A DNA stretch of 39,383 nucleotides from IMG/VR virus record IMGVR_UViG_3300027881_000823, positions 1 to 39,383 of that record; one strand, written 5' to 3'. This document shows, in pieces, positions 1 to 39,383 of this stretch (its first letter is position 1; each line of letters starts with the position of its first letter). Below the pieces are notes generated by a model. It had not been told where the DNA came from. It saw only the letters and a list, made by a program, of their open reading frames with translations, and did no database searches. The position numbers and the translations under genes were made by a program. Source of the DNA: a virus.

Positions 1-141
1 TTAATGAGTGACCCACATTATTTAGAAGCTATAAAATGGGTTTTTAATGAAATAGTTGAAAATAACAAACCAGTAATTGATAAGGGTGCAGATAATGAAT
101 TATTAGGTGAGAAATATCGGGCATACATAATGAGTAAGGAT
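1..141. repeat. left copy of terminal redundancy (circular closure)
   Basis: Bases 1-126 are identical to 39243-39368. The next 15 bases match with four mismatches (at 127, 131, 132 and 134). A terminal overlap of this length is what an assembler leaves on a circular or circularly permuted genome, giving a unit of about 39,242 bp. The mismatches change the protein from RAYIMSKD to RAYLTTKD, so they look like strain variation in the population rather than a physical repeat, but a true short direct terminal repeat is not excluded. Confidence 0.85.
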
Positions 142-222
142 TTTATAGAACAAGGTATTAAAAAAATAGAATCTTATAAAGATAATTTAAAAAGTAACAA
201 TGGCTTTAACAAAGCCGTATAA
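1..222 (+). CDS. hypothetical protein, 3' part of a gene spanning the circular junction
   Basis: The frame is open from base 1 to the TAA at 220-222. Read alone it would start at the ATG at 4, but through the junction the same frame begins at the ATG at 39216, ten codons earlier, overlapping the portal stop (ATGA). The complete product is about 82 residues, acidic then lysine-rich, with no recognisable domain. It lies between portal and the exported-protein genes, so a small head or packaging accessory protein is possible, but that rests on position only. Confidence 0.7.
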   Translation, partial: LMSDPHYLEAIKWVFNEIVENNKPVIDKGADNELLGEKYRAYIMSKDFIEQGIKKIESYKDNLKSNNGFNKAV

Positions 223-226
223 ATTT

Positions 227-805
227 ATGAAAAAAGTATTTTACATTTTAGTTGTTCTTCTTTTAGCATTGAATGTTTATGCTAATTTTGGACAAATCAA
301 AGAAAAGGTCGGAGAATTATTTGGTGGTAGTTATTCCAGATTAGTTACTTTAGTTGGTACTACTGGTGATGCCGAGAAATTACCCGCCAATGTTTATGTA
401 ATGGCAAATGCAACAAACACTGACCCAACTTATGATGGTGGAACTGTTACTCAAAGAATTGTTACTACGGGAGTTGAAACTGTTAGATTGAATTTTAAAG
501 CAGTTGGTTCTGTGTCTACTTCAACAGTTGATGTTAGATTAATGGCTTCTTATGATAGTGTTGATTATTACGACATGATGTATTCTACATCTACTCCTAA
601 TTTAGCTGGTAATGGAACAACTACACCAAGCATTGCTCCTTATGTAACTACTTGGGTACCAGGCACAGCCACTACTTCTTGGAGTTATGATTATGATGTT
701 ACGGGAACAAACTATGTTAGATTTCTTCTTAAATCTAATGATACAGGAGATTTGAATATTGGAGCACAAGCGTTTATTCAAGCAATAGCTATTGATGAAT
801 TTTAA
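227..805 (+). CDS. exported protein with signal peptide (virion cassette)
   Basis: 192 residues from the ATG at 227. This start is preferred to the in-frame ATG at 200 because it follows the previous stop by four bases and gives a clean signal peptide: MKKVFYILVVLLLALNVYA then NFG. The mature part is Thr/Ser/Tyr/Val-rich and looks like a beta-sandwich, without cysteines. I do not recognise a family. It shares its general character (hydrophobic N-terminus plus beta-rich, TTST-rich body) with the next large gene. Its position between portal and scaffold suggests a decoration or host-surface protein; Sec export of a phage head protein would be odd. Confidence 0.8.
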   Translation: MKKVFYILVVLLLALNVYANFGQIKEKVGELFGGSYSRLVTLVGTTGDAEKLPANVYVMANATNTDPTYDGGTVTQRIVTTGVETVRLNFKAVGSVSTSTVDVRLMASYDSVDYYDMMYSTSTPNLAGNGTTTPSIAPYVTTWVPGTATTSWSYDYDVTGTNYVRFLLKSNDTGDLNIGAQAFIQAIAIDEF

Positions 806-827
806 ATAATTAATTAAAAGGAAAAGT

Positions 828-992
828 ATGTTATATGACAAAAAACAGCCCACATTGGCTGACAAAATTATTGAACAAGAAGAAGAGAGAACAAAAAAAA
901 TACTTGTAAAAAAAAGAGGAAGTAGTCGAGCCTCTAAAGTAAAAGTTAAAAAAGTAAAAGATAAGAAAAAATATGAAAACAAGAAAAAATAA
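828..992 (+). CDS. small highly basic protein
   Basis: 54 residues, starting MLYDKKQPTLADKIIEQEEE and ending in a long Lys/Arg-rich tail (KVKKVKDKKK). It has an AAAGGA SD-like sequence six bases before the ATG. Its end overlaps the start of the next gene (973) by 20 bases in another frame. Very basic small proteins in head cassettes can bind nucleic acid, but no family is recognised. Confidence 0.6.
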   Translation: MLYDKKQPTLADKIIEQEEERTKKILVKKRGSSRASKVKVKKVKDKKKYENKKK

Positions 993-1698
993 TGGAATAT
1001 TTTACGTAGTTATTTCATTAATTGCGGTTTTAGGTATTGGTAGTGCCTTATATGCCTACTCAGTAACACAAAATATTCATGTACAGGGCGATTATGTTTA
1101 CAATGAAGCAGAAGGACAGTTTACTGAAGATATTACTTTGGGAGCTTTTCCTGGAGGAGACATTTATAGTGAGATGACTCTTTATGATAAGTTTAACTTG
1201 GGTGATGATAAGAATAAAACAGAACATTTTTATGAAGTTATTGATTTTACAACTGCAACTTATACTCAAGCTATTTTTGATCCAAACGGTGGCTTTCCTC
1301 AGTATAATGATTTCTATTTAGTTGATTTATGGATAGAAAATACCAGCAAAGCTACATCAAGTGTGAGGTTGGGTGTTACAACATCAACCGCTACAGTTAT
1401 TGCTAGTGATGATGCTACAATTTTAAGCGAAGATGCTGGTGCTAGTACTTTAATGGATGGATTAGGAAATGCTTTTGGCGCTGATGGTGCTGCGCAGGAT
1501 GGAGCAACTGCTACAAGTTCAATGTTCTATCTCCGACAATATCCTGGTTCAGACACACGGCTTGCTGCTGGTACAAATGAATTTCCATTTTTGATTAACT
1601 CAACAACCAATATTATGGTATATGCTACCACAAGTAGTGCAGGACCAGTTTATTTTAGTGGAAAATTACATATTATTGGTAGAGAAAGTGATAGATAA
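973..1698 (+). CDS. membrane-anchored or exported beta-rich protein
   Basis: 241 residues. After a basic start (MKTRKNNG) comes a hydrophobic segment at about residues 9-30 (FYVVISLIAVLGIGSALYAY), a signal peptide or anchor. The rest is rich in Thr, Ala, Gly and aromatic residues and looks like a beta-sandwich with repeated TSSxxxxG stretches. The layout (short anchor followed by SALYAYSV and a beta domain) recalls TasA/camelysin-type exported fibre proteins, but the similarity is only in architecture. Overlaps the preceding small basic gene by 20 bases. Function unknown. Confidence 0.78.
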   Translation: MKTRKNNGIFYVVISLIAVLGIGSALYAYSVTQNIHVQGDYVYNEAEGQFTEDITLGAFPGGDIYSEMTLYDKFNLGDDKNKTEHFYEVIDFTTATYTQAIFDPNGGFPQYNDFYLVDLWIENTSKATSSVRLGVTTSTATVIASDDATILSEDAGASTLMDGLGNAFGADGAAQDGATATSSMFYLRQYPGSDTRLAAGTNEFPFLINSTTNIMVYATTSSAGPVYFSGKLHIIGRESDR

Positions 1699-1766
1699 AT
1701 AAACTTAGAGTGTTAAGCTCTTAACTTAACAATTAATTTGCGGTTACCATAATCGCTACTAAATAT
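1699..1766 (+). other. intergenic spacer with small inverted repeat
   Basis: AT-rich gap before the scaffold gene containing GTTAAG-CT-CTTAAC, a short inverted repeat without a following U-run. No promoter of good quality is seen. Confidence 0.3.
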
Positions 1767-2378
1767 ATGGGAAATATACACGAGATTCTCAATTCTCTTA
1801 AAAATGAGGAAAATGCTGAACAAATTGCTGAGGCAATAAAGTCAGCAGATGACTTGCATCATAGTAATAAACAACTATATAGCAGGGCTAAAAAAGGCGA
1901 AGGGTTTGAACAAAAAGATGGCAAATGGGTTAAAAAAGAAGAACCTATTAAACCAAAAGAACCTAAAAAGCTTGAAGATCCTCCTTCTAAAAAAGAGGCT
2001 TCAAATGAACCAGATTATAAAGAAAGGTTAAATAAATTGACTTTAAAAACCGAAGGTATTACTCATCAAGATGACCAAAAGCTTATTTTAGATGAGGCAA
2101 AAAGACTTGATTTAGATGTAGAAGAAGTAGTAGGCATGGAATACATAAAATCAAAACTTACAGCCAATAAAAACAAACGAGATGCTGGAGATGCTATGCC
2201 TGATGGAAAAGGAAAATCAGGTGGAGATTTTAAAGGCGAGGTTGAATATTGGGTTGATAAGAAGAATGATGATGGAACTTATCAAACTCCTGAAGATCCA
2301 GAGTTAGCTGGAAAAGTTATTGATGCTCGTGTTAATAAAGAAAAAAATCAAGCTCAATTTGAACCAATTCGGGTATAA
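1767..2378 (+). CDS. putative capsid scaffolding protein
   Basis: 203 residues, strongly charged (Lys/Glu), low in aromatic residues, predicted mostly helical and disordered, with a Pro/Lys/Glu linker at about residues 50-80. It lies directly upstream of the coat protein, the usual place of scaffolds in HK97-fold phages, and its composition fits. Residues from about 115 (LDLDVEEVVGMEYIKSKL) look helical. The match is by context and composition, not by a sequence motif. Confidence 0.6.
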   Translation: MGNIHEILNSLKNEENAEQIAEAIKSADDLHHSNKQLYSRAKKGEGFEQKDGKWVKKEEPIKPKEPKKLEDPPSKKEASNEPDYKERLNKLTLKTEGITHQDDQKLILDEAKRLDLDVEEVVGMEYIKSKLTANKNKRDAGDAMPDGKGKSGGDFKGEVEYWVDKKNDDGTYQTPEDPELAGKVIDARVNKEKNQAQFEPIRV

Positions 2379-2428
2379 TCTGGTTGCAGTCGCATTTGTT
2401 GTATAGAAATTAAGATTATTTAGAATAT

Positions 2429-3578
2429 ATGGCTTTTAATACAGTTGCTTATAATAAATATGATTACGTAGCAAAATTACGTGATAGATTGAACAAACCA
2501 AGTACATGGAGAGATGTTATGGAAGTTATTTATACCAACAATTATAGTAAAATTGATGGTTATATTTCAACAGAATCTTCAGTTGTAGCTGGAACTCGCG
2601 GAACAGCTTATCGCTATAATGCTTTCACTATTACAGCAGAAACATTAACAATTAGTTCTACCAAAATGGTAGCTTCATTTATTGATGAAATAGACAGAGC
2701 ACAGCAAACTTATGTTAATCAAATGACAATGGCTGAATATCATGGCAAGCAAATGAGTGAAGAAGTTGAAACATTAGTTTTAGCAGAACATGGAAGCTGG
2801 GTTAACTTTGGTATTGGTGATTTAACAGACCCAACAGCTGATGATGATACTCAGATTACAGTATCTGCTTCAAATATTGATGATATTATTCGTGCAGTTA
2901 AAACAAAGATTTACACCAACAATGGTGTGGATTTATCAATTGAACGAGGTGTTTTCCTTGTTTTAAGACCACAAGATTTTCAAGCGTTGGAAGCATTCGC
3001 ACAGGCTGGAATTAAATTCATTGGCCTGATTAAATCCTCTCTGATTAATGGGGAACACCTAATCGCAAAAGCGAAGGCAACCCTCAGCAAGGCATTATGC
3101 CAGCTGCAGAGACTGAGTGAGAGGACACTCTTAATGAGTGAAGCGACAGTCCGAACTACATAGAAATATGTAGAGATAGGTAGAAATATCCTATCCGTTC
3201 TTTAAAAACTTAATTAAAAAACACTGGTTCAAAAGTGTTTAATTAAGTTTAAAGAAAAGTAACAAATTGAATGGTTACAATATTGCTGATAATGCTTTGA
3301 AGAATGGTATTCCTGTTCAAAAAGGTTTCCACTATATGGGTGTTGATTGTTATCTTTCAAACTCACATGCCTCTGGTGGTCACTTATTTGCTGGTGTAAA
3401 GAGATGTGGTCAGCTTGGTTTAGCTCCAGCCACTTGGGGACAAGCTAAGTTTATTGAAGACCCAGTTACTGCCGCAGCAGGTCCTACTTCAGGTATTGGT
3501 ATTGTTTCTCGTATTGACTACGGCTTTGACTGGCCTGCCCAGTGGTCTGAGTTCGTAATGGACGTGCGGGTTGCGTAA
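2429..3578 (+). CDS. major capsid protein, split by a group I intron: join(2429..3007,3270..3578)
   Basis: The two exons join in frame to a 295-residue coat protein. Exon 1 (193 codons) ends ...LEAFAQA and exon 2 begins NGYNIADNALKNG; the joined FAQANGYNIAD and the later FHYMGVDCYLSNSH match the C-terminal half of P22-like/HK97-fold coat proteins, where an N-G-Y/F...AD...L..G segment is followed by GF.YMGV..Y.SN. Without splicing, exon 1 reads into the intron and stops at 3163. The splice sites are fixed by intron pairings P1 and P10. The protein forms the procapsid shell with the scaffold product upstream. Capsid genes are an unusual but known place for self-splicing introns. Confidence 0.9.
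3008..3269 (+). ncRNA. group I self-splicing intron in the coat gene
   Basis: A 262-nt intron without an internal endonuclease gene. P1: exon CAGGCT (3002-3007) pairs with the internal guide GGCCTG (3023-3028), ending in the diagnostic U-G pair. P10: CATT (3019-3022) pairs with the first exon 2 bases AATG (3270-3273). The last intron base is G (3269). Further pieces: hairpin TCGC-AAAA-GCGA (3063-3074), CAGC/GCTG around GGCA-TTA-TGCC (3085-3106), P7 GACTG (3111-3115) with CAGTC (3147-3151), P8 CACTC-TTAAT-GAGTG (3126-3140), then three 3' hairpins, including CTACAT/ATGTAG and GATAGG/CCTATC. This order is the group I core. Splicing itself is inferred. Confidence 0.92.
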
Positions 3579-3579
3579 A

Positions 3580-3597
3580 TTGGCTAAGATTAGCCAA
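3580..3597 (+). promoter_or_regulatory. hairpin after the coat gene
   Basis: TTGGCTA-AGAT-TAGCCAA directly follows the coat stop codon. It has no U-run, so it is a poor intrinsic terminator. It may protect the coat mRNA 3' end, or be a protein site: the same arms recur at 33317-33334 with another loop. Confidence 0.5.
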
Positions 3598-3610
3598 AAA
3601 AGTTATTGTT

Positions 3611-3639
3611 TTGACAATTAAATCCGTTAATGCTATAAT
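3611..3639 (+). promoter_or_regulatory. consensus sigma70 promoter for the HNH gene
   Basis: TTGACA (3611-3616), 17-base spacer, TATAAT (3634-3639): a perfect consensus promoter. Expected start near 3646, giving a leader of about 70 nt that holds strong hairpins before the endonuclease ATG at 3715. It is one of only two clear promoters inside the late region; both drive HNH genes. Confidence 0.8.
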
Positions 3640-3662
3640 AAATAATATTAATTAATATTGTT

Positions 3663-3706
3663 CCTATCGGATAAGCAGGTGGAACCGCTATATCCGATAA
3701 GGTTCC
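3663..3706 (+). promoter_or_regulatory. leader hairpins before the HNH gene
   Basis: CCTATCGGATA (3663-3673) pairs with TATCCGATAAGG (3691-3702), one A bulged. An alternative stem, GGAACC (3681-3686) with GGTTCC (3701-3706), excludes it. Both end within ten bases of the ATG at 3715, so they can affect its translation. Hairpins that hide the start of homing endonuclease genes are known in T4 (for example I-TevI). Confidence 0.5.
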
Positions 3707-3714
3707 ATAACAAT

Positions 3715-4143
3715 ATGCCATTTAAAAAAGGTTATATTCCTTGGAATAAAGAAAAAAATTTAGGAGGACAAGTTGAATATATATGTAAATATTGTGGTAA
3801 AAAATTTGTAACAAGAAAAAGAAACGGAAGAAAAATAAAATATTGTTCGCATGAATGTTATGCAAAAGATATGGTTGGAAGTATAAAATTAAAAACAAGA
3901 GGGAAAAAACATCATTTTTGGAAGGGAGAAAAGGCTTCTTATTCATCAATTCACGAGTGGATAAGAGCAAAAAAGGGCAATGCAAATGAATACAAGTGTT
4001 TGCATTGTAATAAACAAGCAAAAGATTGGGCAAATGTTGACCATTTATATAGTAGAAATTTAGAAGATTATTTGCCATTATGTCGTAAGTGTCATATAAA
4101 ATTTGATAAGAAAAATAATAATTATCAACACTATGGAAAATAA
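3715..4143 (+). CDS. free-standing HNH homing endonuclease
   Basis: 142 residues from the ATG at 3715, giving the typical start MPFKKGYIPWNK; an upstream TTG frame opening is ignored. A zinc-finger-like part (CKYCGKKF ... YCSHEC) at about residues 20-50 is followed by KHHFWKGE and an HNH nuclease domain (CLHCNKQ, VDHLYSR, LPLCRKCH) at about 100-137. It should nick or cut DNA at a specific site. It sits just behind the intron-bearing coat gene, has its own promoter and leader, and overlaps the next gene by 11 bases. It may act on the coat locus, possibly on the intron-free allele. Confidence 0.88.
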   Translation: MPFKKGYIPWNKEKNLGGQVEYICKYCGKKFVTRKRNGRKIKYCSHECYAKDMVGSIKLKTRGKKHHFWKGEKASYSSIHEWIRAKKGNANEYKCLHCNKQAKDWANVDHLYSRNLEDYLPLCRKCHIKFDKKNNNYQHYGK

Positions 4144-4702
4144 ATTAAAAATCGCTATTGGCGTTCCAACTAATAGACTTATAAAAGCCAAGACAGTTAA
4201 ATCTTTAATGGATTTAATAGTTTATTCACCAGAAATAAATTTTGAACTTATTGTTGCTACTCGGGGCTATAACACTTCAGAAAATAGAAATTATATTGCT
4301 GCACAGGCATTACAGAAAAAATGTGATTATTTATTTTTTGTAGATGATGACATGATTTTGCCATCCAATACTCTAAGTGATTTGCTTTTATGTGATAAAG
4401 ACATAGTAGGTGGAATTTATAATACTAAATATGAGGTTCAGACGCCCGTAGTGGAGTTTTTAAACGAAAAAGGTAATAATGGACTATTTAAAGTAAAAGC
4501 GATAGGAACAGGGTGTTTATTGATAAAAACAGATGTTTTCAAACAGCTTCCACAACCTTGGTTTAAATATGAGTGGAATGATAATGGAAGTATTAAAAGA
4601 AGTCATGATTGGATATTCTGTGAAGATGCTAGAAAAGCTGGGATTAAAGTTTGGGCAAATCATGATTTAAAAATTAAGCATATTGGACAATATGAATTTT
4701 AA
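4133..4702 (+). CDS. GT-A fold glycosyltransferase, copy 1
   Basis: 189 residues from the ATG at 4133. Starts with IAIGVPTNR, a nucleotide-sugar-binding first strand; ENRNYIAAQAL and the metal-binding DDD (YLFFVDDDMILP) at about residue 72 mark a GT-A (family 2-like) enzyme. The C-terminal GTGCLLIKTDVF ... WIFCEDARKAG is typical of small phage GT-A proteins, with the D/E pair as possible catalytic base. Overlaps the HNH gene and, at its 3' end, the paralogous next gene by 11 bases. Acceptor unknown: virion protein, host envelope glycan or DNA are all possible. Location in the head cassette favours a virion protein. Confidence 0.8.
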   Translation: MENKLKIAIGVPTNRLIKAKTVKSLMDLIVYSPEINFELIVATRGYNTSENRNYIAAQALQKKCDYLFFVDDDMILPSNTLSDLLLCDKDIVGGIYNTKYEVQTPVVEFLNEKGNNGLFKVKAIGTGCLLIKTDVFKQLPQPWFKYEWNDNGSIKRSHDWIFCEDARKAGIKVWANHDLKIKHIGQYEF

Positions 4703-5285
4703 ATGCACTATTGCTGTCCCAACTAATCGTGGGATTAATTCTAAAACATTTCAAAGTTTATTAAATTTAGTCATCCATGGTGGATATGATTTTCATATTC
4801 CGCTTGCAGAACATGGCTATACTATTGCCGAGAACAGAAATTACATTGCAGTACAGGCAATTAACAATAAGTCAGATTATTTATTAATGATTGATGATGA
4901 TATGATTTTTCCGCCTGATACACTAGATGCTTTAATGGCTAATAAAAAAGATATTATTGGAGTAGCTTATCATCCTAGATATGAAGAAGGGCAGATAATT
5001 AAATATTTGGACGATGAGGTAACTATTATTAAATTGGAAGAAAACGATGACCCAAAATATAAAAAGACTTTTGAATGTAAAGCTACTGGAACAGGGATTA
5101 TTTTAATTAAATGTGATATTTTTCATAAAATACCTCGCCCTTGGTTTCAATTTGAATGGTTTGATACAGGACAATGTAAATTAGGTGAAGATTGGTTTTT
5201 TTGCCGTGAAGCCAAGAAGGCAGGATATAAAATATGGACAGATCCTCGCATAAAAGTTAATCATTTAGGCGAAAAAATATATTAA
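4692..5285 (+). CDS. GT-A fold glycosyltransferase, copy 2
   Basis: 197 residues. The start is taken at the ATG at 4692 (MNFKCTIAVPTNRG) rather than the upstream TTG at 4683. Same layout as copy 1: AVPTNRG, AENRNYIAVQA, metal site IDDDMIFPPDTL, and ATGTGIILIKCDIF ... EDWFFCREAKKAGYKI. It has a longer insert at about residues 105-135 (charged, DDPKYKK). The two genes are a diverged tandem duplication; similar length and motif spacing suggest the same reaction type on different acceptors or sugars. Confidence 0.8.
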   Translation: MNFKCTIAVPTNRGINSKTFQSLLNLVIHGGYDFHIPLAEHGYTIAENRNYIAVQAINNKSDYLLMIDDDMIFPPDTLDALMANKKDIIGVAYHPRYEEGQIIKYLDDEVTIIKLEENDDPKYKKTFECKATGTGIILIKCDIFHKIPRPWFQFEWFDTGQCKLGEDWFFCREAKKAGYKIWTDPRIKVNHLGEKIY

Positions 5286-5300
5286 TAATTAAATAATTAT

Positions 5301-6248
5301 ATGAAATTTTTTGACGCAATAACAAAAAATACAATTAGAGATGAAATAAACCGCATTTGCGGAACAACTGATGTAGTTTATGCACTTAGAGATAAGATTG
5401 CTAGGGTTAATCAAGGGCTAGACAGATACTGGTATTTGGCTTCACAATCTGCTCCTAGAGGTTCTTTTGATGATGTTAATCATGCTTCTGTGCCAGTAGA
5501 AACACAGAGCTTGGTTGCAGGCACTAATGCTTATAAGGTAGGAACTTTTACTAAAGAGGTTTTAGAGATTTTAAAGGTATCAATTTTAGATGCTGATGCT
5601 GTAGAAATGGATTTAAAAAGAGAAGAGTTTGAAGACCTTGATGATTTTGTAGAGCTTTATAATACAGATACAGCTAATAGAGGTGATCCACTATACTGGA
5701 CTAAGATGGGAGATTATATTTATATTCGCCCTTGTCCAGATTATGCAGAGACAAACGGACTTAGATGTTATGTTAATAGAGAAATGTCTAAACTTGCTTA
5801 TGTTACTTATACAGCGACTAATGCTACTGAAATTTTAAATGCTACAGCACATGGACTTTCTGATGGAAATACGGTAATTCTTTCAACTGCTGGAGTTATG
5901 CCTTCTGGTTGGACAGCAGACACTACTGTTTATTATGTTAGAGACAAAGCAACTGATACTTTTAAGATTGCAACAACAGAAGGTGGAACTGCTGTGACTA
6001 TTTCAGATGACGGAACAGGAACTCAAAAATTTGTTCACATTAGCAAGACACCAGGCATCCCAGTAATACACCACGACTATTTGGCAAGACATGCGTCTTT
6101 GCCATTTTTAATTGAAAAGAAACTACCACATGCTGGCAACATTGCTCAACAAATATTTGGAGATGAACGAGACATTATAGATTACTGGGCAAACAGAGAT
6201 AAAGAATTAAAAACAATAATAACAACTAAAAAACGAGCTTTTAAATAA
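5301..6248 (+). CDS. head-tail connector (neck adaptor) protein with inserted beta domain
   Basis: 315 residues. The helical N-terminus (DEINRICGTTDVVYALRD) and the C-terminal helices (HHDYLARHASLPFLIEKK ... RDIIDYWANRDKELK) fit podoviral neck adaptors of the gp4/gp6 class that sit under the portal. At about residues 170-250 lies an inserted domain, TYTATNATEILNATAHGL ... TVYYVRDKATDTFKIATT, a small beta module that recurs in many phage tail and fibre proteins. Followed after one base by the nozzle gene. Assignment relies on position plus architecture. Confidence 0.65.
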   Translation: MKFFDAITKNTIRDEINRICGTTDVVYALRDKIARVNQGLDRYWYLASQSAPRGSFDDVNHASVPVETQSLVAGTNAYKVGTFTKEVLEILKVSILDADAVEMDLKREEFEDLDDFVELYNTDTANRGDPLYWTKMGDYIYIRPCPDYAETNGLRCYVNREMSKLAYVTYTATNATEILNATAHGLSDGNTVILSTAGVMPSGWTADTTVYYVRDKATDTFKIATTEGGTAVTISDDGTGTQKFVHISKTPGIPVIHHDYLARHASLPFLIEKKLPHAGNIAQQIFGDERDIIDYWANRDKELKTIITTKKRAFK

Positions 6249-6249
6249 T

Positions 6250-7725
6250 ATGGCAGAGCCAAAACCATTAATCATACAAGCCCCATCACAGGGCATAGCA
6301 CAAAGCCCCCATGTTGGTTTTGGTGATATGAGGAATTTAGATATTTATAGTGTGCCTGGAGTAGTTAAGCTGAATACTATTCCTGTTAAAAAATCAAGCA
6401 CTACAGTAGACGCACAAGTGAAATGGATAGTTAGAAATCCATCAGCGCCAGAGGAGATTTATGCTCTTGATAGCAATGGGGTGGTTTATAATTCTGCTAA
6501 TGATGGTGCTTCTTGGGCTGAATTAGCAGATAAACTTGGTTCAGGACAGGGTTTAGCAGTTTGGAAGGATCATCTGGTATTAGTTGGAGCTACAACCCTT
6601 GAAACCTATGGACCGCTTTCGGGGACACCAGCTTGGAATTCTTTTCAAACAGATTTAGACACAGATTCGCTTTGGCATCCTTGTTTAGTGTCTAAACTAG
6701 ATGACAAACTTTATATTGGAGCTGGTAGATATATTGCTTCTTTGGCAGAAGTATCAGGACAAAATTTTGATGATGCAACGGGGGGCACTTATACTTGGAC
6801 ACCACAAGCATTAACATTGCCAGAAGATTATCGTGTTAAATGTCTAGCAGAACAAGGCAACAATTTAATGATAGGAACTTGGAAAGGTGATGATATTTTT
6901 GATAATCGTATAGCTGATATATTCCCGTGGGATGGCAGTGCAACAACTTATGGCAAACCAATTATACTGAATGAAAATGGAGTTAATGCAATGATCAATA
7001 TGGGCGGTTATCTATATATACTTGCTGGAATAGATGGTGATATTTATAAATCAAATGGAGTGCAGGCGTGGAAAATAGCTCAAATTCCGCAATCAGTTGC
7101 TAACACAGCAGGTGGTAAATATTTAGAGCCATATCCAGGAGCTATGTGTAGTTTTAAAGATAGATTATTTTTTGGTATAAGTTCAATTAATATTACAGAT
7201 GGTTTGGGTGTGTATAGTTTAATGGAAACTTCTAAAGGTAATATTGTTAATTTTGAACACACAATTAGCACTCTTACTATGGGGAGTGCTAATCCAACAG
7301 TTATTGGGGCATTATTTCCCGTTACTAGAGACACTTTACTTATTGGATGGAGAGACAATGCTACTTATGGGATTGATTTAACAAGCCCTACTTCCTATTT
7401 ACATACAACAACTTATACTAAAGCATATTTTGACAGCCCTTTATATCAAGTGGGAACACATCTTAATAAAAGAAGTTTTAATCATTTAGAGTTTTATTTA
7501 GCAAAAGAATTAGCAGCCAGTGAGGGAATACAGATAAAGTTTAGAATTAATCTAACAGACAGTTTTACTACGATTGGAACTTATACAACCGCTAATATGG
7601 GAACTGGTGTAACATCATATCACATTGATACTAATATACCCGCTTGTGAAATGTTGCAGATTAGAGTTGAATTGTTAGGAACTGCTACTACAACTCCTGA
7701 GTTTAAATATCTTAAATTAGACTAA
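6250..7725 (+). CDS. tail nozzle-like beta-propeller protein
   Basis: 491 residues, starting MAEPKPLIIQAPSQGIAQSP. Repeated beta blades of the pattern hydrophobic-DxLYIGAGRY, NNLMIGTWKGDDIF, GGYLYILAGIDGDIYKS, KDRLFFGISS indicate a six- or seven-bladed propeller, as in T7 gp12 / P22 gp10-type nozzle and stabiliser proteins. Its place right after the neck adaptor agrees. It would close the DNA channel and carry fibres. No catalytic motif is seen. Confidence 0.65.
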   Translation: MAEPKPLIIQAPSQGIAQSPHVGFGDMRNLDIYSVPGVVKLNTIPVKKSSTTVDAQVKWIVRNPSAPEEIYALDSNGVVYNSANDGASWAELADKLGSGQGLAVWKDHLVLVGATTLETYGPLSGTPAWNSFQTDLDTDSLWHPCLVSKLDDKLYIGAGRYIASLAEVSGQNFDDATGGTYTWTPQALTLPEDYRVKCLAEQGNNLMIGTWKGDDIFDNRIADIFPWDGSATTYGKPIILNENGVNAMINMGGYLYILAGIDGDIYKSNGVQAWKIAQIPQSVANTAGGKYLEPYPGAMCSFKDRLFFGISSINITDGLGVYSLMETSKGNIVNFEHTISTLTMGSANPTVIGALFPVTRDTLLIGWRDNATYGIDLTSPTSYLHTTTYTKAYFDSPLYQVGTHLNKRSFNHLEFYLAKELAASEGIQIKFRINLTDSFTTIGTYTTANMGTGVTSYHIDTNIPACEMLQIRVELLGTATTTPEFKYLKLD

Positions 7726-7726
7726 T

Positions 7727-8719
7727 ATGGCAATTACACCAAAAAACATAGAACCAAACTTTGTTCCTATTGGAATGGAATTACCAAAAGAACAGAAGGG
7801 TTTTGAAATTGATGATACTCCAGCACCAAACGAGAAGCCATTAGAAGAACCTGATGAAGGAGAAAATTGGTCAGATATTGTTGATGATGATGGAAACATA
7901 CCAGATGATAATGCAACCGAAGGAGCAACCGTGGGCACTAATTTAAAAGACAGCGGAGCAACCGTTTTAGATGATACAGATGTAATGAATATTAGAAATT
8001 TGGATTATGGAGAAACTATTAATGGTGCAACATTACCAGTAGCTATTTATCAGAGTACAAGTGATAATGAAGTTTATGCTTGTGATGCCAATGATTCTAC
8101 CAAATTAAAGTTTTTAGGATTTGCTATTGAAAATAAAACAGATGGTAATTCTGGAAAAGTACAAGTAGCTGGTAGAGTTGGAGGATTTAGTGGTTTGTCA
8201 GAGGGGGAAGATTATTTTGTACAAGATGATAAAACTATTGGAACTAGCAAGGGTACTTATACTGTTTTGGTGGGCGTTGCTACAAGCACAACAGAAATAA
8301 AGATTTTTTCTGAATCTATTGATAGTGCTGCTATTCAATTAGAAGCATCTGATGCTTTAAAAGCTAGTGCTGATACAGAACGCAGTGTAGCTAATGGAAC
8401 AGCATATACAAAAAAGAAAGAAATAGCTATTTATAGGGATGGTGAGGTTAGGATAAAATTTGACGCTAAAGATAGTGCTGGTGATGGTGGTGAAGTTGGA
8501 GCTAGGGTTTATGTTAATGATGTTGCTGTGGGTACTGAACGAATTAATGATACTAGTAGTTATGTTAATTATTCAGAAGATTTTACAGCTACTCAGGGTG
8601 ATTTATTTCAACTTTATATTAAACAACAAGGTGGTGGAACTGGTACTGGTGATTGCCGTAATTTTCGCATTTATTATGATAAAGTGCCTAAAGAGGATTA
8701 TGTGGTAAATACTGATTAA
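7727..8719 (+). CDS. virion fibre or decoration protein
   Basis: 330 residues. Acidic, Pro-rich N-terminal tail (to about residue 80), a middle beta segment (YQSTSDNEVYACDANDSTKL, VQVAGRVGGFSGLSEGEDYF) of the kind found in phage fibre heads (the DGNSGKVQVAGR...G pattern), and a C-terminal jelly-roll-like part (EVRIKFDAKDSAGDGG ... LFQLYIKQQGG). Likely attached to the tail or head surface. Starts two bases after the nozzle stop. Family not named. Confidence 0.6.
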   Translation: MAITPKNIEPNFVPIGMELPKEQKGFEIDDTPAPNEKPLEEPDEGENWSDIVDDDGNIPDDNATEGATVGTNLKDSGATVLDDTDVMNIRNLDYGETINGATLPVAIYQSTSDNEVYACDANDSTKLKFLGFAIENKTDGNSGKVQVAGRVGGFSGLSEGEDYFVQDDKTIGTSKGTYTVLVGVATSTTEIKIFSESIDSAAIQLEASDALKASADTERSVANGTAYTKKKEIAIYRDGEVRIKFDAKDSAGDGGEVGARVYVNDVAVGTERINDTSSYVNYSEDFTATQGDLFQLYIKQQGGGTGTGDCRNFRIYYDKVPKEDYVVNTD

Positions 8720-8720
8720 T

Positions 8721-8855
8721 ATGAATAAAGTAATAAATATTAGAGAACTTAAAAGAAAAGAAAAAAAATCAATTAGTAAAGAGATTGATAAGATTAATGA
8801 TAAAAAAATAAAAGATATTTTGAATAGAATAATTAATTTAATTTCAATAAAATAA
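8721..8855 (+). CDS. small charged helical protein
   Basis: 44 residues (MNKVINIRELKRKEKKSISK...), an amphipathic helix rich in Lys and Ile. The TAATATG junction to the previous gene and one-base gap to the next, as elsewhere in this operon, support it as real. No function recognised; small virion or assembly factor possible. Confidence 0.6.
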   Translation: MNKVINIRELKRKEKKSISKEIDKINDKKIKDILNRIINLISIK

Positions 8856-8856
8856 T

Positions 8857-11196
8857 ATGGCTAATTTTATACAAAATTTTAATGACCCAAACAAAAAATT
8901 AAAGAAAGAATCTGGAATACCAAAGGGTTTAACTGGAGCTTTTAATGACCCTAATGTTCAAATTAATCCACCAAAAGTAACTGGTCAATATATACCACCA
9001 AGAGATGTAGGAGAACGTCAAGGAAGACAACAACGAATGACTGCTGAAGAATATGCTAGTGGTGGTTGGCAAACCATGATACCAGAAGAACGAAGAAGAT
9101 GGGAATTACAAACTGGTTATAATCCATCTCGTCAACCAACAAGACAACAAGGCAGACAAGCAACAATATCAAATCCTGCTTTTGGAGATGTTCCAGCACA
9201 AACAGCAACCTTTGGGGTTCCAGAAGAGGGTGAAGTGTTTGGTAGTGGTAGAGACATTTATGCTATTAAAGATGGTAAACTTATTGGCTTAGATGCAGAA
9301 TTTGGGTTTCCACAAATAGCTGGAGTAAATAAAGGAAAACAGATAGGTGATTTTGCAGAAAGTGCTGGACTTTCAAATTTATCACAATACAATATAGCTG
9401 ATGTTGTTTCTATTTTTGGAGATGTTCCAGGACAAGGATTGGGACAACAATTAAGTCCAGAAGATTTTAAAAAAGCTATTGCTGGATTACAAGTTCAACC
9501 TGGACAACCATTACCGACAGGAGAAGTAGATTTTGGTTATGGACCAAATTTAAGTGGTTTATTACCACCATCACCACCACCAGAAGCGGGTGGTCGGGTA
9601 TCAATGGCTGGTGGTCAAGATAGTGGCTGGATAGACCCTGCTACTGGACAATCAACGCCAGTAGGAGTGGGTGTGCCAGCACCAACTGCTGGACAACCAC
9701 CACCAGGAGCTACTTATATATCTGACCCAGCAGAATTAGCTGGTTTAACAGAAGAACAGATTTGGCGAGACCCAAATTCTGATAGAATTTATAAAAAAAA
9801 TCAAGCAACCCTAACTTCCCCAACTGGAGAGAAAAAAGTTGTGGATATTGGTGGCACAGAAGCCAATATGTTATTAGGAGCTGGTTGGACTTTAGGAGAC
9901 AAGATAGGTGGTGGAACAGTTACAGCAGATACATTAACAGATATACCAGAGATAGATATAGGAACTGGAATACCTGGCGACACTGGTTCAGTAGCTGATA
10001 GTGCAGCTGCTGGAATTGGAGTAGATGTAAAAGCAAATGATGATTTAATAAAACATTATCAAGATTTATTAACACAAGAAGAAACAGATTTAGCTAAACA
10101 GGTGTCAGATTTATTAGGTGAAACTGGAAAAGAAGCTGGAGAATTAACAGGTAGGGGAGCAATGCAATTAGCAGAAGAGGATAAACGAGATATAGAACAA
10201 AAACAACAAACCCTTGCTAGCAAGAATACAGAAATAAAAAGGAAATTAGCAGAGATAAAAGAATTAACTGCTTCTTATCAGTTAGCTAATCAAATGGAAG
10301 AAGGCAGACCACAAACACTTTCAAGATTAAGGGGAGAACAAGCACAAAATCAAAAAATATATTTAGCAAAAAAGAATTTAATGGTTTCTGAAGCATCATA
10401 TTTACAAGCAGAAGCTCTTGGGTTACAAGGAGAATTGGATTCAGCACAAGCTGCAGCAGACAAAGCAGTTGAACTTGAGTATATGGACAGAGAATCGGCT
10501 TATAATGCAAAAATAGCTCAACTTAATATCTTAATGCCACAACTTACAAAAGAAGAAACAAAATATGCCAAAGCTGTTGAAATGGCTCTTACACAAGAAG
10601 CCAATGCTTTGGCAGATGCTAAAGCAGAAAAGAAAACCTTAACAGATTTCAATTTAGGTTTAATGGACAGATACCCAGATGCAGGAATAACATTAAGTGA
10701 TACTTATGAATCAGCACAAGCTAAAGTACCTAGTTCAAGAGTATTTCAAGAAGCAGTTAGACCACCGCGGGGTCCTAGTGTAACACCAAAGAAATTTACA
10801 TTTAGTTCAAATGATAGGGGAAGATTGTTAGCAGTTGGTTTATCTAATGAAGATGTTAGAAATATAGAAAGTGATTTAGAAGAAGTAAGTTTGGATGAAT
10901 TAGTTGAGGGTGGAGGATTGAATGAAGAACAAGAAATGGCTTTAAAAAATGTTTTAAGAGGAACAACACCAACACAAGAATTGGAAAAAATAACCGCTGA
11001 TGAAAGAAAAGTTATTGGTGCTATTCAAGCACTAATAACAGATAATGCTTTAATTGAAGAAATAGAGGAATATATTAGATTAAAAGGTTATGAGCCAAAA
11101 GATTTTAAACAATATTATGAGAGCTATCAACCACCTCAACCAGCAGAAAAATTAACTGGATTTGAACATATAAAAAGATTTTTTACTGGTAAATAA
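8857..11196 (+). CDS. internal virion protein, disordered plus coiled coil
   Basis: 779 residues. The N-terminal 300 residues are Gly/Pro/Gln-rich and largely disordered (repeated FNDPN, RQPTRQQGRQ). From about 390 to 600 there is a long Gln/Glu/Ala-rich coiled coil (QDLLTQEETDLAKQVSDLL; AKKNLMVSEASYLQAEAL). The C-terminus ends GFEHIKRFFTGK. Size, composition and place between the tail genes and the 1073-residue protein fit a podoviral ejection protein released into the host at infection. No lytic domain seen. Confidence 0.55.
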   Translation: MANFIQNFNDPNKKLKKESGIPKGLTGAFNDPNVQINPPKVTGQYIPPRDVGERQGRQQRMTAEEYASGGWQTMIPEERRRWELQTGYNPSRQPTRQQGRQATISNPAFGDVPAQTATFGVPEEGEVFGSGRDIYAIKDGKLIGLDAEFGFPQIAGVNKGKQIGDFAESAGLSNLSQYNIADVVSIFGDVPGQGLGQQLSPEDFKKAIAGLQVQPGQPLPTGEVDFGYGPNLSGLLPPSPPPEAGGRVSMAGGQDSGWIDPATGQSTPVGVGVPAPTAGQPPPGATYISDPAELAGLTEEQIWRDPNSDRIYKKNQATLTSPTGEKKVVDIGGTEANMLLGAGWTLGDKIGGGTVTADTLTDIPEIDIGTGIPGDTGSVADSAAAGIGVDVKANDDLIKHYQDLLTQEETDLAKQVSDLLGETGKEAGELTGRGAMQLAEEDKRDIEQKQQTLASKNTEIKRKLAEIKELTASYQLANQMEEGRPQTLSRLRGEQAQNQKIYLAKKNLMVSEASYLQAEALGLQGELDSAQAAADKAVELEYMDRESAYNAKIAQLNILMPQLTKEETKYAKAVEMALTQEANALADAKAEKKTLTDFNLGLMDRYPDAGITLSDTYESAQAKVPSSRVFQEAVRPPRGPSVTPKKFTFSSNDRGRLLAVGLSNEDVRNIESDLEEVSLDELVEGGGLNEEQEMALKNVLRGTTPTQELEKITADERKVIGAIQALITDNALIEEIEEYIRLKGYEPKDFKQYYESYQPPQPAEKLTGFEHIKRFFTGK

Positions 11197-11197
11197 T

Positions 11198-14100
11198 ATG
11201 TCATATATTCCTCTTAAACAACGTAAAACTGATGTTTTTGAAAAAGCTCGTCAAGTCGCAGCTCCATTTTTTACACCAATGGGAGAAGCACCAACCCCAA
11301 CCGAAATGGAACGAGCTGGTATTCCTTTAGTTTATAGACCAAAATTATTTGAAAAAATACCAGAGAAAAAAGAAGAAATAATTAGAAAACCGACTTTTTG
11401 GGAAAAGCGGGTAATGACTCCGATTGCTAGATTTTTAGGAGCAGAAAAAATAGACATAGAAAGGATAGAAAGAGAAGAGAGATTAAAAGAAGCTGGATAT
11501 ACAGAAGAGCAAAGAAAATTTATAAGAGCTTTGCCTACAGAATCTCAAATAATGGTAGGAGTTATTGGGGCAACTCAACCCCTTAAACCTCTATCAATTG
11601 CTCAAGCCAATAAATTAATAGCCAATGCTAATAAACTTAATTGGCAAGACATTTCAAATATTACTGCAGGAAGAATAATTTCAGGACCGAAATATAGTGC
11701 ATTTAAAATTATAGCTCAGGATAAAAATTTATTAAAGGCTGCTTTAGCAAGAAAAGGAAAAATAACCTTTGGGCAGACAATAAAGGAATTAACTGATGAT
11801 GTTTTAAGACAATCTAAAGAGTTTGTCCAAAAATTTAAGAGACAACCCAGTCAAGGTGAAATTAAACTTTTGGGTAATGGTAAAGTTGTTGCTGAACCAA
11901 TTACTAAAGCCGTGGGGGTTACTCCTAAAGTTCCTACAATAGCTAAACTAGTTTTACCAACAACCAAATCTATCCCTACAGCCCCCATAACCCCTGAAAA
12001 AGGTATCACACCAGCAAAACCTGCCATAAAAACAGAAATAAGAAAAGTTGACCATTTAGGAAAAACTGCTGATGCTATTGATTATACTATTAATGGAAAA
12101 TATAAAGGTACAGCAATTATTGAATCAGCAACGGGAAAAACAGGAGATGTTGTATTGTTAAGATTAGAAAATATGCCACGTGGAGAACAAATTGTTACTG
12201 GTGGAGATTTAGAAACAGCACAAAGTCAAGAATTTATTGATAAATATGTAACACCAGAAATCCAAGCAGTAAAGAAACCAAGGGTTTCCATTATTGATAA
12301 AGCAAAAGCACAAGGATATAAAATTACAGATATTTCTAATACTAAGTTGGGACAAGAAAAAGGATTTGTTTATCGCATACAGAAAGGAATGGATAAAATG
12401 TTTGCTAAAAATGAAGCAGAGATAGCTGATTTAATTACACCCATAAAAGCAGTAAAGAAACCAGGGGTTATTTCAGAAGAAATAATCAAAACTTTAAAAG
12501 CAGATGATGTTTCTATAATGGAAAGATTTATAGATGATATTAGATTAAGAAAAGTATCTCCAGAAACAGAAATACAAGCAAGAGATTTATTAAAAGGAGT
12601 TGGGATTAGTCCAGAAAAAACAAATGCTCAAATAATTCCCATATTTGAAGATGCTTTACAAAGATATGGAAAGGTTGAAAGGCAAATAATTCCACCATCT
12701 CCACCACCAACAGAAATACCGCAAATGGCAGCAAAACCAGTTGGAGACCCAGTGGTTAAACTTAATGAATTATTAAAAAGAGCTAAACCATTAAGAGGTC
12801 GGCTTGAAACAAAATTTACTCAAGAAAGAGCTAAACGAATTAGAGCAGTAGAAAGGGCTATTGAAAACATAGGTGGAGAACAAGGATATATAGTAGCTTT
12901 ATCAAAATTAAAAGGAGAATTAGCACCCACTACGGCTAAAACTAGATTTGAACCATTAAAAGAACAATTATCTAAAGAAGAACTTAATGCCCTTTATAAT
13001 AGAATTTTTAAACATTCTTATTTAGATAATTGGGAAAAGGTTAGTGCTGCTAATGAATTTACCAATTTATTGCGAGGTGAATTACCAACACCAAAAGGTT
13101 TAACTCTTTTAGAGGAAATTTATGGAACAGAATTGATAAAAAATGTTTTAGCCAAAAGAGCAGCAGGATTAAAAATTGCTGATACATTATTAGAAATTGC
13201 TAATATACCAAGGTCTATATTAGCAACAGCTGATATGTCAGCATTTCTACGACAAGGTATTATCCCAGTTATTGCTCATCCTAAAATTGCTGCTAAAGCA
13301 ATGAGAAAAACTTTTAAATTTGCATTTAATCAAAAAGCATTTGAACAATATTTTAAAGATTTATCTAAAGACCCACTTTATCAGTTAATGAGAAAAAGCA
13401 AGCTAGCTATTACAGACCCAGCTAGAGTTGGGTTAACTGGTAGGGAAGAAGCATTTATTTCTAGATTAATGCAGAAAGTTCCAGTTTTTGGTGAAGTTAT
13501 AAAATTTGCTGAAAGGGCTTATGTAGGATTTTTAAATAAATTAAGAGTTGATATTTTTAAAACTTTTGCTGATGAGTTTTTGTCAAAAGGATATAGTCCT
13601 ATTAAAGATATAGAGTTATTTAAAAGTGCAGCAAGGGTAGTAAATACTTTTACTGGTAGAGGAGATATAGGGGCTTTAAATAGAATTACACCACACTTAA
13701 ATGCTATCTTTTTCTCTCCTCGTTTAATTTCTGCTCGTTTTAATGCTTTAAATCCAATCTGGTATGCTAAACAATCTCCACTAATTAGAAAAAAGGCGAT
13801 TGGAGATTTTGCTAAATTTGTAGTAACAGGATTGACTATTGTGGGCTTAGTGAGTTTATGGGATGAGGTTGATGTTGAAACAAACCCTCGTAGTTCTGAT
13901 TTTGGCAAGATTAAAATTGGCAACACAAGGTGGGATATTTGGGCTGGTTTTCAACAATGGGTAAGAGTTATGGCTCAAGTTATTAGTGGAGAAAGAAAAA
14001 GTACTAAAACTGGAGAAATCGTTTCTCTAACTAAAGATGAATATCCATTCACTACTAGAAAAGAAACTATGTTAAGATTTATTGAAGGTAAATTAGCTCC

Positions 14101-14419
14101 AATTCCAGCTTTAATAAATCAATTAGTATCAGGCGCAAAAACTTTTGAAGGAGAAGATATAACACCTGAAATAGTAGCAAAAGAAAAATTTATTCCAATG
14201 TATATTCAAGATATAGCTGAAGCATACGAAGAGGGAGGTTTGGGTAGAGCAACAGGGGCTGGTATTCCTGCATTTTTTGGAATAGGTGTACAAACTTGGG
14301 GACAAAAAAAATCTATATTAGAAAAATATGAAGAAAGAATAAAAAGAATTGAGAAAAAAGTTAAATTACAAGAATACGAAAAAAGAGTTAAAAAAATTCA
14401 AGAGAAATATAAATTTTAA
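11198..14419 (+). CDS. large internal virion (ejection) protein with C-terminal polyvalent-type domain
   Basis: 1073 residues. Mostly helical; the N-terminal half is Lys/Pro-rich with two PxITPEK...KKP linkers. From about 640 onward there is a domain I associate with very large phage polyvalent/virion proteins: a LFRGE..PTPKGLTLLEEIYG segment, then PRSILATADMSAFLRQG, REEAFISRLMQKVP, ERAYVGFLNKLR, VVNTFTGRGDIG, SPRLISARFNAL, SSDFGKIKIGNTRWDIWAGF. It contains one hydrophobic helix (FVVTGLTIVGLVSLW). Likely ejected or membrane-penetrating. The C-terminus is a basic coiled coil. Confidence 0.6.
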   Translation: MSYIPLKQRKTDVFEKARQVAAPFFTPMGEAPTPTEMERAGIPLVYRPKLFEKIPEKKEEIIRKPTFWEKRVMTPIARFLGAEKIDIERIEREERLKEAGYTEEQRKFIRALPTESQIMVGVIGATQPLKPLSIAQANKLIANANKLNWQDISNITAGRIISGPKYSAFKIIAQDKNLLKAALARKGKITFGQTIKELTDDVLRQSKEFVQKFKRQPSQGEIKLLGNGKVVAEPITKAVGVTPKVPTIAKLVLPTTKSIPTAPITPEKGITPAKPAIKTEIRKVDHLGKTADAIDYTINGKYKGTAIIESATGKTGDVVLLRLENMPRGEQIVTGGDLETAQSQEFIDKYVTPEIQAVKKPRVSIIDKAKAQGYKITDISNTKLGQEKGFVYRIQKGMDKMFAKNEAEIADLITPIKAVKKPGVISEEIIKTLKADDVSIMERFIDDIRLRKVSPETEIQARDLLKGVGISPEKTNAQIIPIFEDALQRYGKVERQIIPPSPPPTEIPQMAAKPVGDPVVKLNELLKRAKPLRGRLETKFTQERAKRIRAVERAIENIGGEQGYIVALSKLKGELAPTTAKTRFEPLKEQLSKEELNALYNRIFKHSYLDNWEKVSAANEFTNLLRGELPTPKGLTLLEEIYGTELIKNVLAKRAAGLKIADTLLEIANIPRSILATADMSAFLRQGIIPVIAHPKIAAKAMRKTFKFAFNQKAFEQYFKDLSKDPLYQLMRKSKLAITDPARVGLTGREEAFISRLMQKVPVFGEVIKFAERAYVGFLNKLRVDIFKTFADEFLSKGYSPIKDIELFKSAARVVNTFTGRGDIGALNRITPHLNAIFFSPRLISARFNALNPIWYAKQSPLIRKKAIGDFAKFVVTGLTIVGLVSLWDEVDVETNPRSSDFGKIKIGNTRWDIWAGFQQWVRVMAQVISGERKSTKTGEIVSLTKDEYPFTTRKETMLRFIEGKLAPIPALINQLVSGAKTFEGEDITPEIVAKEKFIPMYIQDIAEAYEEGGLGRATGAGIPAFFGIGVQTWGQKKSILEKYEERIKRIEKKVKLQEYEKRVKKIQEKYKF

Positions 14420-14421
14420 AT

Positions 14422-15225
14422 ATGTCAACTAAATCAGAAAGATTAAAAGAAATGTTAAAAATAGCTAACGATGGGCTTTCTCGTGAGGAGTTTTTAGAAT
14501 CTTTTAAAAAAGTTATTGATCACATCTTAAAAACAGAAATTAAACTAATAGAAAAGATAGATTTTAAAACCAAAGCTGAAAAAGAGAAAATGGAAGCATT
14601 AAGAAAAGAGTTTAGTCAAGTAATTGATCAAGCTAAAAAAGAAAGCGATAGCACATTGGGTGGATTTAGAAAACGCACAATGGAAGCAATCAACAAACTC
14701 TTTACTAGAAACGAAGTTAATAAAAAACTAAAAAACATACTAAAAGCCGCTGATACCAAGATTATAGAAGTAGACAACACAATGGCTACTGTTACAAGTG
14801 GCACAGATGGCATAGACGGAATAGACGGAAAAGATGCAGATGTAGAAAAGATTATTAAAGAAGTTTTAGACAAAATAGAGATTCCAGAGAAAGAAATTGG
14901 GATTGAAGATGTTGGTAATCTTAGAGATGAATTAGAAGAACTTAGAAAGATAAAAACTAAAGGTGGTGGTGGTGTTTCAGCAATGGGTGTGGCTCAAGCT
15001 GCTAAATGGATAGTCAAGACAGAAGAACCTAGTGGAACTATTGATGGAGCAAATACAGCATTTACAGTTTCTAAACCACGCATTTTTGCTATTTTAGCAA
15101 TGTCTTTAAATGGAGAATTTATAGCAAGATTACCTAATTATACTATTGCTGGAAATACAATAACTTTTAGTGAAGCAATTCCTGCTGCTTATGATGGCAA
15201 GGATTGGGAAATTGTTTATATTTAA
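14422..15225 (+). CDS. fibre protein: coiled coil, short collagen-like stretch, beta head
   Basis: 267 residues. N-terminal coiled coil to about residue 110, a short collagen-like GTDGIDGIDGKDA, another helix (KIIKEVLDKIEIPEKEIGIE), a glycine hinge (KGGGG) and a C-terminal beta domain (GTIDGANTAFTVSKP ... YTIAGNTITFSEAIPAAY) of the type seen in phage receptor-binding or fibre tips. The next gene starts one base after the stop, so the pair may form one fibre. Confidence 0.65.
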   Translation: MSTKSERLKEMLKIANDGLSREEFLESFKKVIDHILKTEIKLIEKIDFKTKAEKEKMEALRKEFSQVIDQAKKESDSTLGGFRKRTMEAINKLFTRNEVNKKLKNILKAADTKIIEVDNTMATVTSGTDGIDGIDGKDADVEKIIKEVLDKIEIPEKEIGIEDVGNLRDELEELRKIKTKGGGGVSAMGVAQAAKWIVKTEEPSGTIDGANTAFTVSKPRIFAILAMSLNGEFIARLPNYTIAGNTITFSEAIPAAYDGKDWEIVYI

Positions 15226-15226
15226 T

Positions 15227-18200
15227 ATGAAAAAGAAAATATTAATTGTATTATTACTTTTAATTACTCCTTTATTAGTTAAGGGTGTTGAGATTAGTAT
15301 TGATGAATTAAGAAGTTTGGCAAACGAACCACAACTTGGTCTTTTTAGTGATACTTTTCTTTCAATTCAATTAGCGGATAGTCCGAGCAGTGGACAATGT
15401 TTATCAACAGATGGAACAGATAATGTGTGGGGTTCGTGTGGTGGAGGAGGTGGTGCTTGGGCAAAGGTGTGGACAGGCGCTATTAAACCAACCACTTCTG
15501 GTGCAGGTATATTTGTAACAGCCTCATCAACTATTCAAGGAAGTTTAAGAGTAGATGGCGACGCCACAACAACAGGTTCTTTTCATGCAACAGATTTACA
15601 CATTAGTAATAATATAGAAGTTTTAGCCAATATAGATGCTACTGGAAGCGTAGTAGCTAATGATTTTACAGGTGATTGGACTGGAACAGCCATTTCTAAT
15701 GCTTATGGTGGAACAGGAGCAAACAGTCAAGCATGGACTGGCTGGGTAAGGGCTGATTCTGGAACATGGTCAGTAAGCAATGTTTCTGTTACTTCAACAA
15801 TGTTAGCCAATGATGACTTTGGTCATATTAGCTGTAGTGGAACAGACGCAAGCTGTATAATTGACTCTGCTGTTGTGTCAGTAGTTGAATTAAGCAGTTC
15901 AGATTTTGGGGACTTTACTTGTGATGGTACAAATTGTCTTTTAGATGCAGGTGTAAGTAATTGGGATATGGCTTGGGCAGGAACAATAAAACCCTCTTCA
16001 ACTAATGATGCTACAGGAATATATGTTCAAAGTTCATCTACCATTGATATATTAAGAGTTGCTGATTCATTAAATGCTTCAACTACAAATATAGATACTT
16101 TAGTAGTTAATACAGGTTCTACTTTTCCTGCTAATGATATTACAGATGATGAAATAAACGAGGGACTTACTTTTGAATGGACAGCTGCACACTCTTGGTC
16201 TACTGATGCAAGGGTGAATGGAGTATTACACGCAACTAGCACTGACTTTGATGAGTTATTAGTTTATGGTGATTCAAATTTACAAGCCGCAACTACTACT
16301 AATCTTGCTGTATCAGGAATGATAGCAGCTTCTTGTGATGTAAAAGCTGTAGAAAGCACAGGAACATTTTATTGCGGTACAGATGCAACAGGCACTGGTA
16401 TACCATTTGCTTGGACAGACACAACCTATGGTATGTCCACCTCTACTATATTAGGGTTTACCGCTGGCTTTTTATCTAATGCTAGCTCAACAGTAATTGG
16501 TGATTTTAAAGTAGATGGATTTTTAAGAGCTACTACTGGATTAGATTTCTGGTTAAACGCTAGTTCAACAATTCTTACAGAGGCAGATTTTGCAGGTGAG
16601 TGGAATACATTACATAATGCTTCAACTACATATCCAGGGTTTGCTACACAGTTTGCAGTAGCACATAATGCTACTACAACCTATCCAGGTTTTGACGCAC
16701 AATGGCTAGTGGCAGAAAATGCATCTAGCACAACTTTTTCTAGTGTAGATAATGCTAGCTATTGGACTGCCAACTTTGGAACAGAATGGCTGACAGTAGA
16801 GAATGCTTCATCAACAACATTTTCTACAGTTGATAATACAACCTTTTGGAATAATACTACAACTTGGTCAGGTTTTCAATCAGAATGGAATGATAAAACT
16901 AATGCAAGTTCAACCCTTTTAACAGAAGCAGACTTTGCTGGTGAATGGTTATCAGCAGAGAATGCGTCTAGTACCACATTTTCAACTAAAGATAATACAA
17001 GTTATTGGACAGCTAATTTTACAACGCAGTGGAATACTTTACATAATGCAACTTCTACATACCCTGGTTTTCAAACTCAGTGGAATGCGGCTGTAAATGC
17101 TAGTTCAACAATTATTACACAAGCTGACATGGACACAGATATTGCTACACACGCTGGAGATGACGATGCCCATCATGCTTTGGTAACTATTACTGGTGAA
17201 GACTATGCCTCTTTATCAACTCAACAAATAACCTTTAGTAATGTTGATGCAGCGAATGTAGATTTAACAGATGCTTATTCTTGGTCAGGTATACATGCTT
17301 TTTCAGCAGACGCAAGAATTACTGGAGTATTACACGCTACCTCCACAGATTTTGACGAATTGTTAGTATATGGCAATGCTACCACTACCGCCTCAATGGA
17401 TGCTTTGGAATTTTGTATAAATGGTGCAAGCTGTATTACCTCGTGGCCATCAAGTTCAGGCGCACCATTTGCATGGACAGATACAACTTATGGTATGGCA
17501 ACCTCAACTATAATAGGATTTAGTGCAGGGGCTTTATCTAATGCAAGCACAACAATAACAGTTTTACATTCTGATATGATAAATGCTACTACTACAAACA
17601 TAGATACTCTGGTTGTTTATACAGGAATAACAGTGCCAGCAAATAGCATTAGTGATGATGAAATAAACGAGGGTGATACTTTTGAGTGGACAGCCTTACA
17701 CACCTTTACACCTGAAGCAATTTTTACAGCAGGTTTAAAAACAGGAGGTTCAATAAATGCTACTACTACAAATATAGACACTTTAACAGTTTATACTGCA
17801 ATTACTTTTCCAGACCCAGCTAATTGTGCAGCTGGCAGTTATCCTTTGGGTATAGATGCTAATGGAGCAGTTGAATCTTGCACAGACGCAACAACTGAAA
17901 TTGATTCAGCTATTCTTACACATAATGACCCTGATTTTCACAGACCTACAACTTCACTGGATTATTGGTTTACAAATACAGGAGGTATTGACACAGACGG
18001 CTTGGGAGAAGGTTCAAGTAATTTATATTATACTCAAGCCAGAGTTTGGATTGATGTTTGGGCTTCATCTACTTTAGATACAATTTTAACTGATTCACAA
18101 CTTCATGTAGCAGATAACACACAAGCCCATACAGATTATTTATTAAATAGTGGTTCTGATATTATGGGAGGAACTTTAACTGCTGATGGTTTAACTTTGG

Positions 18201-19969
18201 GAGCTAATGAAAATATAACACTTGGCTCTCAAACTTTAGACCACGATGGCACAGATTTTGCTTTTAATGATAGTGTAAATATTACTGGCGCTGCAACTAC
18301 TTCGGCTTCAGTTGACGCTGCAGAGTTTTGTATATCAGGGGCAAGCTGTATTGCTTCGTGGCCTTCGGGTTCTGGTTTAACAGATATTAATTCATCTCAA
18401 CTTGGACAACTAAGTGATGTAAACACTACCACTTTAGCAGTAGCTTCTGCTTTAATGTGGGACGGAAGTGAATGGATAAGCTACGCGACAACTACAATGA
18501 TTATGGTTAATGAAATAGACACAGAGGGAGAATTAGAATCAGTATCTAACATAACAAACATATTACGAGAAACAGAAATAGATGCTTCATCAGAATTACT
18601 GAATATTATGGACGATGAAACAGGCACAGGTGTATTAGTGTTCGGAACTTCACCAACATTTACTACTGGGATTACAGTTCCTGCAAATTCAATTTCTGAT
18701 GATGAACTTAATGAAGGCGATACATTTGAATGGACAGCTGTACACTCTTGGTCGTCTGATGCAAGGATTACGGGAGTTCTTCACGCTACTTCTACAGACT
18801 TTGACGAATTATTAGTATATGGTAATGCTACTACTACTGGTAGTATGGATGCAGCAGCTTATTGTATTGCTGGAGCAAATTGCGTAACATCTATTGCTTC
18901 TGATGAGGTTGGAACTAAGACATCTGGAGATTTATGTATCAATGATGGTTCTGTTGTAAATTGCACAGTCAACACAATAGCCGAATTAGAAACAGCTTTA
19001 GATGCTGAAAATATAATAACAAATGATGAAATGGATGCGTCAAGCGAATTATTAGACATTTTTGATGATGAAACGGGAACTGGCGTAATTGTATTTGGAA
19101 CTTCACCAACCTTTACTACTGGCATAACTGTTCCAGCCAATTCTATCAGTGATGACGAACTTGACGAGGGAGCAGCGTTTGATTGGACTGCAATACACAG
19201 TTGGTCATCTGATGCTAGGATAAATGGTGTCTTACATGCAACATCTACTGATTTTGATAATTTGTTGGTTTATGGTGATGCAACTTTTATAGACGCTACA
19301 TCAACTGGTTCTTTAGTAGTTGTAGATTTAACAGCAAGTGGGGATATTATATTACCAAACGATAGTATTCTTGATGCTATGATAGATTGGGGAAATCTCA
19401 CTGATTTGGCTGCAGGTGGCGAGGTTACTTGGGGAAACATAACAGCAGGTGAATTAGCCAACGATAGTGTTATAAATGCTGATATAGATGATGATGGGGC
19501 TTTTGTTTTTACAGGCGCTTGGGGTTTTGATGGTGGTTCTCTTGAAATACCACAAGATGACACTGTTAATGCTGCTGGTGAGATTAAGTTAGATACAACC
19601 AGTGATACTTTTAGGGCTTATGGTGCTTCAGAAAGAGTATTTGATTGGGAACAAAGTTTTAGTTTTACAATAGCTTCAACAACATTTGATATATTTAAAC
19701 AAATTCCAATTAAGGCACATAAAAAAGCAATTACAATTACAGATATTGCTTGTCGTGTAATAACGGCAACAGACCAAGATATTTTTATTTCTGATGGAAC
19801 TAATGATACTGAAACTATTGTTTGCACAACTTCTAATTCTGAAGATGATGGTTCAATCACCAACGGAACATTTACAGCAAGAGAAATGATGTATGTAGAA
19901 ATTGGCACAAAAGCGGGGACACCTGATTGGTTAAATGTTACAATTTCGTACACTTTGGATGCGGACTAG
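15227..19969 (+). CDS. giant repetitive fibre/adhesin with signal peptide
   Basis: 1580 residues from the ATG at 15227 (MKKKILIVLLLLITPLLVKG), following the previous stop by one base; the upstream frame opening at 15170 is not used. The first 20 residues are a typical Sec signal or anchor. The body is low-complexity Thr/Ser/Ala/Asn with many NASST and NATTT motifs and four to six long repeats containing VPANSISDDE, EWTAxHSWSSDAR, GVLHATSTDFDELLVYG and CIxGAxC. A non-repetitive C-terminal beta domain (about 1490-1580) ends YTLDAD. Likely the distal fibre or an exported adhesin. An HNH gene is inserted directly behind it. Confidence 0.75.
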   Translation: MKKKILIVLLLLITPLLVKGVEISIDELRSLANEPQLGLFSDTFLSIQLADSPSSGQCLSTDGTDNVWGSCGGGGGAWAKVWTGAIKPTTSGAGIFVTASSTIQGSLRVDGDATTTGSFHATDLHISNNIEVLANIDATGSVVANDFTGDWTGTAISNAYGGTGANSQAWTGWVRADSGTWSVSNVSVTSTMLANDDFGHISCSGTDASCIIDSAVVSVVELSSSDFGDFTCDGTNCLLDAGVSNWDMAWAGTIKPSSTNDATGIYVQSSSTIDILRVADSLNASTTNIDTLVVNTGSTFPANDITDDEINEGLTFEWTAAHSWSTDARVNGVLHATSTDFDELLVYGDSNLQAATTTNLAVSGMIAASCDVKAVESTGTFYCGTDATGTGIPFAWTDTTYGMSTSTILGFTAGFLSNASSTVIGDFKVDGFLRATTGLDFWLNASSTILTEADFAGEWNTLHNASTTYPGFATQFAVAHNATTTYPGFDAQWLVAENASSTTFSSVDNASYWTANFGTEWLTVENASSTTFSTVDNTTFWNNTTTWSGFQSEWNDKTNASSTLLTEADFAGEWLSAENASSTTFSTKDNTSYWTANFTTQWNTLHNATSTYPGFQTQWNAAVNASSTIITQADMDTDIATHAGDDDAHHALVTITGEDYASLSTQQITFSNVDAANVDLTDAYSWSGIHAFSADARITGVLHATSTDFDELLVYGNATTTASMDALEFCINGASCITSWPSSSGAPFAWTDTTYGMATSTIIGFSAGALSNASTTITVLHSDMINATTTNIDTLVVYTGITVPANSISDDEINEGDTFEWTALHTFTPEAIFTAGLKTGGSINATTTNIDTLTVYTAITFPDPANCAAGSYPLGIDANGAVESCTDATTEIDSAILTHNDPDFHRPTTSLDYWFTNTGGIDTDGLGEGSSNLYYTQARVWIDVWASSTLDTILTDSQLHVADNTQAHTDYLLNSGSDIMGGTLTADGLTLGANENITLGSQTLDHDGTDFAFNDSVNITGAATTSASVDAAEFCISGASCIASWPSGSGLTDINSSQLGQLSDVNTTTLAVASALMWDGSEWISYATTTMIMVNEIDTEGELESVSNITNILRETEIDASSELLNIMDDETGTGVLVFGTSPTFTTGITVPANSISDDELNEGDTFEWTAVHSWSSDARITGVLHATSTDFDELLVYGNATTTGSMDAAAYCIAGANCVTSIASDEVGTKTSGDLCINDGSVVNCTVNTIAELETALDAENIITNDEMDASSELLDIFDDETGTGVIVFGTSPTFTTGITVPANSISDDELDEGAAFDWTAIHSWSSDARINGVLHATSTDFDNLLVYGDATFIDATSTGSLVVVDLTASGDIILPNDSILDAMIDWGNLTDLAAGGEVTWGNITAGELANDSVINADIDDDGAFVFTGAWGFDGGSLEIPQDDTVNAAGEIKLDTTSDTFRAYGASERVFDWEQSFSFTIASTTFDIFKQIPIKAHKKAITITDIACRVITATDQDIFISDGTNDTETIVCTTSNSEDDGSITNGTFTAREMMYVEIGTKAGTPDWLNVTISYTLDAD
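19949..19969 (+). repeat. 21-bp repeat, copy 1 (end of fibre gene)
   Basis: Pattern TACACT-N3-GATGCGGA-N-TA-N, encoding YTLDAD and stop. It matches 17 of 21 bases with 20542-20562, which encodes YTIDAD and stop at the end of the HNH gene. The pair brackets the HNH gene and its promoter. Confidence 0.75.
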
Positions 19970-19977
19970 TTAAGCCA

Positions 19978-20005
19978 TTGACACAGATTGTGGGTATGAT
20001 ATACT
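19978..20005 (+). promoter_or_regulatory. sigma70 promoter for second HNH gene, near-leaderless
   Basis: TTGACA (19978-19983), 16-base spacer, TATACT (20000-20005). The expected transcription start (about 20012-20013) lies at or one or two bases before the ATG at 20014, so the mRNA would be leaderless or almost so. Confidence 0.7.
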
Positions 20006-20013
20006 AAAAGTAT

Positions 20014-20562
20014 ATGTTTAAAAAAGGACACCCACAATTTAATACAGGTAGAACGCATTTTAAAAAAGGTCAAATACCTTGGAACAAAAAATCAAAGATT
20101 AAAAAGGAATGTTTGTTTTGTAAAAAGGAATTTTTGATTCACCCCTGTCGTAAGAATATAGCCAAGTATTGTTCAAAAAAGTGTATGGATAAATCAAAAA
20201 TTGGTAGTATTGGATATTGGTTAAATAAAAAACGTTCACAAAAAACAATAGAAAAGATAAGTAAATCACGAACAGGCATAATGATGGGTGAAAATCATCA
20301 TAACTGGAAAGGTGGAATTACTCCTAAAAATAAAGCAATAAGAGATTCAGCAAAATATCTTAATTGGAGAAAAAAGATTTTTAAAAGAGATAATTGGACT
20401 TGTCAAGAATGTAAACAACGGGGTGGTGATTTAGAAGTTCATCATATTAAAAAATTTATTAAATATCCTAAATTAAGGTTTAAAGTATCAAATGGTATAA
20501 CTTTATGTAAAGAATGCCATAGATTAACAAAATTAAAATCTTACACTATTGATGCGGATTAA
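20014..20562 (+). CDS. free-standing HNH homing endonuclease with NUMOD3-like motif
   Basis: 182 residues. FKKGQIPWNKK start motif, zinc-finger-like ECLFCKKEF ... KYCSKKCMD, NUMOD3-like helix (KKRSQKTIEKISKSRTGI), HHNWKGG, and a C-terminal HNH domain (FKRDNWTCQECKQRGG, LEVHHIKKF, NGITLCKECHRL). The domain order resembles the HNH gene at 3715, but the sequences have diverged. The last six residues (YTIDAD) copy the end of the upstream fibre, which suggests the element was inserted in the fibre gene's end and the old end became its tail. Confidence 0.88.
   Translation: MFKKGHPQFNTGRTHFKKGQIPWNKKSKIKKECLFCKKEFLIHPCRKNIAKYCSKKCMDKSKIGSIGYWLNKKRSQKTIEKISKSRTGIMMGENHHNWKGGITPKNKAIRDSAKYLNWRKKIFKRDNWTCQECKQRGGDLEVHHIKKFIKYPKLRFKVSNGITLCKECHRLTKLKSYTIDAD
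20542..20562 (+). repeat. 21-bp repeat, copy 2 (end of HNH gene)
   Basis: Partner of 19949-19969 in the same reading frame relative to its gene; followed by TATG, the usual junction to the next gene. This copy probably is the original fibre 3' end. Confidence 0.75.
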
Positions 20563-20563
20563 T

Positions 20564-21826
20564 ATGAAAAAATTTATACCATTATTATTTCTAATAGCTT
20601 TAATTGCAACTGGTTGTCAGTTAAATTTTGATGGTGTAAAAAATGAAATAGTAACAAAAGAATTTATAGTTGGAGGGGAAAGAGTGATTATAAATGAACA
20701 ACCAGAAGTTGTAAAAGGATTATTTGGAGCAAAAGAAGTTTTTAAACCAGAAGTTAAATTAGAAAAATGGGGAGATGAAACACATATTAGAATTTGGTCT
20801 GAAGAGGAAGGAGATGATAAGGCAAGACAAGTAGGAGACAAGATTGTTTGGGAAAATAAAAATAAAAGTAAAGAATATAATTTTTATCCTTTAGAGCCAA
20901 CAGATGAAATGGAAAATGGAGGTTTTGAATATGAAATTATTTTAAAAGAAAAACCAAAAAGTAATATAATTGAATTAAAAATAGAATTAAAAGATTTAGA
21001 ATGTTATTATCAACCAGAATTAACACAAGAAGAAAAAGACGAAGGTATAGAAAGACCAGAAAATGTTATAGGAAGTTATGCTGTTTATCATAAAACAAAA
21101 TCGGGTGATTATTCTAAAATAGGTGGCAAGAATTATATGGCTGGTAAGGCATTCCATATTTACAGACCACGAATGTGTGATAGCAATGGTTGGTGTGAAT
21201 GGGGGCAATTTAATTCTGATATGAATGAAACTGGTATTTTGACTAATACTTTACCACAAGATTTTTTAGATAATGCAGTTTATCCTGTAAGGCATGCAAC
21301 TGGATTGAAATTTGGATATGATACGGGGGGAACTGCTGGAGGCGGTTCTGCTGATAATTATGTAAGAGGAAGTATATTTACTTTATCAGATAATGCAGAT
21401 GTAAATAAAATGAGTGCTTATATAAAAAAGGGTTCTGATGCTAATCAGAAATTTGTTTGTGGTATATATGATTCTTCACATGATTTAGTTTTAAATGCAA
21501 ATACGGGGGAAGTAGATATAACTAATGCGACTTATGATTGGATTGATTTTACTTTTTCAACTAATCCATTACCGATTGCTGCGGATTATTGGCTTATAAC
21601 TCATGGTGAAGCTGTTAGTGGTATTGGATATTTGGCTTATGATGCAGGAGACACAGATCAAGGATTACGAAAAGGAGTAGCTTATAATCCAACATTACCA
21701 GCTAGTATAGCAGTTAGTCATTACCACTCTACTAATAAATATTCTATTTATGCTACTTATGACATAGCAACACCACCACCAGCAGCAGAACGCCCGAGAA
21801 CTATGGAGGTAATAATAATAGAATAA
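20564..21826 (+). CDS. lipoprotein with fibre-like domain
   Basis: 420 residues from the ATG at 20564. Signal peptide MKKFIPLLFLIALIATGC ends in a good lipobox (IATGC), so Cys18 should be lipidated. The middle part carries NYMAGKAFHIYRPRMCDSNG and LPQDFLDNAVYPV followed by FGYDTGG, a pattern that recurs in phage structural proteins before a beta-sandwich head. The rest is a carbohydrate-binding-like beta domain (ADVNKMSAYIKKGSDANQKF). A membrane-anchored lipoprotein on a phage suggests surface display, receptor masking or superinfection exclusion rather than a virion part. Confidence 0.75.
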   Translation: MKKFIPLLFLIALIATGCQLNFDGVKNEIVTKEFIVGGERVIINEQPEVVKGLFGAKEVFKPEVKLEKWGDETHIRIWSEEEGDDKARQVGDKIVWENKNKSKEYNFYPLEPTDEMENGGFEYEIILKEKPKSNIIELKIELKDLECYYQPELTQEEKDEGIERPENVIGSYAVYHKTKSGDYSKIGGKNYMAGKAFHIYRPRMCDSNGWCEWGQFNSDMNETGILTNTLPQDFLDNAVYPVRHATGLKFGYDTGGTAGGGSADNYVRGSIFTLSDNADVNKMSAYIKKGSDANQKFVCGIYDSSHDLVLNANTGEVDITNATYDWIDFTFSTNPLPIAADYWLITHGEAVSGIGYLAYDAGDTDQGLRKGVAYNPTLPASIAVSHYHSTNKYSIYATYDIATPPPAAERPRTMEVIIIE

Positions 21827-21839
21827 TTTGATTAAATAT

Positions 21840-22106
21840 ATGAATAATAACAATAATGGTAAAAAAACACTTATGTGGTTGAAAAACAACTATAAGTTTT
21901 TCTTTGTTATTATTGGACTTATAATTTCAGCAGTTATTTTTGTATCTGATAAAAAAACGCAAATAGATAATAATACAGCAGAGATTTTAAAAGTAAAAAA
22001 TACTTATGAAGAATCAGTAGAAAAGATATTTGAAAAACTAGATAATTCAGAATTTGGATTATCAGCAATTCATCAGAGATTAAAAGCCCTTGAAAAAAAA
22101 AATTAA
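21840..22106 (+). CDS. membrane protein with coiled coil (lysis accessory or holin-like)
   Basis: 88 residues from the ATG at 21840; the upstream TTG at 21828 is less likely. One transmembrane helix (KFFFVIIGLIISAVIFVSD, about residues 20-38) followed by a coiled coil (NNTAEILKVKNTYEESVEKI). Small single-pass membrane coil proteins often stand next to lysins as holins or spanin-like helpers. The gene ends in a run of ten A (22093-22102), and a -1 slip there would extend the coil by 36 residues. Confidence 0.7.
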   Translation: MNNNNNGKKTLMWLKNNYKFFFVIIGLIISAVIFVSDKKTQIDNNTAEILKVKNTYEESVEKIFEKLDNSEFGLSAIHQRLKALEKKN

Positions 22107-22213
22107 TAATTAAACAAGACCTTAATTGGTTTATAAATGATGAACAAGGAATAGCTTTTGAAAAACAAAAAGCAGAAGAACAAGCAGCTCAAAATAAAAT
22201 AAATACAAGATAA
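22103..22213 (+). CDS. possible -1 frameshift extension of the membrane coil protein
   Basis: Open frame with no ATG, GTG or TTG start, entered by a -1 shift on the A10 run at 22093-22102. It would add 36 residues (beginning LIIKQDLNWFINDEQGIAFE, then a Lys/Glu/Gln/Ala-rich helix) to the coiled coil of the 21840 gene. Such coil continuation is expected of a real extension. It could also be a decayed or misassembled homopolymer, in which case the true gene simply is longer. Confidence 0.4.
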   Translation, partial: LIIKQDLNWFINDEQGIAFEKQKAEEQAAQNKINTR

Positions 22214-22224
22214 TTTGCCATTAA

Positions 22225-22256
22225 AGTCTGCGAGTATCAGGAGGACTCAACTGACT
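22225..22256 (+). promoter_or_regulatory. hairpin holding an AGGAGG ribosome site in its loop
   Basis: AGTC (22225-22228) / GACT (22253-22256) enclose GAGT (22232-22235) / ACTC (22245-22248), with the strong SD AGGAGG (22239-22244) in the loop. No ordinary start codon lies at the right distance; the M23 frame opens only after the TAG at 22256-22258. Confidence 0.4.
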
Positions 22257-22267
22257 AGAGACGGCAT

Positions 22268-22813
22268 ATCAAATATATAATTTTTATTTCTTTAATCGCA
22301 GCCATAATAATAGGAAGTCAGGGATATGCAGCACACTACGATATTCAAAACAATCTAACTTATCAGGCAGTAGTTATTGTTCCAAAAGGTGGTGTAGAAG
22401 AAAAAGAAATTACCCATATAGTCAAAGCGGCTATGGTTGTTTTGCCTGATTTACCAGAATGGCAGATTATACCGCCAGTAAAAAATTACAAAATAACACA
22501 AGGATTTCACATTATCCACAAAGCACTAGATTTAATAGGTGATAGAGAAATATTATCAGTAGGTTATGGCAAAGTTATTAAAGCCAATTGGGAAGGCGGA
22601 TATGGAAATAGAATAGAAATACAGCATAATAATGGCTTTATATCTTCCTACAGCCATTTATCAGAATTTAAAGTAGAAATAGGCGATGAAGTAATGGCAG
22701 GACAAGTAATAGGAATTATAGGAAGCACAGGATGGGGAACAGGCGTTCATCTTCATTGGGAATTATTATACAATGGAACAAAAATAAATCCATTAAAATA
22801 TATAGGAGGCTAA
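22268..22813 (+). CDS. M23 (LytM-type) peptidase, endolysin; no canonical start codon
   Basis: A zinc peptidase that cleaves peptidoglycan cross-bridges. The domain spans about the last 110 residues: QGFHIIHKALDL (HxxxD-type metal site), SYSHLSE, GDEVMAGQVIGIIGSTG, and GVHLHWELLY (HxH site). The first ATG in frame (22433) lies next to the domain, yet the frame is open from 22259 and encodes a clear export segment, KYIIFISLIAAIIIGSQGYA, then AHYDIQNNLTYQAV. So the real protein starts near 22268, where the codon is ATC. Either a rare ATC/ATA/ATT start or a lost ATG is needed. It follows the holin-like gene and precedes two SD-led small genes. Confidence 0.8.
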   Translation: MKYIIFISLIAAIIIGSQGYAAHYDIQNNLTYQAVVIVPKGGVEEKEITHIVKAAMVVLPDLPEWQIIPPVKNYKITQGFHIIHKALDLIGDREILSVGYGKVIKANWEGGYGNRIEIQHNNGFISSYSHLSEFKVEIGDEVMAGQVIGIIGSTGWGTGVHLHWELLYNGTKINPLKYIGG

Positions 22814-22814
22814 A

Positions 22815-23024
22815 ATGAAACGGTATGCTTCAAGAAAACAGCTTGAAAATGAAGATTATGAATTATTGCATTCAGATGGTGATTGGTATTTATGGGTAAA
22901 AGGCAACTCAGAAGTGTGGTGGAACTGGAAAACCTTTGAGTGCATAGGACTTAGAAGAATAAAGGTTTTAAGAAAACCAAAAACAATCAAGACACATCCC
23001 CATTGTCCGCAAAACACAGCATAG
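22815..23024 (+). CDS. hypothetical protein, Trp-rich
   Basis: 69 residues with a real SD (AGGAGG, overlapping the M23 stop region). The sequence GDWYLWVKGNSEVWWNWKTF is rich in Trp, followed by a basic C-terminus. No family recognised. It belongs to a three-gene block that uses strong SD sites, unlike most of the genome. Confidence 0.65.
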   Translation: MKRYASRKQLENEDYELLHSDGDWYLWVKGNSEVWWNWKTFECIGLRRIKVLRKPKTIKTHPHCPQNTA

Positions 23025-23033
23025 GAGGACAAG

Positions 23034-23219
23034 ATGATTAGAGAACCCACAAGAGTTTGTGGCATATCAGGTTGCACCAAAATATATTCAAATGGTAAAT
23101 GGGTTGAAGTTAATCTCATTTACTTTCAAAAAGTTATCAAAAAAGGTGCAATTGCTGTGCTATGCGACGAACACGACAAACTACGACAAAAAGTGCGTGA
23201 ATTGGCTGAAACAATATAA
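23034..23219 (+). CDS. hypothetical protein, possible zinc finger
   Basis: 61 residues; SD AGGAGG eight bases upstream of the ATG. Cys at RVCGISGCTKI and CDEH (Cys/His pairs spaced like a small zinc knuckle). C-terminal helix DKLRQKVRELAETI. Function unknown. Confidence 0.65.
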   Translation: MIREPTRVCGISGCTKIYSNGKWVEVNLIYFQKVIKKGAIAVLCDEHDKLRQKVRELAETI

Positions 23220-23244
23220 CAGCGAAAAACATACAACGCACACA

Positions 23245-23468
23245 GGGGGATTAGCTTTCAAAGGCTTGAATCCCCCGTTATTACTAGCATATAATGGGAA
23301 CATGCGGATAGCTTAGCTCATTGTATGCTAATAATAGGTAATTATTTTCCAGTTGGATTCTTAACACCAAGAAAGAATCTTTCTAGACAACTTGGTAGAG
23401 AGTAATGATGTAATCTGCACCACTAAAGGCGGGTTAAGACACCCCAACGGAACGCTGTCATTACTTTC
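23245..23468 (+). ncRNA. multi-hairpin structured RNA region
   Basis: The 270-base gap between genes holds several strong stems. GGGGGATT(AGC) at 23245 pairs with (GCT)AATCCCCC ending 23276. GCATATAATG (23287-23296) pairs with CATTGTATGC (23319-23328), ten pairs with one U-G. AGTTG/CAACT encloses AGAAAG-AAT-CTTTCT. GAGAGTAATGA (23398-23408) pairs with TCATTACTTTC (23458-23468), eleven pairs with one G-U. GGGT-TAAGAC-ACCC lies inside. A TTGAAT-18-TATAAT promoter-like pair (23267, 23290) overlaps the first stems. A regulatory leader, a processed ncRNA or an intron remnant are possible. Confidence 0.5.
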
Positions 23469-23489
23469 CAGCTGAAAGATAATTAACTT

Positions 23490-23582
23490 ATGAATAAAGA
23501 CAATATACAATTAATAATCGTGTGGATAGGAGTATTTGGAGGCATTTGCTTCTTGTTTTCACTATTAGCAAAACTTTTATGA
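23490..23582 (+). CDS. 30-residue membrane peptide
   Basis: MNKDNIQLIIVWIGVFGGIC followed by FLFSLLAKLL: one transmembrane helix. It overlaps the next start by ATGA, so translational coupling is likely. Could be a mini-holin or anchor; no SD is visible, and the structured RNA region lies just upstream. Confidence 0.6.
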   Translation: MNKDNIQLIIVWIGVFGGICFLFSLLAKLL

Positions 23583-24703
23583 AAAATTATGGCGTTAATT
23601 TAAAAAGAGAATACCAAGATAGACAAATAACTGATTGGAAAGAAGGAGAATTAACTACTTTAGGAGCAAAAATTCCTAAATGTATAGTAGATGAAGCAAC
23701 TGGTTTAGTCACAGCAAGTTTTGCATGGGCATTACCAGTTAACGGAATTTATAAAAGAGTTAAAGCAGGGATAAATCATTGCTGGTGTTTTTGGCAGGAA
23801 AAATGGGCTAAGTATTTTCCAGCAGGACAAATTCAAAACAATGGTGGTGAGAAAATGGATTGTGTTACAAGAGGATTTAACAATGAAATTGAAAAGAAAC
23901 TTAATTATGCTCTTGATAAAAAAATATTATCAGTTGGACTTCTTGAGTTTTTTCATAATTATGGTTTTTTCCATGAAGGAAAAATTAGATTAAGTAATCG
24001 TATTCCAGCAATGGGTTCAAATACAACAGTTAATGGTAATTCATTAAAAGCACCAATTCAATGGATTCATAAATATGGCATTTTTCCACAAAGCATTCTA
24101 CCAGAAGATATGCCAATGACTTTTAATCAATATCATGATAAATCCAAAATTACACAAGATATATTAGCAATAGGTCAAGAATCAAAAAAATATTTAACAA
24201 TAAACTATACTATTGTTAAAGGTGTAAGAAATTATCCTAAATATTCTAATAATTTTAAATGGAAAATATTTGATAATTATATAGATACTTTTGATGGTGA
24301 TTTTGTTAAACAATTAGCGCCAAATTATATAATTATGAATTATGGCTATAAAATAATAATTAATGAAACTGGTTTTGAACCAATCAAACCAGTTAATGAA
24401 GAAAATATGTTAAAAACAATTAAGTGTGGAACTGATGAAAGAATTATAATACCAAGTAATACTAAAAAATATGAAGCATTTCATTTCATTGACCCTGATA
24501 GTCCAGATACATCATGGGCTAAATTTTCAGAATTAGAAGAACATGGTTTAATAGCAAAACCAGAAATAGTTAGTGAATCTATATTTGCATCATATAAAAT
24601 ATTGCCATTAAAAGTACATGGCACTTATACAGTTGAACAAGATACAAACCCATTTTCATCATTAATCAATTCAATCCTTAAGTGGCTTGGATTAAAAAGA
24701 TAA
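23579..24703 (+). CDS. papain-like cysteine peptidase
   Basis: 374 residues from the ATG at 23579 coupled to the mini membrane gene. KMDCVTRGFNNEIEKKLNYA carries the likely catalytic Cys in a CxxxGFxN helix; NGNSLKAPIQWIHKYGIFPQ and the later EAFHFIDPDSPDTSW (His) are features of a papain-fold family common in phages of uncultivated bacteria. The N-terminal part (ITDWKEGELTTLG) resembles a docking tail. C-terminal NPFSSLINSILKWLGLKR is amphipathic. Likely acts on host cell-wall peptides or envelope proteins at lysis or entry. Confidence 0.65.
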   Translation: MKNYGVNLKREYQDRQITDWKEGELTTLGAKIPKCIVDEATGLVTASFAWALPVNGIYKRVKAGINHCWCFWQEKWAKYFPAGQIQNNGGEKMDCVTRGFNNEIEKKLNYALDKKILSVGLLEFFHNYGFFHEGKIRLSNRIPAMGSNTTVNGNSLKAPIQWIHKYGIFPQSILPEDMPMTFNQYHDKSKITQDILAIGQESKKYLTINYTIVKGVRNYPKYSNNFKWKIFDNYIDTFDGDFVKQLAPNYIIMNYGYKIIINETGFEPIKPVNEENMLKTIKCGTDERIIIPSNTKKYEAFHFIDPDSPDTSWAKFSELEEHGLIAKPEIVSESIFASYKILPLKVHGTYTVEQDTNPFSSLINSILKWLGLKR

Positions 24704-24706
24704 TAT

Positions 24707-24910
24707 ATGGAAAAATCCATTTTTAAAAGTAAAAGATTTTGGGTAGGTTTAATTGCTTTAATTACTCAACTGTCAATAGTTTTTACTGGTGAAAAAACTT
24801 TTGCACAGCAATTACCATTAATTGTTACTTCATCTTTTACATTAATTCAGATGATTATTGGTGTATTGTCTGGTGACAATTTGACTGTAGGCGGTAAAAA
24901 ACTTAGCTAA
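24707..24910 (+). CDS. holin-like membrane protein
   Basis: 67 residues with two hydrophobic segments (FWVGLIALITQLSIVFTG and LIVTSSFTLIQMIIGVLSG), short loop and charged ends: the layout of a class II holin or of the phage-holin-like family next to lysins. It is the last gene of the + strand operon, followed by the terminator. Confidence 0.7.
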   Translation: MEKSIFKSKRFWVGLIALITQLSIVFTGEKTFAQQLPLIVTSSFTLIQMIIGVLSGDNLTVGGKKLS

Positions 24911-24920
24911 GTTTTGTATC

Positions 24921-24949
24921 AAAAAACAGCCCCCTTTAGGCTGTTTTTT
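24921..24949. terminator. bidirectional intrinsic terminator
   Basis: AAAAAACAGCC (24921-24931) pairs with GGCTGTTTTTT (24939-24949) around a seven-base loop. The A-run and T-run make it work on both strands. It lies between the convergent late and early operons. Confidence 0.88.
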
Positions 24950-25202
24950 ATTTTAAATATTCCTGATTCAAACACCACCAAGTAGCGTGGTTTTTTTGAA
25001 TCACATAGTTATTATCATATAAATATTTATTACTAGCTACATAAAACCAAGCAGCTAGCCCCAGAGCCACCAGAAACCCCAACACAAACCAATTAAACCT
25101 ACTAGGCATTTTAGGTTGTCTAAACAAAAACTGTTTATTTTCCTTTACCCACTTTTCTATAAAAGGAGGCATGGGTTCTATTGAGGGTTTAATTCTTTTC
25201 AT
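24948..25202 (-). CDS. small membrane protein
   Basis: 84 residues. Pro-rich cytoplasmic N-terminus, one transmembrane helix (FNWFVLGFLVALGLAAWFYV, about 42-61) and a short outer tail with CLNQEYLK. Last gene of the - strand early operon. Function unknown; possible superinfection or membrane factor. Confidence 0.65.
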   Translation of the reverse strand: MKRIKPSIEPMPPFIEKWVKENKQFLFRQPKMPSRFNWFVLGFLVALGLAAWFYVASNKYLYDNNYVIQKNHATWWCLNQEYLK

Positions 25203-25218
25203 ATAATTTTATTTATTA

Positions 25219-25644
25219 TTAATGTTTTTCCGTACATTTACAAACTTTATCATGATTTTTAACCCAAAAATGGTGTACATCACAGCTTAATTCTTCTTTA
25301 CCCATTTTCTTACAACTACACCATTCTCCATGTTCACTATATAATTTCCAATACTCACCTTTATGATTTCTATACCTTGCATTAAATAAAATATCATCTC
25401 CGTTATGTGATAAAAAATGAGTAGCCCCTTTATCACGATAAGGTATTGGTAATTCAACATTTGAATAACTTTTTTCAATTTTAACTTCACCTAAACTTTT
25501 TCTTATACCAAAACACACATCTGCACAAGCATAAAAATCATTGATAACTTTCTTTTCATCTTTAGTTTTACAATAAAAATCTGCTATTCCATATTCATAG
25601 TCAATTATGTATTTATAAAATGTGGTTTTATTTATCTTTTTCAT
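25219..25644 (-). CDS. hypothetical Cys/His-rich protein
   Basis: 141 residues, with Cys/His clustered at the C-terminus (GEWCSCKKMG, LSCDVHHFWV, KVCKCTEKH), suggesting one or two zinc sites. No known family. Overlaps the previous (upstream) membrane gene by 17 bases. Confidence 0.65.
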   Translation of the reverse strand: MKKINKTTFYKYIIDYEYGIADFYCKTKDEKKVINDFYACADVCFGIRKSLGEVKIEKSYSNVELPIPYRDKGATHFLSHNGDDILFNARYRNHKGEYWKLYSEHGEWCSCKKMGKEELSCDVHHFWVKNHDKVCKCTEKH

Positions 25645-25792
25645 AAAAATATATCACCATCATAATCCCTGCATAGAAAATGGTAACTGCTATTAAATCC
25701 AGAATACCAAACACATTTGTTTGCTTAGAAATACCAAATATAAATATAAGGGTTACGAGAGAGAATAATGTTAGTTTTATGTTATTATTCAT
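25628..25792 (-). CDS. small two-helix membrane protein
   Basis: 54 residues, MNNNIKLTLFSLVTLIFIFG then FGILDLIAVTIFYAGIMMVI: two transmembrane helices. It overlaps both neighbours by a few bases, as expected of a compact operon. No function assigned. Confidence 0.6.
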   Translation of the reverse strand: MNNNIKLTLFSLVTLIFIFGISKQTNVFGILDLIAVTIFYAGIMMVIYFYEKDK

Positions 25793-25977
25793 TTTATCTC
25801 TCCATAAAAACTTGGAAATGTTTCTTTTTCTAATTGATTAATGCGAAAATCTAAACCTTGAAATGATTGTTGTATTTTATCTGTTCTCCAAACTATGAAT
25901 GCTAAAGCAATGATTTCAATAAACAGAAAACAAACTATAGCATATATTGTAAATATTATTTTAATTTCGTCTTTCAT
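25789..25977 (-). CDS. small membrane protein with coil
   Basis: 62 residues; one transmembrane helix (IIFTIYAIVCFLFIEIIALA) and a short coiled coil (KIQQSFQGLDFRINQLEKET). ATGA-type overlaps with both neighbours. Confidence 0.62.
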   Translation of the reverse strand: MKDEIKIIFTIYAIVCFLFIEIIALAFIVWRTDKIQQSFQGLDFRINQLEKETFPSFYGEIK

Positions 25978-26222
25978 AATAGTTTTTCTTTTATTTCAAA
26001 TTTTAAATCAGTTAACATTAATCTAATTGCTGGTTTATTAAGTTCTTTTGTTTTCCTTGTCCAATCTATTCTGTCTTCTATAATTTTATTTATTTCTTTC
26101 AACCCCTTCTCTTCTCTCACCAACCTAACCAATAGATTATAAACTCTCTGCTCTGTTTCGCCTTGTGTGGCATGAGGCAGATTTATTATTTTCATTACGG
26201 CTCTATTGATTTTGTCATTCAT
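25974..26222 (-). CDS. hypothetical helical protein
   Basis: 82 residues, charged and helical (QRVYNLLVRLVREEKGLKEI). Probably first gene of the 26222-24948 transcript: it follows a 57-base gap with the repeated AGGTTAGT motif. No family recognised. Confidence 0.62.
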   Translation of the reverse strand: MNDKINRAVMKIINLPHATQGETEQRVYNLLVRLVREEKGLKEINKIIEDRIDWTRKTKELNKPAIRLMLTDLKFEIKEKLL

Positions 26223-26234
26223 ACTCTTTATGAG

Positions 26235-26256
26235 AGGTTAGTCTTTTATTGTATAT
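26235..26256 (-). promoter_or_regulatory. repeated intergenic motif, copy 1
   Basis: On the - strand the gap reads ATATACAATAAAAGACTAAC then CT. A near copy lies at 28113-28138 before the recombinase gene. TACAAT could be a -10 box but no TTGACA-like -35 is present, so a phage-specific or activator-dependent promoter, or another shared signal, is possible. Confidence 0.4.
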
Positions 26257-26279
26257 TAAAAGAACCTTTACGACATTAA

Positions 26280-26711
26280 TTATCTATATTTATCTATATC
26301 CAGTTTACTAATTATTAAATCAGATATTTCTGGATTAGCTCTTAAAACTTGATAAAAATCTTCATAAAACTGGGGGTGGTCTACAACATTATATCCCTCG
26401 CCCTGAATCCATACAAAATCTCTATTCTTTTTTGAGGTTTTGTTTTTGTCTTTTCCTCTGATGAGTTTATCTCCCTGAGCAACTTGAACAGAACCATTAC
26501 ACTTTGCTTTGTAAATCTTGTCGTGAAATCCATCATGTTGGTCTTTGTACTCTGTAGAATAGACGTCTATGGGCATCATTATTGTGGTTTGAAAACCAGC
26601 CTTGATATCTTCTTCAAGTTCTGTTCTACCACTAATTTTGATTGAAATACTATTTATATCTGGCATATCTTTAAAGGAGGCAGAAGCCCATGGGAACGGG
26701 CACATCCCCAT
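26280..26711 (-). CDS. hypothetical protein with SD-masking hairpin
   Basis: 143 residues. The start is the ATG at 26711 because AAGGAGG stands six bases upstream; an inner ATG at 26666 lacks an SD. N-terminus MGMCPFPWASASFKDMPDIN, then beta-rich sequence (SISIKISGRTELEEDIKAGF; MMPIDVYSTEYKD) and a helical C-terminus (ANPEISDLIISKLDIDKYR). No family recognised. The coding sequence itself contains an anti-SD that pairs with the ribosome site. Confidence 0.68.
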   Translation of the reverse strand: MGMCPFPWASASFKDMPDINSISIKISGRTELEEDIKAGFQTTIMMPIDVYSTEYKDQHDGFHDKIYKAKCNGSVQVAQGDKLIRGKDKNKTSKKNRDFVWIQGEGYNVVDHPQFYEDFYQVLRANPEISDLIISKLDIDKYR

Positions 26712-26724
26712 TAACTGCCTCCTT
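26674..26724 (-). promoter_or_regulatory. hairpin sequestering SD and start codon
   Basis: On the mRNA, AAGGAGGCAG (26724-26715) pairs perfectly over ten bases with CTGCCTCCTT (26683-26674) inside the coding region. The loop can form ATGGG/CCCAT, covering the start codon. Translation should need melting by a protein, ligand or upstream ribosome. Confidence 0.65.
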
Positions 26725-26732
26725 ATAAATTT

Positions 26733-26942
26733 TTATTTTGCATATTTTTTCAAGCCATTTTGTGTTTTTTTTAATTCCTTTACCCCAGATTTACCTTTAG
26801 TAGTAACTGGAGGAATTACATAATCTTCTGGATTAACTAATTTATTTAATTCCCTACAATAATGTTTTTGTAATGCCACAAATTCAGAATGTTCTTTAAT
26901 TATTCGTTCTGTTATTTTTTGTTTATATTCTTTTTTATTCAT
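26733..26942 (-). CDS. hypothetical small basic protein
   Basis: 69 residues, helical N-terminus (KQKITERIIKEHSEFVALQK) then PEDYVIPPVTTKGKSG and Lys-rich end. Overlaps the HNH gene by ATGA. Unknown function. Confidence 0.6.
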   Translation of the reverse strand: MNKKEYKQKITERIIKEHSEFVALQKHYCRELNKLVNPEDYVIPPVTTKGKSGVKELKKTQNGLKKYAK

Positions 26943-27301
26943 ATATTTTTTAGCTTGTCTCTCTCTTGCTCAAGCCATTTTAAACTTCTAAAAGATGTTC
27001 CATGTGTATGCTCTGCTTCATCAATATATTTACACCATGCTTTTCCTTTGGTGGTTCTAATCATTTCTATTAATCTTGCTATCGTTGGTGGTGGTGCGTT
27101 ATGTATCATATAATGATGAGATGAACATAAACAAATTGCATTTTTTGGTTCAAATTTTAGTAATCCGTTTCTGCTTTTCATTATGTAGTGATGAAATAAT
27201 CCTTTGTTTCCGCAAAGCAAACACTTATTACCATACAACTCAAAACATTTTTCTTTAAAGAGTTTTTCTAATTCAATGGTTAGTTTGCGTTTTTTTGTCA
27301 T
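26939..27301 (-). CDS. HNH-type zinc nuclease domain protein
   Basis: 120 residues from the ATG at 27301 (MTKKRKLTIELEKLFKEK). CLLCGNKGLFHHYIMKSRNG followed by NAICLCSSHHYMIHN is an HNH/zinc layout like recombination-associated nucleases (NinG-like or HNH). It stands next to the ERF annealing protein, so a role in recombination or replication-intermediate processing fits better than homing. An upstream in-frame ATG (27376) with a weak SD could add 25 residues. Confidence 0.65.
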   Translation of the reverse strand: MTKKRKLTIELEKLFKEKCFELYGNKCLLCGNKGLFHHYIMKSRNGLLKFEPKNAICLCSSHHYMIHNAPPPTIARLIEMIRTTKGKAWCKYIDEAEHTHGTSFRSLKWLEQERDKLKNI

Positions 27302-27420
27302 TTTTATCAGGGAGGGCAGGAAAGTTTGACAAAAAGCCGAGCGGAGACCAAGCCAGAAGCCAAACCTCCTACACATTCAACCCCTATATAAACCCTGCTA
27401 TCGTGCACCATAACAGGAGA
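27302..27420 (-). other. GC-richer spacer with possible 34-residue frame
   Basis: This gap is visibly richer in G and C than its surroundings. On the - strand an ATG at 27411 opens a 34-codon frame to 27307 (MVHDSRVYIGVECVGGLASG...), and another frame extends the HNH gene. Neither has a convincing SD. Base composition suggests separate origin. Confidence 0.3.
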
Positions 27421-28098
27421 TTATTTAGAAAGCCAGCATTTTTTATTGCAGAAAAGTTTATTAGTTTTTGGGTTTTTTACAATTTTTCCATCACTACAAT
27501 CTGAACAAGGTTGTCCTTCAATCCTCTCATTTTTCTTTGGTTTTACATATCTTGGTTCTTCAAAAGGTGGCGTATTGCTTTGTGTTCTTTGTGCTGGTGG
27601 TATTGGATTTACATATCTTGGTTCTTCAAAAGGTGGCGTATTGCTTTGTGTTCTTTGTGCTGGTGGTATTGGATTATTATCCTTTTTCACTCTTTTTTTA
27701 CTTGCTAAATTTCCATCATCATCTTCTTCTTCAATTCCAAACATAGTAGTTAAACTATATCTTCTCATATAGGTTAATCCTGCTCCAACCTTCTGTGGGT
27801 CTGATGGGTCTTTTGATATAATTTCTATTTCACCTTTTATTTCTTTTCCATCTTTATGTATTAATTCCGTTGCCAAAACATTTTTCATTTGTTCTGTCAT
27901 CATAACTTTTGGTCGTTGAATAAAAATAAAGTTATTATCCAAACAAACCCTTTTAACTTCATTCAATATGTCCTTTAATGGAACATAACCACTTTTAAAG
28001 AATGGATTTTCTGCTGATTTAGATAGCTTATTAATAGTTAACATCAAATTGCTGTAGTCAGCAAAAAAAGTATTTTTATTGTTTTTTTCATCATTCAT
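27421..28098 (-). CDS. erf: ERF-family single-strand annealing recombinase
   Basis: 225 residues. N-terminal ERF domain: ADYSNLMLTINKLSKSAENP, FKSGYVPLKDILNEVKRVCL and the diagnostic KVGAGLTYMRRYSLTTMFGI followed by EEEDDDGN. A 22-residue Pro/Gln-rich linker is duplicated exactly (NPIPPAQRTQSNTPPFEEPR...). The C-terminus has CSDCSDGKIV ... FCNKKCW, a zinc ribbon. ERF proteins anneal complementary single strands and drive phage recombination, genome circularisation and gene exchange. Without any phage polymerase here, it may be the central DNA-metabolism enzyme. Confidence 0.88.
   Translation of the reverse strand: MNDEKNNKNTFFADYSNLMLTINKLSKSAENPFFKSGYVPLKDILNEVKRVCLDNNFIFIQRPKVMMTEQMKNVLATELIHKDGKEIKGEIEIISKDPSDPQKVGAGLTYMRRYSLTTMFGIEEEDDDGNLASKKRVKKDNNPIPPAQRTQSNTPPFEEPRYVNPIPPAQRTQSNTPPFEEPRYVKPKKNERIEGQPCSDCSDGKIVKNPKTNKLFCNKKCWLSK
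27542..27673 (-). repeat. exact 66-bp tandem duplication in the ERF linker
   Basis: 27542-27607 and 27608-27673 are identical and in frame, doubling a 22-residue Pro-rich linker segment between the annealing domain and the zinc ribbon. The perfect identity implies a recent event. Confidence 0.9.
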
Positions 28099-28112
28099 AT
28101 TTTTTATATATT

Positions 28113-28138
28113 AGGTTAGTTTTCTTATTGTATATATT
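28113..28138 (-). promoter_or_regulatory. repeated intergenic motif, copy 2
   Basis: Near copy of 26235-26256: TATACAATAAGAAAACTAAC then CT on the - strand, 15-25 bases before the ERF start. Likely a shared promoter or mRNA signal. Confidence 0.4.
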
Positions 28139-28146
28139 ATGCGACG

Positions 28147-28302
28147 TTATTTAATTTCTTCTATTTCAAATAAAGTAATTTCTTCTCCCATTCCGTAACA
28201 AACTTGACTTTTAGCTTCTTCAACTGCTTCTTCTTTATTCTTAGCTTCTACTTCATGGGTTTCCATAAAAAAAACATCTAATGTAACTGAATATTTTTTC
28301 AT
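28147..28302 (-). CDS. small acidic protein
   Basis: 51 residues, MKKYSVTLDVFFMETHEVEA then KNKEEAVEEAKSQVC and GMGEEITLFEIEEIK. The beta-alpha-beta pattern with VEAKNKEEAVEEA recalls small phage proteins of unknown role. Its start overlaps the TGA of a six-codon leader frame. Confidence 0.65.
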   Translation of the reverse strand: MKKYSVTLDVFFMETHEVEAKNKEEAVEEAKSQVCYGMGEEITLFEIEEIK

Positions 28303-28339
28303 ATATTTTTAGCGTCGTACATATATTTTTAGCGTCGTA
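28300..28339 (-). repeat. tandem 20-bp repeat at a start codon
   Basis: TACGACGCTAAAAATATATG (on the - strand) occurs twice in direct succession. The second copy ends in the ATG of the 28302 gene, and the first copy ends in an ATG that opens MYDAKNI then TGA overlapping the gene start (ATGA). Confidence 0.8.
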
Positions 28340-28363
28340 TAAGATGTTAGACGACCATATTTT

Positions 28364-28552
28364 TTATATATTAGTTTGACAATTATAACACTTAATTCTT
28401 AAAAAATCATAGTCAAAAAACTTCATTACAGCAGGACTAACTTCTGACCCACATTCTATACATTTATATCCACAAGAGTTTGCGTAGTTCCACCCATACT
28501 TTGCTGTTCCTTTTAAAAAAAGGTTCTGGTTATATTTTTGGTGTTCATTCAT
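28364..28552 (-). CDS. small zinc-ribbon protein
   Basis: 62 residues; CGYKCIECGSEVS ... IKCYNCQTNI supplies two CxxC pairs for a zinc ribbon. Helical basic N-terminus. ATGA overlap with the upstream gene. Possibly nucleic-acid-binding. Confidence 0.65.
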   Translation of the reverse strand: MNEHQKYNQNLFLKGTAKYGWNYANSCGYKCIECGSEVSPAVMKFFDYDFLRIKCYNCQTNI

Positions 28553-28770
28553 AATTTTGTAATAGCATTAAAAACCATTCTGTATCCTTTTTGAGAAGTT
28601 TGGATATGGTCTGATAATTGTTTTCCAATCATTCTCCACTTTTGGTCAAAGTGTTCGTCACAGGTTTTACAGCCACTATCTCTTGACAACTTGCAATCGT
28701 GGAATTCCCACATTTCATCAGCATAGTTATCGCTGTCTTGTTTTGAATTGTTGAGTTGTTCTTCATTCAT
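28549..28770 (-). CDS. hypothetical protein
   Basis: 73 residues, N-terminal acidic (SKQDSDNYADEMWEFHDCKL), with Cys at SGCKTCDEHFDQK (CxxC), then a helical end. Possible metal site. No family. Confidence 0.6.
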   Translation of the reverse strand: MNEEQLNNSKQDSDNYADEMWEFHDCKLSRDSGCKTCDEHFDQKWRMIGKQLSDHIQTSQKGYRMVFNAITKL

Positions 28771-28775
28771 ATATT

Positions 28776-28994
28776 TTAGCTAATTATTTTAACCTTTTTA
28801 GGCATTTGTTTTGTTGTGATTATAATAGGGTCATCAGATTGATTTGTGTCTATGTATATATTTATTTGTCTATCTCTTAACATTTCCCATAGGATTTTAT
28901 CACCATTAACAGGAGTTGGTCCAGAATCTTTAAATTTATCATTTAATAGTTTAAATGTTTTCCATTCTATATTCGGTGAAATCCAATATCTCAT
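28776..28994 (-). CDS. hypothetical protein
   Basis: 72 residues, starting MRYWISPNIEWKTFKLLNDK and containing a beta-rich end (QINIYIDTNQSDDPIIITTK). Not recognised. Its ATG abuts the 22-bp repeat shared with neighbouring starts. Confidence 0.6.
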   Translation of the reverse strand: MRYWISPNIEWKTFKLLNDKFKDSGPTPVNGDKILWEMLRDRQINIYIDTNQSDDPIIITTKQMPKKVKIIS

Positions 28995-29016
28995 ATATTT
29001 ATTTTAATAGTTTAAT
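28995..29016 (-). repeat. 22-bp direct repeat, copy 1
   Basis: ATATTTATTTTAATAGTT followed by TAAT (+ strand). Identical to 29270-29291; the first 18 bases recur at 29369-29386. It forms the 5' leader of the 28994 gene and overlaps the stop of the 29269 gene. Confidence 0.8.
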
Positions 29017-29269
29017 CTTTAATATATTCTATTGCATTATTCTTTAAACCCCTAATAAACAATTCTTTTTTGTCTATTTTTTTCTTATAAATCTCTTCTC
29101 TCTGTTTTTTAAGAGCTTTCTTTTTTTGTTCACACACAAAATCATAAAGCTTTTGATAACATTTACTTGTAAGATAAATTCCATTTTCATCTGGATTATC
29201 AAGCATCTCGCTTACAATCTTCCAGCCACCCCATTCTTCTTTTTGATAATTTTCTTTTGTTTGTTTCAT
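29012..29269 (-). CDS. hypothetical charged helical protein
   Basis: 85 residues (MKQTKENYQKEEWGGWKIVS ...; Lys/Glu-rich C-terminus). The whole gene is bounded by exact 22-bp direct repeats (28995-29016 and 29270-29291), so it looks like an inserted cassette. Function unknown. Confidence 0.6.
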   Translation of the reverse strand: MKQTKENYQKEEWGGWKIVSEMLDNPDENGIYLTSKCYQKLYDFVCEQKKKALKKQREEIYKKKIDKKELFIRGLKNNAIEYIKD

Positions 29270-29291
29270 ATATTTATTTTAATAGTTTAAT
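29270..29291 (-). repeat. 22-bp direct repeat, copy 2
   Basis: Identical to 28995-29016 and placed the same way, touching the ATG of the 29269 gene. May also act as an AT-rich translation start enhancer. Confidence 0.8.
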
Positions 29292-29302
29292 TCTCTTTTT
29301 AA

Positions 29303-29355
29303 GGGAGCTAATTAGATGGTGTATCTTGCTCTGCAGACCATTTCATTAGCTACCC
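29303..29355 (-). ncRNA. long imperfect hairpin, possible structured leader
   Basis: In the - strand RNA, GGG-U-AGCUAAU pairs with AUUAGCU-CCC, and inside it AUGGU pairs with ACCAU, closing a 16-base loop (CUGCAGAGCAAGAUAC). It lies between the pentapeptide gene and the 29269 gene, flanked by two copies of the AT-rich repeat. A 12-codon frame inside is probably meaningless. Confidence 0.5.
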
Positions 29356-29368
29356 AAATCAAAGAATT

Positions 29369-29386
29369 ATATTTATTTTAATAGTT
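29369..29386 (-). repeat. direct repeat, copy 3 (18 bases)
   Basis: ATATTTATTTTAATAGTT, third copy. Here no gene start follows directly; the hairpin at 29303-29355 does. Suggests a gene was lost or replaced here. Confidence 0.7.
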
Positions 29387-29389
29387 AGC

Positions 29390-29411
29390 TCCTCAATATG
29401 AGGGGGTTAGT
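29390..29411 (-). repeat. 22-bp repeat flanking pentapeptide gene, 3' copy
   Basis: TCCTCAATATGAGG followed by GGGTTAGT. One mismatch to 29927-29948. Contains the small palindrome CCTCA-N3-TGAGG. Overlaps the stop codon of the pentapeptide gene. Confidence 0.8.
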
Positions 29412-29916
29412 TTTTAATCACAAATCCTAACGCTTTTAGAAAATTTGGTAATTGTTTTTTAGTTAATTCTTTTGGATTGTTTGTTTTTCCAATAAATTTA
29501 GCACCACACAAGTCAGCATCACGCAAGTCAGCACCATACAAGTTAGCACCACACAAGTCAGCATCACGCAAGTCAGCACCATACAAGTTAGCACCACACA
29601 AGTCAGCATCACGCAAGTCAGCACCATACAAGTTAGCACCACGCAAGTCAGCACCATACAAGTTAGCATCACACAAGTTAGCATCACGCAAGTTAGCACC
29701 ACACAAGTTAGCATCACGCAAGTTAGCATCACTATTTACTAATTCTTCTAATACTTCTTTATAAGTAATTTTTTCGCTTTCAAACATAATATCACCAGTA
29801 AATCTGTTTTTAATAGTAATACCAACTTTTTTAGTTTCTTTTACATTCTCAATTTCTTGAATGTAATCTTTTGTTTGGTCTAAATTATCTAAGACCTGTT
29901 TTTTTGTAATTTTCAT
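29407..29916 (-). CDS. pentapeptide-repeat protein
   Basis: 169 residues with a true SD (AAGGAG). An N-terminal part of about 70 residues (MKITKKQVLDNLDQTKDYIQ; FTGDIMFESEKITYKEVLEE) is followed by about 14 pentapeptides of the A(D/N)LxG/D type (ANLRDANLCGANLRDANLCD), then LTKKQLPNFLKALGFVIKN. Such repeats fold as a right-handed beta-helix; some (Qnr, MfpA) mimic DNA and bind gyrase, but most have no known partner. The DNA of the repeats contains near-identical 45-bp units, so length changes by slippage are likely. Confidence 0.85.
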   Translation of the reverse strand: MKITKKQVLDNLDQTKDYIQEIENVKETKKVGITIKNRFTGDIMFESEKITYKEVLEELVNSDANLRDANLCGANLRDANLCDANLYGADLRGANLYGADLRDADLCGANLYGADLRDADLCGANLYGADLRDADLCGAKFIGKTNNPKELTKKQLPNFLKALGFVIKN

Positions 29917-29926
29917 AATTTCTCCT

Positions 29927-29948
29927 TCCTCAAGATGAGGGGGTTAGT
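29927..29948 (-). repeat. 22-bp repeat flanking pentapeptide gene, 5' copy
   Basis: TCCTCAAGATGAGG followed by GGGTTAGT. Lies immediately upstream of the SD of the pentapeptide gene; partner of 29390-29411. Could be a cassette boundary or an operator for the RHH protein encoded just upstream. Confidence 0.75.
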
Positions 29949-29967
29949 ATAGTATCTATCATATTAT

Positions 29968-30123
29968 TTAATTTTTAGTTCTTTTTTCTTTTAATTCTTT
30001 CTCCAAAAGTTCACTAACCAGCTTAGAAAAACTGGAATAATTACCATACTTTTTACAAGCATAGATAAGAACTTTTTTATAAAGGTCTTTATCAAGATAA
30101 AGAGATGTTCGTGATTTTTTCAT
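29968..30123 (-). CDS. ribbon-helix-helix regulator
   Basis: 51 residues: SRTSLYLDKDLYKKVLIYAC is a beta strand plus helix A, and YGNYSSFSKLVSELLEKEL is helix B, the classical RHH (Arc/CopG) fold that binds DNA as a dimer through the N-terminal strand. Stands upstream of the pentapeptide gene in the same direction, so it probably controls this operon, perhaps via the palindromic 22-bp repeats. Confidence 0.75.
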   Translation of the reverse strand: MKKSRTSLYLDKDLYKKVLIYACKKYGNYSSFSKLVSELLEKELKEKRTKN

Positions 30124-30174
30124 ATTTTTTTATTTAATTCTTTAGCAACTCACCGCCTTGGTTAATTTTTAGTT

Positions 30175-30234
30175 GCCCTGATTGCTCAGGGCGTAGAACA
30201 CACAAGCAGAAGTGTTTATGTGTTCACCTCTGCT
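30175..30234 (-). promoter_or_regulatory. alternative hairpins in leader of RHH gene
   Basis: GCCCTGA-TTGC-TCAGGGC (30175-30192) is a stable hairpin. Next to it, GAACACA (30196-30202) can pair with TGTGTTC (30219-30225), or AGCAGAAGTG (30205-30214) with CACCTCTGCT (30225-30234, one mismatch); the two choices exclude each other. The 109-base gap 30124-30232 is otherwise empty. A switch for the RHH-pentapeptide operon is possible. Confidence 0.45.
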
Positions 30235-30460
30235 ATTGATTTTTAGCAACAATGGATAAAATTCTGTTCCGTTCATCTTTATCAACCCAGTCAGTTTTAT
30301 CTATAATTGCATTCAGAAAACCGAGTGTAAATTGTAGATTTCTAATAGTTCTATCTTGGCGTTTTGATTTATATGCATCTCCAAAAAAATGTATATCAAT
30401 CATCTTACACATATTTTTATAAGCATGGTCATATTCTCTTTTATTAGTTATATCAGACAT
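30233..30460 (-). CDS. hypothetical helical protein
   Basis: 75 residues from the ATG at 30460 (MSDITNKREYDHAYKNMCKM), helical, with FLNAIIDKTDWVDKDERNRI. Transcribed from the strong promoter at 30523-30551. Being first behind a DnaA-box-flanked promoter, it may be an early control gene; no family is recognised. Confidence 0.62.
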   Translation of the reverse strand: MSDITNKREYDHAYKNMCKMIDIHFFGDAYKSKRQDRTIRNLQFTLGFLNAIIDKTDWVDKDERNRILSIVAKNQ

Positions 30461-30504
30461 ATGGTTATAGTTAAGGCGATGAGTTGTCAAAGAACTATCA
30501 AAAG

Positions 30505-30513
30505 TTATCCACA
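30505..30513 (+). promoter_or_regulatory. DnaA box
   Basis: TTATCCACA, perfect consensus, on the + strand, downstream of the -10 of the 30523-30551 promoter. Confidence 0.65.
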
Positions 30514-30522
30514 CCTACTTTA

Positions 30523-30551
30523 ATTATAGCATACTTATGTTTTTATGTCAA
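30523..30551 (-). promoter_or_regulatory. consensus sigma70 promoter, between inverted DnaA boxes
   Basis: On the - strand TTGACA (30551-30546), 17-base spacer ending AGTATGC, TATAAT (30528-30523). It is flanked by TTATCCACA (30505-30513) and its inverted copy TGTGGATAA (30552-30560). DnaA or a factor with the same specificity could cover this promoter. Confidence 0.85.
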
Positions 30552-30560
30552 TGTGGATAA
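30552..30560 (-). promoter_or_regulatory. DnaA box
   Basis: TTATCCACA on the - strand, directly adjoining the -35 hexamer of the promoter. Confidence 0.65.
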
Positions 30561-30565
30561 CTTTA

Positions 30566-30898
30566 CTATTCAAACATTCGCTGTGTAATGATTTCTTTAA
30601 TTGGCACAGGGTATTCTTCAACTTTTCTAGTTTCTTGGCTTACAGGCGATTCTGGTGCGTCTGGGTTGGGATTATTCTGGGGGTTAGAGATTCCTATCCA
30701 CTCGTAAGCTATTATAGGACTACTGTGTTTATTTGGTTCTTTTTGAATTGATTTTACTTTTTTCTTGCTGTGTCTTAAATAATCTACTGCTGTGTTTTGG
30801 CGAATTGTAAGACAATCATCAACAAACTCCATTACTAAATCATAGGATACATAGCGACCCTGACGAATAAAATCTAAAAGTTGTTGAGTATTGCTCAT
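30566..30898 (-). CDS. hypothetical protein with possible HTH N-terminus
   Basis: 110 residues. The N-terminal 50 residues (QQLLDFIRQGRYVSYDLVME; CLTIRQNTAVDYLRHSKKKV) look like a winged-helix/HTH fold; the C-terminal half is Pro/Asn-rich (NPQNNPNPDAPESPVSQE) and disordered. A phage regulator or replication-initiation helper is possible. Ends just before the DnaA-box promoter. Confidence 0.6.
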   Translation of the reverse strand: MSNTQQLLDFIRQGRYVSYDLVMEFVDDCLTIRQNTAVDYLRHSKKKVKSIQKEPNKHSSPIIAYEWIGISNPQNNPNPDAPESPVSQETRKVEEYPVPIKEIITQRMFE

Positions 30899-30903
30899 AT
30901 AGT

Positions 30904-31062
30904 TTATTTAGATTTACCAATAGCCATTATTACCTTTTTTAAATCTGTTTCTGGAGATAAAAAAGCTGGTATATCTTCAATAGTAAGATTATATTCATTC
31001 ATTAAATCTCGTATTTCTTTCATTTTTTTTATATGTTTTTCTATTTTCTTTAAATCTTTCAT
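30904..31062 (-). CDS. small helical protein
   Basis: 52 residues, MKDLKKIEKHIKKMKEIRDL then MNEYNLTIEDIPAFLSPETD and a short basic end. Helix plus a turn with LTIEDI. No family assigned. Confidence 0.6.
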   Translation of the reverse strand: MKDLKKIEKHIKKMKEIRDLMNEYNLTIEDIPAFLSPETDLKKVIMAIGKSK

Positions 31063-31067
31063 ATAGT

Positions 31068-31313
31068 TTATCTTTTAAATATATTAATCATTTTTAAGAA
31101 GTATTTTATATGGCATTTACCTGTTTCTTTACAATATGCTTTTACTCTTAATACTAGATTTGGTTCATTTTTACATAACTGGAATATGGATGATGTTTTT
31201 TCTTTTGCGCCTTCAAATTCTTTTATAATCTCTAAAGCTGTATCTTGCCATTTATATTTACAAGATTTCTTTGGTAGTGGTCTTCTTTTTAGAATGTCTT
31301 TTATAGATTCCAT
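31068..31313 (-). CDS. hypothetical basic protein
   Basis: 81 residues, MESIKDILKRRPLPKKSCKY ... KYFLKMINIFKR, basic and helical, with three further Cys. Its start overlaps the last base of the methyltransferase stop codon. Unknown. Confidence 0.6.
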   Translation of the reverse strand: MESIKDILKRRPLPKKSCKYKWQDTALEIIKEFEGAKEKTSSIFQLCKNEPNLVLRVKAYCKETGKCHIKYFLKMINIFKR

Positions 31314-32680
31314 TAGATTAATTTTATTTGTCTTTTCCTATTTAATCTTGCTTTAATTATTTTTATATATTCTTCTTCTTTTTCTATTAGAATAAAATCT
31401 CTATCTGTGTTCTGACATGCTAATCCTGTTGTTCCAGAGCCAGCAAAAGGGTCTAATACTATTCCGCCAGTTGGAGTCTTGGTTAGAGTGCATAAGTATT
31501 CCATAAGTTTTAAAGGTTTTACTGTTGGATGGTTGTTTTTAATTGGTTCTCTTTCACTTGCTGGTGTATTACCCATATTCTCTCTTGTAAATTTATCATC
31601 TTTCATACACATACCAGCTTGTTTCTCCTCCAACTCTTCACACCCAGCATTTCTTTCACTCTTTGAGGCTTTGGCACAGTAGAAGAAACGAGATGCTCCG
31701 CCTTTGTCTGATATATTGTGTGGCATTCTTTTAAATCCCCAATTTCCATCTTTATCTAATTTTTTGCCATCAGCTATTGGTCTTGGTAATGTTTTACTCT
31801 CTCCACTCTGCTCATCTAACATTTTACCTGCTTCTTCATCTAGTATTATGTTGGCGGGGAAACGGCCATCTTTATACATTTGCACTCCTTCCTTACTTTG
31901 TCCAAATATACTTGTTGAATCTAATCCTTTTTTATCACCTCTAACCCTGTCTGTTCCAACTCTATTATCTTTTTCTTTATCTATATCTATTGGGATTCTT
32001 GCTTCCTCTATATTCAACCCACTAACTCCATACTTTAAAGCATTATTTGCATAACTACCTTCATTAGGTTTCATTGCTACAATGATTGGTTCATAAGCTG
32101 GTTTTAATCCGTGTGATTTCCAGCCGTTCCATTGTTTGGCTTGGGGGGTTGCTGGGGCTGTGATGTTTCTTTCCCCTTCGTTTTCTCCTATAAATGTTCC
32201 ACCCTTTTTTCTATTGGCACTGTCTTTGCTTTTCCCAACAACCTTTCTCTTATGTCCCTTATCCAACTGCTTACTAATATCAGTAGCTTTCGGAAATCCT
32301 GAGCCATAGAGCCACATAATACAATCTTTTAATATCCAACCTGCGTCTTCAATAGCACAAGCCATTCTGTGATATGTTCTTGTTCCTCCAAAGGTTAAGA
32401 GTGTTCCACCTGGTTTTGTTACTCGTAAACATTCTTCCCAAGTTTCTTGTTTAAAAGCTATACCAGTACCATCCCATTCTTTACCCATAAATCCTTTATT
32501 CACACCTTGAAAACCATCATTACCACCATTTCTATTACTTTTTGCAGGTTTACTATTTGCATATCTATTAACAGTTGATAAATCATATGGTGGATCTGTA
32601 ATTATAGTATCAACAGAGTTGGGTTCTAATTCTTTAAGTTTTTCTAGGCAATCACCTTGAATTATTTGATTTATTTCCAT
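31313..32680 (-). CDS. orphan DNA adenine-N6 methyltransferase (beta class)
   Basis: 455 residues. Motif IV DPPYDLS at about 30-36 precedes motif I DPFAGSGTTGLA near the C-terminus, the order of beta-class adenine methylases; TLLTFGGTRTYHRMA and NHPTVKPLKLMEYLCTLTK (motif X region) also fit. The long middle (about 140-370) with KSHGLKPAYEPIIVAMKP and ANNALKYGVSGLNIEEARIP is the target-recognition part typical of phage D12-unrelated, N6A_N4-type enzymes. No restriction enzyme is nearby, so it likely protects phage DNA or marks it for regulation. Confidence 0.9.
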   Translation of the reverse strand: MEINQIIQGDCLEKLKELEPNSVDTIITDPPYDLSTVNRYANSKPAKSNRNGGNDGFQGVNKGFMGKEWDGTGIAFKQETWEECLRVTKPGGTLLTFGGTRTYHRMACAIEDAGWILKDCIMWLYGSGFPKATDISKQLDKGHKRKVVGKSKDSANRKKGGTFIGENEGERNITAPATPQAKQWNGWKSHGLKPAYEPIIVAMKPNEGSYANNALKYGVSGLNIEEARIPIDIDKEKDNRVGTDRVRGDKKGLDSTSIFGQSKEGVQMYKDGRFPANIILDEEAGKMLDEQSGESKTLPRPIADGKKLDKDGNWGFKRMPHNISDKGGASRFFYCAKASKSERNAGCEELEEKQAGMCMKDDKFTRENMGNTPASEREPIKNNHPTVKPLKLMEYLCTLTKTPTGGIVLDPFAGSGTTGLACQNTDRDFILIEKEEEYIKIIKARLNRKRQIKLI

Positions 32681-32681
32681 A

Positions 32682-32810
32682 TTATTTTAATAATTTTTTA
32701 AATGTTTTGTCCCAACTAATACCTCTTTTCTTTATTTTAAGAAGTTTTTTATATGTATCATCTGATAATCTAAACATTCTTGGTTTATTATACTGCTTAT
32801 TTTTTGTCAT
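32682..32810 (-). CDS. small DNA-binding-like protein
   Basis: 42 residues, TKNKQYNKPRMFRLSDDTYK followed by KLLKIKKRGISWDKTFKKLL: RxFRLSDDTYKKL is the strand-helix start of a ribbon-helix-helix domain. The gene precedes the methylase in one transcript, and tandem 10-base repeats lie just upstream of it, so autoregulation is plausible. Confidence 0.65.
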   Translation of the reverse strand: MTKNKQYNKPRMFRLSDDTYKKLLKIKKRGISWDKTFKKLLK

Positions 32811-32814
32811 ACAT

Positions 32815-32835
32815 TTGTAATACAATTGTAATACA
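32815..32835 (-). promoter_or_regulatory. tandem operator-like repeats
   Basis: TTGTAATACA occurs at 32815-32824 and 32826-32835, 11 bases apart (one helical turn), creating the palindrome TACAATTGTA between them. Spacing and place before an RHH-like gene fit a cooperative repressor site. Confidence 0.5.
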
Positions 32836-32842
32836 CACCCCT

Positions 32843-32886
32843 CCACTCATAGGATTAAAAAAATGAAATTAATCATTTATGAGTGG
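32843..32886 (-). promoter_or_regulatory. stable hairpin upstream of the regulator gene
   Basis: CCACTCATA (32843-32851) pairs with TATGAGTGG (32878-32886), enclosing GATTAA / TTAATC. The rest of the gap to 32989 holds GGTAG...CTACC and ATGT-T-TCTTTT / AAAAGA-C-AT stems and no gene. Confidence 0.5.
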
Positions 32887-32989
32887 GCAGAATTGTTAAG
32901 AATCTAATTTAATAGATGTGGGGTAGGTCTGCTCCCCCGCTACCTTAGTGATTAATGTTTCTTTTAAAAAAAGACATTCTAATATAAGG

Positions 32990-33143
32990 TTAAAAAAACA
33001 AAAAACCAGTAACTGAGATGCTATGTGCTAGTTCCTAAACGAACTACTAACTAAATGTTAGATAGCACCCAGCAGTTACTGGTTTCTTATTTAGGATTCG
33101 CACCATTTTGATTTTATAAGTTATCCACAGTTTTTAATTTACT
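32990..33143 (-). ncRNA. candidate small RNA B, branched structure with terminator
   Basis: Transcribed leftward from the promoter at 33150-33178, about 150 nt. AAACCAGTAACTG (33003-33015) pairs perfectly over 13 bases with CAGTTACTGGTTT (33073-33085). Inside, GCTAT/ATAGC (33020-33024, 33062-33066) encloses two hairpins: TAGTTC-CTAAAC-GAACTA and CTAAC-TAAAT-GTTAG. On the transcribed strand the outer stem is followed by T6-G-T7, an intrinsic terminator tail. No reading frame of note overlaps it. I know no family with this shape. Confidence 0.7.
33121..33129 (+). promoter_or_regulatory. DnaA box
   Basis: TTATCCACA, perfect consensus, within the initially transcribed region of small RNA B. A near match TTATCAACA lies at 33165-33173 between the -10 and -35 boxes. 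Confidence 0.6.
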
Positions 33144-33149
33144 ACTTTA

Positions 33150-33178
33150 AGTATAGCATAAAAGTTATCAACAGGCAA
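33150..33178 (-). promoter_or_regulatory. promoter of candidate small RNA B
   Basis: On the - strand TTGCCT (33178-33173), 17-base spacer ending TATGC, TATACT (33155-33150). The stretch TATGCTATACTTAAAGTAG closely matches the 30523 promoter (TATGCTATAATTAAAGTAG), so the two promoters are related copies. Confidence 0.65.
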
Positions 33179-33261
33179 ATCCACCGGAGTGGAGAGCTGA
33201 TGTGAAAAGCAGAGTACATCAGTTTCCTGATAAAAGTTTCACACCAGCTCTATCCATGCTC
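33175..33261 (-). ncRNA. candidate small RNA A, long stem-loop plus terminator-like hairpin
   Basis: About 87 nt from the promoter at 33268-33295. GAGCUGGUGUGAAA (33250-33237) pairs with UUUCACAUCAGCUC (33207-33194): 14 pairs with one G-U. Inside is AUCAG-GAAA-CUGAU with a GNRA tetraloop. Then UCCAC-UCCG-GUGGA (33193-33180) and UUU form a compact end hairpin. No coding potential. Function unknown; regulator of host or early genes is possible. Confidence 0.65.
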
Positions 33262-33267
33262 ACTTAC

Positions 33268-33295
33268 ATTATAGCATACTCACAAAACCTGTCAA
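33268..33295 (-). promoter_or_regulatory. sigma70 promoter of candidate small RNA A
   Basis: On the - strand TTGACA (33295-33290), 16-base spacer ending AGTATGC, TATAAT (33273-33268). The -35 lies in one arm of a 13-bp inverted repeat. Confidence 0.8.
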
Positions 33296-33350
33296 GTTGT
33301 GGATAACTCAATTTGCTTGGCTAGCATTAGCCAACTTGACAGGTTTTTTT
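33284..33350. repeat. 13-bp inverted repeat enclosing a DnaA box and an inner palindrome
   Basis: AAAACCTGTCAAG (33284-33296) and CTTGACAGGTTTT (33335-33347, then TTT) enclose TGTGGATAA (33298-33306) and TTGGCTA-GCAT-TAGCCAA (33317-33334). As RNA on the + strand it would be a terminator; as DNA it could be an operator or cruciform at the small RNA A promoter. Confidence 0.7.
33298..33306 (-). promoter_or_regulatory. DnaA box
   Basis: TTATCCACA on the - strand, two bases upstream of the -35 of the small RNA A promoter, the same arrangement as at 30552. Confidence 0.62.
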
Positions 33351-33385
33351 ATCTATGTTAATGTTAAAGCATGATAGGAGAAAAC

Positions 33386-33435
33386 AAAAATCCGATGTTA
33401 GAACATTAATAGTGTTTTGGCATCGGATTTTTTTT
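33386..33435. terminator. bidirectional intrinsic terminator
   Basis: AAAAATCCGATG (33386-33397) pairs with CATCGGATTTTT (33421-33432), with further T to 33435 and an A-rich left flank. It ends the transglycosylase transcript coming from the right. The 33433-33501 stretch holds nothing else of note. Confidence 0.85.
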
Positions 33436-33501
33436 CTGACAAGAACAGCACGACTTGTAAAAAATGTGAAAAGGAAATGACCCCCAGCTGGGAAATGCCT
33501 T

Positions 33502-33978
33502 TTAACGAATATAGCGATCACAAGTCCAAAGGTTTTGGTATCCACCGTTTATCTTATTCATTGTCCAAACAGTTGCAAACTCAACATTAAATGCCTGTTC
33601 ATTTGTAATGTCTGGATGATAACCAGAGTGGATCTGGAATATACCACGAGATTTACCATTATCTCCAATAGCATATTTGTCAAACTTTGATTCACAGTTG
33701 GCTAATCTTAATAGATAATCAACCCATTCAAAATTGTTATCTTCTGCAATTAGCTTAATTTCATCAGAAACAGACATTTCAACATTTTCTTGTGCTTTAT
33801 ACTCAACAGCATAAGCATGATTAGTAAAATCAACAATCATATCTTCATACCAGTTAATAGCATATAATACAGGAACTAACAGAATTCCAGCAATTACCAT
33901 GAATTTTAGACCTTTAAATAGAATTTTACGCTTTAATCGTCTTTTTTTAACCTTTTCCCAAGGTTTGTAGGTTTTCAT
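33502..33978 (-). CDS. membrane-anchored lytic transglycosylase (SLT/lysozyme-like)
   Basis: 158 residues with SD GGAG. Basic N-terminus (KVKKRRLKRKI), one transmembrane helix (FMVIAGILLVPVLYAINWY, about 27-45), linker, then a lysozyme-fold domain: LRLANCESKFDKYAIGDNGK with the catalytic Glu in CES, SRGIFQIHSGYHPDITNEQA and NGGYQNLWTC. Cleaves glycan strands. It is a single-gene transcript between a promoter and a terminator, far from the other lysis genes, so it may serve DNA entry or early wall remodelling. Similar small domains are frequent in Parcubacteria-type genomes. Confidence 0.85.
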   Translation of the reverse strand: MKTYKPWEKVKKRRLKRKILFKGLKFMVIAGILLVPVLYAINWYEDMIVDFTNHAYAVEYKAQENVEMSVSDEIKLIAEDNNFEWVDYLLRLANCESKFDKYAIGDNGKSRGIFQIHSGYHPDITNEQAFNVEFATVWTMNKINGGYQNLWTCDRYIR

Positions 33979-34018
33979 AGATTCTCCTTGTATTAGTTTA
34001 TTAGCTGTTTATACCTTA

Positions 34019-34046
34019 ATTGTAGCACATTGATACAATTTGTCAA
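34019..34046 (-). promoter_or_regulatory. sigma70 promoter of the transglycosylase gene
   Basis: On the - strand TTGACA (34046-34041), 16-base spacer, TACAAT (34024-34019), about 40 bases before the SD. The divergent + strand late genes begin at 34059, only 13 bases away, and no good promoter for them is visible here. Confidence 0.75.
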
Positions 34047-34058
34047 GTGCATAACTAC

Positions 34059-34208
34059 ATGTATATATATAAAACTAAAGAACTAAACCTTTTAAAAATC
34101 CCCAAAGAACTAAAATCAGAATACATAGCAAGTAAAGAAGATTTACAAGAAGTATTTTCAAAAGACATTTCTGCAAAGGTTAAAGTTTATCCATATGAAA
34201 AGAGATGA
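34059..34208 (+). CDS. small hypothetical protein
   Basis: 49 residues (MYIYKTKELNLLKIPKELKS...). First + strand gene of the packaging operon. Ends TGA, overlapping the next gene by 14 bases. No family. Confidence 0.55.
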   Translation: MYIYKTKELNLLKIPKELKSEYIASKEDLQEVFSKDISAKVKVYPYEKR

Positions 34209-34344
34209 AAAAACAATCCAAGTATACGAAACATCAGAAAACCTATATCTAGTAACAGATTATGGTAGAGTATTTATAAAACCAGCTAACAGGGTTTGGT
34301 TTAGATTAAAGCTCCCTACTGAAAGAACTAAGATATTAAAATAA
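34195..34344 (+). CDS. small hypothetical protein, beta-rich
   Basis: 49 residues (MKRDEKTIQVYETSENLYLV, then TDYGRVFIKPANRVWFRLKL). Basic, beta-strand pattern. Precedes terS. Unknown function. Confidence 0.55.
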   Translation: MKRDEKTIQVYETSENLYLVTDYGRVFIKPANRVWFRLKLPTERTKILK

Positions 34345-34366
34345 CTGTTAAACAGTATTAAACAAT

Positions 34367-34681
34367 ATGCCATTTAAGCCAGGAGAATCAGGTAATCCTA
34401 ATGGAAGACCTAAGAAATTTACTATTAAAGATTACATTACAGAAGAAGATGTAAAATCTTTAGTTATAAAAGCAAAAGAATTAGCAGAACAAGGTAAAAC
34501 AGACATAGTTAAGTTTCTATTAGAACAAGCGTTTGGTAAAGCACCACAGAGTATAGACCATACTACTGGTGGAGAGAAATTAAAAAACTATTATGACGAA
34601 CTCACAGACGAAGAACTCATCAAACTCGTTGAAAGCAGAAAAAGAACTAGCGAAGAGGGAACTGGCGAGAAGACATCTTAA
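34367..34681 (+). CDS. terS: small terminase-like protein (DUF5681-type N-terminus)
   Basis: 104 residues. FKPGESGNPNGRPKKFT is the GxSGNPxGRP signature of the DUF5681-type proteins that often precede large terminases; the following KDYITEEDVKSLVIKAKELA helices and acidic tail fit a DNA-recognition subunit. Overlaps terL by 89 bases in another frame. Expected to bind the packaging start site as a ring. Assignment by signature and position. Confidence 0.72.
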   Translation: MPFKPGESGNPNGRPKKFTIKDYITEEDVKSLVIKAKELAEQGKTDIVKFLLEQAFGKAPQSIDHTTGGEKLKNYYDELTDEELIKLVESRKRTSEEGTGEKTS

Positions 34682-36077
34682 GTATTTTGTATTATATAAC
34701 TTTGATGGTTTTAAGCTAAATTGGCATCATGATATAATGTTTGAGAAGTTGGAAGCAGTTGAAAGAGGAGATATAAAGCGTTTAATGATATTTATGCCTC
34801 CTAGACATAGTAAGAGTGAGATTGGATCAATACAATTCCCTGCTTGGGCAATAGGAAGAAATAAAGATAGACACATAATAGAGTCTAGTTATTCTGGTGA
34901 TTTAGCAACAGATTTTGGTAGACAAACAAGAAATTTAATTAAATCACAAAAATATCAAAATATATTTAGAGGTGTTAAATTAGCAGAAGACAGTGAAGCT
35001 AAGGGTAAATGGAATACAAATGGTAGAGGAGCATATAATGCTGTTGGTGTAGGAGGTGCAACAACTGGTAAAGGCGCAGATTTTTTAGTAATAGATGATC
35101 CTGTTAAAAATAGAGCAGATGCAGAAAGTGAAACAATAAGGGAAAATATATGGAATTGGTATAGAAGTACAGCTAGAACTCGTTTAAGCCCTACTGGTGC
35201 TATTGTGCTTATAATGACAAGATGGCACGATGATGATTTAGCTGGTAGAATACTCCAGAAGCCATCTGGTTGGGAAGTAATTAGTTTTCCTGCTATAGCT
35301 GAACATGATGAAAAATATAGAAAAAAGGGCGATGCTTTGTGGGCAGATTTCTTTACAAAAGAGATATTAGAACAAACTAAAGAAGATATAGGAAGTTATG
35401 AGTGGTCAGCTTTATATCAACAGAACCCTATTGATGAAGCATCTCAAGAATTTCACAAGCATTGGTTTAGAGAAAGAGAATGGGAAGAAGTGGCCAGATT
35501 AAATACAAGACGGTTTTTAACTATAGACACAGCCATATCTGAAAAAGCAAGCGCTGATTTTACGGGTTTTTGTGATAATTCAGTAGATAGTCAGAATAAT
35601 TGGAACTTAAAAGCGTGGAATATGAAAATAAACCCTAAAGATTTAATTGATTTACTTTTTAAATTACACAGAGAAAGGGATTATGAAAACATAGGAATTG
35701 AAAAAACAATATATTTAGATACATTAAAACCATTTTTAGATGATGAACAGAAGAAAAGAAATTTCTTTTTACCGATTATAAATTTAGAACATAAACAACA
35801 AAAGAAAGAGTTAAGAATAAGAGGATTAATACCTCGTTATCAAGCAGGAGCAGTTTATCACATTAAGGGGGAGTGTAAGGAATTGGAACACGAGATGTTA
35901 AGATTTCCAAAAGGCGTGCATGATGATGTTTTAGATGCTACAGCTTATCAATTACATTTAGCAGAATCACCAGAGGGTAGAGTAGAAATAGGCCCATGGG
36001 ATAAAGTGTGGGCTGATGAACTACTTTTAATGAAAACTAATAAAAAAAATACAATAAAAATTAATAAAGGATTATAA
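34593..36077 (+). CDS. terL: large terminase subunit
   Basis: 494 residues. N-terminal ATPase: adenine region FDGFKLNWHHDIMF, Walker A MPPRHSKSE at about 68-76, Walker B FLVIDDP at about 164-170 and the coupling motif LIMTRWHDDDLAG near 207-219. C-terminal RNase H-like nuclease: TIDTAISEKASADFTGF (about 310-326), IGIEKTIY, and HDDVLDATAYQLHL. Powers DNA packaging and cuts the concatemer. The start chosen is the first ATG, giving the usual helical KELAKRELARRHLKYFVLYN lead-in despite the overlap with terS. Its last codons lie in a 21-bp repeat. Confidence 0.95.
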   Translation: MTNSQTKNSSNSLKAEKELAKRELARRHLKYFVLYNFDGFKLNWHHDIMFEKLEAVERGDIKRLMIFMPPRHSKSEIGSIQFPAWAIGRNKDRHIIESSYSGDLATDFGRQTRNLIKSQKYQNIFRGVKLAEDSEAKGKWNTNGRGAYNAVGVGGATTGKGADFLVIDDPVKNRADAESETIRENIWNWYRSTARTRLSPTGAIVLIMTRWHDDDLAGRILQKPSGWEVISFPAIAEHDEKYRKKGDALWADFFTKEILEQTKEDIGSYEWSALYQQNPIDEASQEFHKHWFREREWEEVARLNTRRFLTIDTAISEKASADFTGFCDNSVDSQNNWNLKAWNMKINPKDLIDLLFKLHRERDYENIGIEKTIYLDTLKPFLDDEQKKRNFFLPIINLEHKQQKKELRIRGLIPRYQAGAVYHIKGECKELEHEMLRFPKGVHDDVLDATAYQLHLAESPEGRVEIGPWDKVWADELLLMKTNKKNTIKINKGL

Positions 36078-36078
36078 A
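36058..36078 (+). repeat. 21-bp direct repeat, copy 1 (end of terL)
   Basis: AAATTAATAAAGGATTATAA plus one A; identical to 36228-36248. Contains the terL stop codon. Confidence 0.88.
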
Positions 36079-36079
36079 T

Positions 36080-36226
36080 ATGGTTACAGATACTGGTACT
36101 TATAAAGCTAGAAAAAAATATTATTGTTCTATACACAAAGAAGAACAAATGGATTTAATTGCTTTAAGTAATTCTCCAGATATAATAGCTAGATGTAAAA
36201 TATGTCAAAAATTACAACAAAAATAA
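36080..36226 (+). CDS. small zinc-finger protein in a repeat-bounded cassette
   Basis: 48 residues: YYCSIHKEEQMDLIALSNSP then DIIARCKICQKLQQK. Cys/His at CxxH and CxxC could bind one zinc. The gene lies exactly between two 21-bp direct repeats, the first being the end of terL, so it looks like an insertion. Function unknown. Confidence 0.65.
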   Translation: MVTDTGTYKARKKYYCSIHKEEQMDLIALSNSPDIIARCKICQKLQQK

Positions 36227-36227
36227 T

Positions 36228-36248
36228 AAATTAATAAAGGATTATAAA
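36228..36248 (+). repeat. 21-bp direct repeat, copy 2
   Basis: Identical to 36058-36078 but here outside coding sequence, right after the small zinc-finger gene. It probably is the original or duplicated terL end. Confidence 0.88.
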
Positions 36249-36253
36249 ACCAC

Positions 36254-36508
36254 ATGCCAAACTTTAATGATTACACTGTAAAACCTGAAGATTGGGTGAA
36301 CCTTAGAGAAGCAAGGAAACCCAAAAAACAACCACCAGCTATTGATAAAGCTGTAAGTGAGATAGTTGGTAAAGATATTTTAATGACTGACCCAAAATTA
36401 ATAAACTTAGTTGTTAAATGGAAACAAGAGAAAGGCGACATAAAGACACAAGACAACTTTCTCTCTGACCCTGACAAGGTTGCGGAGTTAAAAAGGACTT
36501 TATGTTAA
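36254..36508 (+). CDS. hypothetical protein
   Basis: 84 residues, MPNFNDYTVKPEDWVNLREA ... DKAVSEIVGKDILMTDPKLI. Soluble, helical. Overlaps the next start by seven bases. Lies in the packaging operon between terL and portal; may be a packaging or procapsid accessory. Confidence 0.62.
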   Translation: MPNFNDYTVKPEDWVNLREARKPKKQPPAIDKAVSEIVGKDILMTDPKLINLVVKWKQEKGDIKTQDNFLSDPDKVAELKRTLC

Positions 36509-36867
36509 ATAAAATAGTAAAACAACAAAAAAAACAATTATTGACCTTAATGCTTAAAAATGAGGTAGCCGAGATGTGGTTAACAAAGAAGATAGCAGAA
36601 ACTCCGGAAGAGATTAAAGAACTTGATATTGAAAAGATTGAGAAAACAGATAAAAAAATAGAGGAAGTAAGGAATAAGTTGGGTGATAAAGACAACACAA
36701 TTTATATTAATGAAAAAATAAAAAGTTTCGAAGAACAAAAAGAACAATACGATAAGTATATTGATTATATGACCAAATTAGATAACATACTCAAAGCCAA
36801 AAAAGATAACTTGTTTAATTTAAAATATATTGATAAAGCATCTAAAAAGGTAAAAAAATATGTATAA
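36502..36867 (+). CDS. coiled-coil protein
   Basis: 121 residues, nearly all helical, Lys/Glu-rich coiled coil (IEKIEKTDKKIEEVRNKLGD; KSFEEQKEQYDKYIDYMTKL). Scaffold-like composition but placed before portal. Unknown function. ATG overlap with both neighbours. Confidence 0.65.
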   Translation: MLNKIVKQQKKQLLTLMLKNEVAEMWLTKKIAETPEEIKELDIEKIEKTDKKIEEVRNKLGDKDNTIYINEKIKSFEEQKEQYDKYIDYMTKLDNILKAKKDNLFNLKYIDKASKKVKKYV

Positions 36868-37105
36868 AGCAACACTTAAGATTTTAGATAAAGAATACAA
36901 AAGTTCGGGTGAAACCCTTGAAAAGATGTTTAATGGCTTTCCTTTTAAGAAATATACTGAAATTAAGACTAAGGCTTATTTAACCGTTACCAATAAAGAC
37001 CAAGTGTTTGAACGTTGGTTTAATGCTATCTTAATAAGAAGAATTTTATTTAATAAGTTAGTCCAACCACTTTGGATTAAAATAATAAAACAAGTAATTA
37101 ACTAA
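36860..37105 (+). CDS. hypothetical basic protein
   Basis: 81 residues, MYKATLKILDKEYKSSGETL ... FERWFNAILIRRILFNKLVQ. Basic with an N-terminal beta strand, helical end. No family. Confidence 0.6.
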   Translation: MYKATLKILDKEYKSSGETLEKMFNGFPFKKYTEIKTKAYLTVTNKDQVFERWFNAILIRRILFNKLVQPLWIKIIKQVIN

Positions 37106-37115
37106 AACCGCATAT

Positions 37116-37325
37116 ATGTTAAAATTTCATAAACATATACCCTTAAGATGGGTTAAGTGTGAATGTGGTAAAGGTAAAGTGCCTAATGATATGCACTTTT
37201 ATTGGCACCACATTCAAAGCACAACTAAGACAAAGGATAGTTTTGATGGTTTGTCTTATACTTGTCCAAAATGTAAGCAGATGAGAACATATAACCCTAC
37301 TTTTGATATAACTGTTACAATATAA
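37116..37325 (+). CDS. small zinc-ribbon protein
   Basis: 69 residues. VKCECGKGKVP and YTCPKCKQMR form a two-CxxC zinc ribbon; HFYWHHIQS lies between. Leader contains AAAACCGCAT, the same ten bases that start the RNA element before portal. Confidence 0.65.
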   Translation: MLKFHKHIPLRWVKCECGKGKVPNDMHFYWHHIQSTTKTKDSFDGLSYTCPKCKQMRTYNPTFDITVTI

Positions 37326-37339
37326 TTAATCTAATCAAA

Positions 37340-37432
37340 ACCGCATCATAATTTAATAGTGTTCTTGCAAGATTATTAAGTTCCGATGTGGTCTTAATTT
37401 TCTTGTAGGACACTATTAAATCATAGTGTCCT
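37340..37432 (+). promoter_or_regulatory. pseudoknot RNA element with mutually exclusive hairpins before portal
   Basis: Arm A TTTAATAGTGTTC (37352-37364) pairs with arm B GGACACTATTAAA (37408-37420), 13 pairs with one G-U; inside, TGCAAGA/TCTTGTA and ATTAAG/CTTAAT extend the helix. The apical loop GATGTGGT (37385-37392) pairs with upstream ACCGCATC (37340-37347), eight pairs with one G-U: a pseudoknot. Arm B can instead pair with arm C TAGTGTCCT (37424-37432) in AGGACACTA (37407-37415), ending two bases before the portal ATG. Switch-like control of portal translation is inferred. Confidence 0.7.
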
Positions 37433-37434
37433 TT

Positions 37435-39219
37435 ATGTTAGAAAAAAACATCTATGATTATATAGAAGCAAAACAAGCAGAATATGAAAATCCTAAAGGG
37501 ATTGAACTTGAAGATGGTTGGTCTTGGAGCATGAAAGACCATGTTAAAAAATCATTTCTATACCTTAATTCTCAATTTTACCAACAGAACGATAATAGAA
37601 CTTTGCGACCATTTAAAAATATTGTTTTGCCAATCATGAATGTTCATTATAGAACAGAAGGTTTTGATGTTAAGGATATAGAACTATTTGTAGACAACCC
37701 TGATGATTACCACAAATCATTACTTATTAAAAAATACCACACTCATTGGGCTTTAGAAAACTCAATAGATACCTTTATAGATGAAATGACAGAGGGTTAT
37801 TGTAATTATGGTGGTGTTTTGGCAAGAAAACGAGTAAAAGATGTTAAACCTGAAGTAATTGACCTTAGAACGCTTGCTTTTTGTGATCAAGTAGACATTT
37901 TAGCTCATCCTTTTGGTATTAGACACGAATTTAGTGCTTCACAACTGCGAAATGCTAATGATAAGTGGGGAAACGCTAAAGAGGGAGCAACAATGGAAAT
38001 AGAAACCCTGATTTCTAAGAATAAAAAGGATGGAAACGACAAAATAGAGCTTTTTGAAGTGCATGGTGTAATGCCAGAAAAATGGTTAAAAGGAGAAGAA
38101 ACACCTGATTTTAGTGAAACAAAAGATATTTGTCAAATGCAGATAGTTAGTTTTTATAAGAATGATAATGATGAACAGGTTGGAATAAGTTTATTTAAAA
38201 AAGAATATACTGAGATAGATGATTTCTTTAAATTTCTTAAAAGAGATGAAGTATCAGGCAGAACTTTAGGTAGAGGTGGTATAGAAGAATTATTTGAACC
38301 ACAACAATGGACTAATCAGAATGAAATCTATATTACAGAAATGCTTGCTTCAGCATCTAAAACTTTATTTTGGTCAGATGATAACGCATTTAAAGCTAAA
38401 AACAATTTAAATCAAGTAGAAAACAATGAAGTGCTTAAACTGGGAAAAGACGGAAAGATAGGACAATTAGACACTTATCCTCGTAACTTAGCTCCTTTCA
38501 ATGACGCAGTTGATAGATTTTGGCAACATGCACAGATAGTAGGTGGTGGATCAGACCCATTATTAGGTGAATCACCAAGCGCTGGAACACCATTTAAGCT
38601 CTATGAAGCACAGCAAATTGAAGGAAAGGGAATACATAAATATCGTCAAGGCAAATTAGCAGTATTTATGGATGAGATTTATAGAGATTGGATATTACCA
38701 CACTTAGCTAAAGAGATTTCAAAAGAACAGGTATTTATGGCAGAGCTTTCAGTAGACGAAATGCAGGAAGTAGTTGATAAGGTTATTGTTAAAAAAACTA
38801 ACGACTTTAAGAAAAGAATGATTTTAGGATTACAAGAGATAAACGAAGAGTTAGTTGAAGATTATAAGGTTAAAGTAAAAGATGACATAATCAAAAAAGG
38901 CAACAAACAATTCTTTAAGATTCTAAAAGATGAAATGAAAGATATTGAATTATCAGTAATGACTAATATAGCTGGCAAACAAAAGAATTTAGCCATGCTA
39001 ACAGATAAATTGGTTAATGTGTTTAGACAAGTTATTGCTACACCAGGTATTCGCCAAGATCCAGAAATGATGAAGTTGTTTAATGCTATTCTTGAAAGTT
39101 CAGGCTTATCTCCAATTATGTTTAGTAGCGGACAACAACCACAACTACAACAACCACAAGGCGGTGGAGCAACACAACCACTAAAAGATTTAGCACAAAC
39201 TAACCAACCACAAACATGA
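37435..39219 (+). CDS. portal protein
   Basis: 594 residues from the ATG at 37435 (MLEKNIYDYIEAKQAEYENP); the upstream GTG at 37426 lies in a hairpin arm and is not preferred. Features of P22/podovirus-type portals: helical N-terminus, NIVLPIMNVHYRTEGFDVKD, a long stalk/wing region, GRGGIEELFEPQQWTNQNEI, APFNDAVDRFWQHAQIVGGG, and a Gln-rich C-terminal tail (SSGQQPQLQQPQGGG). Forms the twelve-fold ring through which DNA is packaged and leaves. Placed downstream of terL as usual; stop overlaps the next gene (ATGA). Confidence 0.8.
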   Translation: MLEKNIYDYIEAKQAEYENPKGIELEDGWSWSMKDHVKKSFLYLNSQFYQQNDNRTLRPFKNIVLPIMNVHYRTEGFDVKDIELFVDNPDDYHKSLLIKKYHTHWALENSIDTFIDEMTEGYCNYGGVLARKRVKDVKPEVIDLRTLAFCDQVDILAHPFGIRHEFSASQLRNANDKWGNAKEGATMEIETLISKNKKDGNDKIELFEVHGVMPEKWLKGEETPDFSETKDICQMQIVSFYKNDNDEQVGISLFKKEYTEIDDFFKFLKRDEVSGRTLGRGGIEELFEPQQWTNQNEIYITEMLASASKTLFWSDDNAFKAKNNLNQVENNEVLKLGKDGKIGQLDTYPRNLAPFNDAVDRFWQHAQIVGGGSDPLLGESPSAGTPFKLYEAQQIEGKGIHKYRQGKLAVFMDEIYRDWILPHLAKEISKEQVFMAELSVDEMQEVVDKVIVKKTNDFKKRMILGLQEINEELVEDYKVKVKDDIIKKGNKQFFKILKDEMKDIELSVMTNIAGKQKNLAMLTDKLVNVFRQVIATPGIRQDPEMMKLFNAILESSGLSPIMFSSGQQPQLQQPQGGGATQPLKDLAQTNQPQT

Positions 39220-39383
39220 TACTAGAAGACAAGTTAAAACAATTAATGAGTGACCCACATTATTTAGAAGCTATAAAATGGGTTTTTAATGAAATAGTTG
39301 AAAATAACAAACCAGTAATTGATAAGGGTGCAGATAATGAATTATTAGGTGAGAAATATCGGGCATACTTAACTACTAAGGAT
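39216..39383 (+). CDS. hypothetical protein, 5' part of the junction-spanning gene
   Basis: Starts ATG at 39216 inside the portal stop (ATGA) and reads MILEDKLKQLMSDPHYLEAI, continuing in frame to the window end; it resumes at base 1 and stops at 222. The last eight codons here differ from the left copy (RAYLTTKD against RAYIMSKD). Confidence 0.7.
   Translation, partial: MILEDKLKQLMSDPHYLEAIKWVFNEIVENNKPVIDKGADNELLGEKYRAYLTTKD
39243..39383. repeat. right copy of terminal redundancy
   Basis: Matches 1-141: 126 identical bases, then four mismatches in the last 15. Shows that the contig closes on itself. Confidence 0.85.

Follow-up and report, generated by a model that had tools for sequence, protein, structure and literature searches.

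A predicted group I intron without an open reading frame in the major capsid protein gene of an uncultured phage belongs to a mobile intron family

Introduction

The IMG/VR record IMGVR_UViG_3300027881_000823 comes from an uncultured phage, and the whole stretch analysed here (positions 1–39,383; 39,383 nucleotides, referred to as the window) carries a major capsid protein gene that is distributed over two reading frames. With automated annotation, the capsid protein would be taken as truncated, and the second half of the gene would be left as an orphan. The locus raises the question of whether the gene is broken or whether the interrupting segment can be removed from the RNA. An initial annotation had assigned 3008–3269 to a group I intron, defining both splice sites, and had considered that splicing could time capsid production. 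It had named a covariance search with the Rfam group I model and a comparison with intron-free coat genes as checks, and extra coat residues in relatives at this position as evidence to the contrary.

In this study, we analyzed the capsid gene, its relatives and the neighboring region of the window. With a probability of roughly 95%, we read 3008–3269 as a group I intron, predicted to be self-splicing, from a mobile family residing in the capsid genes of this clade of phages, with its ORF lost in the window.

Results and discussion

Structure of the interrupted capsid gene

Without splicing, the capsid frame starts at 2429 and stops at 3163, giving 244 amino acids of which the last 51 are intron-encoded, and the remainder of the gene is read in another frame, which ends at 3578. 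This agrees with the truncated coat protein that had been expected from unspliced RNA. Joining of exon 1 (2429–3007, plus strand; 193 codons, ending with EAFAQA) to exon 2 (3270–3578, plus strand; 102 codons and stop, beginning with NGYNIAD), i.e. of position 3007 to 3270, yields an open frame of 295 amino acids with the sequence FAQA-NGYNIAD at the junction, as the initial annotation had read it. The joined protein matches PHROG 267 (major head protein) with an E-value of 1.3e-9, compared to 4.3e-6 for the unspliced ORF, and this match spans the splice junction. From the structure and established knowledge on group I introns, we reasonably infer that splicing would be essential for the capsid. 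The capsid frame is also open through P1 to P8 of the intron (3008–3163, 51 codons); since the frame of exon 1 stays open up to 3163, ribosomes could enter the ribozyme core and disturb its folding. Unlike in the window, the first intron codon in a related capsid gene (L085) is TGA.

A search of IMG/VR with the portal protein of the window provided 19 related contigs, 13 of them with an alignable capsid gene. In all 13, the alignment to the joined protein contains neither gaps nor additional residues at the junction, where the relatives carry FVQA-NGF or a very similar sequence and the window carries FAQA-NGY. By an alignment search in IMG/VR, 46 capsid loci were obtained; in 38 of these, a single unbroken match crosses the junction and extends to the protein end or close to it. 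Due to these gap-free alignments, the relatives do not show the extra coat residues corresponding to 3008–3269 that would have spoken against an intron. No matches were obtained by a single-sequence search with the major capsid protein (MCP) in IMG/VR and GenBank phages, only two distant relatives by a terminase search, and no relative by a scan of genome contigs for a host or prophage.

Family model, folding and helices of the intron

The assignment of 3008–3269 (plus strand, 262 nt, without ORF) to the group I introns is based on a match to the Rfam model RF00028, on homologous introns at the same site and on covariation. RF00028 matched full-length over 2971–3173 with 34.0 bits (E-value 4.7e-7 in a 501-base search), which is below the curated gathering cut-off of 50; default Rfam searches did not report the window intron, and the match was obtained only in a permissive search of a short stretch. 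The covariance search named in the initial annotation thus gave a group I match at this sub-threshold level, where the catalytic core (P3–P8 and P4–P6) is recognized. Independently, the model matches introns of relatives, namely those of L088 (42.4 bits) and L089 (24.9 bits). The intron region folds better than shuffled sequences, with a z-score of −5.81.

All elements noticed before, i.e. P1, P10, the terminal G, P7 and P8, were found again on the plus strand. P1 is formed by CAGGCT of the 5′ exon (3002–3007) and the internal guide GGCCTG (3023–3028), with the pair U3007·G3023 at the splice site. For P10, the guide CATT (3019–3022) pairs with AATG of exon 2 (3270–3273) in four of four positions. 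P7, the guanosine-site helix (GACTG 3111–3115 with CAGTC 3147–3151), forms the P3/P7 pseudoknot together with the 7-bp helix P3 (3035–3041 with 3119–3125). P8 (CACTC 3126–3130 with GAGTG 3136–3140) was assigned by the family-model match and direct reading, while P9 (3156–3162 with 3167–3173) and P9.1 (3175–3180 with 3190–3195) were assigned by folding and direct reading. P9.2 (3206–3216 with 3240–3250) encloses the loop which in relatives holds an HNH ORF. A P1, a terminal G and a P10 at such spacing occur at 4 of the 12,201 T-ending positions in the window; as four window positions meet the same criteria, P1 and P10 were rejected as sufficient evidence on their own.

Pairing was compared over six distinct introns. 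In P1, P3, P7, P9.2 and P10 taken together, 96.9% of the cells are paired, versus 28.7–49.2% in a control in which the partner strand was slid by one to three columns. Both partners are changed in twelve pairs, and none of 500 shuffles reached the observed pairing, double changes or covariation. The best covariation witness is P3, with 97.6% of the cells paired and both-side changes in six of its seven pairs. P7 is complete in all six introns (5/5 pairs, 100% of the cells) and contains one compensatory change, and P1 has 6/6 pairs with the U·G pair always kept. The last base is G in every intron examined, and in the window it is G3269. The E-value of RF00028, the folding z-score, the gap-free intron-free homologues and the shuffles together place the intron far beyond chance.

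Homologous introns in related capsid genes

Besides the window intron, seven distinct introns of this family were found in related capsid genes. Five (L085, L088, L089, L094, L097) occupy the same junction as in the window, and two (L086, L087) are inserted 12 nt upstream, after GAGGCT. Removal of each relative's intron restores the capsid frame. A scan with an 18-nt string from the P7 region led to L025/L028, which are the same contigs as L089/L090 and carry a 905-nt intron at exactly the site of the window intron; over the first 218 nt, the L089 intron and the window intron are 76% identical. Further introns came from a capsid scan and an endonuclease scan, with L095 and L096 being near-copies of L094. 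The 18-nt string (GAAGCGACAGTCCGAACT) is also present in about 20 other viral contigs (L024, L026, L027, L029–L045) with group I-like surroundings.

The letters of P1 and P10 track the insertion site, as predicted by splice-site choice via an internal guide. At the first site, CAGGCT/GGCCTG is combined with CATT/AATG, and at the second site GAGGCT/GGCCTC, with a CG-to-GC exchange in P1, is combined with CGAA/TTCG. P10 has 4/4 pairs with different letters in L086, 3/4 in L085 and L087, and a weak 1/4 in L089.

Alternatively, the interruption could be a non-functional insertion or result from misassembly, leaving the capsid protein truncated or absent. We regard this as extremely improbable, since the catalytic helices are all intact and co-varying, the insertion site is exactly that of five other distinct introns, and both exons are open and alignable end to end. 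With the model match, the covariation, the relatives with an empty site and the homologous introns at the same site, the initial assignment of a group I intron and of its two splice sites stands. The intron would be self-splicing, as its structure and established knowledge on group I introns suggest.

Horizontal spread

In a phylogenetic tree calculated from 40 distinct capsid protein sequences, intron-bearing tips are scattered and require six changes over the 40 tips. L089, L085 and L087 each have a close intron-free neighbor, and a constraint joining four same-site introns in one clade was rejected. The window protein is located on a long branch (0.75). Between the window and L089, the introns are 79% identical and the exons 62.5%. 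The scattered distribution of the introns on the capsid tree, together with their higher similarity compared to the surrounding exons, shows that they have moved horizontally. Sporadic presence at one site among related genes together with horizontal spread, as expected of a mobile (homing) intron, was thus found for this family. Judged by the gene sequences, the clade displays all states of the homing cycle (described in PMC1654191) at one locus: empty, full, partly deleted and ORF-less. With these states around a single gene site and two sites 12 nt apart with matching P1 and P10, the clade provides a clean natural data set for testing site change and endonuclease loss in group I introns.

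The intron might instead have a regulatory function, with splicing delaying or tuning the production of capsid protein, in line with the initial suggestion of timing and with the fact that full-length capsid protein is impossible from unspliced RNA. Most relatives have the same gene without the intron, however, and its presence is scattered; no conserved regulatory feature was seen, and the ORF-bearing relatives resemble ordinary homing introns. This distribution is that of a homing parasite, and we consider a role in timing very unlikely.

Loss of the endonuclease ORF

The introns of L085, L087, L088, L089, L094 and L097 have an HNH ORF in the P9.2 loop, which comprises 192–203 amino acids in L085, L087, L088 and L089. 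The encoded proteins are related to PHROG 1035, endonuclease VII; from the intron structures and established group I intron knowledge, we infer that they would be active endonucleases. Their C-terminus contains a conserved motif similar to NLQPLWAKENxxKGSK followed by few residues, with codons overlapping the 3′ strand of P9.2. In L086 the ORF is mostly gone, and about 30 codons of its end are left.

No homing endonuclease is encoded in the window intron, in which the longest ATG-started frame has 9 codons. At 3226–3246 (plus strand), the sequence GGT TCA AAA GTG TTT AAT TAA encodes GSKVFN* when translated in the lost protein's frame; it has two base differences from the L088 sequence, where the C-terminus is KGSKVSN*. 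As its first codons lie in the loop, where pairing does not explain the conservation, this relic was read as a deletion scar. We take the window intron to be an endonuclease-stripped member of the family that kept the last six codons and the stop. The branching order in a tree of six introns is weakly supported, so that the direction, loss rather than gain of the ORF, is based on the codon relic and the distribution instead of the tree.

Proposed mechanism and the neighboring HNH gene

In the predicted self-splicing, P1 would set the 5′ splice site and P10 the 3′ splice site in the RNA. A guanosine bound at P7 would attack after U3007, and the freed exon end would then attack after G3269, thereby joining FAQA to NGYNIAD to give the 295-amino-acid capsid protein. 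The HNH endonuclease from the P9.2 loop of the family would cut intron-free capsid alleles, and repair would copy the intron in. In the lineage of the window, about 600 nt of the endonuclease ORF would have been deleted, leaving the intact catalytic core and the six-codon scar. The ORF-less intron may be retained by neutral persistence or by occasional trans-homing.

A possible helper is encoded by a free-standing HNH endonuclease gene at 3715–4143 (plus strand; PHROG 1271, E-value 4.8e-10), which might cut intron-free capsid alleles and so mobilize the ORF-less intron in trans. The gene starts 136 nt past the interrupted capsid gene in a layout that parallels T4 nrdB/mobE (PMC2988022), and the much higher identity to L089 in the intron than in the exons indicates fairly recent movement. 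Nevertheless, this recent movement may predate the ORF loss, and an HNH gene of 91% identity, together with the same intergenic region, is located beside an intron-free capsid gene in L019/L050/L054. The free-standing gene and the intron are therefore not co-inherited, and the target of the HNH protein may differ, which makes mobilization in trans an unlikely explanation. The wider proposal, in which the unrelated downstream HNH gene maintains the mobility of the stripped intron, the two being separate but cooperating elements around the capsid gene (trans-homing), and the family has also shifted its site by 12 nt via matched P1 and P10, is a little more doubtful still. The reading that we prefer remains a mobile-family intron that has lost its own ORF.

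Further observations downstream and elsewhere in the window

The stretch 3579–4143, including the free-standing HNH gene, has 91.5% DNA identity to L019, compared to 68.5% for the capsid exons. By this comparison of the window with L019, a sharp apparent exchange boundary adjoins the free-standing HNH gene.

Between the capsid stop at 3578 and the ATG at 3715, a conserved RNA pseudoknot was detected at 3655–3717. In this element, the loop TGGAACC of a hairpin (TATCGGAT.../ATCCGATA) pairs with a downstream GGTTCCA, and both are enclosed by an outer stem ATTGTT/AACAAT that extends to the next start codon. Counted over the window together with ten distinct relatives, in all of which the element follows the capsid gene, 97.9% of the cells are paired and both partners are changed in 16 pairs (0/500 shuffles), and the pseudoknot also follows the capsid gene in four more contigs. 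No Rfam match was found for 3655–3717. A probable role of the pseudoknot is to limit translation of the gene following the capsid gene, and it may be an undescribed motif.

A second free-standing HNH gene is located at 20014–20562, and its end SYTIDAD repeats the end SYTLDAD of the preceding large gene (15170–19969), as if the insertion had brought its own copy of the end of that gene. A pentapeptide-repeat-like protein (ANLRDANLCGAN...) is encoded at 29407–29916 on the minus strand.

Comparison with known systems

For mycobacteriophage LittleE, splicing of an intron in the major capsid gene was demonstrated by RT-PCR and capsid size; the type of this intron was unclear to the authors, who considered group I most likely (PMC3706429). 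Like the window, LittleE combines a group I-like capsid intron with an exon ending in U, an intron ending in G and intron-free relatives, but its intron has about 819 bp and an endonuclease frame on the opposite strand, and the phage belongs to another lineage (PMC3706429). The tail-gene intron of mycobacteriophage BAKA resembles the window intron in its size of about 265 bp, the lack of an ORF and its position in a virion structural gene; it differs in gene and family, and its 5′ part is common with the LittleE intron (PMC3706429). The lactococcal phage Tuc2009 also has a capsid-gene intron (cited in PMC3706429), a likeness by description only. In T4, the nrdB intron with the defunct I-TevIII is mobilized by the neighboring free-standing mobE (PMC2988022). 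The window shares with it a defunct HNH ORF in the intron and a free-standing HNH gene nearby, although the gene is a different one and trans-homing, which was demonstrated in T4, is a possibility here. Since capsid introns have been described in LittleE and Tuc2009, this kind of intron is already known, and the window intron adds a member in an uncultured clade.
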